Origin: Rhodospirillales bacterium
GTDB taxonomy: Bacteria; Pseudomonadota; Alphaproteobacteria; ATCC43930; CGMCC-115725
Direction: 5' to 3'
Assembly (NCBI GenBank): GCA_028288725.1
Contig: JAQGIC010000018.1
Location: 1-64,000 of the forward strand
DNA length: 64,000 nucleotides
This document shows, one piece after another, positions 1 through 64,000 of this stretch. A program made the position numbers and the translations under genes. Position 1 is the stretch's first letter. Each line of letters starts with the position of its first letter. Under the pieces are notes generated by a model. The model worked only from the letters and a program-made list of their open reading frames with translations, made no database searches and was not told the origin of the DNA.

Positions 1-391
1 GTGTCAGTCTCTGCTGTTGCACGGGCACCGGCGGCAACCGGTCCAATGGCACGCTCCTTGCTGATCCATAGACATGGACTCCATTGGGCCGATGACGCAG
101 AAGACCTCCTCCACGCTTGGATGCCCGGCATCCAAGCGATTGGGACGGCCTCCTCGTTCCCATGGCCTGGGCCGTGCTCGCGGCCGGTGGCGATCTACGT
201 CCTGACTTAAGCACTGTCGCGCGCCGGTAGGCCCGCGCAGATCAAAGTCGCGCGCTTCTCCGCAGTGATCGCACCGATATGTCGCGCTTCCTCGCAAGCC
301 AGGAAGCCTGATCAATCCGCGCGCCGGCGGGATAGCGCTCGTCATTTCGGCCTCCTCGCGACCGCTAAATGCGGGCGATAAAGAGTCGTCG
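1..391. other. Leader region, no supported gene
   Basis: This 391-base stretch precedes the first transporter gene. Two short open frames cover it (1-210 on the plus strand, 4-345 on the minus strand), but neither matches a family I recognise and neither has a convincing ribosome binding site. The minus-strand frame contains HPSVEEVFCVIG near bases 50-85, which faintly resembles a cupin metal motif, and CDHCG, a possible zinc knuckle. It could be the remnant of a decayed gene. The region also holds a perfect 23-base palindrome at 115-137. It presumably includes the promoter of the operon starting at 392, but I cannot place it. Confidence 0.4.
115..137. repeat. Perfect 23-bp palindrome
   Basis: The arms GCTTGGATGCC and GGCATCCAAGC are exact reverse complements separated by a single C. 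It lies about 255 bases upstream of the permease start at 392. It could be an operator or a small hairpin, but with no thymine run after it a terminator is unlikely. Confidence 0.6.
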
Positions 392-1045
392 ATGGATTTC
401 GAATTCGCCCTGTTCGCTCATTCAATACCGGCGTTGCTCCGGGGCGCGATGACGACGGCCTGGCTCGCCGGCGTGTCGATCATTCTCGCCCTGGTCATCG
501 GCGTGCTCGGCGGTCTCGCCCGTGTGTCGGGCCTGCGGCCGCTCGATGCTGCCATGCTCGCCTATGTCACCTTGATGCGTGGCGTGCCGCTGATGGTGAC
601 GCTGCTGTTCTTCTACTATGGGCTGCCGGCCCTCGGGCTTTTATTGGACGGCCGCGTCGTCGGCGTCGCAGCCCTGTCGTTGACCAGCGGCGCCTATGTG
701 ACGGAGATCGTTCGCGCCGGTATCCAGGCGGTCGATCGCGGACAAATGCGTGCCGCCCGGGCGCTCGGCATGTCGGGGGTGCTGGCCATGCGGCGGATCG
801 TGCTGCCCCAGGCACTGCGCAGCGTATTGCCGCCGCTGACGAGCGAGGCGATCACCCTGCTCAAGAACACGGCACTCGTTTCCGTGATCGCGATCCCCGA
901 TCTGCTGCGCGCCGGCACCGATATCATGAACTGGAGCGCCAACACCTTCAGCCCCTTCACGGGGGTGGCGCTGATTTATCTATGCATGACCTTGCCGCTG
1001 GTCGCCCTGAACGGCTGGCTCGAGCGTCGTTGGAGGCAGTCGTGA
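392..1045 (+). CDS. Polar amino-acid ABC transporter permease
   Basis: A 217-residue inner-membrane permease of the HisM/GlnP family. It has about five hydrophobic segments and the cytoplasmic EAA loop around residues 105-160 (GAYVTEIVRAGIQ, then a glycine-rich LGMSG and a VLPQALR segment), which docks onto the ATPase. It is the only permease in this operon, so the channel is probably a homodimer. It ends in a GTGA overlap with the amidohydrolase start at 1042, which implies translational coupling. The substrate is unknown; the downstream enzymes suggest a small N-rich compound rather than an ordinary amino acid. Confidence 0.9.
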   Translation: MDFEFALFAHSIPALLRGAMTTAWLAGVSIILALVIGVLGGLARVSGLRPLDAAMLAYVTLMRGVPLMVTLLFFYYGLPALGLLLDGRVVGVAALSLTSGAYVTEIVRAGIQAVDRGQMRAARALGMSGVLAMRRIVLPQALRSVLPPLTSEAITLLKNTALVSVIAIPDLLRAGTDIMNWSANTFSPFTGVALIYLCMTLPLVALNGWLERRWRQS

Positions 1046-2262
1046 GCGCGCCGTCCCTCCTGTTCCGCCAGGCGACCGTGCTGGTCGGCGGCGCGGACTG
1101 GACGCCGCGCCGGGACATGGATCTGTCGATCCGGGGCGGCCGTATCGTCGCCCTGGGCCGGGATCTGCCGGCGCTAGCGTCCGCGCTGGAAATACCGGCG
1201 CGTCACCTGCTGCTGCTGCCCGCCTTCCACAATGGCCACACCCATTCCCCGGAGGCGATGGCCCGCGGACGGGCGCCGATGTCGCGGCAGGCGGAATGGC
1301 TGCGCCATGCCTATGCCGGCGGGACCGATGCGCTCGACGACGCGGCGCTGCAGCAGGCCGTGGGGTCGGCCGCCATCGACCTCGTCCGCAGCGGGACGGC
1401 CCGGGTCACCGACCATTTCCGGCAGATCCCGACCCGTTCGGCGGCGGTCCGGGCCGCCGCGACGGCGTGGCGGGCCACGGGTCTCGGGGCACGGATCGCG
1501 GTGATGCTGCGCGATCGGGATTTGCCGCCGGGCGTGCCGGCCCCGCCGCTGCCGGCGCTTCTCGACCTCGCGGCCGCCTGCCTGACCGACCCTTCGGTCG
1601 GGCTCGGCCCGTCCGCGCCACAGCGCTGCACGGACGGGCTGCTGCACGGTCTGGGGCGGCTGGCCCGCGACGCCGGATCCTTCCTGCACATGCATGTCTG
1701 CGAGACCGCCGCCGACGCCGACGCCTGCCGGACGCTCTACGGTGAAAGCGCGATCGCGCATCTCGACCGCCTGGGCCTGCTCGGACCTGCGACGGAATTG
1801 GCCCATTGCGTCCATGTCGACGAGGACGATCTGCGCCGTCTCGCGGCGACGGGCACGGTCATGGTGCATAATCCGGCGGCCAACCTGCGCCTGGGTAGCG
1901 GCGTGGCGCCGGTCGCACGGGCCCGCGCGCTCGGCGTGCGGCTGCGCCTCGGGACCGACGGCGCCGGCAGCAACGACAGTCAAAGCATGCTGGATGCGGT
2001 CCGGCTGGCCTGTCTTCTGCCACGCAACGCGCTCCCCGAGGACGACTGGCCCTTGCCGGCCGACGCGCTGGCGATGGCGACCGACGGCGCCCGCCTCGAA
2101 CCGGACGCCGTTGCCGATCTGCTGAGTTTCGATCTGCGCGCACCGGCGTTTCTCGGTGCGACCGACGATGAACTCCTGCCGCGTCTGGTGCTGGCCGCGC
2201 GCGAGGCCGATCTGACCCACGTGCTGTGTCGGGGCCGTCTGCTTCAAGGGACCGGCGCATGA
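1042..2262 (+). CDS. Atz/Trz-type metal-dependent amidohydrolase
   Basis: A 406-residue member of the amidohydrolase superfamily (cyclic-amidine/guanine deaminase, TrzN/AtzA-like branch). Visible metal and catalytic residues are H66-x-H68 (NGHTHSPE), H218 with E221 in LHMHVCET, H255/H258 in AHCVHVD and D306 in GTDGAGSND. This family hydrolyses C-N or C-Cl bonds on N-heterocycles, for example by deamination. I use the GTG at 1042, which overlaps the permease stop by four bases; an upstream in-frame start at 982 would need a long unlikely overlap. Its insertion between transporter genes suggests that it acts on the imported substrate in the cytoplasm. The specific substrate cannot be read from sequence. 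Confidence 0.85.
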
Positions 2263-3083
2263 CCGCCATAAAAATCCGCAATCTGTATAAATCCTATGGT
2301 GCCGTCGATGTCCTGCGCGGCGTCGATATCGAGGTCGCGCAGGGCGAGGTCGTCTGCGTCGTCGGGCCGTCGGGCTCCGGCAAGTCGACGCTGCTGCAAT
2401 GCGTCAACGGGTTGGAGCCGTTCGAAAGCGGCGAAGTGAGCGTCGGCGGCGCGCCGGTGTGCTGGGGGCCGTCGCGGGGCGGCATGCGGCAGCGTGTGCC
2501 CGAGCGCGAGATGACCCTGCTGCGCCGGCGTGTCGGCATGGTGTTTCAGCAGTTCAATCTGTTTCCGCACCTGACCGTGCTCGGCAATCTGATGGAAGCG
2601 CCCCTGCAGGTGCTGAAGCAGCCGCGGGCCGTGGTCGAAGCGCGCTGCCGCCAGCTGCTCGACAAGGTCGGGCTGGCCCACCGGGCCGATGCCTGGCCGT
2701 CGCAGCTCTCCGGCGGTCAACAGCAGCGCGTCGCCATCGCCCGCGCGCTCGCCATGGAGCCGGGGGCGATGCTGTTCGACGAAGCGACATCGGCGCTCGA
2801 CCCTGAACTGGTCGGCGAGGTGCTGGCCGTCATGCGGCGCTTGGCGGACGAAGGCATGACCATGCTGGTGGTGACCCACGAAATGGGCTTCGCGCGCGAA
2901 GTCGCGGACCGGGTCGTCTTCATGGATGGCGGCGCGGTGATCGAGCAGGGCACGCCGGACGAGGTCCTGGGCAATCCCAAGGAAGCCCGGACCCGCGCCT
3001 TCCTCGCCCGCGTGCTGGGCGCGGACCGATACGGCGCGACGATGGATTCAACGGAACGCACCATTGAAAGGAACGAGGCATGA
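2259..3083 (+). CDS. Polar amino-acid ABC transporter ATPase
   Basis: A 274-residue ATPase of the GlnQ/HisP family. It has Walker [10 protein letters not shown] (K42), a Q-loop in [14 protein letters not shown], signature LSGGQQQR, Walker [12 protein letters not shown] and the H-loop VTHEMGF. Between Walker A and the Q-loop there is an arginine-rich stretch around residues 70-88 that makes it slightly longer than the usual 240-250 residues. The start overlaps the amidohydrolase stop by ATGA. It energises the permease at 392 with the binding protein at 3080. Confidence 0.93.
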
Positions 3084-3859
3084 CTGGAACATTCGGGCGA
3101 CGCGCGCTTTTGATCGGAACCCTTCTTCTCACGTGTGGCGGTGCCGCGCGGGCCGAGGTCGATACCTTGGCGAAGGTCCGGACGGCCGGCGTGCTGGTCG
3201 TCGGCAATGGCGCCGCCTTTCCGCCGTTCGAATTCGTCGATGACGGCAAGCTGGGCGGCTACGACATCGAGATGGGCAACGAGATCGGCCGGCGCCTGGG
3301 CGTGCGTGTCGAGTGGCAGTCGATCGAGTTCGCCGGCCTGATTGCCGGGCTGACCTCCGGCCGCGTCGATGCGCTGATCACGGCCATGACCTATACGCCG
3401 GAGCGCGCGCAACGCATTGCCTTCTCGACCCCCTATTACCGGACCGGCATCGCCGCGGCCTTCAGGCCGACCGTCGCGTTGGCGAAGCCGGAGGATCTGG
3501 CGGGAAAGGTCGTCGGCGTGCAGGGTGGCACCGCCGGCGAGAAGTTCGTGCGCGATCAATATGCCGACAAGGTCAAGGAATTGATGACCTACAATGAATT
3601 CCCGCTCGCCATGCGCGACCTGGAACTCGGCCGGACCGAGGTGGTGGTCAATACCCTGCCGGTGCTGCGCTACGATCTGGCGCGCGCCAACCACGCGGGT
3701 CTGAAAGTGACCGATGTGTGGGATGGTCGGGACGTGGGCATCAACACGCGCCCGACCGATACGACGCTGATGGCGGAGATCAACCGCATCCTCGCCGCGA
3801 TGAAGGATGATGGCTACCTCGCCGGCCTCGATCGGAAATGGTTCGGTACCGCGCCGTGA
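3080..3859 (+). CDS. Family 3 solute-binding protein
   Basis: A 259-residue periplasmic binding protein with an N-terminal signal peptide cleaved after about residue 25 (TCGGAARA). The fold shows the family 3 hallmarks: [16 protein letters not shown] at the N-lobe, [16 protein letters not shown], and an [14 protein letters not shown] segment. It overlaps the ATPase gene by ATGA. It delivers substrate to the permease at 392. A 174-base gap with a GC-rich hairpin follows before the monooxygenase-like gene, so expression of the downstream enzymes may be lower or separately controlled. Confidence 0.92.
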
Positions 3860-3949
3860 CGATCCCGGCCACCATGGCGGCGCGGCCGCCGCGCGCGCAC
3901 GGTTTCGGCCGGGCGCGCGGGCGATGGCGAAGTTGGGGCTGAAGTCCGG

Positions 3950-3968
3950 CCGGCCGTCTTTCGGCCGG
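3950..3968 (+). terminator. GC-rich stem-loop after the binding-protein gene
   Basis: Arms CCGGCCG and CGGCCGG pair perfectly around the loop TCTTT. It lies in the gap between the binding-protein gene and the monooxygenase-like gene. There is no T-run after it, so it is more likely an mRNA-stabilising or attenuating hairpin than a full intrinsic terminator. Confidence 0.35.
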
Positions 3969-4033
3969 TCCCCGCGGCGGGCCCTCGCGACCCGCCGGCT
4001 TCCCGCCATGACTTCCTACCGGTGCTTTCAAAG

Positions 4034-5470
4034 ATGGATACCCCGCTTCCCCTGAACGATCTCCCGGCCCTCGAGCGGCAGATCGCCCGCGAGCTTGACA
4101 TCCTGGCCTACCCGACCCCCGACTGGGTCGCCCCCGTCACGGCGCCCGACGGCACGGTGGCGCTCGACTGCGCGGTGATCGGTGCCGGCCAATACGGCCT
4201 TACCATCGCCGCCGGATTGCGGCGCGAACGGGTCGCGCGCATCGGCGTGTTCGACGGCGCCGATGCCGGCCGCGAAGGCCCGTGGATGACATTCGCCCGT
4301 ATGGCAATGCTGCGGACGCCCAAGACGCTGACCGGACCCGATCTCGGTCTGCCGTCCCTGTCCTTCCGGGCCTGGTGGGAAGCGCAGCATGGACCGGATG
4401 GTTGGGAGGCAATGTTCCGCATCCCGCGCACGGCCTGGATGGAGTACCTGAACTGGTATCGCCGCGCCCTGGATCTGCCGGTCCGCAACGGCTGGCGTCT
4501 GGTCAGCCTGGAGCCGACCGCCGACGACCAGCTGCTGCGGCTCGGCTTCGAGACACAGGAGGGGCCGCGGTTCCTGTTCGCCCGCACCTGCGTACTCGCC
4601 ACCGGCGCCGTCGGCAGCGGTGTCTTCTCGATCCCCGAACCGATCGTTCGGGCGCTGCCGTCCGATCGCCTGCATCATGCCAACGATCCCTTCGATCCGG
4701 CAATCCTGGCCGGCAAGCGTGTCGGTATCCTGGGGGCGGGCGCCTCCGCCTTCGACATCGCGACGTCCGCGCTGCGGGCCGGTGCGCTGTCGGCCGATCT
4801 GTGCTTCCGCCGCGATGTCCTGCCGACCACTAATCCCCGACGCTGGATGGAGAATGCGGGCTATCTGGCGCATTACGTCGATCTGCCGGATGCCCGGAAA
4901 TGGGCGACGATGCACCGGCTGCTGACCATCGGTCAGGGGCCGCCGAAGCCGACGTTCGACGCCGCGGCCGCAACCCCGGGCTTTTCGATGCATGCCGGCA
5001 CGCCGTGGGAAACGGTGCGCTGGACCGGCTCGGATATCGAGGTGACCGGCGGCGGCCGTACCTTTCATTTCGACAGCGTCGTGGTGGCGACGGGGATGCG
5101 GGTCGATCTGCGTCAGCGGCCCGAGATGGCGGCCGTCGCGGACCAGGCGGCGCTCTGGTCAGACCGGTACGTGCCGGCGACGGGGGAGGAGAACGACGCG
5201 CTCGGCCGCTTTCCGTACCTCGACCGTCTCGGCGCCTTTCGCGAGAGGGCGGCGGGCAGCGCGCCCTGGCTCTCTCGCGTGCTGACGGTGACACGGGGCG
5301 CCACGCTCAGCCTTGGACCCGTCGCCGCGTCCAACAGCGGGATGAAATATATCGCGCCCCGGCTGATCGAAGGCGTCAAGCGGCGCCTGTTCCTCGATCA
5401 GGAACGTCAGACCTGGGACGATCTGCTGCACCGCGATCATGCCGAATTGCCGGCCGAGGCCATGCCATGA
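4034..5470 (+). CDS. FAD/NAD(P)-binding flavoprotein, monooxygenase-like
   Basis: A 478-residue flavoprotein with two dinucleotide-binding folds: FAD site GAGQYG at residues 50-55 and a second nucleotide site GILGAGASAFD near residue 230. An ATG-motif strand VVVATGMRVD lies near residue 345. This arrangement is that of class B flavin monooxygenases and related lucD-type enzymes, so an N- or C-oxidation is plausible but not proven. I chose the ATG at 4034; an in-frame GTG at 4022 would add four residues, and neither has a clear ribosome binding site. The stop falls inside a duplicated stop/start junction shared with the next gene. Confidence 0.75.
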   Translation: MDTPLPLNDLPALERQIARELDILAYPTPDWVAPVTAPDGTVALDCAVIGAGQYGLTIAAGLRRERVARIGVFDGADAGREGPWMTFARMAMLRTPKTLTGPDLGLPSLSFRAWWEAQHGPDGWEAMFRIPRTAWMEYLNWYRRALDLPVRNGWRLVSLEPTADDQLLRLGFETQEGPRFLFARTCVLATGAVGSGVFSIPEPIVRALPSDRLHHANDPFDPAILAGKRVGILGAGASAFDIATSALRAGALSADLCFRRDVLPTTNPRRWMENAGYLAHYVDLPDARKWATMHRLLTIGQGPPKPTFDAAAATPGFSMHAGTPWETVRWTGSDIEVTGGGRTFHFDSVVVATGMRVDLRQRPEMAAVADQAALWSDRYVPATGEENDALGRFPYLDRLGAFRERAAGSAPWLSRVLTVTRGATLSLGPVAASNSGMKYIAPRLIEGVKRRLFLDQERQTWDDLLHRDHAELPAEAMP

Positions 5471-5509
5471 GCGCGGCGACGGCCGAGGCCACGCCATGAG
5501 CGCGGCGAT
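5452..5509 (+). repeat. 29-bp tandem duplication of a stop/start junction
   Basis: Bases 5452-5480 and 5481-5509 match at 27 of 29 positions. Each copy carries an ATGA stop/start overlap followed by GCGCGGCGA. The first ATGA (5467-5470) holds the flavoprotein stop; the second (5496-5499) starts the alpha/beta hydrolase. Because 29 is not a multiple of three, the first ATG opens a ten-codon reading frame that ends exactly at the second ATGA. Confidence 0.9.
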
Positions 5510-6365
5510 GGGCGTGGCGGATTGGCGCGACTACGATCAAGCCGCGCTCGACGCGCAATACGACAATCACGCGGCGTCGGGCGAGGCGGGGGTGGCGGCC
5601 TTGTCGCGCTTGCGCGACCTGGCGGCGGAGAACCGCGCGGGCCTGCCGGTGCGACCGGGGATCGCCTATGGCGACGCCCCCGGCATGCTGCTGGATATCT
5701 ATCCCGCCGAAGCCGGTGCCGCTTCCGGCCCGTGCCTCGTTCTGGTCCACGGCGGCGGATGGCTGCGCGGCGATGCCGCCGGCTCCGGCTTCTGGACCCG
5801 CAAGCTGGCGGAATGGGGCGTCGCCCATATCGTCGTCAGCCATGGCAAGCGCCCCGACACGACCCTCGCGGAGATGGCGGGCCAGGTGACGGCGGCGTGG
5901 CGATTCATCCGGCGGCACGCCCATCTTCATGGCATCGATCCGGTCCGGCTGCACCTGGCCGGGATCTCGTCCGGCGCGACGCTGGCGGCGCTCGCGGCCT
6001 TGTCGGTCCAAGATGAAGCGCCGCCCGCATCCCTGTTGTTGCTGGGCGGAATGTACGATCTGGAACCGGTCCGCCGGTCGTCGCGAAACGCGGCACTGGC
6101 GCTTTCGCCGGCGGATGCCCTGACCCTGTCGCCTCTGCATCGGGCTGCCGAACTGGCGGTTTTGGTGACGGTTGCCTACGGCGAACAGGAGACGGCCGAG
6201 TTTCGCAGGCAGGCCGAGGCGATGGCCGCCCGGATCGGGAGCCGGGCCCGACTGCTCCAGATCGCCGGGGCCAATCACTTTTCGCAGACCGAAGCGCTGC
6301 TCGATGACCGCACGCCCCTGTCGCGCCGCCTGCACGACTTGCTGACCCAGGAAATCACACCATGA
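5496..6365 (+). CDS. Alpha/beta hydrolase, esterase/formamidase-like
   Basis: A 289-residue alpha/beta hydrolase of the carboxylesterase/arylformamidase-like group. It has the oxyanion motif HGGGW near residue 85, the nucleophile elbow GISSGA (serine within G-x-S-x-G-like context) near residue 153 and a C-terminal histidine in ANHFSQTEAL. It probably hydrolyses an ester or N-formyl/amide intermediate in the cytoplasm. The start at 5496 is in the second copy of the duplicated junction; a second ATG at 5508 is possible. The stop overlaps the next gene by ATGA at 6362. The true substrate is unknown. Confidence 0.8.
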   Translation: MSAAMGVADWRDYDQAALDAQYDNHAASGEAGVAALSRLRDLAAENRAGLPVRPGIAYGDAPGMLLDIYPAEAGAASGPCLVLVHGGGWLRGDAAGSGFWTRKLAEWGVAHIVVSHGKRPDTTLAEMAGQVTAAWRFIRRHAHLHGIDPVRLHLAGISSGATLAALAALSVQDEAPPASLLLLGGMYDLEPVRRSSRNAALALSPADALTLSPLHRAAELAVLVTVAYGEQETAEFRRQAEAMAARIGSRARLLQIAGANHFSQTEALLDDRTPLSRRLHDLLTQEITP

Positions 6366-6865
6366 GCGATATCCGCACGATCCCCCTTATCGCAAGGCGA
6401 GCGACACCGGAGGCCATGGCGCCCTACGGCGCCTTGGTCGAACCCGGCATCGACGGCACGCCGTTCGGCGAGGTGGATGCACGTCTCGAGCTCGCGCGCG
6501 GCACGCCTCGGCTTTACATCATGAAGCTGCATCGAAAACCGCTGCACGTCACCGCCATCACCCGCCATGCGGCAGTGACCCAATGCCTGGCGGCGATGGG
6601 CGGTGCCGAATGGCTGATCGCCCTGGCACCGCCGGGCAATCCGGATCTGCCCGGCGCCGAACCCGATCCCGAGCGGGTGGAGGCGTTTCGCATCCCGGGC
6701 GATCGGGCGGTGGCCTTGCATCGGGGCACCTGGCACGCCGGGCCGTACCTGCTCGATCCCACCGTCGATTTTCTCAACCTGGAGCTTTCCGACACCAACC
6801 TGGTCGATCATCACACCGTCAGACTCGACCGCCGCTTCGGCGTGGCGTTCGAAATCATTCCCTGA
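6362..6865 (+). CDS. Ureidoglycolate lyase family protein (AllA-like)
   Basis: A 167-residue cupin-fold protein matching the ureidoglycolate lyase family, which splits ureidoglycolate into glyoxylate and urea. Hallmarks are the H-x-A-x-T-Q segment (RHAAVTQCL), the FRIPGD turn, RGTWHAGP and the terminal block FLNLELSDTNLVDHH. The length is typical of the family (about 160-170). It sits between the alpha/beta hydrolase and the amidase. In this setting the natural substrate may be a substituted ureidoacid instead of ureidoglycolate itself. No urease or allantoinase is seen in the window. Confidence 0.8.
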   Translation: MSDIRTIPLIARRATPEAMAPYGALVEPGIDGTPFGEVDARLELARGTPRLYIMKLHRKPLHVTAITRHAAVTQCLAAMGGAEWLIALAPPGNPDLPGAEPDPERVEAFRIPGDRAVALHRGTWHAGPYLLDPTVDFLNLELSDTNLVDHHTVRLDRRFGVAFEIIP

Positions 6866-6891
6866 CCGACGGTTGAAAAGGAGCATTCTCG

Positions 6892-8094
6892 TTGGACATC
6901 ACCGCTCTCAACGCTTTCGTGCCCGGTCCCCCGCTCCAGTTGCAAGGTCGGCCGGGCGGGCCGTTGGCCGGCGTGCGCTTTGCCGCCAAGGATCTGTTCG
7001 ACGTCGCCGGGTTCGTCACCGGTGCCGGCAATCCCGATTGGGCGCGGACCCATGCGCCGGCGACGCGCCACGCCGGTGCGATTGGGGCCCTGCTCGCCGC
7101 GGGCGCCGATCTGGTGGGCAAGACCCATACCGACGAGTTGGCGTTCTCGCTGAATGGAGAGAATGCCCATTACGGCACGCCGATCAATCCGCGCGCACCC
7201 GGCCGCGTGCCCGGCGGCTCGTCGAGCGGCTCCGCCTCCGCCGTCGCCGGGGCGGCCGTCGATACCGCGCTTGGGACCGATACCGGCGGCTCCGTCCGGA
7301 TCCCGGCGTCCTACTGCGGGATCTACGGCATGCGGCCCAGCCACGGCGCCATCGATATGGCGGGACTGGTGCCGCTCGCCCCCAGCTTCGACGCGGTCGG
7401 CTGGTTCGCCCGCGATGCGGCCATGCTGTCGCGCATCGGCCGCGTTCTGCTGCCTGACCGCGCGCCCGTCGCCATCACCCGTTTGCTGTTGCCGACGGAC
7501 GCCTTCTTTCTGCCGGACCAGGCTGTGCGGGCGGCGCTCATGCCGTTCATCGAGCAGCTCGGCGCGCGGATGCCGATCGGCGACATGGAAATCGCGCCGG
7601 CGGAAAGCGGTGTTTCCGGCGGGCTGCCGGGCTGGCTGCCGGTGTTTCGCACCTTGCAGGGGCGTGAAGCCTGGCAGGCGCATGGTGCCTGGATCGAAGC
7701 GACCGAGCCGGCTTTCGGTCCGGGCATTCGCGACCGCTTCGCCTGGTCGGCGACCCTCTCGGACGAATCCGTCGGCGCGGCCGAGCGGGCGCGCCGGGGC
7801 ATTGCCCAATGGCTCGATTCGCTTCTGCTGCCCGGAACGGCGCTGCTGCTGCCGAGCGCACCCGGCATCGCCCCCCGGCTGGCGACGCCCCCGGCCGAGC
7901 TCGATGCATTCCGCAGCAAGGCGCTGGCACTGACTTCTGTCGCCGGACTGGGCCGCCTTCCCCAGATATCGCTGCCGGTCGGCACGGTCGCCGGCTGCCC
8001 GATCGGCTTGTCGCTGGTCGGCGCCCGGCACGCCGACCGTGCCCTGCTCGATTTGGTTGAAACATTGGCCTGGCCCGCCCAGCCGCAATTTTAG
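6892..8094 (+). CDS. Amidase signature family hydrolase (AtzE/HpxY-like)
   Basis: A 400-residue amidase-signature enzyme with the Ser-cisSer-Lys triad: K33 (AAKDLF), S110 (GGSSSGS) and nucleophile S134 (GTDTGGSVRIP). The start is a TTG at 6892 supported by AAGGAG at 6878-6883, eight bases upstream; no ATG is available near it. It is followed directly by an AtzH/HpxZ-like gene, an arrangement known from biuret/1-carboxybiuret (atzE-atzH) and oxalurate (hpx) clusters. In those clusters a small AtzG/HpxX-like partner gene also occurs; none is visible here. Likely role: hydrolysis of an amide or ureide intermediate. Confidence 0.88.
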   Translation: MDITALNAFVPGPPLQLQGRPGGPLAGVRFAAKDLFDVAGFVTGAGNPDWARTHAPATRHAGAIGALLAAGADLVGKTHTDELAFSLNGENAHYGTPINPRAPGRVPGGSSSGSASAVAGAAVDTALGTDTGGSVRIPASYCGIYGMRPSHGAIDMAGLVPLAPSFDAVGWFARDAAMLSRIGRVLLPDRAPVAITRLLLPTDAFFLPDQAVRAALMPFIEQLGARMPIGDMEIAPAESGVSGGLPGWLPVFRTLQGREAWQAHGAWIEATEPAFGPGIRDRFAWSATLSDESVGAAERARRGIAQWLDSLLLPGTALLLPSAPGIAPRLATPPAELDAFRSKALALTSVAGLGRLPQISLPVGTVAGCPIGLSLVGARHADRALLDLVETLAWPAQPQF

Positions 8095-8106
8095 GACGTG
8101 ACCCCC

Positions 8107-8484
8107 ATGGACATCAACATTCCTGAAATCGTCGCGGAAGTGACGGCAGTCTTCATGCGGTACGAGGCCGCCCTGATCGACAACGATGTCGCCGTGCTCG
8201 ATGAGCTGTTCTGGAACAGCCCGCACACGCTGCGCTATGGCGTCGGGGAAAATCTCTACGGCCATGACGAAATCGCTGCTTTTCGGGCGGCCCGGCCGAC
8301 CGCCGGTCTCGATCGGGCGCTGACCCGCACCGTGATCACGACCTACGGACGGGACTGCGCGACGGCAAATACGGAATTCCGTCGACCCGGCGCCGCCCGG
8401 ATCGGTCGTCAGAGCCAAACCTGGATCCGCACGCCCGGCGGGTGGCGGGTCGCGGCCGCCCACGTGTCCTTCATGGCGAACTGA
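8107..8484 (+). CDS. AtzH/HpxZ-like protein (SnoaL-like fold)
   Basis: A 125-residue protein of the DUF3225/AtzH-like family, related to HpxZ of oxalurate catabolism. Recognisable segments are [17 protein letters not shown], an [18 protein letters not shown] block and the C-terminal [19 protein letters not shown]. The fold is a small alpha+beta barrel (NTF2/SnoaL-like). AtzH-type proteins act with an AtzE-type amidase, which is the gene immediately upstream. I take the ATG at 8107, ten bases after AGGA at 8093-8096, over the GTG at 8098. It is the last gene of the operon; a convergent gene ends at 8515. Confidence 0.85.
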
Positions 8485-8514
8485 CGAAGATGGCAACACT
8501 CCTGGGCTAGGCCG

Positions 8515-9738
8515 TCAGGCGACCTCGCAAATATCGAGGATCGCCAGCATGTAGATACGGATCATGTCGAGGAAGTCGGGAATATCCACTCTCTCGTCGG
8601 GCATCGTGTTGAACCGACCGCCAGGCCCGCACACGATGCCCTCCATACCAAGCTCTTGATAGAGATGGCCGGCATCGGTGCCATAGAAACAGGGCGGCGC
8701 GATGGCACCGGTCGGCTGCGGCACACCCCGGACCTTTTCGTAGGCGGCATTGATCGTCTGCACGATCCGCGCGTCCTTCGCGACCTCGAACGCCGGCATC
8801 AGCGGGCGGCCTTCGACCTGTTCCGAGCGTACCGTTGCCTTTAGGCCAGGGAAGCGGCCTTCGAGCGCGTCGAGCGCCGCCCGGAGATCTGCCAGCGCTT
8901 GCGCTTCGGTTTGACCCGGCGCGTAGCGGCCCGAGCCCTTCAGCCGCACGAAATCGGCGACCTGCGGCGGCCGCCATTCATGCAGTTCCTGGCCGAGCGC
9001 ACCATGGATCACGCCGACATGGACCCGGTTGATCGAGCGATGCTCGTCGCTGCGGGCGCCGCTGAATGTCATGCCATTCAAATGCGGGATCAGATCGCAG
9101 GCCGCTAGGATCGCGTCGACCGCGGCCTCGCGCTTGGACAGGTGACGGGTGATGCCGGTCAGCTCGATGATGAAGGTGAAGGCGGCCGCATGCATGGTCA
9201 GCGCCTGCAGGTCGGTCGGCTCGCTATTGATGAAATAATCGGCCCGGACGCCCTGGCGGATCGCCGCCAGCGTGCCGACCCCACCCTGAAGCTCGCCGAC
9301 CACATAGGTCAGCACCACGTCGCCCCGGAGCTTCACACCGGCGTCGATCAGCGTCTTGACCGCGCAGAAATAGGCGGCGTCGCCCGCCTTCATGTTCGAG
9401 ACGCCGATGCCGTAGATGAACTTGTCGTCGACGAGCCCGCCCCACGGGTCGACGGTCCAGCCTTCGGTCACCGGATTGGTGTCGAGATGGCCGTTGAACA
9501 GCAGACTATGGCCGCCGCCGGTTCCGCGCCACCGGCCGATGGCATTGACGCGCTCGCCCACGACCGGCTGCGTCGCGGCCTCGAGACCGAGGCCGCGCAT
9601 GCGTTCGACCATGAAGCGGGCGAGCGTGCGTTCGCCTTCGGTCTCCGAATAGCTCTTGTGGCGGGCCATCTCGGCCAGGAAATCGAGGCTGGCCTTTTCG
9701 TCGAGCCGCGCCAGTAGCGCATCGCGATCCATCGTCAC
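8515..9738 (-). CDS. M20-family protein with atypical metal site
   Basis: A 407-residue M20/ArgE-DapE-like protein. The first metal-ligand pair (H84, D86 in NGHLDT), the general-base glutamate E149, the glutamate E173 and the dimer-interface H199 are present. However, the bridging aspartate expected in GVxDMKG is N115, the second glutamate of the EE pair is L150, and the C-terminal metal histidine is N377 (FNTMPDER). The second metal site is therefore probably missing. It is the last gene of a dipeptide-transport operon, overlapping the ATPase stop by GTGA if the GTG at 9738 is used; ATG at 9732 is an alternative. Likely cytoplasmic; its reaction is uncertain. Confidence 0.8.
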   Translation of the reverse strand: MTMDRDALLARLDEKASLDFLAEMARHKSYSETEGERTLARFMVERMRGLGLEAATQPVVGERVNAIGRWRGTGGGHSLLFNGHLDTNPVTEGWTVDPWGGLVDDKFIYGIGVSNMKAGDAAYFCAVKTLIDAGVKLRGDVVLTYVVGELQGGVGTLAAIRQGVRADYFINSEPTDLQALTMHAAAFTFIIELTGITRHLSKREAAVDAILAACDLIPHLNGMTFSGARSDEHRSINRVHVGVIHGALGQELHEWRPPQVADFVRLKGSGRYAPGQTEAQALADLRAALDALEGRFPGLKATVRSEQVEGRPLMPAFEVAKDARIVQTINAAYEKVRGVPQPTGAIAPPCFYGTDAGHLYQELGMEGIVCGPGGRFNTMPDERVDIPDFLDMIRIYMLAILDICEVA

Positions 9739-11408
9739 TTGTCAAATCCTCCCGGGATGGGGCCGGGGCTATGCCGGCCGATAGTGATATTGGTCGTTCC
9801 ACCGACCGGCCTCGGCACCGCTTCGATGAGCGCGCGCGTGTAGCGATGGCGTGGCCCCGCTTCGAGCTGCTCGATGTCGAGCAATTCGACCAGGTCGCCG
9901 CGATACATGACCGCGATCCGATGCGCGATCTGGCGCACCAGGTTGATGTCATGGGTGATGAACAGATAGGCCGTGCCGTGGCGCCGCTGCAGGTCGAGCA
10001 GCAATTCGACCACCGACGCCTGAACCGAGACGTCGAGGGCCGAGGTGATCTCGTCGCAGATGACCAGCCGTGGTTTCGAGGCGAAGGCACGCGCGATCGC
10101 CACACGCTGTTTCTCGCCGCCGGACAGCTCGTGCGGATAGCGGCGGGCATAGTCGGCCGGCAGGTGCACCTGCTCCAGCAGACGGGCGACGGCCATATCC
10201 CGGGGACCGTCCTGCCCGCCATAAAGGGCTAGGGGCCGCGACAGAATCTCGGCAATACGCTGGCGCGGATTGAGCGATGCATCGGGATGCTGGAAAACGA
10301 TCTGGACGTTCCGCCGATAGGCCTTGTCCATATCGGCGATACCGCCGATCCGGCGGCCGTCGAACCGGATCTCTCCGGTAAAGGGATTGAGCCCGGTCAG
10401 GGCTTTGGCCAGCGTCGACTTGCCCGATCCGGATTCACCGACGATGCCCAGGATCTCGCCGGGGTCGACCGACAGGCTGACGGCGCGGTTGCCGACTACG
10501 CGTTCCCGGGCGCGGCCGAAGAAGGTCGCGAGCCGCGAGGTCCGGCCGTAGTGAACGCTGACGGCCCTGGCTTCGACGAGCGGCACGCCGGATGGAATCG
10601 GTGCGGCGCCCGACAGCCGCCGGCCCGGATCGGGGACGGCGGCGATCAGACGCTTGGTGTAGTCGTTCCGCGGATTGGTGAAGATCCCGGCGGCCGTCCT
10701 TTGCTCGACGATCCGGCCGCGATGGATGACGGCGACCCGGTGGGCGACCTGGGCAACCAGCGCCAGATCGTGGGAGATATAGAGCGAGGCGACCGACGTC
10801 TCGGCCTGCAGCTCGGCAAAGAGATCGAGGATCTGGCGGGCCGTGATGACGTCGAGCGCCGTGGTCGGCTCATCGAACAAAATGCACTCGGGATTGCAGG
10901 CGAAGGCGGTCGCGATCACCACGCGCTGCTTCTCGCCGCCGGACGCCTCATGCGGATAGCGGCGCATCATCTGGGCCGGTTGCTTCAACCCGACCCGCGC
11001 GAACATCGCCTCGCCTTCCGCCCAGGCTTGGCGGCGGGTCAGCGCACGATGGCGCACCAGCACCTCGGCCAGTTGCTCGCCCAAGGGCAGGGTCGGGTTG
11101 AGCGAGGTGCCCGGATCCTGGAACACCATGCCGATCCGGCGTCCGCGCAGCGCTGCGATCTCGGCCGGTGTCTTGGTCGTCAGTTCCTCGCCGGAAAGCT
11201 TTATGCTGCCGCCGGGCTCGCGCGCGTTGCCCGGCAGATAGCGCATGATCGCCCAGGCGAGCGACGTCTTGCCCGAACCCGACTCGCCGACCAGACCCAG
11301 CGCTTCGCCGCGCCCGATCGCGAGGTCGATCGCATCCAGCGCCCGGGCGTCCCCGCGCGGGGACGCGTAGTCGAGCGTATAGTTGGAAATCTCGAGGACA
11401 GGCGGCAC
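9735..11408 (-). CDS. Dipeptide/oligopeptide ABC ATPase, fused DppD-DppF type
   Basis: A 557-residue protein carrying two complete ABC ATPase domains. Domain 1 has Walker A GESGSGKTS (K47), signature ASGGEKQR and Walker [13 protein letters not shown]; domain 2, beginning near residue 280, has [17 protein letters not shown] and LVICDEITSALD. This replaces the separate DppD and DppF subunits found elsewhere in this window. The start is a GTG at 11408 with GAGG eight bases upstream. It lies ten bases after the permease gene and powers the peptide-type importer of 11419-14770. Confidence 0.92.
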   Translation of the reverse strand: MPPVLEISNYTLDYASPRGDARALDAIDLAIGRGEALGLVGESGSGKTSLAWAIMRYLPGNAREPGGSIKLSGEELTTKTPAEIAALRGRRIGMVFQDPGTSLNPTLPLGEQLAEVLVRHRALTRRQAWAEGEAMFARVGLKQPAQMMRRYPHEASGGEKQRVVIATAFACNPECILFDEPTTALDVITARQILDLFAELQAETSVASLYISHDLALVAQVAHRVAVIHRGRIVEQRTAAGIFTNPRNDYTKRLIAAVPDPGRRLSGAAPIPSGVPLVEARAVSVHYGRTSRLATFFGRARERVVGNRAVSLSVDPGEILGIVGESGSGKSTLAKALTGLNPFTGEIRFDGRRIGGIADMDKAYRRNVQIVFQHPDASLNPRQRIAEILSRPLALYGGQDGPRDMAVARLLEQVHLPADYARRYPHELSGGEKQRVAIARAFASKPRLVICDEITSALDVSVQASVVELLLDLQRRHGTAYLFITHDINLVRQIAHRIAVMYRGDLVELLDIEQLEAGPRHRYTRALIEAVPRPVGGTTNITIGRHSPGPIPGGFDK

Positions 11409-11418
11409 GGGCTGGCCC

Positions 11419-12243
11419 TCAGGTGCGCGGGTTGAGGGCGTCGCGCAGCCCGTCGCCCAGCAGATTGAAGCCGATGGCGACCAGCGCGATCGCGAGGCTC
11501 GGCCACAGGATCATCCACGGGCTGAGATGCATGAAACGGCGCGCCTCGGCGACCATCAGGCCCCATTCCGATGCCGGCGGCTGCGCGCCGAGCCCCAGGA
11601 AACTCAAAGTCGCGAACAGCATGACCGCGAAGGCGATGCGCAGCGTCGCTTCGACGATGATCGGTGCCACCACGTTCGGCAGCATCTCGCGCAGGACGAT
11701 ATAAGCGCCGCCTTCGCCCCGTGCGATCGCGGCATGGACATAGTCCTGCTTGCGCACGGTCAGCGCCACGCTGCGCGTGATGCGCGCCATGCCGGGCGCG
11801 AAGGCGATGCCGATCGCCATGACCGCGTCGACGCTGCTTTTGCCCAGGAGATTGGCGATCAGCAGAGCGAACAGCAGGCTGGGGATCGACATGACCGCAT
11901 CGACCGTCCGCATGATCGCCTCGTCCGCCCGACCGCCCAGAAAGGCCGACAACGTGCCGACCACCGCACCGACGATCGAGCCCAGCGCCGTGGCAAGGAA
12001 GGCCATGACCACTGTCGCCCGGGCGCCGTAAAGCAGCCGGCTCAGGATGTCCCTGCCATATTGGTCGGTGCCCAGCCAATAGGCCGGGCTCGGTCCCTTG
12101 TAGCGGACGAGCGGCGCCATCGTGTCGGGATCGTGGGGGGCCGCCAGCGGGCCGACCAGGATCAGCACCAGGACCAGGGCCACGATCGAGAGCCCAAGCG
12201 CCCCCTGCGGCGTGCGCAGCAGCCGACGGATGAGCTCAATCAT
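11419..12243 (-). CDS. Dipeptide-type ABC transporter permease (DppC family)
   Basis: A 274-residue DppC/OppC-type permease. It has an N-terminal membrane anchor, the family motif LGTDQYGRDILSRLLYGAR near residue 65 and the EAA loop ending in FLGLGAQPPASEWG near residue 230. The ATG at 12243 overlaps the end of the upstream DppB-type gene by eight bases; a longer frame starting upstream is not needed. It pairs with the permease at 12236-13183. Confidence 0.92.
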   Translation of the reverse strand: MIELIRRLLRTPQGALGLSIVALVLVLILVGPLAAPHDPDTMAPLVRYKGPSPAYWLGTDQYGRDILSRLLYGARATVVMAFLATALGSIVGAVVGTLSAFLGGRADEAIMRTVDAVMSIPSLLFALLIANLLGKSSVDAVMAIGIAFAPGMARITRSVALTVRKQDYVHAAIARGEGGAYIVLREMLPNVVAPIIVEATLRIAFAVMLFATLSFLGLGAQPPASEWGLMVAEARRFMHLSPWMILWPSLAIALVAIGFNLLGDGLRDALNPRT

Positions 12244-13183
12244 ATTGGATCCTCTTGTCGAGCCAGGCATAGGCCACGTCGGCCGCGAAATTCACGACCG
12301 AATAGGTCGCCGCCATGATGAGCGCGCCGGCCTGGATCGCCGGCAGGTCGCGCGCCTCGATCGCGACGATGAGCTGCCGGCCGATGCCCGGCAGGGCAAA
12401 GATCTCCTCGACCACGATCACGCCGCCCAGCAGATAGCCGACATCGAGCGCCACGATGGTGATGGTCGGCAGCAGCGCGTTGCGCAAGCCATGCTTCAGC
12501 AGCACGGCACGGGCCGACAGGCCCTTGAGGCGGGCGGCGCGGATATAGTCCGTGTGGAGCACGTCGACCAGCTCCGAGCGCACCATGCGAGAGACATGGG
12601 CGATCAGCATGACCGACACGGTCAGCACCGGCAGCACCAGATGCGCCAGACTGCTGGCCGGATTTTCGGTCATCGGCACATAGCCGGTCGCCGGCAACCA
12701 TTGCAGCCAGTCGGCGAACAGCAGGCCGAACAGCGTTGCGGTGACGAATTCCGGCAAGGACACGCCGATATAGGAGACGAAGCCGACCAGCAGATCCGCC
12801 GCCCGCCCGCGCCGGACCGCGGCCAGGATGCCGAGCGGCAGCGCCAACGACAGCATGAAGCCGATCGCAAGCACCGCCAGCAGCAGCGACCGCCCCAGCG
12901 CCTCGACCATGACCGGTCCCACCGCCTGCCCGGTCCGGAGCGACGTGCCGAAATCGCCCTGGAGGACGCCGCCCAACCAATGGCCGTACTGGACCCAGAT
13001 CGGCGCATCGAGGCCCAGACGGTCGCGCACCGCGGCAAGCGCCGCCGGCGTCGCGTTCTCGCCCAGCAGCATGGTCGCGGCATCGCCGGGCAGCACCTGG
13101 GTCACCGCGAACACGATCAGCGACACGACGATCAGCGTATAGGCGGTCAGGCCGCAGCGCTTCAGCAGGTAGCTCAGCGACAT
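12236..13183 (-). CDS. Dipeptide-type ABC transporter permease (DppB family)
   Basis: A 315-residue DppB/OppB-type permease with about six membrane segments. Typical features are LPGDAATMLLGENAT near residue 30, a periplasmic loop with WVQYGHWLGGVLQGDFGTSL, and the EAA loop TDYIRAARLKGLSARAVLLKHGLRNALLP divided by short turns near residue 200. It lies 24 bases after the binding-protein gene and overlaps the DppC-type gene by eight bases. Substrate is probably a di- or oligopeptide or a peptide-like compound, as two M20 proteins share the operon. Confidence 0.92.
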   Translation of the reverse strand: MSLSYLLKRCGLTAYTLIVVSLIVFAVTQVLPGDAATMLLGENATPAALAAVRDRLGLDAPIWVQYGHWLGGVLQGDFGTSLRTGQAVGPVMVEALGRSLLLAVLAIGFMLSLALPLGILAAVRRGRAADLLVGFVSYIGVSLPEFVTATLFGLLFADWLQWLPATGYVPMTENPASSLAHLVLPVLTVSVMLIAHVSRMVRSELVDVLHTDYIRAARLKGLSARAVLLKHGLRNALLPTITIVALDVGYLLGGVIVVEEIFALPGIGRQLIVAIEARDLPAIQAGALIMAATYSVVNFAADVAYAWLDKRIQYD

Positions 13184-13207
13184 GAATGTAACCGCCCGCC
13201 CGCCGGC

Positions 13208-14770
13208 TCAGCCACGCTTGGGCGCACCTTCACCCAGCGACACGAAGTCGAGCCGGAACACCGCGCCGCGCGGATGCAGCTGGTAGCGCTGCACATAGTC
13301 GCGCTGGGCCCCGAGCAAGTCGAAGAAGACCGGTATGATCGAAGGCACCTCGTCGTGCATCAGCTTCTGCGCGTCGGCATAGAGCGCGCGGCGCCTGGCC
13401 TCGTCGACCGTGGTGCGCGCCTCGCCGACCAGCTTGTCGAAGGCCGCATTGTTCCAATGCGTCTCGTTCCAGGCGGCGTTGGACGTGTAGAGCAGCGAAA
13501 AGATCGCGTCGGCGGTCGCCTGCATGTTGTAGAAGCCGACGTAGAACGGCCCCTTCTTCCAGACCTGATCCAGATATGTCGAGTGCGGCATGGTCTGCAC
13601 ATCGATGGTAAAGCCGGCCGGTTTGGCCATCTCGCGCACGGCGACCGCCAACTGGGTGCGGACCGAGGGCTTGTCGGACGCGATCAGCGTCGCCGTGAGG
13701 CCGCCCGGATATCCCGCCTCGGCCAGCAGCTTCTTCGCCTGGGCGATGTCGGGCTTGGCGATCGGCTGATCGGCGTAGAAGCGATAGGCGCTGCTGAGCG
13801 GCGCATCATTGCCGGGCGTGCCGTAGCCCTCGACGACGAAATCGACCAGCGTCGGCCGGTCGATGGTCAGCGCCAGCGCCCTGCGGACCCGCACGTCGTC
13901 GAACGGCTTCTGATCGCAGCCGAGGATGATATTGCAGAACTGGCCCGACGGCACCTTGAGCGTCCTCACGCCGGCCGAGTTCTTGAGGCGGGCATATTCG
14001 GTCGGCTGAACGCTGACCATCATATCGGTGTCGCCCGAGATCAGCGCCGATCCCTCGGCGGTGGTGTCCGGATAGACCAGCACGTCGATCCGGTCGAGAT
14101 AGGGCCGGTCCTTGTCGTAGTAGGCCTCGTTGCGCACGACCGAGACGAGCCGTTCGGGCTCGAACGACACAAGCTTGAACGGACCGGTGCCGATCGCCTG
14201 CTGATCGAGCCGCGCCAGCCCGGATTTGGCGATGGCGGCCGGGACGATCTTGGCATTGGTATAGGCGAGCGTGACCGGCAGGTCCGCGAAAGGCGCGGAC
14301 AGCTTGAAGACGACACTGGTCTTGTCCGTCGCCGTCACCTGCGCGATCGGCCCGACATTCTGCAACGCCGGCGACGCGGTCTTCGGATCGAGGATCGCCT
14401 CGAAGCTCGCGACCACATCGGCCGCCGTGCAGGGCGTGCCGTCATGGAACACGAGCCCTTCGCGCAGCTTGAAGGTCCATTCGGTCAGATCGGCCGAATA
14501 GGACCAGGAGTGCGCGAGGTCCGGTTCCGGCATCATGTTGATGCCGAGCCGGGTCAGACCGCTGTAGAGCAACTCCGCTACGAGATACTCGCAATTGACC
14601 CGGGTCTGCAGCGGGTTGAGCTTGGTCACCGCCTGGTCGACGCTGACGCGCAGGGTGCCGCCCCGCTTCGGGGCCGCCGCGAAGCCGCGCCTGAGCGGGA
14701 GCGTCAAAGCGCCGAGAGCAGCCGTGCCCGCGATGAACCGGCGCCGATCGATAGCTGCAAGTTTGAACAT
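13208..14770 (-). CDS. Peptide/nickel-type solute-binding protein, family 5
   Basis: A 520-residue periplasmic family 5 binding protein. The N-terminus MFKLAAIDRRRFIAGTAALG carries a twin-arginine-like signal (RRRF at residues 9-12) followed by a hydrophobic stretch and AAA cleavage near residue 33. The family block FKLREGLVFHDGTPCTAADVV is near residue 100. I use the ATG at 14770, which has AGGGG eight bases upstream; a longer frame to 14962 overlaps the upstream M20 gene and is not credible. It lies five bases after that M20 gene, which makes it operon gene two. Confidence 0.92.
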   Translation of the reverse strand: MFKLAAIDRRRFIAGTAALGALTLPLRRGFAAAPKRGGTLRVSVDQAVTKLNPLQTRVNCEYLVAELLYSGLTRLGINMMPEPDLAHSWSYSADLTEWTFKLREGLVFHDGTPCTAADVVASFEAILDPKTASPALQNVGPIAQVTATDKTSVVFKLSAPFADLPVTLAYTNAKIVPAAIAKSGLARLDQQAIGTGPFKLVSFEPERLVSVVRNEAYYDKDRPYLDRIDVLVYPDTTAEGSALISGDTDMMVSVQPTEYARLKNSAGVRTLKVPSGQFCNIILGCDQKPFDDVRVRRALALTIDRPTLVDFVVEGYGTPGNDAPLSSAYRFYADQPIAKPDIAQAKKLLAEAGYPGGLTATLIASDKPSVRTQLAVAVREMAKPAGFTIDVQTMPHSTYLDQVWKKGPFYVGFYNMQATADAIFSLLYTSNAAWNETHWNNAAFDKLVGEARTTVDEARRRALYADAQKLMHDEVPSIIPVFFDLLGAQRDYVQRYQLHPRGAVFRLDFVSLGEGAPKRG

Positions 14771-14774
14771 GCTG

Positions 14775-16079
14775 TCACCCCTGTCGCGTTGGCTTGTTGT
14801 CAGGACGCGCCTCGTCGAAGTCGCGGCTGAGATAGAGAAGGATCGAGCGCGCGAGGGCCACGAGATCCGCCATGGTGGTGAATTCGTCCGGCGCGTGCGT
14901 ATTGTTGTCAGGCCGCGTAAGGCCGCCCAGCAGGATTTCGCGAATGCCCGCCTGCTGGACAAAGCCCATGTCGGAGCTGGTCGACGAGCCCCAGGCGCGG
15001 AACATCTCGGGCGCGAAGCCGAAGCCGCGGGCCACGGCCGCCTGCCAGCGCGGCCAATGCGGCCCGGTTGGGTCGGAGACCGGCGCCAGATGGCCGATCA
15101 TGTGCGTTTCGACACCGAGCGCGCGGGACGCCGACATGGCATCCTGCACGGTTTTCTCCAATTCTTCCCGGACGGCCGCGAACGCCTCTTCCGGCGCGTA
15201 GCGGCGATTGACCAGGATCTCGAACACGGCCGGCAGCGACGAGCCCTTCTGCCCGCCGTGGAGCGCCGCGATGGTCAGACGCGCGTGCAACGGCTTGTCC
15301 GCATAATGCGGCGGCGGCGACATGGCGGAGGTCCGCAGTTCCACCCGTGCCTTCAGCGCCATGAGCGCGTTCAGCAGCGGCATCGCCTCTTCGACCGCAT
15401 TGATGCCGCCGACCGGATCGCCGGAATGGGCGCCGCGTCCCTGCACGCGGATCTTGAGGTCGATGCTGCCGAAGCAGCCGGCCCAGATCCGCGGCGCGGC
15501 CCCGCCGTTGAAGCTCAGCAGATGCCCCTCGACCATGCCCTGCTCCGCCAAATAGCGGATGCCGGGATAGAGGCCGCCCTCCTCGTCGGTACAGAACAAG
15601 AGACGCGGCTCGAACCGCAGCGGCGAACCCGTGTACGCCAGCGCCCGCAATGCCGCCAGCGTCGCGGCGATCGTGCCTTTCATGTCGGCGGCACCCCGGC
15701 CGTGAAGGCGGCCATCGCGTGCGGTCAGGGCGAACGGCGGTACCGTCCAGCCGTCGCCGGCCGGCACGGTGTCGACATGGAAATAGAGGCTGCATGGCGG
15801 CAGACCATCGTTGCGTACGGCGATCAGGTTGACGCGCTCGCCCGAGGCCCCTCCCCCCGCCGTCGACCAGAGTGCTTCAGGCACCGAGACGCGCCGGCAG
15901 GCGAAGCCCAGCGGGACGACCATGTCCTCGACCAGATCGGCCATGGCGCTGTAGCCGTCGCCGGGCGGAAACGACGTATCCACTCGAATGAGCCGAGCCA
16001 GATCCCGCTCGATCGCCGCCGTGTCCGCACCGACGAAATCCCAGGCCTGCCCGATGCGATCGATAGCCGTAAACACCAC
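14775..16079 (-). CDS. M20-family peptidase/deacylase
   Basis: A 434-residue M20 metallohydrolase, first gene of the leftward peptide-transport operon. Ligands H101 and D103 (FHVDTVP), bridging D132 (AADMKG), E166/E167 (TDEEGG) and H395 (THAPDE) are intact; the position usually held by Asp/Glu in the next motif appears as N191 (SFNGG). The interface histidine lies in GRGAHSGDP. It probably cleaves an imported dipeptide or N-acyl amino acid. Start is a GTG at 16079 (a second GTG follows at 16076) with AAAGAGG six bases upstream. Confidence 0.87.
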   Translation of the reverse strand: MVFTAIDRIGQAWDFVGADTAAIERDLARLIRVDTSFPPGDGYSAMADLVEDMVVPLGFACRRVSVPEALWSTAGGGASGERVNLIAVRNDGLPPCSLYFHVDTVPAGDGWTVPPFALTARDGRLHGRGAADMKGTIAATLAALRALAYTGSPLRFEPRLLFCTDEEGGLYPGIRYLAEQGMVEGHLLSFNGGAAPRIWAGCFGSIDLKIRVQGRGAHSGDPVGGINAVEEAMPLLNALMALKARVELRTSAMSPPPHYADKPLHARLTIAALHGGQKGSSLPAVFEILVNRRYAPEEAFAAVREELEKTVQDAMSASRALGVETHMIGHLAPVSDPTGPHWPRWQAAVARGFGFAPEMFRAWGSSTSSDMGFVQQAGIREILLGGLTRPDNNTHAPDEFTTMADLVALARSILLYLSRDFDEARPDNKPTRQG

Positions 16080-16107
16080 GCGAAGCCTCTTTCCAATCCG
16101 AGTTATT

Positions 16108-16122
16108 TATATAATCTATATA
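16108..16122. promoter_or_regulatory. AT-rich inverted repeat between M20 and GntR genes
   Basis: TATATA-ATC-TATATA forms an inverted repeat in the 62-base divergent promoter region between the M20 gene and the GntR regulator, within an otherwise GC-rich context. It could be overlapping -10 elements or the operator for the HutC-type regulator at 16142. This is inference from position and symmetry. Confidence 0.5.
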
Positions 16123-16141
16123 GAAATGAGAAAGTCAGCGC

Positions 16142-16939
16142 ATGCCTCTTGTCAACGATAAAGCGCAAGGCCTCGGCAAACCGAAGCCCGCCCGGTCTCC
16201 GATCCGTCGACTGAGCGAGCAGGCTGCCGCGCCGCTCTACGAGGGCGTCAAGCGACAGATTTCGGAAGCGATCCTGCTAGGCAGATGGACGCCGGGCACC
16301 GTATTGCCGGGCGAGGTCGCCTTGGCGCAATCCTTCGGCGTCGCCGTCGGCACCGTCCGGCGCGCCCTGATGGACCTGACGGCGGAGGGCTTGCTGACGC
16401 GCCGGCGCAAGACAGGCACCGTCGTGACCGGCCGCACGCCGCATCACAGCCTGCGCTATTTCTTCCAATATTTCCGGCTGCATGGGCTCGACGGGACCTT
16501 GGTCCGATCGAAGGCGCGGGTGCTGTCGGTCAGCGTCGAGCTTGCGGCTGCGGACGAGGCGGCGGCGCTGGAGATAGACCCCGCCACCGCCGTGCTGCGC
16601 CTGCACCGGACGCGCGAGATCGACGGACGGGTCGTGATGCACGACCGGTTCTCCCTGCCGGCGGGACGGATTGCGGATTTCCCGCAGGATCCGGATAGGG
16701 TACCGGAGTTGCTCTATCTGTTCCTGCTGGAGCAATACGGCATCCGCATTTCCGCGGTGCGCGAACAGGTCTCGGCGGAACTGGCGGACGAGGTGGATCA
16801 GGCCGTGCTCGGGCTCTCGCTGCCTGCCGCGGTGCTGCGGATCGAGGAAATCGCTTTCGATCAATCAGGCGTGCCGACCATCTTCGCGATCCATCGGGCG
16901 ATGACGACGGCGCACCGGTACGTCAACGAGATCCGGTAA
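16142..16939 (+). CDS. GntR-family regulator, HutC subfamily
   Basis: A 265-residue transcription factor. An N-terminal winged helix-turn-helix spans about residues 30-100 (PLYEGVKRQISEAILLGRW, then GEVALAQSFGVAVGTVRRAL and the wing RRRKTGTVV). The C-terminal UTRA-type effector domain follows (residues 115-260, with VLRLHRTREIDGRVVMHDR). HutC-type regulators usually bind a small molecule related to the pathway they control. It is divergent from the M20/peptide-transport operon and probably regulates it through the 16080-16141 intergenic region. Confidence 0.9.
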   Translation: MPLVNDKAQGLGKPKPARSPIRRLSEQAAAPLYEGVKRQISEAILLGRWTPGTVLPGEVALAQSFGVAVGTVRRALMDLTAEGLLTRRRKTGTVVTGRTPHHSLRYFFQYFRLHGLDGTLVRSKARVLSVSVELAAADEAAALEIDPATAVLRLHRTREIDGRVVMHDRFSLPAGRIADFPQDPDRVPELLYLFLLEQYGIRISAVREQVSAELADEVDQAVLGLSLPAAVLRIEEIAFDQSGVPTIFAIHRAMTTAHRYVNEIR

Positions 16940-16974
16940 GAGCGACGAAGCGACAGGACCGCGGTGGCGGCGAG

Positions 16975-17029
16975 GCCGATTTAGAGCGCGGTCCCCTCGG
17001 CCAGTGTGGCCGACAGCATTCGAATCGGC
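16975..17029. terminator. Nested inverted repeats between convergent genes
   Basis: Outer arms GCCGATT (16975-16981) and AATCGGC (17023-17029) enclose an inner hairpin TCGGCC-AGTGT-GGCCGA (16997-17013). They sit in the gap between the convergent GntR and permease genes and could act as a bidirectional terminator. No clear T-run follows in either direction. Confidence 0.35.
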
Positions 17030-17061
17030 TTGGACAGCGACAACCTATTGAGGCTCCGCAG

Positions 17062-18189
17062 CTAGCGCGGCGTGCTTCTCTCGAGCCGGCGCTCGAAGCG
17101 TCGGCCAAAACTCGACATGGCGAAACAGCAGACGAAGAACAGCAGCGCCGCGAAGGCATAGCCCTCTTTGGCAAGACCGAGCCAAGCCGGGTCGTTTATC
17201 GCCTGGTTCACGGCTCCCAGCATATCGAACAGCCCGACGATGGTTACGAGCGTCGTGTCCTTGAACAGATCGACCACGGTGTTGACGATCCCCGGCACGA
17301 CGAGCCGCAACGCCTGTGGTAGGACGACACAATACTGTACCTGCCACCACTTGAGCCCCAGGGCATAGGCGGCCTCCTCCTGGCCGCTCGGCACGCCCTG
17401 CAGCCCGCCGCGCACGACTTCCGCCATGTAGGCCGAGGTGAACAGGGTCAGCGCCACCATGGCCCGGACGAGATTGTCGATCGTGATTCCATGCGGCAGG
17501 AACAGCGGCAGCATGACCGTCGCCATGAAGAGCACCGTCAGCAGCGGTACGCCGCGCCACAGCTCGATGAAGCCGATCGACAGCATCCGCACGATCGGCA
17601 AGCCGGAGCGCCGGCCAAGTGCCAGCGCCATGCCGAGCGGCAGCGATCCGGCGACCGCGACGAACGAGATCGTCGTATTGAGCAGCAGCCCGCCCCACAG
17701 ATGGGTACCGACATAGGGTAGCCCCGGCACGCCGCCGACGAGCAGCACGCCCGCCAGGACCGGGAAGACGGTCAGCAGCAGAACCACCCAGAGGCCGCGC
17801 CGCGCGACACGGTCGCGCAAGACCGGAATGCCGAACGCGACCAGCAGCAGGGCGGCCAGATCGACCCGCCACCGCTCGGTCGGCGGAAAGCTGCCATAGA
17901 AAAACGAGGGCAGCCTGACCTTGATGAAGGTCCAGCACGCCCCGCTGCCGTCGCAGGCCGACTTGGAGATGCCGGCGATCGTGGCGTGCGTCACGGCCCA
18001 GTCGACGAAAGGCGGGATGACCAGCCAGAAGAGCGCCAGCATCATCCCGCTCAGGATCGTGTTCCCGATGGAATTGAACAGGTTGCGCCGAAGCGCATTC
18101 ATCGCCTGCCGGATGCCGCGGCTCAGGGAGCCGGCGGTATGGCCGGCGAGCCGATGGGCCGGCGATCGAGCGGGGATTTCAGCGGTCAT
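17062..18189 (-). CDS. aapM: General L-amino-acid ABC transporter permease AapM-like
   Basis: A 375-residue permease of the Aap/Bzt general amino-acid system. It is longer than ordinary HisM-type permeases because of an extended N-terminal part with a periplasmic region (residues 60-110, containing CDGSGACWTF). The EAA loop is near residue 275 (AYMAEVVRGGLQGVPSGQ). I use ATG 18189; the longer frame to 18285 lacks support. It is the last gene of the long leftward operon. No dedicated AapP ATPase follows, although aapP usually lies next to aapM. Confidence 0.88.
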   Translation of the reverse strand: MTAEIPARSPAHRLAGHTAGSLSRGIRQAMNALRRNLFNSIGNTILSGMMLALFWLVIPPFVDWAVTHATIAGISKSACDGSGACWTFIKVRLPSFFYGSFPPTERWRVDLAALLLVAFGIPVLRDRVARRGLWVVLLLTVFPVLAGVLLVGGVPGLPYVGTHLWGGLLLNTTISFVAVAGSLPLGMALALGRRSGLPIVRMLSIGFIELWRGVPLLTVLFMATVMLPLFLPHGITIDNLVRAMVALTLFTSAYMAEVVRGGLQGVPSGQEEAAYALGLKWWQVQYCVVLPQALRLVVPGIVNTVVDLFKDTTLVTIVGLFDMLGAVNQAINDPAWLGLAKEGYAFAALLFFVCCFAMSSFGRRFERRLERSTPR

Positions 18190-18265
18190 GACGGGCGGCC
18201 CCCGTCGATCGAACGAGAGCGGTTGCCGGGTGCGCGGCGGGGATGGAGCGAGGTTGTCGCATGGA

Positions 18266-19381
18266 TCAGCGCCCCACCAAGGCAACGCGGCGGTTGTACC
18301 AATTCATGAGTGCCGAAGTCAGGAGATTGATGACGAGAAAAATCGCCATGACGATGATGATCGTCTCGATCTCCCGACCCGACTGGTTCAGTACCGTGCC
18401 GGCGAAGATCTCGAAGATCTCGGGATAGGCGATGGCGGCGCCCAGCGAGCTGTTCTTGATGAGATTGAGATATTGGCTCGTGAGTGGGGGCACCATGAGG
18501 CGGAGCGCTTGCGGCAGCACAATCAGGAGCAGCCGCTGACGGGGCTTGAGGCCCAGGCTGAGCGCCGCCTCCTGCTGGCCCCGCGGCACGGCCTGGATCG
18601 AGCTGCGCACGATCTCCGCGATAAAGGCCGCCGAATAGATCGAAAGCCCCGCCCAGAGCGCCACGAGTTCCGGCGGCAACCCGATCCCGCCGGCGACGTT
18701 GAAGCCCTTGAGCGCCGGCCATTCGATGCGGTCGACATCGGCCAGGAACAGGGCCGCCGCCAGCAACGGCAGCAAGAGCGCCTTGACGCCGATGCGCGCG
18801 TCCCGGATCCGGAGCCTCCAGGCGAAAGGCGTCCCGGCGAGCACGAGCATGGCGAGCCAGGGGAGGAACGAGCCGTCCGGGCCCGTGATCATCCTCGGCA
18901 GGTAGAGGCCGCGGATGTTCAGCAGGATGCCTCCGGGCACGGCCAGGCTCTGCCGGGCGGACGGCAGCGCCTGGAGCACCGCGGCATACCAGAAGACGAT
19001 CTGAACCAGCTGTGGCGTGTTTCGAATGAGCTCGATGAAGGCCACGGCCGTATTGCGGACCAGCCAGTTGGCCGACAGTCGCATGACGCCGATCAGCAGG
19101 CCGAGCGCCGTCGATGCGACGACGCCCATGACGGAAACCAGCAGCGCGTTGAGCGAGCAGACCAGCAGCGCCCGGCCGTAAGTGTCGAAGGTCGTCCAGG
19201 ATACGAGGTGGAAGGGAATGTCGAATCCCGCCTGGTCGCCGAGGAAGCCGAACCCGAGGGACATATTTCGTTGCGCGAGATTATGGCCGGCGCTGCGCAG
19301 CAGGGCCCAGACGACGGCCACGACCGCCAGCAGCAGGAGCCACTGGCCGGCCGTCGCGCGCCGGGACGGACGTCTGGTCAT
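18266..19381 (-). CDS. aapQ: General L-amino-acid ABC transporter permease AapQ-like
   Basis: A 371-residue permease with the AapQ/BztB layout: an N-terminal membrane segment, a long periplasmic insertion (residues 150-240, including IRGLYLPRMITGPDGS) and a C-terminal GlnP-like core. Its EAA loop is AFIAEIVRSSIQAVPRGQQE near residue 260. ATG 19381 is chosen over an upstream frame that overlaps aapJ. It partners aapM (17062) and the binding protein aapJ (19404). Confidence 0.9.
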   Translation of the reverse strand: MTRRPSRRATAGQWLLLLAVVAVVWALLRSAGHNLAQRNMSLGFGFLGDQAGFDIPFHLVSWTTFDTYGRALLVCSLNALLVSVMGVVASTALGLLIGVMRLSANWLVRNTAVAFIELIRNTPQLVQIVFWYAAVLQALPSARQSLAVPGGILLNIRGLYLPRMITGPDGSFLPWLAMLVLAGTPFAWRLRIRDARIGVKALLLPLLAAALFLADVDRIEWPALKGFNVAGGIGLPPELVALWAGLSIYSAAFIAEIVRSSIQAVPRGQQEAALSLGLKPRQRLLLIVLPQALRLMVPPLTSQYLNLIKNSSLGAAIAYPEIFEIFAGTVLNQSGREIETIIIVMAIFLVINLLTSALMNWYNRRVALVGR

Positions 19382-19403
19382 GTCGGTCCCCCCGTGCTTC
19401 AGA

Positions 19404-20450
19404 TCACTGCCAGGCCAGCACGTACTGCAGGCCGCCATGGTTCCAGAGCTCGTTAAGCCCGCGCGGCAGCCCGAGAGCCTTCGGGCCGAAGTAGCGGTCG
19501 TAGACTTCGCCGTAGTTGCCCACGCTCTTCACGATCCGGTACGACCAGTCGTTGTCGAGGCCGAGCATCTTGCCGAAATCGCCTTCGAGACCCAGGAACT
19601 TCCGGGCCTCGGGTTCCGTCGTCGTCTTCTTGACCTCGTCGAGGTTCGACTGGCTGATGTCGAGCGCCTCGGCCTCGACCATCGCGTAGTGAGTCCATTT
19701 CACGATATTGGACCAGGGCTCGTCGCCCTGCCTGACGAAGGCACCGAGCGGTTCCCTGGAAATGACCTCGGGCAGGATCACCCAGTCGTCCGGATGTTGC
19801 ATGCCGGATCGCGCGGCCGCCACGCTCCCGCCGTCGTCGGTGTAGCCGTCGCATCGCCCGGCGTTCGCGGCCGCAAAAGCTTCCTCCGGCCGATCGAACA
19901 GCAGCGTGTTGATCTTCACGTGGTTGGCACGGCCGTAGTCGGCGATGTCCCGTTCGAGCGTGGTGCCGGTGATCACGCATATGGTGGCCCCGTCCAGCTC
20001 CTTTACATGCGCGACATTCAGGTTCTTGCGCACCATGAAGGTCTCACCCGTATAGAAGTTGATGACCGCTTCGTTGAGCCCCAGCTGCGTGTTGCGCGTG
20101 AAGGTCAATGTCGTGTCCCGGATGAGCATGTCGATCTCGCCCGACTGCAACACCGTGAAGCGGACCTTCGAGGTCAATCCGACATACTTGACCTTGTCGG
20201 GATCGCCCAGCACGGCGGCCGCAACCGCGCGGCACAGCGCCACGTCGAGGCCGTCCCACTGGCCTGAGGAATTCTGGAAAGCATAGCCGGGCATGCCCGT
20301 GTCGACGCCGCAGTTCAGCTGGCCCCGCTGCTTGACGGCCTCCAGGGTCGGACTCTTGATCGTGGATTGCGCCCTCGCCTCGCCGGCAAACCCGACAAGA
20401 CAAGAGAGGACGGTGCAGCAGCCGAGAAACTTCAGTATAACCCCAGACAT
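19404..20450 (-). CDS. aapJ: General L-amino-acid binding protein AapJ-like
   Basis: A 348-residue periplasmic binding protein with a signal peptide cleaved near residue 27 (GEARAQS). AapJ/BztA hallmarks are LEAVKQRGQLNCGVDTGMPG, the GLDVALCRAVAAAVLGD block and YEKVYDRYFGP-like C-terminal sequence (here YGEVYDRYFGPKALGL). GGAG lies nine bases before the ATG. The preceding 58 bases hold an AT-rich tract (20487-20508), a possible internal promoter that would let aapJQM be expressed apart from the upstream enzymes. Confidence 0.93.
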   Translation of the reverse strand: MSGVILKFLGCCTVLSCLVGFAGEARAQSTIKSPTLEAVKQRGQLNCGVDTGMPGYAFQNSSGQWDGLDVALCRAVAAAVLGDPDKVKYVGLTSKVRFTVLQSGEIDMLIRDTTLTFTRNTQLGLNEAVINFYTGETFMVRKNLNVAHVKELDGATICVITGTTLERDIADYGRANHVKINTLLFDRPEEAFAAANAGRCDGYTDDGGSVAAARSGMQHPDDWVILPEVISREPLGAFVRQGDEPWSNIVKWTHYAMVEAEALDISQSNLDEVKKTTTEPEARKFLGLEGDFGKMLGLDNDWSYRIVKSVGNYGEVYDRYFGPKALGLPRGLNELWNHGGLQYVLAWQ

Positions 20451-20486
20451 AAGACAGAACTCCGTTGTTGAAGCCGCTCTCCCCCG

Positions 20487-20508
20487 TTTTTATTTTCTTT
20501 GTTTATTT
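20487..20508 (-). promoter_or_regulatory. AT-rich tract upstream of aapJ
   Basis: Twenty-two bases with only two G/C residues lie immediately after the aminotransferase stop codon and ahead of aapJ, in DNA that is otherwise about two-thirds GC. It could be an UP-element-like or -10 region for aapJQM, or on the other strand a T-rich stretch. No clear -35/-10 pair can be assigned. Confidence 0.4.
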
Positions 20509-21411
20509 TTAGTAATTGATCGGCGTCGCGTGCCAACCTGCTGCACGCTTCGCCCAGAATTGTTGCTGCAGCCGCGCCGAGAGCGGGCCCGGGCGATCAT
20601 TTCCCAGAATGCGTCCATCGATGCGCGAGACCGGCATGACCCCGCCTGCCGTGGTGGCAAGGAAGATCTCGTCCGCATCCGCGAACTCCGCAGCCGGCAG
20701 CGGCCGGATCGTGCAGGGGATGGCGAGATCCGCGCAGAGTTCGAGGATCGAAAGCCGCGTGATGCCCTCGAGCGCGCCCCGATCGGGCGTGACCACCTGC
20801 CCCTCGATCACCGCGAAGACGTTGAAGCCCGGCCCCTCGGTCACGAAGCCGTCCGCATCCAGGAGCACGCAATTGTCGGCCCCCCGGTCGTGCGCCTCGA
20901 ACAGCCCGCTGGTCAGGTCGCCCCAATGGAAATTCTTGATCCGGGGATCGATCGAGGCCGCCGCGATCCGCGGCGTTCTCGCGATGATCAGATGCGCGCC
21001 GCGGTCCTGGACATCCGGCGACACGACCCAGACCCAGGGGATCGCGAAGACGGCAAGGTAATTGCGGCAATTGACGGGATGGCGGACCAGCCCGGGCTTG
21101 GGCATGCCGCGCAGGCAATCCATGGCGACATAAGCATGGCGCAAGCCGGAGCGCCGGACGCACTCGATCAGCACCTGGCGGATGTCGTCGTCGGATTCGG
21201 GCGGGTCGAGCCGCAGCCCGCGCATCGAGCTCCGGAAACGGCGAAGATGATCCTCCAGCCGAAAGAAGGCGCCGTCCCAGACGCCGACGACGTCATAGGT
21301 CGCGTCGGAGCGGCGGTACCCCCAGTCGGTGATCGGGATCGCCGCCTGCTCGACCGGCATGTACCGCCCGTCGATATAGGCGGCCCCCTTCGCCCAGACG
21401 GCATTCGACAT
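20509..21411 (-). CDS. Class IV aminotransferase (BCAT/D-amino-acid type)
   Basis: A 300-residue fold-type IV PLP enzyme of the branched-chain/D-alanine aminotransferase and aminodeoxychorismate lyase group. The PLP lysine is K159 (RIKNFHW) and the conserved glutamate is E192 (VTEGPGFNVF). ITDWGYRRSDATYDVV near residue 28 is the usual N-terminal block. Starts are ambiguous: TTG 21420 has AAGGGAG eight bases upstream, ATG 21411 is the nearest ATG, and GTG 21462 overlaps the previous gene. It probably exchanges the amino group of the imported amino acid or a pathway intermediate; stereospecificity is not readable. Confidence 0.88.
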   Translation of the reverse strand: MSNAVWAKGAAYIDGRYMPVEQAAIPITDWGYRRSDATYDVVGVWDGAFFRLEDHLRRFRSSMRGLRLDPPESDDDIRQVLIECVRRSGLRHAYVAMDCLRGMPKPGLVRHPVNCRNYLAVFAIPWVWVVSPDVQDRGAHLIIARTPRIAAASIDPRIKNFHWGDLTSGLFEAHDRGADNCVLLDADGFVTEGPGFNVFAVIEGQVVTPDRGALEGITRLSILELCADLAIPCTIRPLPAAEFADADEIFLATTAGGVMPVSRIDGRILGNDRPGPLSARLQQQFWAKRAAGWHATPINY

Positions 21412-21445
21412 TTCGCTCAAGGCTGCTTCTCCCTTCGGGGCCGCG

Positions 21446-22369
21446 TCAGGTTGCAGGGCCACCCAGTTTACTGAGATCGACGCCGTTGATCTGAGCCTGG
21501 GCCTCGATCAGCGATGGCACGAAGCGGTCGCCGAAGCCGAGCGCGCTCGCCAGGACGAAGCCTTGATGGACGCTGTCGCCGAGGGAGCTCGTGACGCCGA
21601 GGCTCTCGGCGAGATGCGTGTAGTAGCGCAGATCCTTTTGGCCGTTCGCGAGCTGGAACTTCATTCCGTCGAATTCACCGGCGATCGCCTTGGGGACGAG
21701 AATCTTGAGTAGCCCGTTCGCGACCGGTCCCATGCTCACGACATCGTAGAGCTTGCCGACATCGAGGCCGGCCTTGGCCGCGACGATGATCGCCTCGGCG
21801 AAGAGCGAGGTGACGCCGAGCGACAGGAAATTGTTGATCAGCTTCAGCTTATGGCCGGCCCCCGGGGCGCCGACGTGAAAGATGTTCTCGCAATAGGCCG
21901 CGAAGACCGGCTTCACGCGCTCGAAGATCTCCGGTGCCGCTCCGACCATGGTATTGAGCCGGCCCGCCTCGGCTTCGACCGGGGTGCGCGCCAGGGGCGC
22001 GTCGACGAGGATCGCCCCGCATCCGGCCAGTTCTTCGGCGAGGCGTGCCGTCGCATCCGGTTCGCTCGTCGAGGTGTCGACCACGATCAGGCCGTCGCGC
22101 GCCGCAGACAGGATGCCGTCCGGCCGATGGAACAGCTCGTCGACCTGCACCGAGCCCGTCACGCAGATGAGGAGGATGTCCGAGCGCCGGGCGGCGTCGG
22201 CGGGGCTGTCGGCCTCGACCGCGCCGCGTGCGACGAGGTCCTCGACCGGAGCGCGGTTGCGATGGCCGAGGATGGTCAACGGAAAACCCTTCTCGACCAG
22301 GTTCTTGCCGATGCCGTGGCCCATGAGGCCGACGCCGATCAGGCCGATGCGTGGTTTGGTGGATGCCAT
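21446..22369 (-). CDS. Beta-hydroxyacid dehydrogenase (HIBADH/GarR family)
   Basis: A 307-residue NAD(P)-dependent beta-hydroxyacid dehydrogenase related to 3-hydroxyisobutyrate and tartronate semialdehyde reductases. The Rossmann motif GLIGVGLMG is at residues 9-17, the substrate motif VDAPLARTPVEAEAG near 122 and the catalytic lysine in GHKLKLINNF near 170. AAGGAG lies eight bases before ATG 22369, which fixes the start. In a pathway with aminotransferases it may reduce or oxidise a semialdehyde/hydroxyacid pair. Confidence 0.9.
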   Translation of the reverse strand: MASTKPRIGLIGVGLMGHGIGKNLVEKGFPLTILGHRNRAPVEDLVARGAVEADSPADAARRSDILLICVTGSVQVDELFHRPDGILSAARDGLIVVDTSTSEPDATARLAEELAGCGAILVDAPLARTPVEAEAGRLNTMVGAAPEIFERVKPVFAAYCENIFHVGAPGAGHKLKLINNFLSLGVTSLFAEAIIVAAKAGLDVGKLYDVVSMGPVANGLLKILVPKAIAGEFDGMKFQLANGQKDLRYYTHLAESLGVTSSLGDSVHQGFVLASALGFGDRFVPSLIEAQAQINGVDLSKLGGPAT

Positions 22370-22390
22370 CGGGGATGCTCCTTTCAATTC

Positions 22391-23155
22391 TCAGGCTTGG
22401 GCGGAAAAGCCGCCGTCGACGGGGATCGCCGTGCCGGTGACGAAGTCGGACGCCGCGGAGGCGAGGAACACGGCGGTGCCGGCCAGATCCGCGGGCACGC
22501 CCCAGCGCCCGGCCGGCGTACCGGCCAGGACTTTCTCATGCAGCCCGTCGACCTGCTGCCTGGCGCCGACCGTCAGATCTGTGTCGATCCAGCCCGGCAG
22601 GATCGAGTTCGCCTGGATGTTGTCCTTGGCCCAGGCGGTCGCGAGCGACTTGGTCATCTGCACGATGCCGCCCTTGGTCGCGGCATAGGGCGCCGCGAAG
22701 GGGGCGCCGAACAGCGACATCATCGAGCCGATCGCGATGATCTTGCCGCCGCCCGCCCGCACCATCTCGGGATAGGCCGCGTTGCTGCACAGAAAGGCGC
22801 TGGTCAGATTGGCCGCGAGCAGGCCGTTCCATTCCGCGAGGGTAAAGGTCTCGGGCGGCTTGCGGATCGTCGTGCCGGCATTGTTGACCAGGATGTCGAG
22901 CCGGCCGAAGCGCTCCACCGTCCGCGCCACCAGGGCCAGGCAGTCGGCTTCCTGCGTCACGTCCGCCTCGACCGCGATCGCCGCAGCACCTTCGGCGGAG
23001 AGCGCGTCGAGCGCCGCCCGGTTCTTGGCGGCGTTCCGCCCGGCAATGACCAGCCGGGCGCCGGCCGCTGCCAGTCCCCTGGCGATGCCGAGCCCGATGC
23101 CGCCATTGCCGCCGGTGACCAGGGCGACGCGGCCCGCGAGATTGAACAGCTCCAT
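22391..23155 (-). CDS. Short-chain dehydrogenase/reductase
   Basis: A 254-residue classical SDR. Cofactor motif TGGNGGIG is at residues 14-21, NNAG at 91-94, and the catalytic residues are S144, Y157 and K161 (PYAATKGG). The C-terminal DFVTGTAIPVDGG is typical. It resembles 2-deoxy-D-gluconate/3-oxoacyl-type reductases, so the substrate is a hydroxy or keto compound that I cannot define. The start ATG 23155 has GAGGAA upstream. It lies between the transporter ATPase and the beta-hydroxyacid dehydrogenase. Confidence 0.9.
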   Translation of the reverse strand: MELFNLAGRVALVTGGNGGIGLGIARGLAAAGARLVIAGRNAAKNRAALDALSAEGAAAIAVEADVTQEADCLALVARTVERFGRLDILVNNAGTTIRKPPETFTLAEWNGLLAANLTSAFLCSNAAYPEMVRAGGGKIIAIGSMMSLFGAPFAAPYAATKGGIVQMTKSLATAWAKDNIQANSILPGWIDTDLTVGARQQVDGLHEKVLAGTPAGRWGVPADLAGTAVFLASAASDFVTGTAIPVDGGFSAQA

Positions 23156-23177
23156 GGATTTTTCCTCGCCCATCGCC

Positions 23178-23906
23178 TTACAGGACCGCGCCGAGGAAGC
23201 CCTCGAGCTCCGGCGTCGCAGGCTTGTTCATCACCTGCTCCGGCGTCCCGAATTCCCAGAGCCGGCCGTGATGCATGAACCCGACCGTATCGGCGACGCG
23301 CCGGGCGAACGCCATCTCATGCGTGACCAGGATCATGGTCATGCCGCCCCGGGCCAGATCCTCCATGACCTTCAGCACCTCGCCGGTGAGTTCCGGGTCG
23401 AGCGCGGAGGTCACCTCGTCGAACAGCATGACTTTCGGCGCCATGGCGAGCGACCGGGCGATCGCGACCCGTTGCTGCTGGCCGCCCGAGAGCTGGTCCG
23501 GATAGGCGTCGATCTTGCTCTCGAGCCCGACCTGGGCCAGCACGCGCCGGGCGAGAGCCCGGGCCTCGTCGCGCGCCATGCCTTTCACCACGTCGGGCGC
23601 CAGCGTCACGTTGCGCTCGACCGTCAGGTGCGGGAACAGATTATATTGCTGGAACACGATGCCGACGTCCTGCCGCAGCGCGCGAAGCGAGACCGAGCCC
23701 TGGGTAATCTTATGCCCAGCCATCTCGATTTCGCCGCCTTCGATCGTCTCGAGCCCGTTCATGCAGCGCAATAGCGTGCTCTTGCCCGATCCCGAGCGGC
23801 CGATCAGCGCCAGCATCCGTCCCTTCTCGAGCTCGAAGGAGACCTCGCGCAGGACCTGATGGGTGCCGTAGGCCTTAGAAACCTTTGACAGGCGAACGAC
23901 TGCCAT
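23178..23906 (-). CDS. Polar amino-acid ABC transporter ATPase
   Basis: A 242-residue GlnQ/HisP-type ATPase: Walker A GRSGSGKST (K42), Q-loop [14 protein letters not shown], signature LSGGQQQR, Walker B VMLFDEVTSALD, H-loop VTHEMAF. Its first 32 bases overlap the end of the permease gene at 23875. It clearly serves the two permeases next to it, and because aapJQM has no ATPase of its own, it might also energise that system. Confidence 0.93.
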   Translation of the reverse strand: MAVVRLSKVSKAYGTHQVLREVSFELEKGRMLALIGRSGSGKSTLLRCMNGLETIEGGEIEMAGHKITQGSVSLRALRQDVGIVFQQYNLFPHLTVERNVTLAPDVVKGMARDEARALARRVLAQVGLESKIDAYPDQLSGGQQQRVAIARSLAMAPKVMLFDEVTSALDPELTGEVLKVMEDLARGGMTMILVTHEMAFARRVADTVGFMHHGRLWEFGTPEQVMNKPATPELEGFLGAVL

Positions 23907-24546
23907 TGCCGCTCCTTTCCAGACGACCGCTCAGCTTCGACAGGGGGTAGCAGCAGGCAAAATAGATCGCCCCTACCACCGCGAAGATCAGGAACGGCTT
24001 GAAGGTTGCGTTATTGAGCATCTGCCCGGCGCGCGACAGCTCGACGAAGCCGATGACCGAGGCGAGTGAGGTCGCCTTGACGATCTGCACCATCAGCCCG
24101 ACGGTCGGCGGCACGGCCAGCCGGACCGCCTGGGGCAGGATGACGTAGCGCAGCTGCTGGGGGCGGGTGAGTGCCAACGAGGCGGAGGCTTCCCACTGGG
24201 TGCGCGGCACTGCCTCGATACAGCCGCGCCAGGCCTCGCCCAGAAAGGCCCCGGCATTGAGCACGAGCGCCAGGCTGGCGGCGAGCACCGGCGAGACGTT
24301 GATGCCGAGGATCCCGATGCCGTAGTAGCTCAGGAACAGGAGCGCCAGCAGCGGGATGCCCTGGATCACCTCGACATAGATCGAGGCGAGACTGCGCAGG
24401 AGGCGCGAGGGGCCCGTGCGTGCGAGGGCCGTCGCCAAGCCGATGACGCCCCCGCCGGCAAACGCGATGGCCGACAGCAGCAGGGTCCAGCGGGCGGCTT
24501 CGATGAGGAAAAGGACATCGGTCCAAGAGAACGTCCGGCTGTTCAT
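23875..24546 (-). CDS. Polar amino-acid ABC transporter permease
   Basis: A 223-residue GlnP/HisM-type permease with about five membrane segments and the EAA loop AFLGEAWRGCIEAVPRTQWE near residue 105. I use ATG 24546, 14 bases after the partner permease gene; the much longer frame extending to 25461 only reads through that gene in another frame and is rejected. Its last 32 bases overlap the ATPase gene. Confidence 0.92.
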   Translation of the reverse strand: MNSRTFSWTDVLFLIEAARWTLLLSAIAFAGGGVIGLATALARTGPSRLLRSLASIYVEVIQGIPLLALLFLSYYGIGILGINVSPVLAASLALVLNAGAFLGEAWRGCIEAVPRTQWEASASLALTRPQQLRYVILPQAVRLAVPPTVGLMVQIVKATSLASVIGFVELSRAGQMLNNATFKPFLIFAVVGAIYFACCYPLSKLSGRLERSGNGSRSPVKGF

Positions 24547-24560
24547 GGCGGCTCCTTTCC

Positions 24561-25244
24561 CTAGGCCCGCGCGCCGAGCCGTCGGCGGCGCGAGAAGGCG
24601 GCGAGGCCGATCAGCCAGAAGGCGCCGCGCGAAGCGAAGGCCAGCCCCAGATAAAGGACCGTAATGACGATGTAGACCTCGAACGCGCGGTATGTGGCGG
24701 ACTGGATCGTATTGCCGACGGCGGTCAGCTCCACGACCGAGATCTGCGAGACGACGCTGGTGCCGAGCAGCGCCAGCACCGATTGGCTCGAGAGCGCCGG
24801 ATAGACCCGCTCGAGCGCCGGCACGATCACGACATGGCGATAGATCCGCCAGCGGCTGAGGCCGAGCGACAGGCCGGCCTCGATCTGGCCGGGGTGGATC
24901 GATTCGATGCCGGCCCGCACGATTTCGGTGGCATAGCCGCCGAGATTGAAGACGAGCGCCAGGAGTGCCGCTTCGATCGGCAGCAGCCGGATGCCGATCG
25001 AAGGTAGGCCGAAGAAGATGAAGAACAGCTGGACCAGGAAGGGCGTGTTGCGCACGATCTCCACATAGCCGTCGATCAGACGGCGGCAGAGGGCGGGACC
25101 GCTCGTGCGCAGAATGGCAAGCACGATGCCGAGCACGCTGCCGAGCAGGATGGTCGCGGCGCCCATCCACAGGGTCGTCGCCGCGCCGTCGAGCAGCTCG
25201 TCGAGATTGGCGAGGACGCTGCCGAATTGGAGCTGGTAGGACAT
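24561..25244 (-). CDS. Polar amino-acid ABC transporter permease
   Basis: A 227-residue GlnP/HisM-type permease, heterodimer partner of the 23875 gene. The EAA loop GYATEIVRAGIESIHPGQIE is near residue 105 and the VRNTPFLVQLFFIFFGLP segment near 65 is the typical substrate-pathway helix. It follows the class III aminotransferase by 26 bases in the same operon. Confidence 0.93.
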   Translation of the reverse strand: MSYQLQFGSVLANLDELLDGAATTLWMGAATILLGSVLGIVLAILRTSGPALCRRLIDGYVEIVRNTPFLVQLFFIFFGLPSIGIRLLPIEAALLALVFNLGGYATEIVRAGIESIHPGQIEAGLSLGLSRWRIYRHVVIVPALERVYPALSSQSVLALLGTSVVSQISVVELTAVGNTIQSATYRAFEVYIVITVLYLGLAFASRGAFWLIGLAAFSRRRRLGARA

Positions 25245-25270
25245 GGCTTACCTCCCCGCCGCCGGCGCGC

Positions 25271-26662
25271 TCAGACCGGCGTCGCCGCGCCGGCCGCGTC
25301 GCGGAGCGCCGGCGTGACGTCGTCGAGAGCCTTACCGAGCCGTTCCACCATCGCATCGATCTGCGCGTCGCTGACGATGTAAGGCGGGCAGAAGCCGAGG
25401 ATATCGCCCATCGAGCGCACGACCAGCCCGTGGGAAGCCGCCGCCGCCTCGACCCGCGCACCGAGCTTGAGCGCCGGATCGAAGCGCCGCCGGCTCGCCC
25501 GGTCGGCCAGGAGTTCGACGCCGATCATCATGCCGCGGCCGCGCACATTGCCGACGTACGGGTTGGTCATCAGGCCCTCGAGACCGGCCATGAGGTTCGC
25601 ACCCTTGCGCCGGACTTCGGGGATGAGGTCCATCTCGTCGTAGACCTTGAGCGCTTCGAGCGCGATCGCGGCACCGACCGGATGGCCGGAATTGGTGAAG
25701 CCGTGACCGAACTGCTCGCCGGCATGATAGTCCGCGACGGCCTGGTAGACCCGGTCGCTCACGATCACGGCCGAGATCGGGAAATAGGACGACGACAGCG
25801 CCTTCGCCACGGACATCATGTCCGGCTTCATCCCGACCGTCTCGCAGCCGAACCAGTTGCCGGTACGGCCGAAGCCGCAGACGATCTCGTCGTCCAGCAT
25901 CAGGATGTCGTACCGGTCCAGGATCGGCTGGATCGCCTCGAAATAGCCCTTGGGCGGCACGACGATACCGCCGCCCGCGATGACCGGCTCGGCGATGAAG
26001 GCGGCGACGGTGTCCGCCCCCTCGGCGAGGATCGTCTGCTCCAGCTCGGCGGCCAGGCGCGCGGTGAAGGCTTCCTCGCTCTCGCCCGGCTGTCCCTCGC
26101 GGAGATGGTCGGGACACCGGACATGGATGAAGCCGGGCAAGGGCAGGCCGAATTCGCGATGCATGACCGGCAGGCCGCACATGCTGGCCGCCACGATCGT
26201 GCTGCCGTGGAAGCCGCGATCGCGGCTGATGATCTTGCGCTTGCCGGGCTTGCCGCGCGCCGTGTGATAGGTCCAGGCGAGCTTGACCATGGTTTCGTTG
26301 GCCTCGGAGCCCGAGGTGTTGAAGCACACGCGGTCGAGACCGGCCGGCGCCAGTTCGGCGAGCTGCCCGGCCAGATCGGCGACCACGTCCATCGAGCGAT
26401 GGGCGAAGGTGTGGTAGAAGCCGAGCTTCGCGAACTGGTCGGCGCCCGCCTTGGCGAGGCGCGGGTGATTGAAGCCGAGCGAGGCGCACCACAGTCCGGC
26501 CATGCCCTCGATATAGCGCTTGCCCGACACGTCTACGATCTCCGCCCCGTCGCCGTGGCTGACGATGACCGGCCCGTTTGCCTCATGTGCCCGCCAATCG
26601 GTGCGCGGATGCAGATGATGGGCGATATCGAGCGCGGCTTGCGAGTTTCGGCGGGCAGACAT
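25271..26662 (-). CDS. Class III (omega-amino acid) aminotransferase
   Basis: A 463-residue fold-type I, class III PLP aminotransferase of the omega-amino-acid:pyruvate type. Visible features are the PLP phosphate contact GSEAN (118-122), E225 in AEPVIAGGG, D258 (LDDEIVCGFGRTG) and the Schiff-base lysine K287 (VAKALSS). Members transfer terminal amino groups (beta-alanine, taurine, GABA, diamines) or amines to pyruvate or 2-oxoglutarate. GAGGAA lies eight bases before ATG 26662. Its placement between the binding protein and the permeases suggests that it acts early on the imported amine or amino acid. Confidence 0.92.
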   Translation of the reverse strand: MSARRNSQAALDIAHHLHPRTDWRAHEANGPVIVSHGDGAEIVDVSGKRYIEGMAGLWCASLGFNHPRLAKAGADQFAKLGFYHTFAHRSMDVVADLAGQLAELAPAGLDRVCFNTSGSEANETMVKLAWTYHTARGKPGKRKIISRDRGFHGSTIVAASMCGLPVMHREFGLPLPGFIHVRCPDHLREGQPGESEEAFTARLAAELEQTILAEGADTVAAFIAEPVIAGGGIVVPPKGYFEAIQPILDRYDILMLDDEIVCGFGRTGNWFGCETVGMKPDMMSVAKALSSSYFPISAVIVSDRVYQAVADYHAGEQFGHGFTNSGHPVGAAIALEALKVYDEMDLIPEVRRKGANLMAGLEGLMTNPYVGNVRGRGMMIGVELLADRASRRRFDPALKLGARVEAAAASHGLVVRSMGDILGFCPPYIVSDAQIDAMVERLGKALDDVTPALRDAAGAATPV

Positions 26663-26785
26663 GACGGGCTTCCTCAAGATGGAAATACGGACGTAAGAGG
26701 CCATTAGCGGACGGATGACGCGTCCGCGAGTGCGGTTGGGGGCGAAACGGTATGCGTTCGGCGGCGGTACGGAAGCCGGCTCGGC

Positions 26786-27571
26786 TCAGAAGGCCGGCAG
26801 CGAGGGCAGATCTTCGCCCACCCACTTCTTGTGGGTGTCGCTGAGCCAGCCGTCCTGCTTGTGCACGAAGATCCAGGTATTGATCCAGCGCATCAGGTCC
26901 GGCTCGCCGCGGCGGAGGCCGATACTGCCGTAGAGCGAGTTCAGCGCGAACTTGTTCTCGAGATTGCTGCTCGGGTTCTTTTTGATGATCTCGTCGTTGA
27001 TGGACTTGCCCCAGGCCGACGCATCGATCTGCCCGGACAGCAGCGCCTGGGCCGTCGAGGAATCATCCTCGAACCGCATGATCTGCGTACCCTTCGGCGC
27101 CCGTCGCGTGATCTGATCGTCCTGCAGGGTGCCGCGCGTCACGCCGACCCGGAGATCCTTCAGATCGTCGAGGGTTTTCACCGACTTGGCGCTCGGGGCG
27201 ATGACATACTGGCTATAGGCGAGGTAGGGGCTCGATAGACCGATCACCGCGGCGCGTTGCGGCGTCGGAGAGAGCGTGGCCACGACCATGTCGACCTTGC
27301 CCGACACCAGGGTCGGAATCCGGTTGGCGCCGGACACGATGACCAGCTCCAGCTCGACTCCGAGATCCGAGGCGATCCGCTTGGCCACGTCGATATCGTA
27401 GCCGACCGGCTGGTTGTTAGCATCGAGCGTGTCATAGGGCGGCAGATCGGTCTGAACCGCGATCAGAACCTTTTTGCGCTTCAGGATATCGTCGAGCTCG
27501 TCGGCCCTCGCCGCCGTCGCGTTCAGCGCGCAAGCGGCGACCATCAACATGGTCAGAAATTTCAGTCTCAT
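26786..27571 (-). CDS. Family 3 solute-binding protein
   Basis: A 261-residue periplasmic binding protein, signal peptide cleaved near residue 23 (NATAARAD). Binding-fold landmarks are VLIAVQTDLPPYDTLDANNQ and VGYDIDVAKRIASDLGV, with MVVATLSPTPQRA for the second lobe. AGGAG precedes ATG 27571. It supplies the permease pair 23875/24561 and lies between the dimethylformamidase-like large subunit and the class III aminotransferase. Confidence 0.92.
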   Translation of the reverse strand: MRLKFLTMLMVAACALNATAARADELDDILKRKKVLIAVQTDLPPYDTLDANNQPVGYDIDVAKRIASDLGVELELVIVSGANRIPTLVSGKVDMVVATLSPTPQRAAVIGLSSPYLAYSQYVIAPSAKSVKTLDDLKDLRVGVTRGTLQDDQITRRAPKGTQIMRFEDDSSTAQALLSGQIDASAWGKSINDEIIKKNPSSNLENKFALNSLYGSIGLRRGEPDLMRWINTWIFVHKQDGWLSDTHKKWVGEDLPSLPAF

Positions 27572-27629
27572 CCGGAAGTCTCCTGTTTGGGTCGGCTGAT
27601 TGATCAGCGCTTGGGTCGGTTGTTCGTGT

Positions 27630-29918
27630 TTATTCGGCGTCGTCCGGCAGGACGAAGGGCTTCGGATCGGCGAAGCGGCGGAGCACGTTGGTCGCGATGC
27701 GCGCCGCGTCATTGTCGAAACCGTCGATGCAGAGCGCGCCGGCATAGGCGATCGAGCCGGTCGTGAACACGGCCCCGCCCGAGCCGGTCTCGAAGAAGGT
27801 CATGTCCGCGCGGATCGCCGGATTGTGCAGCGGGCCGTTGGCGTTGTGGGAGATCGTGATCTCTTCGTTGACCAGTTCGTAGACGTTCGAATGCTCCTCC
27901 GAGCTCGCCAGCACCAGGGCATGCGCGGGCGTGCCGAGCTTTGGGTCGGCGCAGTCGATCTCCATCCCGGCGGCGCCGTCGCCCATGATGCCGTAATTGC
28001 CGAACAGCGTGCTCTCGACGCCCTCGAAGATGAAGGCGGCGCGCGGGTCGCGGCTTTCCGGGCGGCGGCGATAGTAGGACGAGGCATCGAAGCCCTGGGC
28101 GATGAAGCCGACGCCCGTGAGCCGGTTCGGGGCCCGGTTCTGGCGCCGCCACAGCCCGCCATATTCGCCCGTCGTGCTGTGGTAGTACTCGCCGGGCTCG
28201 GCGTCCCAGGCGCGTAGGCCGTCCTCGGCCCGGCGCACCTCGTAGACCCCCGGCGCCGTGGGATGGTGCGAGACACGCCAATAGAAGCCGTTGCCGCCCA
28301 TGTACATGAGCCGGCCGCCATCGTTGAGCCAGGCCTCGAGCCCGTCCAGCATCTCGGTCGTGTAGTATTCCGGATGGCTGCCGGTCACGACCACCTGATA
28401 ACCCTGGAGCGCCGCCGCGCCTTCGGCATGAAGGTCCTCGTCGGTGATCAGGTCGTAGCCGAGCCCGATCCGCTCCAGCCAGTCGATGATGAACAGGTCG
28501 GCCGTGAAGTTCCAAAGCCGGCCTGTGGTGCGCGTGTGGGTATGCGGCCGCAGGCGGGAAACATAGGCGACGCCGCTGCCGTCGCTGTGCCGGTCGTAGC
28601 AGGACAGGCCCAGGGGATGATCGAACAGCAGCTGGTCGATGTCGTCCATGACCAGGAGCTTGCCCTGCGAGACCTCCCATATGTCCGTGGTGAGGCGCGC
28701 CTTGAGGTTGGCATAGACGGCGTAGGTGGCCGTAGCCGCCAAATAGGCGACTGGCGACCGGCGTTCGCCCTGGGGCGGGCGGACGTAGAAGGGCACCTGG
28801 AAAGAGGCACCCTCGGCCTCGAGCAGCGCCGCATAGACGCCGCTGCCGAGGTCGGCCGGTACGGTCAGCGTGAAATCAGTATCCCAGCCGCAGTCGTGCA
28901 GGTCGTCGTCATGGAAATGGACGGCGCCGTACTGCGCCGGCGCCTGCTTCCAATCCATCTCGCTGCCGTCCCAGTTATGGCCGGTGGCGGCCCGGGTCGG
29001 CATGTTGAAGAATTGGCCGTCGAGCCCGCGCGGTCCGCGGTCGCGGATCGCTTCGGTCGTCATGTCGAGGGCGAAGTCCCACGCGCCGACGACGGCGTCC
29101 GCGAGCGCCACCGGCACGTCGAGTGCGCCGAACTGCTCCAGCTCCGTCTCCCCGAGCGTACGCGACGCGAGGCGGGGCCGATCGATCTTACCGTTGAAAT
29201 GGCAGGCGGTCCGGAACGGCGCCGCCCGTCCCGGCAGGCCGTCGGCGATCGGCCAAGCGGCGAAGCTCACGCCCGGGGCACCGCCGCGCGGCGTGAAATC
29301 GAGGCGCTGGCGAACGGTCACGCGGTCCTGCGCGACGAAGCCGTGGAGCTCGATCGGCTCCTGGCTGAGCGTGACCTCGCCGCTCGCGCGGTCGAAGTGG
29401 GCGGCGATCCGGTACCAGGTGCGCCGGATCAGCGGCGTGCCCGTCGAGAGCGCGATGGTGCGGCCGGCGCCGTCGCCGGCCTGGAGCCGCAGCGCTCCCG
29501 TCTCGTCCAGTTCAAGGCCGAAGCCGCCGCGCGTCGCCTCCGACCAGGTGCCCAGGATGGCCTGACGTCCGCGGCCCGGGAGCGAGGGCCAGATCATCGC
29601 CTGGAGCGTGAGGCCCTGCGCGGTATCGAGCAGGCCTTCCGCCGGGACAAAGCCCCAGGAGCCGATGGCGATCTCCTGCACGCGGCCGGGGTAGGTACCG
29701 GTGACGCCGGTCTCGACCGGCTCCACGCGCATGGGCGGTGCCGCCTTGCCCGCGGCCGGCGCCAACAGACGGACGATGCTGCCGCGGTATTGGGTCGCCC
29801 CGTGGCAGCTCACCTTGAAGCCGATGGAAGCGCCCGGCCGGACGCTCAGCCGGTCGGTATAGCCCATGATCTGCGGCCGGCTCACCGGTGCAGCCTTCTC
29901 ATTCCGCTCAATCGACAT
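27630..29918 (-). CDS. dmfA2: N,N-dimethylformamidase-like large subunit
   Basis: A 762-residue protein that I recognise as a homologue of the large subunit of N,N-dimethylformamidase, the enzyme that splits DMF to dimethylamine and formate; the characterised large subunit is of the same size. An N-terminal region and a concanavalin-like region (about 80-290, with WYRIAAHFD) precede the catalytic C-terminal half. The known Paracoccus enzyme has a mononuclear iron held by two tyrosines and one glutamate; plausible equivalents are Y399 (ATATYAVYA), Y441 (LSCYDRHSDG) and E517 (GSHPEYYT), assigned by motif only. No signal peptide. It overlaps the small-subunit gene by 11 bases. The substrate here need not be DMF; the operon suggests an N-substituted amide of an amine or amino acid. 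Confidence 0.87.
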   Translation of the reverse strand: MSIERNEKAAPVSRPQIMGYTDRLSVRPGASIGFKVSCHGATQYRGSIVRLLAPAAGKAAPPMRVEPVETGVTGTYPGRVQEIAIGSWGFVPAEGLLDTAQGLTLQAMIWPSLPGRGRQAILGTWSEATRGGFGLELDETGALRLQAGDGAGRTIALSTGTPLIRRTWYRIAAHFDRASGEVTLSQEPIELHGFVAQDRVTVRQRLDFTPRGGAPGVSFAAWPIADGLPGRAAPFRTACHFNGKIDRPRLASRTLGETELEQFGALDVPVALADAVVGAWDFALDMTTEAIRDRGPRGLDGQFFNMPTRAATGHNWDGSEMDWKQAPAQYGAVHFHDDDLHDCGWDTDFTLTVPADLGSGVYAALLEAEGASFQVPFYVRPPQGERRSPVAYLAATATYAVYANLKARLTTDIWEVSQGKLLVMDDIDQLLFDHPLGLSCYDRHSDGSGVAYVSRLRPHTHTRTTGRLWNFTADLFIIDWLERIGLGYDLITDEDLHAEGAAALQGYQVVVTGSHPEYYTTEMLDGLEAWLNDGGRLMYMGGNGFYWRVSHHPTAPGVYEVRRAEDGLRAWDAEPGEYYHSTTGEYGGLWRRQNRAPNRLTGVGFIAQGFDASSYYRRRPESRDPRAAFIFEGVESTLFGNYGIMGDGAAGMEIDCADPKLGTPAHALVLASSEEHSNVYELVNEEITISHNANGPLHNPAIRADMTFFETGSGGAVFTTGSIAYAGALCIDGFDNDAARIATNVLRRFADPKPFVLPDDAE

Positions 29919-30210
29919 CGAGATCCCGCCCCGTCAGCAATTTCCAGCGCAGCTTGAACACCAGCCACTCCGCCTCGCGGATGTCGGTGAAGACATGCTC
30001 CGGCACGAGCTCCGGGCGCACAGGCGAGCCGGTCATGCGCGCCAGCACCCATTCTTCCTGCGGCTTGGTCGTCACCAGCAGATGCTTGCCTTCGATCGGC
30101 AGACCGCGCATCACCGACAGCACGGCCTGCAGGTCCGGACTGTGCCGGCCATACGGCTTTCTCTTGAACTCAAGCGCCAGATCAGTGCGATCCGGATCGA
30201 TCTTGAACAT
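29908..30210 (-). CDS. dmfA1: N,N-dimethylformamidase-like small subunit
   Basis: A 100-residue protein matching the small subunit of dimethylformamidase-type enzymes, which packs against the large subunit in an alpha2beta2 unit. The conserved core is HSPDLQAVLSVMRG, GKHLLVTTKPQEEWVLARM and the C-terminal EAEWLVFKLRWKLLTG. The characterised Paracoccus-type subunit is about 132 residues as I recall, so this one is shorter at its ends. AAGGGA lies eight bases before the ATG. It is the first gene of the 13-gene leftward operon, and its 3' end overlaps the large-subunit gene by 11 bases. Confidence 0.82.
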   Translation of the reverse strand: MFKIDPDRTDLALEFKRKPYGRHSPDLQAVLSVMRGLPIEGKHLLVTTKPQEEWVLARMTGSPVRPELVPEHVFTDIREAEWLVFKLRWKLLTGRDLDVD

Positions 30211-30340
30211 AAAATCATCCCTTTATTCTCGGATGACGCAAGATTTTCGGCGCGATACTAGAGGCACACGACGAAATTCATATGGATATTGGACTATTAT
30301 TTATTGACCAGCGGGGGCCTGAACTGACAAAGTGGCGCCT

Positions 30341-30393
30341 CTGGTTATCCAGTCTGGAGCAGCCAAATTGGCTGACCAAACTGGTAATACCAG
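30341..30393. promoter_or_regulatory. Cluster of palindromes, putative FadR-type operators
   Basis: Three adjacent symmetric elements lie between the dmf-like operon and the divergent regulator: CTGG-TTAT-CCAG (30341-30352), CAGCCAA-A-TTGGCTG (30360-30374) and CTGGT-AAT-ACCAG (30381-30393). The last fits the TGGTnnnACCA pattern known for FadR-subfamily GntR operators. They end about 50 bases before the regulator start, where they could control both directions. Confidence 0.65.
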
Positions 30394-30445
30394 ATTGAAC
30401 CCGACTCATTGCAGGGGTCAAGTTGAATTTTGAGGAGCCGAAAAA

Positions 30446-31123
30446 ATGAACGGGCGACGGAGCTATCAGACGATCGCGAGCCAAATCGAGGCGCTGATCC
30501 GCACCAAGTACGAAATCGGCGACCGCCTGCCCGGCGAGCGCGATCTGGCCAAGCGCTACAACGTCAGCCGCCCGACGGTGCGCGAGGCAATCGTCAGCTT
30601 GGAAATTGGCGGGCTCGTCGATGTCAAGACCAACAGCGGCATCTATGTGGCCGCGCGCTCCGCGTCTCCGCCGGGAGGGGATCCGGGCCCGCCGCCGTTC
30701 GAGATACTGAAGACCCGTATGATCGTCGAGCCGGAAGTGGCGGCGCTCGCGGCGGAGCATGCCGTGGCGGAAGACTTCCAGAAGATGGAGACGGCCCTCT
30801 CCCAGATGCGCGAGGAGGATGCGCGCAACGAACCGACCGAACTCGGCGACCGGATGTTCCACTGCGCGCTCGCCCAGGCCTGCGGCAACGGCATGCTGAT
30901 CGAATTGGTCGAACTCCTCTGGGACCGGCAGCAGAAGAGTGAGATGTGGCTGAAGGCCGACTCCCACGGGCGGACGCCCGAGTTGCGCCCGTCCTGGGTC
31001 GCCGACCATCTGGCGGTTTTCGGCGCGCTCGAGCGGCGCGACGGCAAAGGCGCACGCGATGCGATGACCCATCATTTGGAACGGGTCTGGGAAATCCTGC
31101 TCGAAGCCGGTGCGCCAGAATAA
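30446..31123 (+). CDS. GntR-family regulator, FadR (FCD) subfamily
   Basis: A 225-residue transcription factor. The winged helix-turn-helix occupies residues 7-69 (GERDLAKRYNVSRPTVREAI); the all-helical FCD effector domain spans about 85-215, with the acidic/histidine metal set hinted by GDRMFH, ADHLAVF and THHLERV. GAGGAG lies eight bases before the ATG. It is divergent from the dimethylformamidase-like operon and separated from it by clustered palindromes, so it is the obvious candidate regulator of that operon. It converges on leuD-like gene 31165. Confidence 0.92.
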   Translation: MNGRRSYQTIASQIEALIRTKYEIGDRLPGERDLAKRYNVSRPTVREAIVSLEIGGLVDVKTNSGIYVAARSASPPGGDPGPPPFEILKTRMIVEPEVAALAAEHAVAEDFQKMETALSQMREEDARNEPTELGDRMFHCALAQACGNGMLIELVELLWDRQQKSEMWLKADSHGRTPELRPSWVADHLAVFGALERRDGKGARDAMTHHLERVWEILLEAGAPE

Positions 31124-31164
31124 CAGTCCAGTGCGGCCACTCGTGGGACCTTGCCGCACCGACG

Positions 31165-31764
31165 TCAAGCCAGCCAGGGGTTCTCCCGGAGATAGCCGCG
31201 CTCGAATTGCTTGATCGCCTCGCGCGCCTGGAGCGTTGTCCCGACGGCATCGAGACCGAGCACCAGGGATTCCTTGCGCCCGGATTCGATATCGAAGGCG
31301 ATGCGCAAGCCGCTGGGCGCCGTGATCGTCTGGTTCGGAAGATCGATGGTTAATTCGGCGGAGGCGGGGTTGGAGACGACCGCGGTCAGCGTTTCGATCT
31401 GATCGGGTTCGAGAGTGATGGCCAAGAGGCCGTTATGGGCGCAGTTATCGAAGAAGATGCCGGCGAAGCTGGTGCCGATCAGAGCGCGAATGCCGAACTG
31501 CCCGAGCCCCCAGACGGCATGCTCGCGGCTCGACCCGCAGCCGAAGTTCGGCCCCACCACGAGAAAGCGCGCCTCCCGCCAAGGGTTCCGATTGAGGACG
31601 AAATCCGCCTTGGACGTCCCGAAGCGCAGATCGTGGAACACGCCGTCGCGCAAACCGCTCCGGTCGACGCCTTTGAGGAACTGCTTCGGCATGATCACGT
31701 CGGTGTCGACGTTGGAGGCCGGCAGGGAGGCCGCGATACCGGTGACGATGGCAAAGGACTGCAT
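31165..31764 (-). CDS. leuD: 3-isopropylmalate dehydratase small subunit (LeuD-like)
   Basis: A 199-residue swivelling-domain subunit of the aconitase family. The substrate-binding block is NVDTDVIMPKQFLKGVDRSG near residue 20 and the strong motif GCGSSREHAVWGLGQFGI near 80. It forms the dehydratase with the LeuC-like subunit encoded two bases upstream. The location beside a hydroxycarboxylate transporter opens the possibility that it acts on citramalate/citraconate or a related acid instead of isopropylmalate; sequence alone does not settle this. Confidence 0.88.
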   Translation of the reverse strand: MQSFAIVTGIAASLPASNVDTDVIMPKQFLKGVDRSGLRDGVFHDLRFGTSKADFVLNRNPWREARFLVVGPNFGCGSSREHAVWGLGQFGIRALIGTSFAGIFFDNCAHNGLLAITLEPDQIETLTAVVSNPASAELTIDLPNQTITAPSGLRIAFDIESGRKESLVLGLDAVGTTLQAREAIKQFERGYLRENPWLA

Positions 31765-31766
31765 GA

Positions 31767-33191
31767 TCACTCCCCTTCGACGGCGCGACGGGTGTCCGTC
31801 AGCCGGCCGGCAATGGCGGCGGCGGCGACCATTGCCGGGCTCATCAGATGGGTGCGCCCGCCCGCCCCCTGGCGCCCCTCGAAATTGCGGTTGGTGCTGG
31901 AGGCACAGCGCTCGCCGACGCCGAGCACGTCGTCGTTCATCGCCAGGCACATCGAGCAACCGGATTGACGCCATTCGAAGCCGGCGTCGAGAAACACCCG
32001 ATCGAGCCCCTCGGCCTCGGCCTGGCGCTTCACCGTGCTCGATCCCGGCACCACCATCGCCCGCACGCCGCTCGCGACATGGCGGCCGCGCACAACCGCG
32101 GCCGCATCGCGCAAATCCTCGATGCGGGCATTGGTGCAGGAGCCGATGAAGGCCCGGTCGATCACGATGGTATCGAGCGGCATGCCGGGCGCCAGGCCCA
32201 TGTAGGCCAGCGCGCGTTCCATGTCGCGACGCCGGTCGGGATTGGTTTCCAGCACCGGATCGGGCACCTTCATGCTGATCGGCGCCGCCTGATCGGGGCT
32301 GGTGCCCCACGTCACCATCGGCTCGATATCGCTCGCGGGGAGCACCACCTCCTGGTCGAAGACGGCGTCGGCGTCACTCTCGAGCAACCGCCACGCCGCC
32401 ACTGCCTGGTCCCAAAGCCGGCCTTTCGGCGCGCGTGGCCGGCCCTTGATATATTCGAACACGCGCTGGTCGGGCGCCACCAGCGCACCCCGCGCGCCCG
32501 CCTCCACCGCCATGTTGCATATCGTCATCCGCCCCTCGACACTGAGCGACGAGATGGCCGAGCCGGCGAATTCGATCGCGTAGCCGGTCGCGCCGGATGC
32601 CCCAATCCGGCGGATCAGCGCCATCACCACATCCTTGGCGCGGACCCCCGGCGCCAAGTCGCCGTCAACGGTGACGCGCATGGATTTCAGCCGTTTGTAG
32701 ACCAGCGTCTGCGTCGCCAGGTAGTGCTCGATATCCGATGTGCCGATGCCGAAGCCCAGCGTGCCGAAGGCGCCGTAGGTCGTGGTGTGACTGTCGCCGG
32801 CGGCGATGACCATCCCCGGCAGGACGAGACCTATCTCCGGCATCACGACATGCTCGATTCCCTGCAGCGGATGCAGGACGTCGAACAGCTCGATGCCGAA
32901 GTCGCGGCAGTTTTCGGCAAAATATTCGGCCTGCCGCGCGGCGCCCGCGTCCGGCATGGCCGCGACCCGGTGGCTCGCCGTCGGGTTGACATGGTCGACG
33001 GTCCCGAGGGACGCGCCTGGCCGCCACGCCGGCCGGCCGGCCTCTCGCAGCGCGGTAAAGGCCTGCGGACTGGTGTACTCGTTGAGCACCGTGCGATCGA
33101 TGTAGAGCAGAACCCGGCGCCCGTCCGCATCGAGATGCCGGACCGTATGCGAGTCGACGAGCTTGTCATACAGCGTTCGCGCAAGCGCCAA
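31767..33191 (-). CDS. leuC: 3-isopropylmalate dehydratase large subunit (LeuC-like)
   Basis: A 474-residue aconitase-family large subunit carrying the [4Fe-4S] cluster. Cluster cysteines are in [12 protein letters not shown] and [10 protein letters not shown], with [12 protein letters not shown] near residue 135. The best start is the TTG at 33191, giving [15 protein letters not shown] like other LeuC proteins, with GGGGGAGG five bases upstream; the longer frame to 33299 is not needed. It forms an operon with LeuD (two-base gap) and is divergent from the 2-hydroxycarboxylate transporter. Confidence 0.88.
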
Positions 33192-33338
33192 GGCGGCCTC
33201 CCCCGATGAAATCTTTCCCGTGAAGCGACCGGGTCGGGCGGCGGTCGGCCCGTACAATCGCAACCGCCCGCTCGCCAGGACCAAGCCTGCTCTGAGCAAG
33301 AAACACGTTTGTATCGAAAAGCGTCATGCAAGCTTCGC

Positions 33339-33348
33339 ATCAATTGAT
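33339..33348. promoter_or_regulatory. ATCAATTGAT palindrome in leuC/transporter promoter region
   Basis: A perfect 10-base palindrome lies in the 245-base divergent region between the LeuC-like gene and the transporter, about 90 bases before the transporter ATG. It could be a binding site for a regulator not encoded next door. The rest of the region holds no recognisable gene. Confidence 0.35.
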
Positions 33349-33436
33349 CCGCCATTGGCCTTGGCCATCGCCTCCGGCGTCCGCCTAAACTTCCTCCAAA
33401 CCGTCGACAGAGCGGGCCACACCGCGAGGAAGCGCC

Positions 33437-34771
33437 ATGAGCAATACGGCCATCGAAACACTACGCCCCATCGACAACCCGAAGACGAATCTGGCGAGCC
33501 GCGTCGCGCACATGAAGATCGGACCGCTTCCGCTTCCCGTCTTCATCGTGCTCGCGGCCCTGACCGTCGCCGCGACCCTTACCAAGCGGCTCCCCGACGA
33601 CCTCATCGGCGGCCTCATGATCCTGATGCTGACCGGTTTCCTGCTGGTCGAACTCGGGAGCCGGATCCCGATCCTGAAGCAGATCGGCGGCACCGCCATC
33701 ATGAGCCTCTTCGTGCCTTCGGCGCTCGTCGGCTACCACCTCGTCGATCCCGAGATCATGAAAGCGGTCGCCACCACCTACAAGACCGCCAATCTGCAAT
33801 ATCTCTATATCGCCTGCCTCGTCGCGGGCAGCATCCTGGGCATGAACCGCAGAGTTCTGGTTCAGGGGTTCCTGCGGATGTTCGTGCCGTTGCTGGTCGG
33901 CACCGCCGTCGCGATCACCACCGGCGTCCTGGTCGGCCTCATCTTCGGTTACGAGATCAAGCACACCTTCTTTTTCATCGTCGTTCCGATCCTCGGCGGC
34001 GGCCTCGGCGAGGGCGTGCTGCCGCTGTCGCTCGGCTACTCCGAGCTGCTGCACCGGCCGCAGGCCGAACTGGTCGCGATGATGGTGCCGGCCGCGCTGC
34101 TCGGCAACGTCGTGGCCATCGTGGCGAGCGGCCTGCTCGGCCGGCTCGGCGAAAAGCGGCCGCACTACAGCGGCGACGGCATCCTGGTGCGCAGCGGCGC
34201 GGGCCGCGATCTTCTTGTCGGCACGGCGGACGATGCCGCCTTGGATCTCGGACTGATGGGCGCCGGCCTGCTGCTGTCCTGCGGATTCTTTATCCTGGGC
34301 GTTCTTCTGGCGCCGGTGACCGGCATTCCCGGCCCCATCCTGATGATCGTTTGCGCTGCGATCCTTAAGGTGACGAAGCTGATTCCGGCGCGGATGGAAC
34401 TCGGCGCGTATCAAATGTACCGGTTCATGACGACGAACCTCACCTCCTCGATCCTCGTCGCGATGGGCGCGCTCCTGGTCTCCTGGCCGCAACTGAGCGC
34501 GTCGTTCACGCTGGGCTATTTCGCCGTCTGCACGGCCACCGTCACCGTCATGATCCTGGCGGGATTCTTCGTCGGTCGCTGGTTGAACATGTATCCCGTC
34601 GAGGCGGCAATCGTCACCGCCTGCCACAGCGGGCTTGGCGGCACCGGCGATGTCGCCATCTTGTCGGCGTCGAACCGGATGGGTCTGATGCCCTTCGCCC
34701 AGATCTCGACACGGATCGGCGGCGCCGCGATGATCGTCATCGCGACCTTGCTGATGAAGGCGTTTTATTGA
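33437..34771 (+). CDS. 2-hydroxycarboxylate transporter (CitS/MaeN family)
   Basis: A 444-residue integral membrane symporter of the 2HCT family, which carries citrate, malate or related hydroxyacids with sodium or protons. About 11 hydrophobic segments are visible. The two diagnostic re-entrant-loop motifs are present: GGGLGEG near residue 192 and SGLGGTGDVAILSASNRM near residue 398, followed by PFAQISTRIGG. GAGGAA lies six bases before the ATG. It is divergent from leuCD-like genes, so the imported acid may be the dehydratase substrate. Confidence 0.93.
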   Translation: MSNTAIETLRPIDNPKTNLASRVAHMKIGPLPLPVFIVLAALTVAATLTKRLPDDLIGGLMILMLTGFLLVELGSRIPILKQIGGTAIMSLFVPSALVGYHLVDPEIMKAVATTYKTANLQYLYIACLVAGSILGMNRRVLVQGFLRMFVPLLVGTAVAITTGVLVGLIFGYEIKHTFFFIVVPILGGGLGEGVLPLSLGYSELLHRPQAELVAMMVPAALLGNVVAIVASGLLGRLGEKRPHYSGDGILVRSGAGRDLLVGTADDAALDLGLMGAGLLLSCGFFILGVLLAPVTGIPGPILMIVCAAILKVTKLIPARMELGAYQMYRFMTTNLTSSILVAMGALLVSWPQLSASFTLGYFAVCTATVTVMILAGFFVGRWLNMYPVEAAIVTACHSGLGGTGDVAILSASNRMGLMPFAQISTRIGGAAMIVIATLLMKAFY

Positions 34772-34819
34772 GAACCCGCCGGCACCCCCGCGATATGGGA
34801 GGACCGGTTCGTGCCGGCC

Positions 34820-36352
34820 TCAGGTCGGCACGACGCCGTACAGGGCCGTATACTTTGCGGTCAGATAGTCGATATAGGGCTCGGGGTCGAGGCTGCGCCC
34901 CGAAGCCCGGACCAAAAGTTCATTGCGGCTGAAGCGCCGGCCGTGCTGATGGACGTTGTCGCGCAACCAGCCCAGAAGCGGCGCGTAATCGCCGTCGGTC
35001 AACGACCGGTCGAGCCCGACAAGCTGCTGGCGCGCCGAGGCCATCAGCTGGGCCGCCATCACGTTCCCGATGGTGTAGGTGCAGAACGTGCCGATATAGC
35101 CGGTCGACCAGTGAATGTCCTGCAGGACCCCGCGCCGATCGTCCGGCACGTCCAGGCCGAGATCGCGCTTGATCGCCTCGTTCCAGGCTGTCGGCAGATC
35201 CTTTACCTTGAGCGTACCGTCGAGCAGCTGACTCTCGATTTCGACCCGCAGCATGATATGGAAATCATAGGTCAGTTCGTCTGCCTCGACCCGGATCAGG
35301 CCCGGGCGGACACTGTTGACCGCCCGATGGAAGGTCTCGTCATCGACGCCGGCCAACTGCTCGGGGAAGCGGTCGCGCAGCGCGCCATAGTGCAACGCCC
35401 AGAAATCGCGGCTGCGCCCGACATGGTTTTCCCACAAGCGCGATTGCGATTCATGGGCACCGAAGCTGACGCCGCCCACCGCATATAGATTGCCGAAATC
35501 GGTCGCGAGCGGCCCGCGGCTATAGGCCGGGTCCACGCCCTGCTCGTAAAGCGCATGGCCGGTCTCGTGCAGCGTCCCGAACAGGCTCGCCGGCAGGAAA
35601 TTGCGCGGGTAGCGGGTCGTAATGCGCACATCATCGCGCGTGAAGGAGATTTCGAAGGGATGGACCGTCGGATCCAGGCGCCCGCGATCAAGGTCGTAGC
35701 CGATCGTCCGGGCGAGATGGAGCGCGAAGTCGTGTTGCAGCGCGACCGGATAGTCGGCCTGCAGAAAGTCGGTGCGGGGCGCCTTTGCCGCCGAAACCGC
35801 CCGCAGCAGCGGCGCAATGCCCTCGCGGATCCGCGTGAACAGGGCTCGAAGGCTGGCGGTCGTCTCGCCCGGCTCGGGCAAGCCGATCAAAGCATCGTAA
35901 GGGGCGGCAGACCAGCCGATGGCATCGGCGAGTTGACGCGCGAGCGCCACCGATTCCTCCAGATAGGGCTGGAACCCGGCGAAATCGCTCTTGGCACGCG
36001 CCTCGATCCAGGCGGCCTGGGCGGTCGCCCGCAGCTCCGCCTGGCGATGGCGCAAAGCCGACGGAATGCGCCGGTGCAGCGCGATTCCCGCCCGGGTCTG
36101 CGCGATCCCGCGCCGTTCCGCGGCATCGTCCGGCAGATGGGCCGTCGCGCGGTCGGCGGCATCGAGCAGGCGACTGGTCTCGTCCGCCATCAACATCTCG
36201 GCCGCGACGGTCGACAGCGTGGCGATCTGCTGCCCGCGCACCGCGACGCCGCGCGGCGGCATCATGGTGCGCGAATCCCAGACCAGCACCGAGCTGGAGG
36301 TCAAGACATCGTTGATCGCGCCGAGGCGCTGGAGCAGATCCTGGTAGCTCAT
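34820..36352 (-). CDS. M32-family metallocarboxypeptidase
   Basis: A 510-residue carboxypeptidase of the M32 (Taq) family, which removes C-terminal residues from peptides. All signature motifs appear: HPF (231-233), DVRIT, the zinc motif HETGH (262-266), HESQSRLWEN (300-309), IRVEAD and GVLQDIHW. The start is ATG 36352; the upstream extension to 36454 overlaps the M20 gene. It is the last gene of a leftward operon with an M20 dipeptidase and is convergent with the 2HCT transporter gene. Confidence 0.93.
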   Translation of the reverse strand: MSYQDLLQRLGAINDVLTSSSVLVWDSRTMMPPRGVAVRGQQIATLSTVAAEMLMADETSRLLDAADRATAHLPDDAAERRGIAQTRAGIALHRRIPSALRHRQAELRATAQAAWIEARAKSDFAGFQPYLEESVALARQLADAIGWSAAPYDALIGLPEPGETTASLRALFTRIREGIAPLLRAVSAAKAPRTDFLQADYPVALQHDFALHLARTIGYDLDRGRLDPTVHPFEISFTRDDVRITTRYPRNFLPASLFGTLHETGHALYEQGVDPAYSRGPLATDFGNLYAVGGVSFGAHESQSRLWENHVGRSRDFWALHYGALRDRFPEQLAGVDDETFHRAVNSVRPGLIRVEADELTYDFHIMLRVEIESQLLDGTLKVKDLPTAWNEAIKRDLGLDVPDDRRGVLQDIHWSTGYIGTFCTYTIGNVMAAQLMASARQQLVGLDRSLTDGDYAPLLGWLRDNVHQHGRRFSRNELLVRASGRSLDPEPYIDYLTAKYTALYGVVPT

Positions 36353-36408
36353 CTGGGAAAAGGCCTCGCGGCAGAGATGGAAGGGGAAACCGGCGTCAAG
36401 ACCGGCTC

Positions 36409-37797
36409 CTAGATCGTGAAGGCGTCCGCCGTCATCCGGCCCAGAAGCAGCCAATAGTCGACCCAGGCACGCAGGCCGTTGCGCAGGCTGGACAGCCGAA
36501 AGAATTCGTTGGGCGCATGGTAATCTTCGTCCACGGTGGAAAAAGAGAAGAACACCGTGTCGATCCCCAGCACGCGGCTGAAGATCTCGCCGATCGGGAT
36601 CGTGGCGCCCATCCGCACGCGCAACGGCTTGCGCCCCAGGACGTCGGTCAGAACCCGCTCGGCCAAGGTCAGTCCCGGATGGTCGTCACGAATGGCATAG
36701 GGCAGCGCCAGGTGATCGGGAGTGTCGACGGTCAGGCGGAACGAGGGTGGGCAGACCGCGCGCAAATGCGCCGCGATCGCCTGCTGCACGGCGGCGGGAT
36801 CCTGGCCGGGCACCAGCCGGCACGAGATCTTGGCATGCGCCGTGCTCGGAATGACCGTCTTGGAACCCGGACCGGTATAGCCGCCCCACAGGCCGTTCAG
36901 CTCCAGCGTCGGCCGGATCCAATTGCGCTCCAACAGCGAATAGCCGGTCTCGCCGCCCGGCCCGTCGGCGCCGATTTCAGCCAGGTAGCCGGCCTCGTCG
37001 AACGGAATATCGGCGATCGCCATCCGCTGCGCATTGCCGATCGGCTTCATGCCGTTGTGGAATCCCGGCACCGCGACCCGACCGTCCGGCTCATGCAGCG
37101 TCGCGACCATCGCCGCGATGCCGGCGAGCGGGTTGGGGGCGGAGCCGCCATGACGGCCGGAATGCAGATCCTTGGCGGCACCCTCGAGGGTAAATTCCAG
37201 CGTGCAGATGCCACGGCTCGCGACGGTGATGGTCGGCAGATCGGCGCGCCACATGGCACCGTCCGCCGACAACACGAAATCGGCGGCGAGCTCGTCCCGA
37301 TGCTCGGCCACGAAGGCTTCGAGATTGGCGCTGCCCATCTCCTCCTCGCCCTCGATCAGAAATTTGACGTTGACCGGCAGTCTACCCTCGGTCTGCAGGA
37401 ATGCCTCCACGACCGCCATCGGGATCAGGACCGGCCCCTTGTCGTCGGAAACCCCGCGCGCATAGAGGCGGTCGTTGCGGATGGTCGGTTCGAACGCCGG
37501 CGTGATCCAGCGCTCGGCCGGATCGGGCGGCTGCACGTCATAATGGCCGTAGATCAGGATGGTGGGCGCACCCGGCGCGCCGAGCCAGCTTGCGGTCACG
37601 ACCGAATGGCCGGCGGTCTTGCGCACGGCGGCGTCGTTGAGACCGGCAGCGCGCAGACGCGCCGCCACCCAGTCCGCGCCGCTCCGCATTCCTGCCGCAT
37701 AGGCCGGGTCGGTCGAGACGGATGGGATGCGCGCGAAGGCCATCAAATCGTCGAGGATCGCCTGATAGCGGGTTTCGAGATAGGTTTGCGGGGTCAT
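36409..37797 (-). CDS. M20-family dipeptidase
   Basis: A 462-residue M20 dipeptidase of the CNDP/PepV-like type. Metal residues are canonical: H85 and D87 (YGHYDVQPP), D118 (GVSDDKG), E151/E152 (GEEEMGS), D179 (SADG), and the interface histidine in KDLHSGRHGG. ATG 37797 overlaps the SDR stop by ATGA; the longer frame to 37956 is antisense to nothing but overlaps the SDR gene and is rejected. It likely hydrolyses dipeptides delivered by the divergent peptide-type transporter at 41458-46797. Confidence 0.93.
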   Translation of the reverse strand: MTPQTYLETRYQAILDDLMAFARIPSVSTDPAYAAGMRSGADWVAARLRAAGLNDAAVRKTAGHSVVTASWLGAPGAPTILIYGHYDVQPPDPAERWITPAFEPTIRNDRLYARGVSDDKGPVLIPMAVVEAFLQTEGRLPVNVKFLIEGEEEMGSANLEAFVAEHRDELAADFVLSADGAMWRADLPTITVASRGICTLEFTLEGAAKDLHSGRHGGSAPNPLAGIAAMVATLHEPDGRVAVPGFHNGMKPIGNAQRMAIADIPFDEAGYLAEIGADGPGGETGYSLLERNWIRPTLELNGLWGGYTGPGSKTVIPSTAHAKISCRLVPGQDPAAVQQAIAAHLRAVCPPSFRLTVDTPDHLALPYAIRDDHPGLTLAERVLTDVLGRKPLRVRMGATIPIGEIFSRVLGIDTVFFSFSTVDEDYHAPNEFFRLSSLRNGLRAWVDYWLLLGRMTADAFTI

Positions 37798-38558
37798 TTG
37801 CCGCCATCCACGCTCAGGGTCTGCCCAGTGATCCAGCCGGCCGCTGCACTGGCGAAGAACATGACGCCATAGGCGATATCGGCCGGCGCGCCGAGCCGGT
37901 GGGTCGCGATCCGCTCGATCAGCGCCTTTTGCCCGTCGGGACCGTAGCTTTCCCATTGCCGTTCCGTCGTCGGATTGGACCGCACGAAGCCGGGAGCCAC
38001 GCTGTTGACGGTGATGCCGTCTCGCCCCAGCTCATGGGCGAGTTGCCGGGTGAGACCGATCTGCGCCGCCTTGGCGGCCGCATAGGCCTGAATGCCGGTC
38101 AGACTGACGCCGAGGCCGGCGCCGCTCGAGATATTCACGATCCGCCCGTACCCCCGCGCCTTCATGGCGGGCACGACCGCCTGGGCGCACAGGAAACTGC
38201 CGGTCGCATTGACCGCGAAGATCCGGTTCCAGTCCGCTTCCGTCACCGTCTCGATCGGACGACCGACCTGGCCGCAGACGCCGCCGGCATCGTTGACCAG
38301 CACATCGATCCGGCCGGTCTTCGTCAGTGCCGCCGCGGCAAAATCCTGCACCTGGGCTCGGTCGGCAACATCGACGAACCGGGTCGCGATCGGTGCCGGG
38401 GCGGTGGCTGCCGTTTCGGCCAGCCCCGCTTCATTGATGTCGGCGGCCCAGACGCTGGCGCCCCGGGCGGCGAATTCATGGGCGATCGCGCGGCCGAGCC
38501 CGTGGCCGGCGCCGGTCACCAGAACCGTCTGCCCGTCGAAAGTGAAATGATCCGTCAT
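37794..38558 (-). CDS. Short-chain dehydrogenase/reductase
   Basis: A 254-residue SDR. The cofactor motif TGAGHGLG is at residues 15-22; the usual NNAG appears as NDAG; the catalytic S-Y-K set lies in ISSGAG and AYAAAKAAQ. The C-terminal GWITGQTLSVDGG is typical of the family. Both ends overlap neighbours by ATGA, showing tight translational coupling with the ketopantoate-reductase-like and M20 genes. Substrate unknown. Confidence 0.9.
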   Translation of the reverse strand: MTDHFTFDGQTVLVTGAGHGLGRAIAHEFAARGASVWAADINEAGLAETAATAPAPIATRFVDVADRAQVQDFAAAALTKTGRIDVLVNDAGGVCGQVGRPIETVTEADWNRIFAVNATGSFLCAQAVVPAMKARGYGRIVNISSGAGLGVSLTGIQAYAAAKAAQIGLTRQLAHELGRDGITVNSVAPGFVRSNPTTERQWESYGPDGQKALIERIATHRLGAPADIAYGVMFFASAAAGWITGQTLSVDGGK

Positions 38559-39604
38559 GCCGATTCCTCCGAGCGCGCGTGGCCGACCCGGTCGGCCAGC
38601 AGATCGAGTGTCGACCAGGCAAGCGGACGCCGCCCGTCCTCGATGTCGTGAATGAGTGCGATCAAAGTCGCCGTGATCGGTACCTGCCGCCCGAGCCGGG
38701 TCGCGGCATCGACGATCGGGCCCAGTTGCGCGTCGACCTCGGTCTTGCGCTTGCGCACCGCCAGGTCGCGCCAGATGCCGCTGTGGGATTTGGCGGAACG
38801 GCGGTTGTGGGCAACCATGGCCGCGAAGGAGAGATCGCGCGCGGCCGGGTCCGCGTCGGGGCGGAATGCCTTCGGCTCGAACCCGTTGAAGCCTTCCGGT
38901 GCGACACCGACGGCGTCGGTGATGGCCGTCACCTCCTCGCCGAGCGCGGACAGCAGCGGCCGATAGGGTGCGGCATCCAGCACATCGACGATCGAGGCAT
39001 CGGTCAGCGCGGTCGCGAACAGCAGAGCGCCGTAGCCGAGCTTGCCCCAAAGATAGCCCCAGATGTTGGGGGTCATGATCGCGCCCGGCTCGAACTCAGT
39101 CCGGATCAGCCCGGCCAGCGAATCCAGCCGGGGTGTCGGCGCCCCATCGAGTTCGCCCAGCACGAAGGCGCCGCGGCCGCCGAAATGGATCCGCCCCGGC
39201 GCCAAATAATCCGCGCCGAAATTGACGAAGGCGCCGATAGTGCGCTCGGCCCCGACCGCCTCGGCAATCACCAGCTCGTTGAGACCGTTCTGTAGCGACA
39301 GGACATAGCCGTCCGGCGCCAGGTGCGGCGCCACTGCAGCGATCGCGGCTGGGGTGTGATGCGCCTTGACGCACAGAAAGATCCGCTCGAAGCGGCCCGT
39401 GACCTCGTCCGGCAGGAAAGCCCGACCGGTCACCGAAAAATTGTCGATCGGTCCTTCGATCGCGAGTCCGGTGCGGTTGATCGCGGCGACATGGTCGACA
39501 TCCACGTCGACGAAGACGATTTCATGGCCCGATCGGCGCAGATAGGCACCGACCGTGCCGCCGATCGCGCCGGCGCCCCAGATCAGGATCGGCCCGGCGG
39601 TCAT
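38555..39604 (-). CDS. Ketopantoate reductase-like dehydrogenase (ApbA/PanE family)
   Basis: A 349-residue NADP-dependent dehydrogenase with the ApbA/PanE fold. The Rossmann motif GAGAIGG is at residues 10-16, the family lysine in FLCVKAHHT near 95, and SLQNGLNE near 117. The C-terminal helical domain includes WGKLGYGALLFATALTDA. It is about 50 residues longer than E. coli PanE. Because of its operon with amidohydrolase and peptidases, a catabolic role on a 2-keto/2-hydroxy or opine-like acid is more likely than pantothenate synthesis. ATG 39604 overlaps the creatininase stop. Confidence 0.85.
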   Translation of the reverse strand: MTAGPILIWGAGAIGGTVGAYLRRSGHEIVFVDVDVDHVAAINRTGLAIEGPIDNFSVTGRAFLPDEVTGRFERIFLCVKAHHTPAAIAAVAPHLAPDGYVLSLQNGLNELVIAEAVGAERTIGAFVNFGADYLAPGRIHFGGRGAFVLGELDGAPTPRLDSLAGLIRTEFEPGAIMTPNIWGYLWGKLGYGALLFATALTDASIVDVLDAAPYRPLLSALGEEVTAITDAVGVAPEGFNGFEPKAFRPDADPAARDLSFAAMVAHNRRSAKSHSGIWRDLAVRKRKTEVDAQLGPIVDAATRLGRQVPITATLIALIHDIEDGRRPLAWSTLDLLADRVGHARSEESA

Positions 39605-40302
39605 GGCCAACCACTCTCCAGCAGCTCGCGCGTCTCTTCGACGGCGACCTGCCACAGCGCCAGCATTTCCTCATCGGGTCGCTGGTACAGGCCGCCGAAA
39701 TTGCCGTCGCCCAGCATCTCGCGCACGCGTGCCGGGTCCATGGTGCGGACACGATCGACTTCGACCATCGGCTTCGCCTCGCGCGGCGGTGCCACATTGC
39801 CGATCTGGGTCCAGGGAAAGCTTTCCATCCAGGACGCGTGGCTGGCCACCGGATCGATCGCGTTGACCTTCGCCCAGGTCCGGGGCGAGTTCCACCAGTT
39901 GTGGAAGCGGACGCTCGTGCCCGGATGATCGGCCATCCATTCGGACGCCAGCGCCTGAACCGGATTGTTGCCGCCATGGCCGTTGACGATGAGAATGCGC
40001 CGGAAGCCTTGGGAAAACAGCGCGTCCAACACGTCGCGGACGATCGCCAGCATCGTATCAATGCGCAGGCTGACCGTGCCCGGAAACGCCTTGAAATAGG
40101 GCGTGATACCGTAGTTCACGGTCGGGAACACCGGCACGCCCAGCGGCTCGGCCGCATCGCGCGCGACTTTTTCCGGCAGGATGGTATCGACCGACAAGCT
40201 CAGGAACCCATGCTGCTCGGTGCTGCCGATCGGCAGCACGGCCCGGTCATCTTGCTTCAGGTATTCTTCGACCTGGAACCAGGTCATTTCGCTGATCATC
40301 AT
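39601..40302 (-). CDS. Creatininase-family amidohydrolase
   Basis: A 233-residue member of the creatininase family, metal-dependent enzymes that open lactam or cyclic amide rings (creatininase, ArfB formamide hydrolase) or clip peptides (MftE). Metal residues expected by motif are E29, H31 and D39 (PIGSTEQHGFLSLSVDT) and the histidine in NGHGGN near residue 112. It overlaps the regulator stop by one base (TGATG). Two ATGs stand side by side at 40302 and 40299. It is the first enzyme after the regulator, so ring or amide opening may be the entry step. Confidence 0.88.
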   Translation of the reverse strand: MMISEMTWFQVEEYLKQDDRAVLPIGSTEQHGFLSLSVDTILPEKVARDAAEPLGVPVFPTVNYGITPYFKAFPGTVSLRIDTMLAIVRDVLDALFSQGFRRILIVNGHGGNNPVQALASEWMADHPGTSVRFHNWWNSPRTWAKVNAIDPVASHASWMESFPWTQIGNVAPPREAKPMVEVDRVRTMDPARVREMLGDGNFGGLYQRPDEEMLALWQVAVEETRELLESGWP

Positions 40303-41288
40303 CAGGCGGTCTCCTTCAATCGGATCACGGCGGCATTGCCGCTCAGGCGTTCGAGCAGCGGCTTCAGGCTGCGGTCGATATCGAGCGGGTCGGGTGTATG
40401 TCGGTAATGGATCGGGCGCACCGATGCCGGCAGCCGTGCCATCAGCTCTTCGGCACCGGTGGCAAGCACCACCACGTCCAGCGGCGCCAGAAAGGCGTCG
40501 ATGCCCGAATCGTCCAGCATCGTGGTCGCGAGTTCCGGGATATGCGGCGCGAACCGCGCGACGCCCGCCTTCATGATCGGCAGAAACTCCGGCACGGTCG
40601 ACACCAGGCCGAGACGGGTGCGAGGATCGAGTTCGGCCAGTTCCCGTCGCGTTGCCTCAGCGGGGATGAAGCTCAGCACCTGGATCGGCGTCTCGTCGCC
40701 GATCAGCCGACGCAGATCACCGGCGCGATTGGCCACGGTCAGCAGCAGATCCGACGCCCTGGCCGCCGCAAGCGCGACAGGATCGGCCACGAGACGCTCG
40801 AAGGTGACGCCGACGACGCTGTCGGCTCCGGCGAGATCGGCGCGGAGGTCGACGACATAGCCCTCGGTCGCGGTCTCGTAATTGCCGACGAAGGTCAGCA
40901 GCAGGCCGGAATGGCGCCCGGCCAGGGGGCCCGCCGTCCCACCATCGACCATTGCCGCGAGTTGGCTACGCCCGATGCCAAGGGCGGCAGCTTCGACCGT
41001 CAAGGCTCGGATCTTGGCGGCGAGCCGGCCGAGCGGACCGTCCAGGGTCACGTCGCCCGAGACGAAGGTGCCGCGGCCGGGTTCAGAGCGGATGACGCCC
41101 GCCGCCTGCAATTCCTTGAAGACTTGCGCCACCGTCATCGCGGCCACGCCCAGGTCCTCTGCCATACGCCGCACGGACGGCAGCCGCTCGCCCCGCTTCA
41201 GCTCGCCGCAGGCCACGCCATATTCGATCAGGCCGCGCAACTGGACGCCAAGCGAGATCGGCAGCGTTCTATCGAGAGTGACGATCAT
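40302..41288 (-). CDS. GntR-family regulator with binding-protein-like effector domain
   Basis: A 328-residue transcription factor. The N-terminal winged helix-turn-helix (residues 5-77, LPSVRRMAEDLGVAAMTVAQVFKEL and GRGTFVSG) is followed by a domain of about 240 residues that lacks FCD, UTRA or MocR hallmarks and looks like a periplasmic-binding-protein/LacI-type or Asp/Glu racemase-like fold (VGVTFERLV, VLSFIPAEATRRELAEL, DVVVLATGAEEL). It heads the leftward operon and is divergent from the peptide transporter. Paired inverted elements at 41304-41330 and 41415-41441 are its likely operators, implying autoregulation. Confidence 0.88.
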   Translation of the reverse strand: MIVTLDRTLPISLGVQLRGLIEYGVACGELKRGERLPSVRRMAEDLGVAAMTVAQVFKELQAAGVIRSEPGRGTFVSGDVTLDGPLGRLAAKIRALTVEAAALGIGRSQLAAMVDGGTAGPLAGRHSGLLLTFVGNYETATEGYVVDLRADLAGADSVVGVTFERLVADPVALAAARASDLLLTVANRAGDLRRLIGDETPIQVLSFIPAEATRRELAELDPRTRLGLVSTVPEFLPIMKAGVARFAPHIPELATTMLDDSGIDAFLAPLDVVVLATGAEELMARLPASVRPIHYRHTPDPLDIDRSLKPLLERLSGNAAVIRLKETA

Positions 41289-41303
41289 CGCCGTCCAAAC
41301 CGG

Positions 41304-41330
41304 AAAACCATACTAGTAGGTTAGAACGCT
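41304..41330 (-). promoter_or_regulatory. Operator-like element, left copy
   Basis: A 27-base element 16 bases upstream of the GntR start, built of AAAACC, TACTAG and TAGAACGCT blocks. It matches the reverse complement of 41415-41441 at 21 of 27 positions. The mismatches fall mainly between the TACTAG and TAGAACGCT blocks, as expected for conserved contact sites around a spacer. Confidence 0.7.
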
Positions 41331-41414
41331 TCTTTCTTGGGCGCAACGGCCGCTAGCACAATTTTTTACCGGTATCCGCCCCTGATCGCTTGACCTACCC
41401 CGATATGGGGCCGT

Positions 41415-41441
41415 AGCGTTCTATTTACCTAGTACGGTTTT
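41415..41441 (+). promoter_or_regulatory. Operator-like element, right copy
   Basis: This is the inverted mate of the element at 41304-41330, ending 16 bases before the binding-protein ATG. Each copy stands at almost the same distance from the gene it faces, as expected of a symmetric divergent control region read by the GntR regulator. Confidence 0.7.
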
Positions 41442-41457
41442 GGCGACGGGAGCGACG

Positions 41458-43044
41458 ATGGCGCGATGGCAGCTCACGATTTCGGCCACGCTGCTCCTTG
41501 CGCTCGGTTGCTCCGGCAACGCCGATGCCGCCCCGGTCCGGGGCGGCCAGATGATCTATGCCCGCGCCTGGGATTCGCTCTATCTCGACCCGGTGCTGAA
41601 TGACGCCAATGTCGACATCTGGGTGTTGTCCAACCTCTACGACACGCTGCTGGAACCGAGCGCGGACGGCAAATCGGTGACGCCGGGCCTGGCGACCGCT
41701 TACGAACTGTCGCCGGACCGGCTGACCATGGCCCTTGCTCTCCGCCCCGGCATCCGCTTCGCCGATGGCACGCCGGTGCTGGCGAGCGACGTCAAGTTTT
41801 CGCTCGACCGGGCCCGCGATCCCAAGGCAGGGCAGTGGAATTTCATGCTGGCCGCGATCGACAATGTGACGGCGGCCGCGCCGGACCGGGTCGAAATCCG
41901 CCTGAAGCATCCGGACCCGACCCTGCCGGCGGCGCTGGCGACCTTCAATACCGGTATCATGCCGGAACGGGCCTTCATGGCGGAGCCCGGCGCTACCCTC
42001 GACGACAAGGCAGAAAGCTTTGCGCGGCATCCGATCGGCGCCGGCCCGTTCCGCCTGGCCGAATGGCATCGCAACTTGTCCATGGTTCTGGAACGCAATC
42101 CCTATTACTGGGCACCCGGCGAGGATGGCAAGCCGTTGCCCTACCTCGACACGCTGCGCTTCGAGATCGTGCCCGACGACGCGACCCGCATCCTGAAGCT
42201 GCAAGGGGGCGAGGTCGACGGCGCCGAGTTCATTCCGCTCGCCCGCGCTGCCGAGTTGGCGGGCGATCCCGACCTGCAGATGCGGCTGTTTCCGGCCAGC
42301 GAGGTGACCTACCTAACCTTCATGACCAGGCCGACGCTGAAGGACGGCAAACCCAATCCGCTGACCGATCCCCGCGTGCGCCAGGCGCTCAACTATGCGC
42401 TCGATAAGGACGCCTTCATCCACGTGGTGCATTTCGGCAACGGCAAGCCCATGACGTCGTTCATGCCGTCGACGACCCCGCTCGCGGTTGCCGAAGCGCC
42501 GCTTTATCCGTTCGACCCGGCGCGCGCAAAGATGCTCCTGGCCGAAGCCGGGTTCGCCAAGGGCTTCGATCTCTCCGTCATGATCCGCGCCGGCAGCGCC
42601 GAAGATATCGCCGTCGCCTCGGTCGCGCAGCAGATGTGGGGCGAGGTCGGCGTTCGGCTCAGCCTCGAACAGCTCGACAATGCCACGATGACCGCGCGCT
42701 ACCGCGCCGGCGATTTTCAGATACGCACGGGGACCTGGACCAACGACATCGCCGATCCGAGCGAGATCACCGCCTATTTCGCCTATTCGCCGAACATCGA
42801 ATCCCAGCATTCCGGTTTCAAGGATCCGGTCATCGACGCGGATTTCGAGGCGAGCCAGAAGGAAACCGACCCGGACAAGCGCGCGGCACTCTACCGGGAA
42901 ATCCAGACCCGGTTCGATGAAGCGGCGCCGATCGCCTTCCTGTTCGAATCGCCCTACGCCGTGGCTCTGCGCAAGCCGGTCACGGGGTTCGACCAGATCC
43001 CGCTCGGCAACAATATCTTTGCCGCCACCTATATCGGGGACTGA
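41458..43044 (+). CDS. Peptide-type solute-binding protein, family 5
   Basis: A 528-residue periplasmic family 5 binding protein. The signal peptide is at residues 1-24 (LLLALGCSGNADA); the cysteine at 18 is not in a canonical lipobox, so lipidation is uncertain. Family features are LALRPGIRFADGTPVLASDVKFSL near residue 90 and RQALNYALDKDAF near residue 310, each in short blocks. GGGAG precedes ATG 41458. It heads a complete DppABCDF-like transporter divergent from a peptidase/creatininase operon. Confidence 0.92.
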   Translation: MARWQLTISATLLLALGCSGNADAAPVRGGQMIYARAWDSLYLDPVLNDANVDIWVLSNLYDTLLEPSADGKSVTPGLATAYELSPDRLTMALALRPGIRFADGTPVLASDVKFSLDRARDPKAGQWNFMLAAIDNVTAAAPDRVEIRLKHPDPTLPAALATFNTGIMPERAFMAEPGATLDDKAESFARHPIGAGPFRLAEWHRNLSMVLERNPYYWAPGEDGKPLPYLDTLRFEIVPDDATRILKLQGGEVDGAEFIPLARAAELAGDPDLQMRLFPASEVTYLTFMTRPTLKDGKPNPLTDPRVRQALNYALDKDAFIHVVHFGNGKPMTSFMPSTTPLAVAEAPLYPFDPARAKMLLAEAGFAKGFDLSVMIRAGSAEDIAVASVAQQMWGEVGVRLSLEQLDNATMTARYRAGDFQIRTGTWTNDIADPSEITAYFAYSPNIESQHSGFKDPVIDADFEASQKETDPDKRAALYREIQTRFDEAAPIAFLFESPYAVALRKPVTGFDQIPLGNNIFAATYIGD

Positions 43045-43047
43045 CGG

Positions 43048-43986
43048 ATGGGATATTGGCGCTTCGTTCTACGGCGACTGCTGCAATCGGCACCGACCTT
43101 CGCGCTGATCACGGTGCTGATCTTCCTGCTGGTCCGCCTGCTGCCCGGCGACCCGGCCAGTGCCATGCTGGGCGATCGGGCAACGGACGAGGCCGTGGCC
43201 CGGATCAATGCCTCGCTCGGCACCGACCTGCCGATCGCGTCACAATTCCTGCGCTTCCTCGGACGCCTGCTGTCGGGCGACCTCGGCCAGTCCCAGGCCC
43301 TGCACGTGCCGGTCACGGAACTGATCGGCGAGCGGATGCCGGTGACGTTGCTGCTGGCGGCCTATGCCATGGTCCTGGCGACGCTGATCTCGATCCCGCT
43401 GGCCTTTCTGATGGCGCTCTATCGGGACCGGCCGCTCGACATCGCGCTGCGCGGCGCGTTCCAGCTCGGTCTGTCGATGCCGACCTTCTATCTGGGACTG
43501 CTGTTTCTGACCGTGCTCGGCGCCCACCTGCGCATCTTCCCGGTCGGCGGGCTCGGCCGCGGACCGGTGGGCATTCTCTATCACCTGTTCCTGCCGGCAC
43601 TGACGCTGGCCCTTGGCCTGGCGGCGGTCATCACGCGCAGTCTGCGCGCCGCGATCCTGGAGGTGCTGCAGGCCGACTACATCGATTTCGCCCGAGCCAA
43701 AGGCCTGTCGGAACGGGTGGTGCTGGGCCGGCACGTCCTGCGTAACGCGCTGATTTCGACCGTTACCCTGTTCGGCATCAATCTGGGCCAACTCATCGGC
43801 GGCGCGGTCATCACCGAGACGGTGTTCTCGTTGCCGGGCGTCGGCCGGTTGCTGATCGATGCGATCTTCGGGCGGGACTATCCGGTGATCGAGGGCCTGA
43901 CCATGTGCTTCGCCGTGCTGGTCTCGATCATCTTCATCGTGACCGATCTGTTCCAGGCTTGGCTCGATCCCCGGGTGTACCGATGA
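43048..43986 (+). CDS. Dipeptide-type ABC transporter permease (DppB family)
   Basis: A 312-residue DppB/OppB-type permease: RLLPGDPASAMLGDRAT near residue 33, QFLRFLGRLLSGDLGQS near 75, EAA loop DYIDFARAKGLSERVVLGRH near 210 and ETVFSLPGVGRLLIDAI near 255. It starts three bases after the binding-protein stop and ends in an ATGA overlap with the DppC-type gene. Confidence 0.93.
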   Translation: MGYWRFVLRRLLQSAPTFALITVLIFLLVRLLPGDPASAMLGDRATDEAVARINASLGTDLPIASQFLRFLGRLLSGDLGQSQALHVPVTELIGERMPVTLLLAAYAMVLATLISIPLAFLMALYRDRPLDIALRGAFQLGLSMPTFYLGLLFLTVLGAHLRIFPVGGLGRGPVGILYHLFLPALTLALGLAAVITRSLRAAILEVLQADYIDFARAKGLSERVVLGRHVLRNALISTVTLFGINLGQLIGGAVITETVFSLPGVGRLLIDAIFGRDYPVIEGLTMCFAVLVSIIFIVTDLFQAWLDPRVYR

Positions 43987-44816
43987 CGGTCGATACCGTC
44001 GACCGGCGGCCGAACCGCCTGCAGCCCCCGCTGATCTTCGGCACCGCCATCCTGACCTTGATGCTGATCACGGCATTGCTGCCGCAATTCGTGGCGCCTT
44101 ACGATCCCACCCGGTTCGACTATCACGCGACGCTGGCGCCGCCCAGTCTGGCCCATCTGTTCGGCACCGACATGTATGGCAGGGACATCCTGTCGCGCAT
44201 CTTGTGGGCGACCCGGATCGATCTGCAGATCGCCGTCTTCTCGACCGTGGGTCCGGTCATCGTCGGCACTTTGATCGGCACGCTGGTCGGCTATTACGGC
44301 GGCTTTGCCGATATCGTCCTCAATCGGCTGGTCGATGTGGTGGTGACCTTTCCGTTCCTTGTCCTGGTCATCGGCATCATCGCCATCCTGGGGCCCGGGC
44401 TGACCAATCTCTATATCGCCATCGGCCTGGTCGACTGGGTGTTCTTCGCCCGCCTCGCCCGGGCCGAGATCCTGGTGCAGCGCCGGCTGGACTATGCCCA
44501 TGCCGCGCGCGGTCTGGGCTATGGCCCTGCCCGGATCATCTTCCGTCACCTGCTGCCGAACGCGATCGGGCCGATCATCACCTATTGGATGACGGACATG
44601 GCGCTCGCCATCCTGCTGGGCTCCAGCCTCGGCTATCTGGGACTGGGGGCGCAGCCGCCGCTGGCCGAATGGGGCGCGCTGATCGCCGACGGCAAGAATT
44701 TCATGGCGACCGCCTGGTGGATCACGGTGTTCCCCGGCATCGCCATCGTCGTCGCCGGGTTCGGTTTCAGCCTGGCCGGCGACGGCGTCGCCGATCTGCT
44801 AAGGCGGCGCGAATGA
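43983..44816 (+). CDS. Dipeptide-type ABC transporter permease (DppC family)
   Basis: A 277-residue DppC/OppC-type permease with FGTDMYGRDILSRILWATR near residue 60 and the EAA region LDYAHAARGLGYGPARII near 170, then YLGLGAQPPLAEWG. Both ends overlap neighbours by four bases (ATGA), so the start at 43983 is well supported over a longer upstream frame. Confidence 0.93.
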   Translation: MTVDTVDRRPNRLQPPLIFGTAILTLMLITALLPQFVAPYDPTRFDYHATLAPPSLAHLFGTDMYGRDILSRILWATRIDLQIAVFSTVGPVIVGTLIGTLVGYYGGFADIVLNRLVDVVVTFPFLVLVIGIIAILGPGLTNLYIAIGLVDWVFFARLARAEILVQRRLDYAHAARGLGYGPARIIFRHLLPNAIGPIITYWMTDMALAILLGSSLGYLGLGAQPPLAEWGALIADGKNFMATAWWITVFPGIAIVVAGFGFSLAGDGVADLLRRRE

Positions 44817-45802
44817 CCGAAAATCTTCTGGAAGTGCACGGCTTGCGGACCGAATACCGCAGCGATGGCCGCCGTTTCACCGCGGTCGATGGTATCGACT
44901 TCACCGTCGGTCCCGGTGAGATCCTGGGCCTGGTCGGCGAATCCGGCTCCGGCAAGAGCGCCACGCTGCGCTCGATCCTTGGCCTGATCAAACCGCCCGG
45001 TCGGGTCGAGGGTCGGATCCTGTGGCGAGGCCGGGACATCCACGGCCTGGCGCCATCGGCGCTTCAGCGGGTGCGCGGCGCCGAAATCGCGATGATTTTC
45101 CAGGACCCGATGACCGCACTCAACCCGGTGCTGACCGTCGGCCAGCAGATCCGGGAAAGCCTGGCCGCGCACACCGACCTGTCCGCGTCGGACCGGCAGC
45201 GGCGCGCCATAGAACTACTCGACCTCGTCGGGATTCCGGCCGCGGCCAGCCGGCTCGACGATTACCCCTACCAGTTCTCCGGCGGCATCCGGCAGCGCGC
45301 GATGATTGCCATAGCGCTTGCGGCCAAACCGGCGCTGCTGCTGGCGGACGAACCGACCACCGCGCTCGACGTCACCATCCAGGACCAGATCATCAAGCTG
45401 ATCCAGCGCCTTGCCGCCGAGCTTCGAATGAGCGTCATCCTCGTCACCCACGACCTGGGGGTGGTGGCGGAAAGCTGCGATCGCGTCGCGGTCATGTATG
45501 CCGGCCGCATCGTGGAGACGGCGCCGGTCGCGACGCTGTTCCGATCGCCTCGGCACGCCTATACGCTTGGTCTGCTGCAATCGATGCCGGTGGGACGGTC
45601 ACCCCGCACGCCCCTGCCCTTCATTCCCGGCGCCCCGCCGCGCCCCGGCGACAGCTTGAATGGCTGCGCCTTCGCCGCCCGCTGCGCCTTCGTCGGCGAC
45701 GAATGCCGGCATGGCCGTCCGGAAACCCGGCACGTTGGGCTTGATCACATGACCTTATGTCGGCGCGCCGAGGCGTTGCCTGCTGCGCTGGAGCCGGCAT
45801 GA
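44813..45802 (+). CDS. Dipeptide-type ABC ATPase (DppD family)
   Basis: A 329-residue ATPase: Walker [11 protein letters not shown]-loop [19 protein letters not shown], signature FSGGIRQR, Walker [15 protein letters not shown]. The C-terminal cysteine-rich segment ([14 protein letters not shown], then a later cysteine) is the site that in some DppD proteins holds an iron-sulphur cluster. Starts in an ATGA overlap with DppC and ends in another with DppF. Confidence 0.93.
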
Positions 45803-46797
45803 CCAAGCGATTGCTCGAGGTTGCGGATCTGACCAAAGGCTTCGTCACGCGCGGCGCCGACGGCCGGATAGCGCAGCTGAAGGCGCTGCGCGGCGTCAGC
45901 TTCACGCTCGATCGCGGCGAGACGCTGGGCATTGTCGGCGAATCCGGCAGCGGCAAATCCACGCTCGCACGGTCGGTCGTCCGCCTGATCGAACCCGACG
46001 GGGGCAGCATCCGGTTCGATGGAACCGATGCGCGCCGGCTGTCGGGCCGCGAGCGTTCCCAATTCAACCGTCGCGTCCAGATGGTGTTCCAGGACCCCTA
46101 CAGCTCGCTCAATCCGCGCATGACGGTGCGGGCCGCGCTGGCCGAGGCGATCGGCGTGCATCGCTTGCGCCCGCCGGCGGCGGTCGACGGGCGGATCGCC
46201 GAACTGCTCGATCTGGTTCAGTTGCCACAAGAGGCGGCCGAGCGCTATCCACGTGATTTCTCCGGTGGACAGCGCCAGCGCATCGGCATCGCGCGGGCAC
46301 TGGCGGTCGAACCCGACTGCCTCATCGCGGACGAGATCGTCTCGGCCCTCGACCTGTCGATCCAGGCGCAGATCATCAATCTGTTGCTGGAACTGCAGGC
46401 GCGGCTGGACCTCGCTATTCTGTTCATCTCGCACGATCTGCGCATCGTCCGGCATATCTCGCATCGGGTCGGGGTCATGTATCTGGGGGAGATCGTCGAA
46501 ACCGGTGGCGCCGAGCAGGTCTTCGCCGATCCCCGTCACCCCTATACCCAGGCCCTCATCGCGGCCGCGCCGACCCTCGATCCCGGCCGACGAGGGCGGC
46601 AGGAAGCCGTCCACGGCGAGTTGCCGAGCCCGATCGATCTACCAGCGGGCTGCAGCTTTGCCAGCCGTTGCGTTCATGTGATGGAGCGCTGCCTGACCAT
46701 GCCGCCCGCACTCTTGTCGGTCGACCGCACGCGTGCCGCACGCTGCTATCTAACGGAGAATGCAGCGCCACCAGCACTTCGGGAAAAATCGCCGTGA
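45799..46797 (+). CDS. Dipeptide-type ABC ATPase (DppF family)
   Basis: A 332-residue ATPase: Walker [11 protein letters not shown]-loop MVFQDPYSSLNPRMTV, signature FSGGQRQR, Walker B CLIADEIVSALD, and C-terminal cysteines (GCSFASRCVHVMERC). The ATG at 45799 overlaps the DppD stop by ATGA. It completes the five-gene transporter and converges on the threonine-synthase-like gene at 46859. Confidence 0.92.
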   Translation: MTKRLLEVADLTKGFVTRGADGRIAQLKALRGVSFTLDRGETLGIVGESGSGKSTLARSVVRLIEPDGGSIRFDGTDARRLSGRERSQFNRRVQMVFQDPYSSLNPRMTVRAALAEAIGVHRLRPPAAVDGRIAELLDLVQLPQEAAERYPRDFSGGQRQRIGIARALAVEPDCLIADEIVSALDLSIQAQIINLLLELQARLDLAILFISHDLRIVRHISHRVGVMYLGEIVETGGAEQVFADPRHPYTQALIAAAPTLDPGRRGRQEAVHGELPSPIDLPAGCSFASRCVHVMERCLTMPPALLSVDRTRAARCYLTENAAPPALREKSP

Positions 46798-46858
46798 TTG
46801 GCTGCGGCTCCTGCGGACCGAAGCCCGTCGGCGGCGGGGAAACGCGACCGGGGTCGGC

Positions 46859-47998
46859 TTAGATTGCTATTCCCAGCAACTCGGCGTAGCGCCGCGTGTC
46901 CTTCAGACCGGTGCCGGTCAGCACCACGACTGTGGTCTCCCCTGGATCGATGCGACCGGCCCTAATCAGCTTTCCGAAGGCAGAAGCCGCTTGCGCGCAA
47001 GTCGGTTCCACATAGATGCCGTTCCGCGCCAGAGCAAGTGCGGCTTCGGCAATCTCCGCCTCGCTAAGCATCACGGCCCCTCCGGCACTCTCCCTCAGCA
47101 CGCCGAGCACCTCGCGCAGACGCATCGGTTGAGCGATCGCGGTGCCTTCGGCAATGGTGGGACGCGCGGGTTCGTCAGGCTCGTTCAGGAAGGCGCGCGC
47201 TATCGGTGCGCAATTTGTCGGCTGCGCCGCGAAGATGCGCGGCAGCTTCTCGATCTGCCCGGCGCGCAATAGTTCCGCGAAGCCGATCCCGCAGCCCAAC
47301 ACGTTCGATCCAGCGCCGCACGGCACGATAACATTGTCCGGTGCGCGGAAGCCGAGGTCTTCCCACAGCTCGTAGGCCAGCGTCTTGGTCCCTTGGAGAA
47401 AGAAGGGGTGCCAATTGTGGCTGGCATAGAAGATGTTGTCGGCTTCGCCCAGCGCCGCGTCGGCACAGTCCTGGCGCGTGCCAGGCACGAGCGTGATCTC
47501 CGCTCCCGCAGCGCGCGCCTGCACCGTCTTGGCTGGACTGGTGGAAGCCGGCACCATGATCCGCGCCCGCAGTCCCCCTGCGGCGGCGTAGGTCGCCACG
47601 GCCGCGCCGCCGTTGCCGGAAGAATCCTCCAACACAGCGTCGATCCCTTGGGAGCGCAACAGCGACAGCATCACCGAGGCACCGCGATCTTTGAACGAGC
47701 CGCTCGGGTTCATCCATTCGCACTTGAAGTGCACCGGGACCCCCTGGTAGCGGCCCCCGATCAGGGGTGTGCATCCCTCACCAAGCGTAATGGGCGCGTC
47801 CGGCAGGAAGGGCAGCGCCGATCGATAGCGCCACAAGCTGCGCTCGGAGACCACGATGGCCTCGCGTCCAATTCCAGGCAGGGGCGTCAGCATTAACGGC
47901 ACGCGCGCACCATCTGCGCCGTCGCCATGCCAGCGTGGAACCGACAGAGGCCAGGTACGGCCGGAGTGGGGATCGATATAGGCGGGGTCGGTCAGCAT
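46859..47998 (-). CDS. Threonine synthase-like PLP enzyme
   Basis: A 379-residue fold-type II PLP enzyme of the threonine synthase/dehydratase group. The PLP lysine is K103 (NPSGSFKDRGASV), the phosphate/asparagine loop SSGNGGAAVATYAA follows near 128, and PCGAGSNVLG near 230 binds the cofactor phosphate. Such enzymes catalyse beta- or gamma-replacement or elimination on amino acids. The start is uncertain: in-frame ATGs at 48022 and 48043 would add 8 or 15 residues and none has a strong ribosome binding site. It is divergent from an aminotransferase-transporter operon, so a catabolic lyase role is likelier than threonine synthesis. Confidence 0.82.
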   Translation of the reverse strand: MLTDPAYIDPHSGRTWPLSVPRWHGDGADGARVPLMLTPLPGIGREAIVVSERSLWRYRSALPFLPDAPITLGEGCTPLIGGRYQGVPVHFKCEWMNPSGSFKDRGASVMLSLLRSQGIDAVLEDSSGNGGAAVATYAAAGGLRARIMVPASTSPAKTVQARAAGAEITLVPGTRQDCADAALGEADNIFYASHNWHPFFLQGTKTLAYELWEDLGFRAPDNVIVPCGAGSNVLGCGIGFAELLRAGQIEKLPRIFAAQPTNCAPIARAFLNEPDEPARPTIAEGTAIAQPMRLREVLGVLRESAGGAVMLSEAEIAEAALALARNGIYVEPTCAQAASAFGKLIRAGRIDPGETTVVVLTGTGLKDTRRYAELLGIAI

Positions 47999-48068
47999 GT
48001 CGCGTCCACTGCAGTTTCGCATGACTGGCGGAAAGTAACCCATCAACAAACCCATCCGCAGCCATAAT

Positions 48069-48084
48069 TTGGTATACCGGTATC
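48069..48084. promoter_or_regulatory. TGGTATACC-type operator between divergent PLP genes
   Basis: TTGGTATACCGGTATC contains the palindromes GGTATACC and ATACCGGTAT overlapping each other. The core is the same as the TTGGTATACCAA operators known for FCD-type GntR regulators such as UxuR. An FCD-type regulator is encoded at 52655-53407 in the rightward operon. The site lies between the threonine-synthase-like gene and the class V aminotransferase. Confidence 0.65.
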
Positions 48085-48246
48085 TTGACTCCTGCGCTAG
48101 CCCGTGCAAGCATTTCGGCAGAATGCAAATTTGCGTTGGCTTTTGGGCACGGCCCGATGGGCAGCGTGCCAACAAGGCCGCATCGGCCGTGAGCGCAGTA
48201 TCGTTACCGGGCAGCACAGTGCCCGGTCCGAGATAGAGGGGCGGGA

Positions 48247-49500
48247 ATGACGGGTCCAATCACCACGGCCGGAACGGTATCGCGGCAGGGAAGTCCAGAG
48301 GGCGCGCCCGCGCACCGCGAGAGGCTTTGCGGCGCGAGCGAGTTCCCGGTCGTCGAACGCTGCACCTATCTCAGCATCTGCGACAGCACCGTGCTCAGCA
48401 ACCGTGTGCGCCATGCTGTCGACGAGTTTCTCGACCATGTCATGTACTGGCGTGAGACGCGTGCGGTTCGCGAATATCGCGTTGACGGTGCGCGCGACAA
48501 ATTCGCCCGGCTGGTCGGCGCGAGTGCCACGGATATCGCCATCGTCAAGAATGTCTCCGAGGGGATCAACGCGATCGCCACTGCCATCCCCTGGCGGGCG
48601 GGCGACAACGTGGTGCTGTGCGCGAGCCTCGAACATCCCAATAACGTGCTGCCGTGGGTGCATTTGCGCCGGCTCGGGGTCGAGATGCGCGTCGTAGAGC
48701 CGGTCGAGGGCGCGATCGAGCCCGATGCGATCATCGCCGCCATCGACGGGCGCACGCGCGTCGTCACCTGCTCCTCGGTTACCTTCGCGCCCGGTTTGCG
48801 CACCGACCTCGGCGCCATCGGTCGCGCCTGCCGCAGCCGTGACGTCCTGTTCCTCGTCGACGCGGTGCAGTCCGCCGGGATTCTCTCCATCGACGTGTCA
48901 AGCGATCAGATCGATGCGCTGGTGACCTCGACGGCCAAGGGCCTGCTCGGGATGTATGGCTGCGGCTTTCTATATTGCCGCCGCGAGTGGGCCGAACGCC
49001 TGACGCCGACCTACTTGTCCCGCCCGGCGGTCGAATTGCCGCCCGAGAGATATTCCGAAATGGGGAGCCTGGACGTGACGATGCGCGGCGACGCGCGCCG
49101 TTTCGAGGTCGGGGCCGTCGACTATGCCTCCTGCTATGCAGTCGACGCCTCGCTCGCTCTGCTAGGCGATATCGGGGTGCCGGCGATCGAGGCGCATGTC
49201 CTTGCGCTCGCCGGCCGGCTGCGCACGGGAATGGTCGACCTGGGCCTCGACGTGCCGAGCCGTGCCTTCGGTTCGGAAGCCTCGCATATCGTCACCGTCG
49301 GTCGTCTAGGCGCGGGCGGGCACGGGACCGCCACCGATCCGCTGCTTGCAAGTCTGTCGGAGCATCTGAATGCTCACAACGTGGTGCATACCATTCGGCG
49401 CGGCATGCTCCGCTTCGCCTTCCATCTGTTCAATTCCGATGAAGATGTGAACCGAGTCCTCGGGCTCGCGCGCGAAGTCGTGTCCCGGACGGGCGCGTGA
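48247..49500 (+). CDS. Class V aminotransferase-fold PLP enzyme
   Basis: A 417-residue fold-type I, class V PLP protein of the isopenicillin N epimerase/cysteine desulfurase-like group. D205 and Q208 (LVDAVQSAG) contact the ring and K231 (STAKGLLGMYG) forms the Schiff base. It lacks the mobile cysteine loop of NifS/IscS in the visible C-terminal half, so a racemase, lyase or aminotransferase role is more likely than desulfuration. AGAGGGG precedes ATG 48247. It heads the operon with a glutamate-type transporter and a GntR regulator. Confidence 0.85.
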   Translation: MTGPITTAGTVSRQGSPEGAPAHRERLCGASEFPVVERCTYLSICDSTVLSNRVRHAVDEFLDHVMYWRETRAVREYRVDGARDKFARLVGASATDIAIVKNVSEGINAIATAIPWRAGDNVVLCASLEHPNNVLPWVHLRRLGVEMRVVEPVEGAIEPDAIIAAIDGRTRVVTCSSVTFAPGLRTDLGAIGRACRSRDVLFLVDAVQSAGILSIDVSSDQIDALVTSTAKGLLGMYGCGFLYCRREWAERLTPTYLSRPAVELPPERYSEMGSLDVTMRGDARRFEVGAVDYASCYAVDASLALLGDIGVPAIEAHVLALAGRLRTGMVDLGLDVPSRAFGSEASHIVTVGRLGAGGHGTATDPLLASLSEHLNAHNVVHTIRRGMLRFAFHLFNSDEDVNRVLGLAREVVSRTGA

Positions 49501-49547
49501 CTTGCCATAGCTGCTTGAAATCAACCCATCAGACAGGGACACCTCGC

Positions 49548-50414
49548 ATGATCCTTTTCCGTCTCGCCTTCGCCGCTGTTGCGCTTTGCGTGATGGCCGC
49601 ACCTGCTTCCTCCGAAGAGCTCTATGGCACGCTGAAGAAGGTGCACGACACGAAGAGCTTCACGATCGGATACCGCGAGGCCTCGTTTCCGTTCGCCTAC
49701 TATGACGACCAGAAGAAGCCGACCGGTTTTGCGGTCGAACTCTGCACCCGGATCGGCGAAGCGGTGAAGCAGCAGCTCAATATGCCCGACATTGAGATCC
49801 GCTATCTGCCGGTCAACTCGCAAACGCGCATTCCATTGCTGACCAACGGCACGATCGACATCGAGTGCGGCTCGTCGACGATCTCGTTGGGGCGCCAGGA
49901 GCAGGTCGACTTCACCTACAGCTTCTACGTGACCGGGGGGCGTCTGCTCGCCAGCAAGGAGTCCGGGATCAAGGACGTCGAAGATCTGAACGGCAAGGCC
50001 GTTGGCGTCGCGCAGGGCACGTCAAACGAGATCACGATCAACCAATTGATTAAAAGCCGGAAGCTCAACCTGAAGCTCGTCTATGTGCGTGACCATGCCG
50101 AGGGCATGCTGGCGCTCGAAACCGGTCGTATCGACGCGTACGTGCATGATGAAGTCGGAGAATATGCGCTCCTCGCCAAGTCGACGCAGCGGGAGCGCTT
50201 CGATCTCGTCGGCCCGCTGCTGTCGTTCGATCCCTATGGATTGATGATCCGTCGGGACGACAGCGCCTTCAAGCTCGTTGCCAACCGCGCGCTGGCGACG
50301 ATCTATCGCTCGGGCGAGATCTATCAGATGTTCAAGCGGGATTTCGAGCCGTTCGGCATTCCGATGACCCCGGCCGTCGACTGGACCTACAAGCTGAACG
50401 CGCTGCCGGAATGA
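49548..50414 (+). CDS. Glutamate/aspartate-type solute-binding protein, family 3
   Basis: A 288-residue periplasmic binding protein like GltI. Signal peptide cleaves near residue 23 (MAAPASSEE). The GltI-type block is GYREASFPFAYYDDQKKPTG, then GFAVELCTRIGEAV and the lobe motif IDIECGSSTISLGRQEQVDF divided by short turns. AGGGAC precedes ATG 49548. It starts 47 bases after the aminotransferase gene. Confidence 0.92.
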   Translation: MILFRLAFAAVALCVMAAPASSEELYGTLKKVHDTKSFTIGYREASFPFAYYDDQKKPTGFAVELCTRIGEAVKQQLNMPDIEIRYLPVNSQTRIPLLTNGTIDIECGSSTISLGRQEQVDFTYSFYVTGGRLLASKESGIKDVEDLNGKAVGVAQGTSNEITINQLIKSRKLNLKLVYVRDHAEGMLALETGRIDAYVHDEVGEYALLAKSTQRERFDLVGPLLSFDPYGLMIRRDDSAFKLVANRALATIYRSGEIYQMFKRDFEPFGIPMTPAVDWTYKLNALPE

Positions 50415-50502
50415 TGCAGCCCGACGCACATCCGGCAGGTGTTCGTCGCGTCCCGGGTCCCGGGCAGGACGGGTGCGAGATGGACCTGCGAGGCCGGCGC
50501 TG

Positions 50503-51228
50503 ATGTCTGCCTATAACTGGAACTGGGCGGTCATCGTCAGCGAACCCTATGTCGGGTGGTTGCTGGACGGGCTGGCGGTGACCGTGATGCTTGCCCTCTC
50601 GTCCTGGGCGATCGCTCTCGTGCTCGGCACCGTGATCGGGCTTGCGCGCACATTGCCGAGCGCTCCGCTGCGTTGGCTGGCCACGGGCTATGTCGAGCTC
50701 TTTCGCAACATCCCGGTGCTCGTGCAGATGTTCCTATGGTTCTTCGTGCTGCCGGAGTTGCTGCCGCGGGAGGCGGGGCACTGGCTCAAGCGGGACCTGC
50801 CGCATCCCGAGTTCTTTTCGGCGATGGTATGTCTCGGCCTCTATACCGCTTCGCGCGTCGCCGAGCAGGTCCGCTCGGGCATCACCAGCGTGCCACCCGG
50901 CCTGGCTGCGGCCGCGCGGGCCTCGGGTCTGAGCCTCGCGCAGACCTATCGCTATGTGCTTGTGCCGCTCGGGTTTCGCATCATCGTCCCGCCGTTGACG
51001 TCGGAATTTCTCGGCATCTTCAAGAACACGTCCATTGCGCTGACGATCGGCGTCATGGAGATCACCGCTTCGAGCCGCCAAATCGAAAGCTATACCTTCC
51101 AGGGCTACGAGGCCTTCGCGGCGGCGACCGCCCTCTATCTCTTGCTAGCGCTCCTGCTTCTGTTTCTGACGCGCCGGATCGAGGCGCGCACCCGCATTCC
51201 GGGCTGGATCGCCCGCAGCAACACCTGA
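50503..51228 (+). CDS. Glutamate/aspartate-type ABC permease (GltJ-like)
   Basis: A 241-residue GltJ-type permease starting MSAYNWNWAVIVSEPY, a typical N-terminus of this subfamily. The EAA loop is ASRVAEQVRSGITSVPPGL near residue 125. ATG 50503 is preferred to an in-frame GTG at 50473. An 88-base gap separates it from the binding-protein gene. Confidence 0.92.
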   Translation: MSAYNWNWAVIVSEPYVGWLLDGLAVTVMLALSSWAIALVLGTVIGLARTLPSAPLRWLATGYVELFRNIPVLVQMFLWFFVLPELLPREAGHWLKRDLPHPEFFSAMVCLGLYTASRVAEQVRSGITSVPPGLAAAARASGLSLAQTYRYVLVPLGFRIIVPPLTSEFLGIFKNTSIALTIGVMEITASSRQIESYTFQGYEAFAAATALYLLLALLLLFLTRRIEARTRIPGWIARSNT

Positions 51229-51238
51229 GCGGCGGACC

Positions 51239-51895
51239 ATGGGCCACCTCGACGTCAACGTCATCCTGCGCAACCTGCCCTATTTGTGGGAGGGGCTGCA
51301 GCTCAGCTTCCTGTTGGCCGCGATCGCCATAGCCGGCGGCATCTTCTTTGGCCTGATCATGGCCCTGCTGCGCATGTCGTCGATCAGGCCGGTGGCATGG
51401 ATCGCGCTCGGCTACGTCAATTTCTTCCGCTCGGTACCGCTGATCCTGGTGATCTTCTGGATCTATTTTCTCGTGCCGCTGCTGCTCGGGCACGCGACGG
51501 GGCCGTTCCTGTCGGCGGTGGTTGCATTCACGATGTTCGAGACAGCCTATTACTGCGAGATCATTCGCGCCGGCGTGCAAAGCACCCCCAAAGGCCAGAT
51601 CAGCGCAGGCGTCGCGAGCGGCATGACGTGGCTCCAGGCGATGCGGCACATCGTGATGCCGCAGGCGTTCCGCAAGATGAGGCCCATCCTGCTGACCCAG
51701 AGCATCATCCTGTTTCAGGACACGTCCCTCGTATATGTCGTGACCCTGCGCGATTTCATGACATCCGTGAGTACGGTGGCCAGTCAGGAACTGCGGATGG
51801 TCGAACTCTACCTGTTCGCGGGAGCGGCGTATTTCGCGATCTGCTTCGCAGGCTCGCGCCTTATCAACCGACTGGATGGTGGCTTCCGGCGATGA
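51239..51895 (+). CDS. Glutamate/aspartate-type ABC permease (GltK-like)
   Basis: A 218-residue GltK-type permease, heterodimer partner of the 50503 gene. [19 protein letters not shown] opens it and the EAA loop is [19 protein letters not shown] near residue 105. It ends in an ATGA overlap with the ATPase gene. Confidence 0.93.
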
Positions 51896-52617
51896 TCGAA
51901 ATTCGTGACGTCAGCAAGTGGTACGGCAGCTTCCAGGTACTCAAGTCTTGTTCCGTGTCGGTTGCGCGCGGTGAGGTGGTCGTCGTTTGTGGGCCGTCCG
52001 GCTCCGGCAAGAGCACGCTGATCAAGGGCGTGAACGGCCTGGAGCCGTGTGACGAGGGCGAGATCGTCGTTGACGGCCTCAACGTCGGCGTCAAGGCGGA
52101 TCTTCGCGTCCTTCGCACCCGCGTCGGCATGGTGTTCCAGAACTTCGAGCTCTATCCGCACCTGAATGTCTTGGATAATATCTGCCTGGCCCCCATGGTC
52201 GTGCTCAAGCGCAAGCGCGAGGAGGCCGAGGCCCGTGCGCGCACGCTGCTGGGCCGTGTCGGGCTGACCGACCATGCGTTGAAGTTTCCCGCGCAGCTCT
52301 CCGGCGGGCAGCAGCAACGCGTGGCGATCGCGCGCTCGCTCGCCATGGATCCGGTAGTCATGCTATTTGACGAGCCGACATCCGCGTTGGATCCGGAGAT
52401 GATCAAGGAGGTCCTGGACGTCATGTCCGATCTGGCACGCGACGGTATGACCATGATCGTTGTCACCCATGAGATGGGTTTCGCGCGACGCGTGGCCGAC
52501 CGCATCATTTTCATGGATGCCGGCGAAATCGTGGAGGTCCGCCCCCCGGAGGCGTTTTTCACAGCGCCGGAGAGCGAGCGGGCTCGTGCCTTCCTATCGA
52601 AGATCCTTGAGCATTAA
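51892..52617 (+). CDS. Glutamate/aspartate-type ABC ATPase (GltL-like)
   Basis: A 241-residue ATPase: Walker [11 protein letters not shown]-loop [14 protein letters not shown], signature LSGGQQQR, Walker [14 protein letters not shown]-loop VTHEMGF. The ATG at 51892 overlaps the permease stop. It is 37 bases ahead of the regulator gene. Confidence 0.94.
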
Positions 52618-52654
52618 GCCAACCCCGCCGGCGTCTCGGGTGGACCCCGCAGCG

Positions 52655-53407
52655 ATGACGCTCGGACTAGAGCATAGCCAATCGCCGCACCGCTTCGCCC
52701 GCACCGTCGCGATGGAGCGAATCTGTTCGCTGCTGGTGGATGGGGCGGTGCCGTTCGACGCGCCGCTTTCCGAGCGGGCCATCGCCGAGGCGATCGGGAT
52801 CGGACGGATGCCGGTGCGCGAGGCGCTGCGCGATCTCGCGCGCGAGGGCATCGTGTCTGTCGAGCCTGGCCGAGGAACCTTTCTTCGCCGGCTGGACGCT
52901 CCTGAAGTCATGGAGCTGCTGGAAGTGCGCCTCGCCATCGAGGGGATGGCCGTGCGGCTCGCCGCCGAGAAGGGGTTTGTCGGCGACCTGCCGCAGATCA
53001 TCGCGACCCTGCATTCGCTGACTAAGCGGCCCTTCGCCGGCGAGCGGATCCGCGAGGCTGAGGCGATCGGCGATCGAGTTCATGGCACGATTGTCCAGGG
53101 CGCCGGCAACGAGATCCTCAACAGCCTGTACGGGGGGTTGCGGCTGCGTATCGGTATTTCCCTGCGCCTCGTGCAACGCCGCGAGGACGATCGCATTCGG
53201 GAAACCGTCGATGAACATCTTGCTATCGCCGAAGCCGTTCTCGCACGGTCGGCGGACCTGGCCGTACAGTTGCTGCATGATCATCTTCGCCGTGGCCATG
53301 CGATAACCATCGCCAATTTCGCGCAAAGCCGCCCGGCGCCTACCGCGGCCGAGGCCGCGGCGCTCAAGCCGGCCCTCGCGCGCCGGCGCGGCCGGCCGCC
53401 GTCATGA
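52655..53407 (+). CDS. GntR-family regulator, FadR (FCD) subfamily
   Basis: A 250-residue transcription factor. Winged helix-turn-helix at residues 10-85 (SERAIAEAIGIGRMPVREAL, wing PGRGTFLRRL); FCD-like effector helices to about residue 225 (EVRLAIEGMAVRLAAE, VHGTIVQGAGN, TVDEHLAIAEAV, LLHDHLRRGH). The C-terminus is basic (LARRRGRPPS). It is the last gene of the class V aminotransferase/glutamate-type transporter operon and probably acts at the TGGTATACC site at 48069. ATG 52655 is used; a GTG at 52640 is possible. Confidence 0.9.
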   Translation: MTLGLEHSQSPHRFARTVAMERICSLLVDGAVPFDAPLSERAIAEAIGIGRMPVREALRDLAREGIVSVEPGRGTFLRRLDAPEVMELLEVRLAIEGMAVRLAAEKGFVGDLPQIIATLHSLTKRPFAGERIREAEAIGDRVHGTIVQGAGNEILNSLYGGLRLRIGISLRLVQRREDDRIRETVDEHLAIAEAVLARSADLAVQLLHDHLRRGHAITIANFAQSRPAPTAAEAAALKPALARRRGRPPS

Positions 53408-53472
53408 CGCCGGGGGCCTGATCAACCCAATTTCGGTTGCCGCTCCAGCCGCGTGGCGATCGGCAGGCGCGA

Positions 53473-53486
53473 GCATTGAGCAATGC
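53473..53486. terminator. Short hairpin between convergent regulators
   Basis: GCATTG-AG-CAATGC is a perfect 6-bp stem in the 110-base gap between the FadR-type and LysR-type genes, which converge. It is short and lacks a T-run, so a terminator role is tentative. Confidence 0.25.
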
Positions 53487-53517
53487 GGCAAACGCGCGCC
53501 ATAAACTGACGGGCGCT

Positions 53518-54426
53518 TCAGAAAGCGATGGCGCGCTCGGCGACGAGAGCGGTGCGACGGATGGTGGCCAGGAGCAGCGCTGCCGGGCGGGCCAGCGTGG
53601 CGGTGCGGGGGATCAAAGCCTGCGCGCTTACCGCGGTGGCCGGCAGCAGCTTCAACGCAACGACGTCGCGCCTCTCCGTGTCCATCAGCATGAAGGGATC
53701 GACCACCGCAACCCCTGCGCCAGCACGGACCAGAGCGCAGGCGAGTGACGATTGATTGACCTCGATCCCGATACGGCGCGGCACGCCGGCTTCGCGGAAC
53801 GCGCCTTCCACCAGATCCCCCAGCGGCAGGCTGCGACTGAAGGAGATCAGCGGAAAGGGCGCAAGGTCGCGCACGTGTACAGTCTCACGCCCCGCTAGCG
53901 GGTGCGCTGCCGGTACGACGCAAACCAGCGCCCCCGTGCAGAGGGTGACAAGTCGCGCGTCGGGATGACCGAGCGGGGTCAGCACAAGGCCGAAATCCAC
54001 TCGCTCCTGCATCACGGTTTCGACCACGCTCAGATTGTCCATGGTTCGGATGGCGACCTGGATCCGCGGTCGGGCGAGCTGGAATGCGGCAACCGCCGGC
54101 GGCACGAGATGATCGGCCAATGTCGGAGTCGCTGCGATCTGGACGCTGCCGATGCCTGTGTCGCGCATGTCCTGAACCAGACGCCCGACGCGCTCCACGC
54201 CCTCGAACACCCGATCCAATTCGGCCAGCAGCCCGCGCATCTCGGCGGTGGGCTGCAGGCGGCCCTGCCGGCGTAGGAACAATGGGAAGCCGGCGATACG
54301 CGTGCATTCGCGCAGCATCATGCTGATCGCGGGCTGCGAGACGTTCAGCGCCGAAGCGGCGGCGGTAACGGAACCGTGTCGACAGACGGCGCGGACGACC
54401 TCGAGTTGTCGCAGGGTCAATGACAT
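53518..54426 (-). CDS. LysR-family transcriptional regulator
   Basis: A 302-residue LysR-type regulator. The N-terminal helix-turn-helix (residues 4-62, VTAAASALNVSQPAISMML) is followed by the two-lobed co-inducer domain. It is divergent from the enolase-superfamily/branched-chain transporter operon and is its natural candidate activator. Its start codon lies inside a symmetric ATAAGT-CCA-ACTTAT element, suggesting autorepression. Confidence 0.92.
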   Translation of the reverse strand: MSLTLRQLEVVRAVCRHGSVTAAASALNVSQPAISMMLRECTRIAGFPLFLRRQGRLQPTAEMRGLLAELDRVFEGVERVGRLVQDMRDTGIGSVQIAATPTLADHLVPPAVAAFQLARPRIQVAIRTMDNLSVVETVMQERVDFGLVLTPLGHPDARLVTLCTGALVCVVPAAHPLAGRETVHVRDLAPFPLISFSRSLPLGDLVEGAFREAGVPRRIGIEVNQSSLACALVRAGAGVAVVDPFMLMDTERRDVVALKLLPATAVSAQALIPRTATLARPAALLLATIRRTALVAERAIAF

Positions 54427-54439
54427 AAGTCCAACTTAT
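54425..54439. promoter_or_regulatory. LysR-type box overlapping the LysR start codon
   Basis: ATAAGT-CCA-ACTTAT is a perfect inverted repeat containing the T-N11-A pattern recognised by LysR-type regulators (T54426 to A54438). It covers the start codon of the LysR gene and precedes an AT-rich stretch in the 95-base divergent region, consistent with negative autoregulation and activation of the enolase operon. Confidence 0.7.
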
Positions 54440-54521
54440 ATAGAATTAATTTTATAGGGACTAGGCTTAACTCCGACGCCCGCTATCATGAGCCCGACAC
54501 GGTGAAAAATCGGGAGCGACC

Positions 54522-55649
54522 ATGCGAATCACCGCCATTGAAACTTCGGTCGTTTCGCTGCCCTTCACGATGGGCGGGCCGCATCAGCTCTTCGCCGGAC
54601 AGCTGTGGGATCGGATGGAAATCTTGCTGGTCAAGGTGGAGACCGAGGATGGGCTGGTCGGCTGGGGCGAGGCGTTCGGCCACGCGGCCATTCCGGCAAC
54701 CAAAGCCGCGCTCGACACCATCCTGGCACCATTGCTGCTCGGAGAAGACGCCGAGGATTTTATCGGGCTTGGTCGGAAACTCCCCCACGCCGTTCATCTT
54801 CTCGGGCGCAACGGCCCGTTCGTCTACGGCTTTGCGGGTATCGACATCGCACTATGGGATCTTGCCGGCAAACGGAGCGGGCAGCCCCTGTGGCGGCTAC
54901 TGGGCGGCGGCAAGCCGGTGCCGATGGAAGCCTATGCCAGCCTGCTGAACTATCGTGACGACGCACTGGTGAAGGAGAATACGGGAGCCGCCTGTGCCGC
55001 CGGTTACCGCGCCGTCAAATTGCACCAGACGACGCGTGAAGCGGTGGTCGCGGCGCAAGACGCGCCAGGTGCGGCGCAAGCCCGGATCATGTTGGATGTG
55101 AACTGCGCCTGGCTGCCGCCGGCCGCGCAGACGATGACGGCGTCGCTCGCGGATCGGGGATTGGCCTGGCTGGAGGAGCCGATCTGGCCCCCCGAGGATG
55201 TGCGGGCGCTCGCCGCTCTGCGCCGGCACGGCATACCGCTGTCGGCGGGCGAGAACGTGGCCGGGTTGTTCGGCTTCAAGACGTTGATCGAGGCCGGCGC
55301 CATCGACATAGCGCAACCGAGCGTCACCAAGCTGGGCGGCGTGTCGGAAATGGTGCGTGTCATCCATCTGTGCCAGGCGCACGGCGTGGTCGTGGCACCG
55401 CACAGCCCGTATTTCGGACCCGGCTTCATCGCCACGCTGCACATCGCCTCTGCCCTGATCGAGCTGCCGCTGATCGAGGTCCTCTGGGTCGACATGGAGG
55501 CCAATCCGTTCGATCCTTGGGTGCGGGTGCGGAATGGCCGGGTAGCGGTGCCGAACGGTCCCGGGCTGGGCTGCGATCCCGATCCGGAGGTTCTCGCGCG
55601 TTACACGGTGGGCACGCCGACGCGCCATGTTGCGGAGCCAAGCGCATGA
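54522..55649 (+). CDS. Enolase-superfamily enzyme (mandelate racemase/muconate lactonizing type)
   Basis: A 375-residue enolase-superfamily enzyme. Metal ligands are D192 (MLDVNCAW), E218 or E219 (WLEEPIWP) and E244 (SAGENV). The acid/base site on strand 2 reads K166-x-H168 (VKLHQT) instead of KxK; the partner position of the D-H dyad is S267 (AQPSVTK), with H294 (APHSPYFG) and K270 nearby. It abstracts a proton alpha to a carboxylate, giving racemisation or dehydration, but the subgroup is unclear. It overlaps the next gene by ATGA. Confidence 0.88.
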   Translation: MRITAIETSVVSLPFTMGGPHQLFAGQLWDRMEILLVKVETEDGLVGWGEAFGHAAIPATKAALDTILAPLLLGEDAEDFIGLGRKLPHAVHLLGRNGPFVYGFAGIDIALWDLAGKRSGQPLWRLLGGGKPVPMEAYASLLNYRDDALVKENTGAACAAGYRAVKLHQTTREAVVAAQDAPGAAQARIMLDVNCAWLPPAAQTMTASLADRGLAWLEEPIWPPEDVRALAALRRHGIPLSAGENVAGLFGFKTLIEAGAIDIAQPSVTKLGGVSEMVRVIHLCQAHGVVVAPHSPYFGPGFIATLHIASALIELPLIEVLWVDMEANPFDPWVRVRNGRVAVPNGPGLGCDPDPEVLARYTVGTPTRHVAEPSA

Positions 55650-56734
55650 AGGTGACAGCAGTCGAGACCCGGTCGGTTCCGGTGCCGTTGGACGAGCCGA
55701 TCGGCAGTGCCTTGGGCACCATCAGCAGTTTCGGCTGCGTCCTGGTGTCCGTGCGCACGGATGGCGGCGTGACCGGCGAGAACCTGATCTTCACGCTGAA
55801 CAACCGACGCACGCGGGTCCTGCGCCAGATGGTCGACGAGCTCGCAGAGCTGGTGATCGGGCAGGATGCCGGCCATATCGCCGGATTTTGGGCGCGGGCG
55901 TGGAAAGACAATAATTTCCTCGGCCACAAGGGCGTCCCGGTGATGGGAATTTCGGCCATCGACGGTGCCTTGTGGGATGCGCTCGGCAAAACCGCCGGCC
56001 TGCCGATCTATCGGCTGCTCGGGGGCGCCAAGGATCGGGTGCCGGCCTATCACAGCGGGGGGCTTTGGCTGTCGCGCAGCGTCGATGCCCTGCAGGCCGA
56101 AGCGCGCGATTTCACGGCAAAGGGCTTCACGGCGATGAAGATGCGGGTGGGTCTCCCCGATCCCCGCGTCGACATAGACCGTGTACGGGCCGTGCGGGAA
56201 GCGATCGGGCCTGACATCCGTCTGATGGCGGACGCCAATCAGGGACTGAACGAAGCGCAGGCGATCCGGCTGGGCCGCATGTTGGAAGAATTCGACCTGA
56301 CCTGGTTCGAGGAACCCCTGCCCGCTTGGAATCTCGACGGGCTGGCCCGCGTCGCCTCGGCGCTGGATACGCCGATCGCCAGCGGCGAGACCGAATACAC
56401 GCGCTACGGCTTCCGGCAGATGATCGAGCTGCGCTCCGCCGACATTCTGATGCCGGACCTGCAACGTGTGGGCGGGGTCAGCGAATTCATGCGGGTGGGA
56501 CATATGGCCGAAAGCCACGATATCGCGGTGTCGAGCCACCTGTTCCCGGAAACCAGTATCCAAGTACTGGGTGGCCTCGCCAATTCAAACTATCTCGAAT
56601 ACATGCCATGGTTCTCCCCGCTGTATAGCGAGACGCTAGAGTTCTCGGATGGCCAGGTGCTGGTGCCGGAACGACCGGGCTGGGGCTTCACGTTCAACCA
56701 GGACTATATCGATCATCTGACGGCCTGCGGCTGA
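55646..56734 (+). CDS. Mandelate racemase-like enolase-superfamily enzyme
   Basis: A 362-residue enolase-superfamily enzyme. Metal ligands D196 (MADANQG), E222 or E223 (WFEEPLP) and E248 (ASGETEY); strand-2 bases K165-x-R167 (MKMRVG); His-Asp dyad D271 (MPDLQRVGG) and H298 (SSHLFPE) with E302 beyond. This dyad places it nearer the mandelate racemase subgroup (sugar-acid or hydroxyacid dehydratases, racemases). It forms an overlapping pair with the preceding paralogue, so the two may handle opposite stereoisomers or consecutive steps. Confidence 0.88.
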   Translation: MKVTAVETRSVPVPLDEPIGSALGTISSFGCVLVSVRTDGGVTGENLIFTLNNRRTRVLRQMVDELAELVIGQDAGHIAGFWARAWKDNNFLGHKGVPVMGISAIDGALWDALGKTAGLPIYRLLGGAKDRVPAYHSGGLWLSRSVDALQAEARDFTAKGFTAMKMRVGLPDPRVDIDRVRAVREAIGPDIRLMADANQGLNEAQAIRLGRMLEEFDLTWFEEPLPAWNLDGLARVASALDTPIASGETEYTRYGFRQMIELRSADILMPDLQRVGGVSEFMRVGHMAESHDIAVSSHLFPETSIQVLGGLANSNYLEYMPWFSPLYSETLEFSDGQVLVPERPGWGFTFNQDYIDHLTACG

Positions 56735-56830
56735 TTGATGGAATATCGGGCGAGCCGGAATACAAGGACGCTGCAGAAGCCGCGCAAAGACCGGATCTGC
56801 TGAAAGAAAAAACCTAAAAGGGAGGATCGC

Positions 56831-58030
56831 ATGAAACTCACACGTCGTTCGGTCGCGTTAGGCGCGATCGCCAGTTCGGCGCTCGGCACTTCTCTATTCC
56901 GACTGGTCAGCCCGGCCATCGCCCAGACTGCGCCGATCCGTATCGGCTGGCTTGCGTCGCTGACCGGCGCCAGCGCGGCGCCGGCGATCGGGTTCAACCG
57001 CGGCGTGGTCTTCGCGGCGAACGAGATCAATGCCGCCGGCGGTGTGAAAGGGCGCCAGATCGAAATTGTCACGCGCGATACGCAGGGCGACCCCACCAAG
57101 GCCGTGAACGCGACGCAGGAGCTGATCAGCCAGCTGAAGGTCGACGCGATCTGGGGGCCGACGAATTCGGGCGAGTCGCTGGCGGTGACGGCGATCATGA
57201 CGCGCAACAAAATGCCGAGCATCCATCCCTGTGTGGTGGACAGCCTGATCGACCCGGCGAAATACCCGAATGCGTTCCGGATCGCGCCGTCCAATACGCA
57301 GTGGGATGACGCGGTGCGCAACTACTGCCTGAACATCCTGAAGGCGAAGAAGGTCACCGTGATCGGCGACACCACGGGCTACGGCGTGACGGCGGCAAAC
57401 GCCTCCGTGGCCGCGTTCAAGAAGGCGGGCGTCGAAATCGCGACCCAGGCGAATATCGATGCGACGCAGCCGGACATGACCGCCGACATGCTGCGCGCGC
57501 GCGACGCCGGGGCGCAGGTGATCGTGGTGTGGAGCGTGTCCACGGGCATGGTGGCGCGGCTGCTGAATACCCGCGCCACCATGGGATGGGATGTGCCGTT
57601 TGTCGGACATCCGTCGATGGCATCGGGCGATATCGGCGGACTGCTGGCCAAGCCGTCCAACTGGGAAAAGGTCTACGCGGTCGGGTACCGCAGCTGCAGC
57701 TATGACGCCGCGGGCGCCTTGCCGGCCCATAGCCAGGAGCTGGTGAATAAGCTGCAGGGAAAGGTGAACCTGTCGGACTCACTTCTCTGGTGGGTGGCGG
57801 CGGGCGTGGATGCGATCAACCTGGTGGCGCAGGCGGTCAGCACCACGGGATCGTCGTCGAGCGAGGCGATCATCGGCCATTGGAACGAACTCGCGAAATA
57901 CCCCGGCTACTTTGGCGCCTACACCTTCAGCAAGACCGAGCACAACGGCTATCCCACGGAAGACGTGGTGATGTCGGCGGCTAATTCGGCAAAGTCAGGC
58001 TCTTTCGCCCTCGCTCCCGGCTATACCTGA
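56831..58030 (+). CDS. Branched-chain amino-acid-type binding protein (LivK/family 4)
   Basis: A 399-residue periplasmic binding protein of the Leu/Ile/Val family. The N-terminus (TRRSVALGAIASSALG) is a hydrophobic export signal with a twin arginine, cleaved near residue 32 (AIAQTA). Family landmarks are IRIGWLASLTGASA, AANEINAAGGVKGRQIE and a DTQGDPTKAV block. GGGAGG precedes the ATG. The Liv family also carries amides, ureas and aromatic acids, so the substrate is not necessarily a branched-chain amino acid. Confidence 0.92.
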   Translation: MKLTRRSVALGAIASSALGTSLFRLVSPAIAQTAPIRIGWLASLTGASAAPAIGFNRGVVFAANEINAAGGVKGRQIEIVTRDTQGDPTKAVNATQELISQLKVDAIWGPTNSGESLAVTAIMTRNKMPSIHPCVVDSLIDPAKYPNAFRIAPSNTQWDDAVRNYCLNILKAKKVTVIGDTTGYGVTAANASVAAFKKAGVEIATQANIDATQPDMTADMLRARDAGAQVIVVWSVSTGMVARLLNTRATMGWDVPFVGHPSMASGDIGGLLAKPSNWEKVYAVGYRSCSYDAAGALPAHSQELVNKLQGKVNLSDSLLWWVAAGVDAINLVAQAVSTTGSSSSEAIIGHWNELAKYPGYFGAYTFSKTEHNGYPTEDVVMSAANSAKSGSFALAPGYT

Positions 58031-58042
58031 CAGGTCGAAAGC

Positions 58043-58900
58043 ATGTTCGCCTCCATCATCGCTTCCGGCCTGGCGATGGGCGCGATCTACGCGCTCATCG
58101 GCATCACCTACAACACGATGTTTGCCACCTCCCGGGTGATGAGCTTCACGGCCGGGCAGCTGGGCATGCTCGGCGGCGTGTTCGGCTCGCTGCTGATGTT
58201 GCGGCTGGGCCTGCCGCTGGTGCTCGGGCTGCCGCTGACCCTGCTGCTCTGCGCGGGTGTTGGTATCGTTACCGAGTTCGTGGCGGTACGGCCTGTGCTG
58301 AAAAGCCTCGACCAGCACCTCTATGTCCTGACGACCCTGGCCGTGGCACTGCTGATCCAGCAGGTGACGGCGATCGAATGGAGCACCGAGCCGCAACCGT
58401 TTCCGCGCCTGTTCGAGCTCGGCCGTGACGCCTGGGACGAGAAATACTGGCTGCCGGTAGCGACCTGCGCGGTGACGATCTCGGCCTTGGAATTTCTCTA
58501 TCGCCGTACGCTCATCGGGCGCGCCTTCCTGGCGGTGGCGGAAGATAATTTCGCCGCCCGTGCGCTCGGCCTGCCCGAGCGGACGCTGCGCGTGGCGAGC
58601 TATGCGATGGCGGGGGCGATCGGCGCGCTGGCCGGCTTCTCCGGCGGACAGCTGCTGCTGGCGTTCTTTGCCAATGGCCAATTGTTGAACTTCTATGGCT
58701 TCATCCCGGTGGCACTGGGTGGGCTTGGCAACAACCGGGGCGCCATCATCGGCGGCCTGGCGCTGGGGCTGTTCCAGCAGGCCGCGAATTTCACGGTCGG
58801 CGGCATCTTCGCGTCGGTGGCCGTGTTCGTCCTGTTCATCGTCGTGCTGCTGGTCGCGCCGCAAGGCCTGTTCGGCGCGCCGGCCTCGCGGAGGGTGTGA
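58043..58900 (+). CDS. Branched-chain amino-acid-type ABC permease (LivH family)
   Basis: A 285-residue LivH-type permease with about eight membrane segments, beginning FASIIASGLAMGAIYALIG and showing the conserved GRAFLAVAEDNFAARALGL near residue 155 and ALGGLGNNRGAIIGGL near 220. It follows the binding-protein gene by 12 bases and ends next to the fused LivM-LivG gene. Confidence 0.93.
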   Translation: MFASIIASGLAMGAIYALIGITYNTMFATSRVMSFTAGQLGMLGGVFGSLLMLRLGLPLVLGLPLTLLLCAGVGIVTEFVAVRPVLKSLDQHLYVLTTLAVALLIQQVTAIEWSTEPQPFPRLFELGRDAWDEKYWLPVATCAVTISALEFLYRRTLIGRAFLAVAEDNFAARALGLPERTLRVASYAMAGAIGALAGFSGGQLLLAFFANGQLLNFYGFIPVALGGLGNNRGAIIGGLALGLFQQAANFTVGGIFASVAVFVLFIVVLLVAPQGLFGAPASRRV

Positions 58901-60708
58901 TGGCCATGGACGAACGCGTCCAATCGGCACCGTCCCACGACGCGCCACGCGCGAGTTTGGGCGATTTTTCGAAGGGATTGCCGTTCCTTGCGATACTCGC
59001 CCTCTCGATGCTGCTCCCGCTGATCGGGAACGACTATTGGGCACTGATCGCCACCCGGGCATCGATCTACTGGATCCTGGTTTCGGGTCTCAATCTGATC
59101 GTCGGCTTTGCTGGGCAGCTCGCGATCGGCTATGTGGCGCTGTTTGCCGTCGGCGCCTATACCGCGAGTGTCCTCGCGGCCGGCAATGTCCTTCCAGCGC
59201 TACCGCCTTTCGCCGCGCTGGGGGCCGCCGGCGTGGTCAGCGCGGCGATGGGCGTCGTCGTGGGCCTGCCGGCGTTGCGGTTGCGCACGTTCTATTTCGC
59301 CATGACCACGCTGGGCTTCGCCACCATCGTCACCCAGGTGGCGCTGGGATGGCAGAGCGTGACCGGCGGCGGTATCGGCCTGTCCGGCCCAAGCCTGCCG
59401 GCGCCGTTCGATACGACCTGGGGGCTCTACGGCCTGTGCCTCGGCCTGGCAGCGCTCTGTACCTGGATGACGGCGAATCTGGCGTACAGCCGCTTTGGGC
59501 GGGCGCTGGTCGCGACACGGGATGCCGACGTCGCAGCGGAAGCCAACGGCATCGCCAAGCCGCATTTGCTGATCGGCGTATTCCTGTTCGCGGGTGCCGC
59601 GGCCGGCGTCGCCGGCGGTTTGTTCGCCAGCCTGCAGACCTACATCACGCCGGACGCTTTCACTTTCGATCTGTCGTTGCTGTTCTTCATCGCCGTACTG
59701 ATCGGCGGCCGCGGCTCGATCCTCGGACCTCTTCTCGGTACGCTGTTGCTGACGCTGCTGCCGGAGATGGCGGCGCCGCTGGCGGCATGGTCCACCTTCG
59801 TCTATGCAGCGCTGCTGCTGATCATCGTCCTGCTGATGCCGGGCGGCATCGCAACGTTGTTGGATTTCGACAACCGGCGCGTCTTGTCGGACAATCGGGT
59901 CATCCTGCCGCAGCCCGCTGCGCTGGGCCAATTGCTGGCTGCGGCTCGGCCGGCCACAGGCCTGGAAATGGAAGGCGTCGTTTTGAGCTTCGGCGGCGTG
60001 ACGGCGATCGACGGCCTCGATCTGTCGGTGCAGCCCGGCCAGGTGCATGGGCTGATCGGCCCAAATGGCAGCGGCAAGACGACGACGCTCAACGTGATAT
60101 CGGGCTATTTCCGTCCGCAGCAGGGCCAGATGACCTTGGATGGGACGAACTTGCCGACGGGCTTGCCGGTGCTCCGCGCCGGGCGCGGCGTGTGCCGGAC
60201 CTTCCAGACGCCGCGGATCATCGGCGCGGCGTCTGTGCTGCAGAACGTGATGGTCGGCGGCACCATCACCGGCCGGGCCGGCTTCCTCGAAGCCATGCTG
60301 TCCTTGCCGCGATCTCTGCGCGACGAGCGCGCGATCCGGATGAGGGCGCGGCTTGCTTTGCAAGCCGTCGGTCTTCACGCGCTCGAAAACGTGCGGGCGG
60401 ATCGTCTCCAGCATAGTGAGCTGCGCTTCCTCGAGATCGCGCGCGGGCTGATGTTGCATCCCTCGCTGCTGCTGCTGGACGAGCCCGCGGCCGGCCTTTC
60501 CGCCGAGGAGATCAAACGGTTGGGCGCGCTGATCAAGGCTATCAGCGAGCATGGGGTGGGCGTACTGCTGGTGGAACATCATGCCGATCTGATCTTCGAG
60601 ATCTGTGACCAGATCACCGTGCTGAACCTGGGCAAGGTGCTCGCGCGCGGAACGCCCGCCGAGATCCGCATGCACAAGGAGGTGGTCAGTGCCTATCTCG
60701 GCGCCTGA
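58900..60708 (+). CDS. LivM-LivG fusion: permease joined to ABC ATPase
   Basis: A 602-residue protein whose first 320 residues are a LivM-type permease (SGLNLIVGFAGQLAIGY near 63, RLRTFYFAMTTLGFAT near 127) and whose last 250 are a LivG-type ATPase. Walker A is GPNGSGKTT (K393) and Walker B is LLLLDEP (D527). The signature, normally LSGGQ or LPYGxQ, reads LQHSELR around residues 503-509, without the usual glycines. An alternative GTG start at 58897 overlaps the LivH stop; ATG 58906 is also possible. Fusion keeps permease and ATPase in 1:1 ratio. Confidence 0.9.
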   Translation: MAMDERVQSAPSHDAPRASLGDFSKGLPFLAILALSMLLPLIGNDYWALIATRASIYWILVSGLNLIVGFAGQLAIGYVALFAVGAYTASVLAAGNVLPALPPFAALGAAGVVSAAMGVVVGLPALRLRTFYFAMTTLGFATIVTQVALGWQSVTGGGIGLSGPSLPAPFDTTWGLYGLCLGLAALCTWMTANLAYSRFGRALVATRDADVAAEANGIAKPHLLIGVFLFAGAAAGVAGGLFASLQTYITPDAFTFDLSLLFFIAVLIGGRGSILGPLLGTLLLTLLPEMAAPLAAWSTFVYAALLLIIVLLMPGGIATLLDFDNRRVLSDNRVILPQPAALGQLLAAARPATGLEMEGVVLSFGGVTAIDGLDLSVQPGQVHGLIGPNGSGKTTTLNVISGYFRPQQGQMTLDGTNLPTGLPVLRAGRGVCRTFQTPRIIGAASVLQNVMVGGTITGRAGFLEAMLSLPRSLRDERAIRMRARLALQAVGLHALENVRADRLQHSELRFLEIARGLMLHPSLLLLDEPAAGLSAEEIKRLGALIKAISEHGVGVLLVEHHADLIFEICDQITVLNLGKVLARGTPAEIRMHKEVVSAYLGA

Positions 60709-61438
60709 AAAATTGCTGACCGTCGATGGGCTGCATGCCGGGTACGGCAAGGTAGAGGTGCTGCATGGCGTGACACTGCATATCGCGGCTGGCGAGCTGG
60801 TGGCCCTCCTCGGGCCGAATGGCGCTGGCAAGACCACGCTGCTGCGTGCCGTGTCCGGCCTGCTGCCCTGGACGGTCGGTACAGCACGGTTCGACGATGT
60901 GTCGCTGTGCGGGATGAGCCCACGCGAGGCAGCGCGCGCCGGCCTGGTGCATGTGATCGAAGGCCATCGGGTGTTCAACCACAGCAGCGTGAACGACAAC
61001 TTGCTGCTGGCGGGCTTCGACCTGCCTCGGCGTGAGCGGCTGGCGCGGGTGGACGAAGCGCTGACGTCTTTCCCCGAGATCGCGGCCAAGCGGCACGAGC
61101 TCGGCGGATCGCTTAGCGGTGGGCAGCAGCAAATGCTGGCGGTGGCGCAGGGACTGGTCCGGCGCCCGCGCCTGCTGATGCTCGATGAGCCGTCGGCCGG
61201 CCTGTCGCCGGTGCTGGTTGACCGCGTGCTGGCCGTCCTGGCGCAGTTGCGGACCAGCGGCACCGCGGTGCTGCTGGTCGAGCAGTTGGTCGAGAAGGCG
61301 CTGGCCGTGGCGGATCGCGTCTACGCGCTGGCACAAGGACGGGTTGTCTTGACGGCCGATGCGCACGAGCAAGGCCTGACGCATCGGCTGGAGCAAGCTT
61401 ATTTCGGTCAGGATGCGACCACGTTGATCGACGGCTAA
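60689..61438 (+). CDS. Branched-chain amino-acid-type ABC ATPase (LivF family)
   Basis: A 249-residue LivF-type ATPase: Walker A GPNGAGKTT, signature LSGGQQQM, Walker B LLMLDEPSAGL, and the LivF-like IEGHRVFNHSSVNDNL. The start is a GTG at 60689 with AAGGAGG six bases upstream, inside the last 20 bases of the LivM-LivG gene. Unlike the fused LivG domain, its signature is canonical, so it may provide the fully competent catalytic site of the ATPase dimer. Confidence 0.93.
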   Translation: MPISAPEKLLTVDGLHAGYGKVEVLHGVTLHIAAGELVALLGPNGAGKTTLLRAVSGLLPWTVGTARFDDVSLCGMSPREAARAGLVHVIEGHRVFNHSSVNDNLLLAGFDLPRRERLARVDEALTSFPEIAAKRHELGGSLSGGQQQMLAVAQGLVRRPRLLMLDEPSAGLSPVLVDRVLAVLAQLRTSGTAVLLVEQLVEKALAVADRVYALAQGRVVLTADAHEQGLTHRLEQAYFGQDATTLIDG

Positions 61439-61563
61439 AAGTCTGATCCAAGAGAAGGGAAGAATCACCGCTCGGCGGCGATCGTCGACATGCGCGAGTT
61501 GAGGCACACTTCGTCCGACTTATCGCGGCCTTGAGCGCCGCATCAACCATTGAAGAGCAATCC

Positions 61564-62289
61564 ATGTCATCGGACATCATCGCCCAACTCGCCCCGACCG
61601 GAACATTGCGGGCGGGCATCAATCTCAGCAATCCGCTGTTGGTCACCGGCCGCACCTCGGCCGGCGAGCCGAGCGGAGTCTCGCCCGACATGGCGCTGGC
61701 CATTGCGGAGCGGTTGGGCGTGGCGATCACATATCTGCCATTTGCCGGTGCCGGCGAGACGGCCGATGCAGTCGGCGTCTGGGATATCGGGCTGATCGCC
61801 GCGGAGCCGCAACGGGCGGAGAAAATCGCCTTCACACTGCCCTATTGCGAAATCGAAGCGACCTATCTGGTGCCGCCGGGCTCGTCGCTCGCTGCCCTCG
61901 CCGAGGTCGACCGGCCGGACGTCCGCATCGCCGTCGCCGGCCGTGCCGCCTATGATCTCTGGCTCACGCGCAACATCCGCCACGCGACGCTGGTTCGGAT
62001 CGATGGTCTGGACAATGCATTTCAGCGCTTCGTCGAGGACGGGCTGGAGGCCCTGGCGGGGCTGCGCCCGGCACTGCTGCCGCAGGCGGCATCCCTGCCG
62101 GGCTCGCGCATCCTCGACGGCCAGTTTACCGCCGTCCGGCAGGCGATCGGCACGGCAAGGGCCAATGGCGCGGCGGCGGCTTTCCTCGACGAATTCGTCG
62201 AGGAAGCAAAGGCGTCGGGTTTGGTCGCCCGCCTGATCGAGAAGCACAAGGTGACGGGACTCAGCGTCGCCGAGCGGGCGCCCGGATGA
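61564..62289 (+). CDS. Binding-protein-like protein without signal peptide
   Basis: A 241-residue protein with the fold of family 3 solute-binding proteins (TGTLRAGINLSNPLLVTG, SPDMALAIAERLGVAI, GLIAAEPQRAEKIAFT). No signal peptide is seen at the ATG start 61564 or at the upstream TTG 61531, and no transporter genes accompany it. It may be a cytoplasmic small-molecule binding protein or cyclohexadienyl-dehydratase-like enzyme derived from a binding protein. It lies 125 bases after the Liv operon, with the weak ribosome site GAAGAG, so it may be co-transcribed. Function unknown. Confidence 0.8.
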   Translation: MSSDIIAQLAPTGTLRAGINLSNPLLVTGRTSAGEPSGVSPDMALAIAERLGVAITYLPFAGAGETADAVGVWDIGLIAAEPQRAEKIAFTLPYCEIEATYLVPPGSSLAALAEVDRPDVRIAVAGRAAYDLWLTRNIRHATLVRIDGLDNAFQRFVEDGLEALAGLRPALLPQAASLPGSRILDGQFTAVRQAIGTARANGAAAAFLDEFVEEAKASGLVARLIEKHKVTGLSVAERAPG

Positions 62290-62496
62290 ACTGGTCGCAC
62301 GAGCCCGCTTCCCTGGGGCAAATTTAGGAAAATTTTAGGTCAGCCTGCCAGCCGTCCCTCATAACTCTTTGTTCGAATGTCTTTCTGCCAGGATTGATCG
62401 GTTCGGGCGCGCCGTCGGCGGCAGGAATATTCGCGATGCCGGGTCGTTTTCCAGAGAGCGGGCGTTCGAGGCGTTGCCCGCGTCGGGAGAACGGAA
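62290..62496. other. Intergenic gap before the FecR-like gene
   Basis: This 207-base gap has no credible gene. It begins with two similar AT-rich units (AAATTTAGG and AAAATTTTAGG near 62319-62340), possibly a regulator site or promoter element for the FecR-like gene. A weak purine-rich segment GGGAGAACGGAA precedes the ATG at 62497. Confidence 0.4.
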
Positions 62497-64000
62497 ATGA
62501 TCGGACGATCGCGTGTCAGCCGCAACGGAAGGCTCGCCGTTGCCATCGCTGCTTTGGCCGTGTTTGGCTTTGGCCCGCCGCTTCGGGCGCTTGCCCAGGA
62601 TGCACCGTCCCAGGATCCGCCGTCCCGGGTCGGCTATATCTCGCTGGTCGAGGGCACGGTATCGATGCATCCGAGCGCGAGCGACCCGTGGGCGCCGGCC
62701 ACCATGAATTATCCCATGGCCGCCGGAACCTCGCTCTGGACCGAACCGGGCGCCAAGGCGGAGATTCAGATCGGCGCCGCGCGCGTCGATCTCGATGGCG
62801 GTACCGAGGTCGATATCGTGTCCGTCGATGATCAAAACCTCGACATCAACGTGCCCCAAGGTCGGGCGGACGTGCATCTGCACGGGCGCCAGCAGAGTGA
62901 GAATTACGAAGTGACCGTCCCGCGCGGCACGGTCGCCTTGAACACCGACGGCACGTACCGGATCATCGCCGGCGACGATCAGGCGCCGACCCAGATCGGC
63001 GCGCTCTACGGCACGGCCCAGTTGCTCGAGCCGAGCGGCGCGGTGCCGGTCGAGACCAACAACGAGCTGGTCGTCACCTCCGGCGATCCGCTGCAATATA
63101 CCCAGCAGGCCGTCCAGGACGATGGGTTCGACCATTGGGTCGCCGACAGGAGCCACCGCTTCGAACGCCCCGTGGCGCATCAGCATGTCTCGCCGCAGAT
63201 GGTCGGTGCCGACAATCTCGACCAATACGGCACCTGGCAGACCTCGCCGCAATATGGCGCGGTCTGGGAACCGAGCGCCGTCGCTGCCGACTGGGCGCCC
63301 TACCGCGACGGTCATTGGCGCTGGGTCGCCCCGTGGGGCTGGACCTGGGTCGATGACGAGCCGTGGGGCTTCGCGCCGTTCCATTACGGCCGCTGGGCGC
63401 AGGTCGACGATCGCTGGGCCTGGGTCCCGGGCACGGTCGTCGAGCAACCGGTCTACGCGCCGGCGCTGGTCGCCTTCGTGGGCGGCTCACCCGAACCCGA
63501 GTTCGGCGTCGGCATCTCGGTCGGCATCGGCATCGGCGCCGCCATCGGCTGGGTGCCGCTCGGCCCGGGCGAGCTCTATGAGCCGCCCTACCGCGTGAGC
63601 GATCGCTATATCCGCAACGTCAACATCACGAACGTCTCGCAGACCACGATCAACAATATCTCGGTCAACAAGACCGTGAATGTCACCAACGTGAACTATG
63701 TCAACCAACGGGCCGTCACCGTGGTCAATCGCGACGCGTTCGTGAATGCCCAACCCGTGCGTCATGCGGCGCTGCCGCAGGCCCAGGCGGCCAAGTTTAC
63801 CCATCCGATCGTCGCGAGCGCCGCCCCAGGCCACGCTGCCGCGGCGCCGCTGCCGCAGCCGACCGTCGCCAGTCGGGTCGGCGCGGCGGCGGCGGCCCAT
63901 CCGGTCCAGGCGCCGCCGCAACCCAAGGTGCAGATGCCGATGACCCGTGTGACCGCCCAGGGGCGGGTGGTGCCGACGGCGGTGCCTGCCGCTCCGGCCC
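62497..64000 (+). CDS. FecR-domain/DUF6600-like secreted protein, partial
   Basis: An open frame of 501 codons that runs off the window end. Residues 1-33 form a signal peptide (LAVAIAALAVFGFG, cleaved near ALAQD). Residues 45-150 look like a FecR domain (YISLVEGTVSMHP, AGTSLWTEPGAKAEIQIG, the DLDGGTEVDI strand). A tryptophan-rich region of the DUF6600 type follows near 255-305 (DWAPYRDGHWRWV, PWGWTWVDDEPWGFAPFHY, GRWAWVPG-like). The C-terminal part visible is low in complexity, rich in Asn/Val (NVNITNVSQTTINNISVN) and then Ala/Pro. Likely periplasmic or surface-exposed; unrelated to the catabolic genes. Confidence 0.88.
   Translation, partial: MIGRSRVSRNGRLAVAIAALAVFGFGPPLRALAQDAPSQDPPSRVGYISLVEGTVSMHPSASDPWAPATMNYPMAAGTSLWTEPGAKAEIQIGAARVDLDGGTEVDIVSVDDQNLDINVPQGRADVHLHGRQQSENYEVTVPRGTVALNTDGTYRIIAGDDQAPTQIGALYGTAQLLEPSGAVPVETNNELVVTSGDPLQYTQQAVQDDGFDHWVADRSHRFERPVAHQHVSPQMVGADNLDQYGTWQTSPQYGAVWEPSAVAADWAPYRDGHWRWVAPWGWTWVDDEPWGFAPFHYGRWAQVDDRWAWVPGTVVEQPVYAPALVAFVGGSPEPEFGVGISVGIGIGAAIGWVPLGPGELYEPPYRVSDRYIRNVNITNVSQTTINNISVNKTVNVTNVNYVNQRAVTVVNRDAFVNAQPVRHAALPQAQAAKFTHPIVASAAPGHAAAAPLPQPTVASRVGAAAAAHPVQAPPQPKVQMPMTRVTAQGRVVPTAVPAAPA

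Follow-up and report, generated by a model that had tools for sequence, protein, structure and literature searches.

The window, by which we mean the whole stretch of 64,000 nucleotides analysed here, carries a divergent gene cluster in which the starts of a gntR regulator gene and of the first gene of a Dpp/Opp-type (dipeptide/oligopeptide) ABC transporter lie face to face across a 169-base intergenic region (Table 1). Downstream of gntR (start codon ATG at 41288-41286) lie genes for a creatininase-family hydrolase, two dehydrogenases and an M20 dipeptidase, and downstream of the substrate-binding protein gene (ATG at 41458) lie the permease and ATPase genes of the transporter. Both start-codon regions contain CGRGAGYGACGAT (41273-41285 and 41447-41459, 11 of 13 positions), which probably reflects similar ribosome-binding contexts.

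Table 1. Genes, promoter elements and putative operators of the divergent locus (positions in the window).
Feature	Coordinates	Strand	Basis or remark
gntR (GntR-type regulator, 328 aa)	40302..41288	-	PF00392, E 3.4e-12; structure models
Creatininase-family hydrolase	39601..40302	-	PF02633, E 9.3e-45
Ketopantoate-reductase-like (PanE/ApbA) dehydrogenase, ORF as listed	38555..39655	-	PF02558
Short-chain dehydrogenase (SDR), domain in the 3' half of the ORF	37794..39050	-	PF13561
M20 dipeptidase, true start internal to the ORF	36409..37956	-	PF01546; NCBIfam PRK08201 dipeptidase above cut-off
Substrate-binding lipoprotein of family 5; leads the divergent transporter genes	41458..43044	+	PF00496, E 1.7e-88
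Two permeases and two ATPases of the same Dpp/Opp-type ABC transporter	43048..46797	+	PF00528, PF00005, PF08352
27-base element	41304..41330	+	Inverted repeat with 41415..41441
27-base element	41415..41441	-	Inverted repeat with 41304..41330
gntR-side operator (putative), imperfect palindrome GCGTTCTA-ACCTAC-TAGTATGG read on the - strand	41308..41329	.	13.2 bits, rank 2 of 64 kb
Transporter-side operator (putative), imperfect palindrome GCGTTCTA-TTTACC-TAGTACGG	41416..41437	.	17.8 bits, rank 1 of 64 kb
TTGACC, -35-like hexamer in the transporter promoter, gap of 22 bases to GTTCTA	41390..41395	+	Same position (gap 21 or 22) in 42/64 loci
TAGCGT, possible weak -10 hexamer at an 18-base spacer; the operator overlaps it	41414..41419	+	Inferred from the -35 position
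Third half-site copy TAGAACGCT in gntR codons 6-9, not a full operator	41263..41271	-	9-mer present only three times in the window

The initial annotation had described two 27-base elements in this intergenic region as inverted copies that match at 21 of 27 positions, are separated by an 84-base spacer and lie about 16 bases from the start codons they face. Identity and spacer proved exact on recheck, and the gaps came to 15 bases for gntR and 16 for the substrate-binding protein. Dinucleotide shuffling of the 169-base region (1000 replicates) gave top inverted 27-mer pairs with 15.2 matching positions on average and 19 at most, versus the 21 observed. The full 27-base pattern had no match elsewhere in the 5.5 Mb genome with up to three mismatches. 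The meaningful unit is, rather than the 27 bases, a 22-base palindrome within each element: read alongside the upstream regions of relatives, both elements hold an imperfect CTGTTMTA-N6-TAKAACAG, and their outer AAAACC and final T are unconserved. The TACTAG and TAGAACGCT blocks noted earlier are the two half-sites of this palindrome, which fits the NyGT-Nx-AC-Ny kind of the GntR superfamily (consensus from PMC4494728).

Iterative training gave a matrix with this consensus (58 sites, 17 bits). The window was scored with a version built from 52 sites of other genomes only, the source genome being left out; this held-out matrix returned 17.8 and 13.2 bits at the two sites, with a third-best score of 6.7 across the 64 kb. 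The lower-scoring operator, on the gntR side, has one weak half, TAGTAT. The third TAGAACGCT copy, some 50 bases away from the middle of the gntR-side operator, could be an additional half-site. Searching the genome for further targets with the core pattern at one mismatch recovered one window site and two others, and these three matches are fewer than the 10 of a reversed control, so that a wider regulon in this genome is without support.

The initial annotation had singled out the absence of the elements from homologous loci as an outcome against its proposal; on checking, they are present there. With a site defined as 7.5 bits or more within 260 bases of gntR, at least two sites were found in 64 of 81 loci, one in 10 and none in seven; among the loci fetched after the matrix was built, 38 of 53 had at least two. 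Two sites, one per start, are the usual arrangement where gntR diverges from its neighbour gene. In six Deinococcus loci, where gntR lies inside a single operon, one strong site precedes the first gene, that of the substrate-binding protein (D. peraridilitoris and D. actinosclerus have weaker second sites, of 10.2 and 9.3 bits). The seven loci without a site near gntR are those of distant enterobacterial homologues (29-32% identity), in which gntR comes after the gene in the transporter position. By the rule of one site per promoter, the enterobacterial site is expected before the gene ahead of gntR, and in sequence fetched afterwards it was found there in five of the seven loci (12.8-24.0 bits), each time about 1.8-1.9 kb upstream, in a divergent intergenic region and as the best site of 14 kb; the other two had no site above threshold further upstream either. 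In one rhizobial subgroup (L101-L104 and L106), the distal site shares bases with an ATG (GTGTACTAATGGAATATATCAA) of the divergent frame, and the site on the gntR side directly adjoins that gene's start codon.

The transporter-side operator also holds a constant position relative to a promoter element: in 42 of 64 loci, the window included, GTTMTA is preceded at a gap of 21 or 22 bases by a hexamer that matches TTGACA in at least five positions. At ordinary spacing from this -35, the -10 and the start point fall under the operator, and a protein bound there should therefore exclude RNA polymerase. A strict sigma-70 consensus scan found no promoter on either side of the intergenic region, and the gntR side of the window offered no clear candidate.

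The AlphaFold model of the regulator comprises a winged helix (residues 1-80), two helices (85-118) and an alpha/beta domain (about 128-315). The GntR-type winged helix scores 46.3 bits against a Pfam cut-off of 27, and its conserved arginine, R40, corresponds to the Arg-G contact described for GntR proteins (PMC4494728). Structure comparison of the model shows that residues 1-118 resemble YtrA-type and HutC-type proteins. The C-terminal domain had been called unusual, and this was borne out: it has no Pfam match in the window protein and only scattered weak ones in relatives, and it matched nothing in the PDB by sequence. Modelled alone, with high confidence (pLDDT 93), it loosely matches the folds of CbiX, PnrA/BmpD, the LacI family and the PrpR sensor, with ferrochelatase tied (Z 8-9.7, rmsd 4-5 Å), and on the model these matches lie too close together for naming a family, other families being possible as well.

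GntR divergons with double, operon-specific sites have been described for the FadR and HutC subfamilies (Suvorova et al. 2015, PMC4494728), and there, as here, the regulator gene is divergent from the regulated operon, two palindromic sites lie one near each start, and spacing grows with intergenic length. Unlike in those divergons, the DNA-binding module here is closest in fold to the YtrA type, whose sites almost never lie between divergent operons (PMC4494728). The winged helix superposes on that of YvoA/NagR (HutC subfamily) at 1.0-1.5 Å over 77-80 residues, and the operator is likewise palindromic; the HutC consensus GTMTAKAC, however, spans 8 bp from GT to AC versus 18 bp here, and we set this subfamily aside for want of a UTRA effector domain (Pfam gives PF00392 alone, the C-terminal part being unmatched). 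The FadR subfamily was rejected since no FCD or all-helical C-terminal domain is present (no Pfam match, and an alpha/beta domain in the model), as was the MocR subfamily, whose aminotransferase-type C-terminal domain has about 350 residues, against about 190-250 here with no aminotransferase match in Pfam.

The YtrA-type repressor of Sulfolobus acidocaldarius, whose mapped site lies over the transcription start (PMC6746942), shares the winged helix and two helices (model residues 1-118) with our regulator, and the likeness to this subfamily extends to a long-spaced palindrome, a site covering the transcription start and ABC transporter targets. YtrA proteins have a short C-terminal domain of two helices (about 50 residues), whereas here helices 85-118 are followed by an extra alpha/beta domain of about 190 residues, and the regulon is divergent with two sites; membership proper was thus rejected. 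AraR of Bacillus subtilis similarly joins a GntR-type winged helix to an alpha/beta part resembling a ligand domain and uses multiple operators. The LacI/GalR homology typical of the C-terminal part in the AraR subfamily has no Pfam or PDB sequence match here; our C-terminal part is shorter than that of AraR, and its resemblance to LacI and periplasmic-binding folds is loose, tied with CbiX and ferrochelatase. As modelled, then, the regulator is a YtrA-like DNA-binding module joined to an undescribed alpha/beta domain.

Taken together, the comparative sequence data strongly support an operator interpretation: the two elements are very probably the operators of the adjacent GntR-type autoregulating repressor, one for each divergent promoter. 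The observations behind this are the motif, its conservation, its link to the regulator family, the presence of one site per promoter and the fixed -35 position; binding by the gntR protein, dimer stoichiometry, the sign of regulation and the ligand are what we infer, as follows. A regulator dimer would bind the 22-base palindrome and, on the transporter-side site, would cover the -10 and the predicted transcription start, blocking RNA polymerase. The gntR-side site would act likewise, resulting in autoregulation of the gntR-creatininase-PanE-SDR-M20 operon. The ligand of the C-terminal alpha/beta domain would probably be the transported compound or a breakdown product, and the ligand-bound regulator would leave the DNA, so that uptake and breakdown are switched on together.

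Other readings of the two sites were weighed against repression. Some GntR proteins, such as GabR and CitO, are known to activate transcription, and the regulator here could activate one of the two promoters, or act there as a dual regulator under ligand control; the sites, however, are downstream of the -35 and cover the -10/start region, a placement typical of repressors, which makes activation quite improbable. The sites might also belong to another regulator with gntR as an incidental neighbour, but the motif tracks the gntR family across classes and a phylum boundary and shifts to the head of the operon where gntR sits inside it, and we give this very little credence. On paper, a long RNA stem could form between the two inverted arms (-46.3 kcal/mol). 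Such folding is ordinary compared with shuffles (z -1.63, 10 of 200 as good), each arm is itself a conserved palindrome, and spacer and distance vary freely in relatives; a stem, or the ends of a small mobile element, is extremely improbable.

Joint repression of the peptidase operon and the peptide transporter, as proposed in the initial annotation, is supported insofar as operators are predicted for both the enzyme operon and the divergent transporter and the sites are kept across relatives; its further suggestion of DNA looping over the 84-base spacer is unsupported. Under looping, the sites would act as one unit, with touching dimers and a DNA loop of about 108 bases, the centre-to-centre distance in the window, giving tight joint repression. 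Two sites do occur in nearly every divergent locus, spacings lean to whole helical turns (R 0.37, p 0.001 in 80% identity clusters; R 0.33, p 0.03 at 65%), and AraR, another GntR-type chimera, is a known precedent for looping (cited in PMC4494728). The phasing is nevertheless gone with 55% clusters (p 0.35), the window's own spacing corresponds to 10.3 turns, and the single-operon loci keep one strong site. The inter-site distance, moreover, ranges from 73 to 227 bases (at L096 there are two upstream sites, and taking the nearer produced one of the low values) and is larger where the intergenic region is longer (r 0.46, p 1e-4 over 64 loci, uncorrected for kinship and with divergent starts assigned automatically), whereas the gap between the gntR start and the site on its side, 17 bases at the median, does not depend on that length. 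This combination matches the operon-specific class of Suvorova et al. (PMC4494728), and we consider looping unlikely. Rather unlikely, too, is a fuller version, namely an undescribed GntR subfamily with a YtrA-like module and a small two-lobed ligand-binding domain, in which a phase-sensitive loop between the paired sites ties the uptake of a peptide-like or opine-like nutrient to its breakdown.

With one repressor site per promoter as the preferred reading, the wiring is ordinary: a local repressor controls both promoters of the divergon and switches a peptide-type pathway of uptake and breakdown on or off in a conventional way. What sets the system apart is the domain combination of the regulator. 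Literature searches on this gene combination, with partial journal coverage by which absence is not proven, found no paper. The predicted operator is a testable handle on a widespread, seemingly uncharacterised regulator type; with its motif the regulon can be located in any genome, and the candidate substrates become fewer. A pathway cassette also takes shape from these data: the transporter, the creatininase-family hydrolase, the PanE-like and SDR dehydrogenases and the M20 dipeptidase occur together in Proteobacteria and Deinococcus, frequently on plasmids. Alpha-, beta- and gammaproteobacteria all have the cassette in its divergent form, which most fully fetched loci keep; the Deinococcus version is a single operon of the same genes, with gntR placed centrally.

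Among near relatives the regulator itself is uncommon, being present in 2 of 43 genomes of the order; the source genome has a 56% paralogue, and a 48% homologue occurs within the same family. Elsewhere it is scattered over Rhizobiaceae, the family of Bosea, Burkholderiaceae, Enterobacterales, Roseobacteraceae and Deinococcus, and this scattered, often plasmid-borne occurrence suggests spread by horizontal transfer. On a Klebsiella IncFIB conjugative plasmid (pCRE-243_1, L053), the transporter-gntR-creatininase part lies between insertion sequences, and the other enzyme genes of the cassette are absent. In the source genome (G000), contig C67 carries a paralogous gntR-creatininase-PanE cluster (L033, noted at 6440-6625) with its own operator pair (19.8 and 7.6 bits) and a different substrate-binding protein of low identity. 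At 2611-2694 of the same contig there is a short open frame that shares 75% identity with residues 69-96 of the regulator (28 residues) and is perhaps the remnant of another regulator copy.
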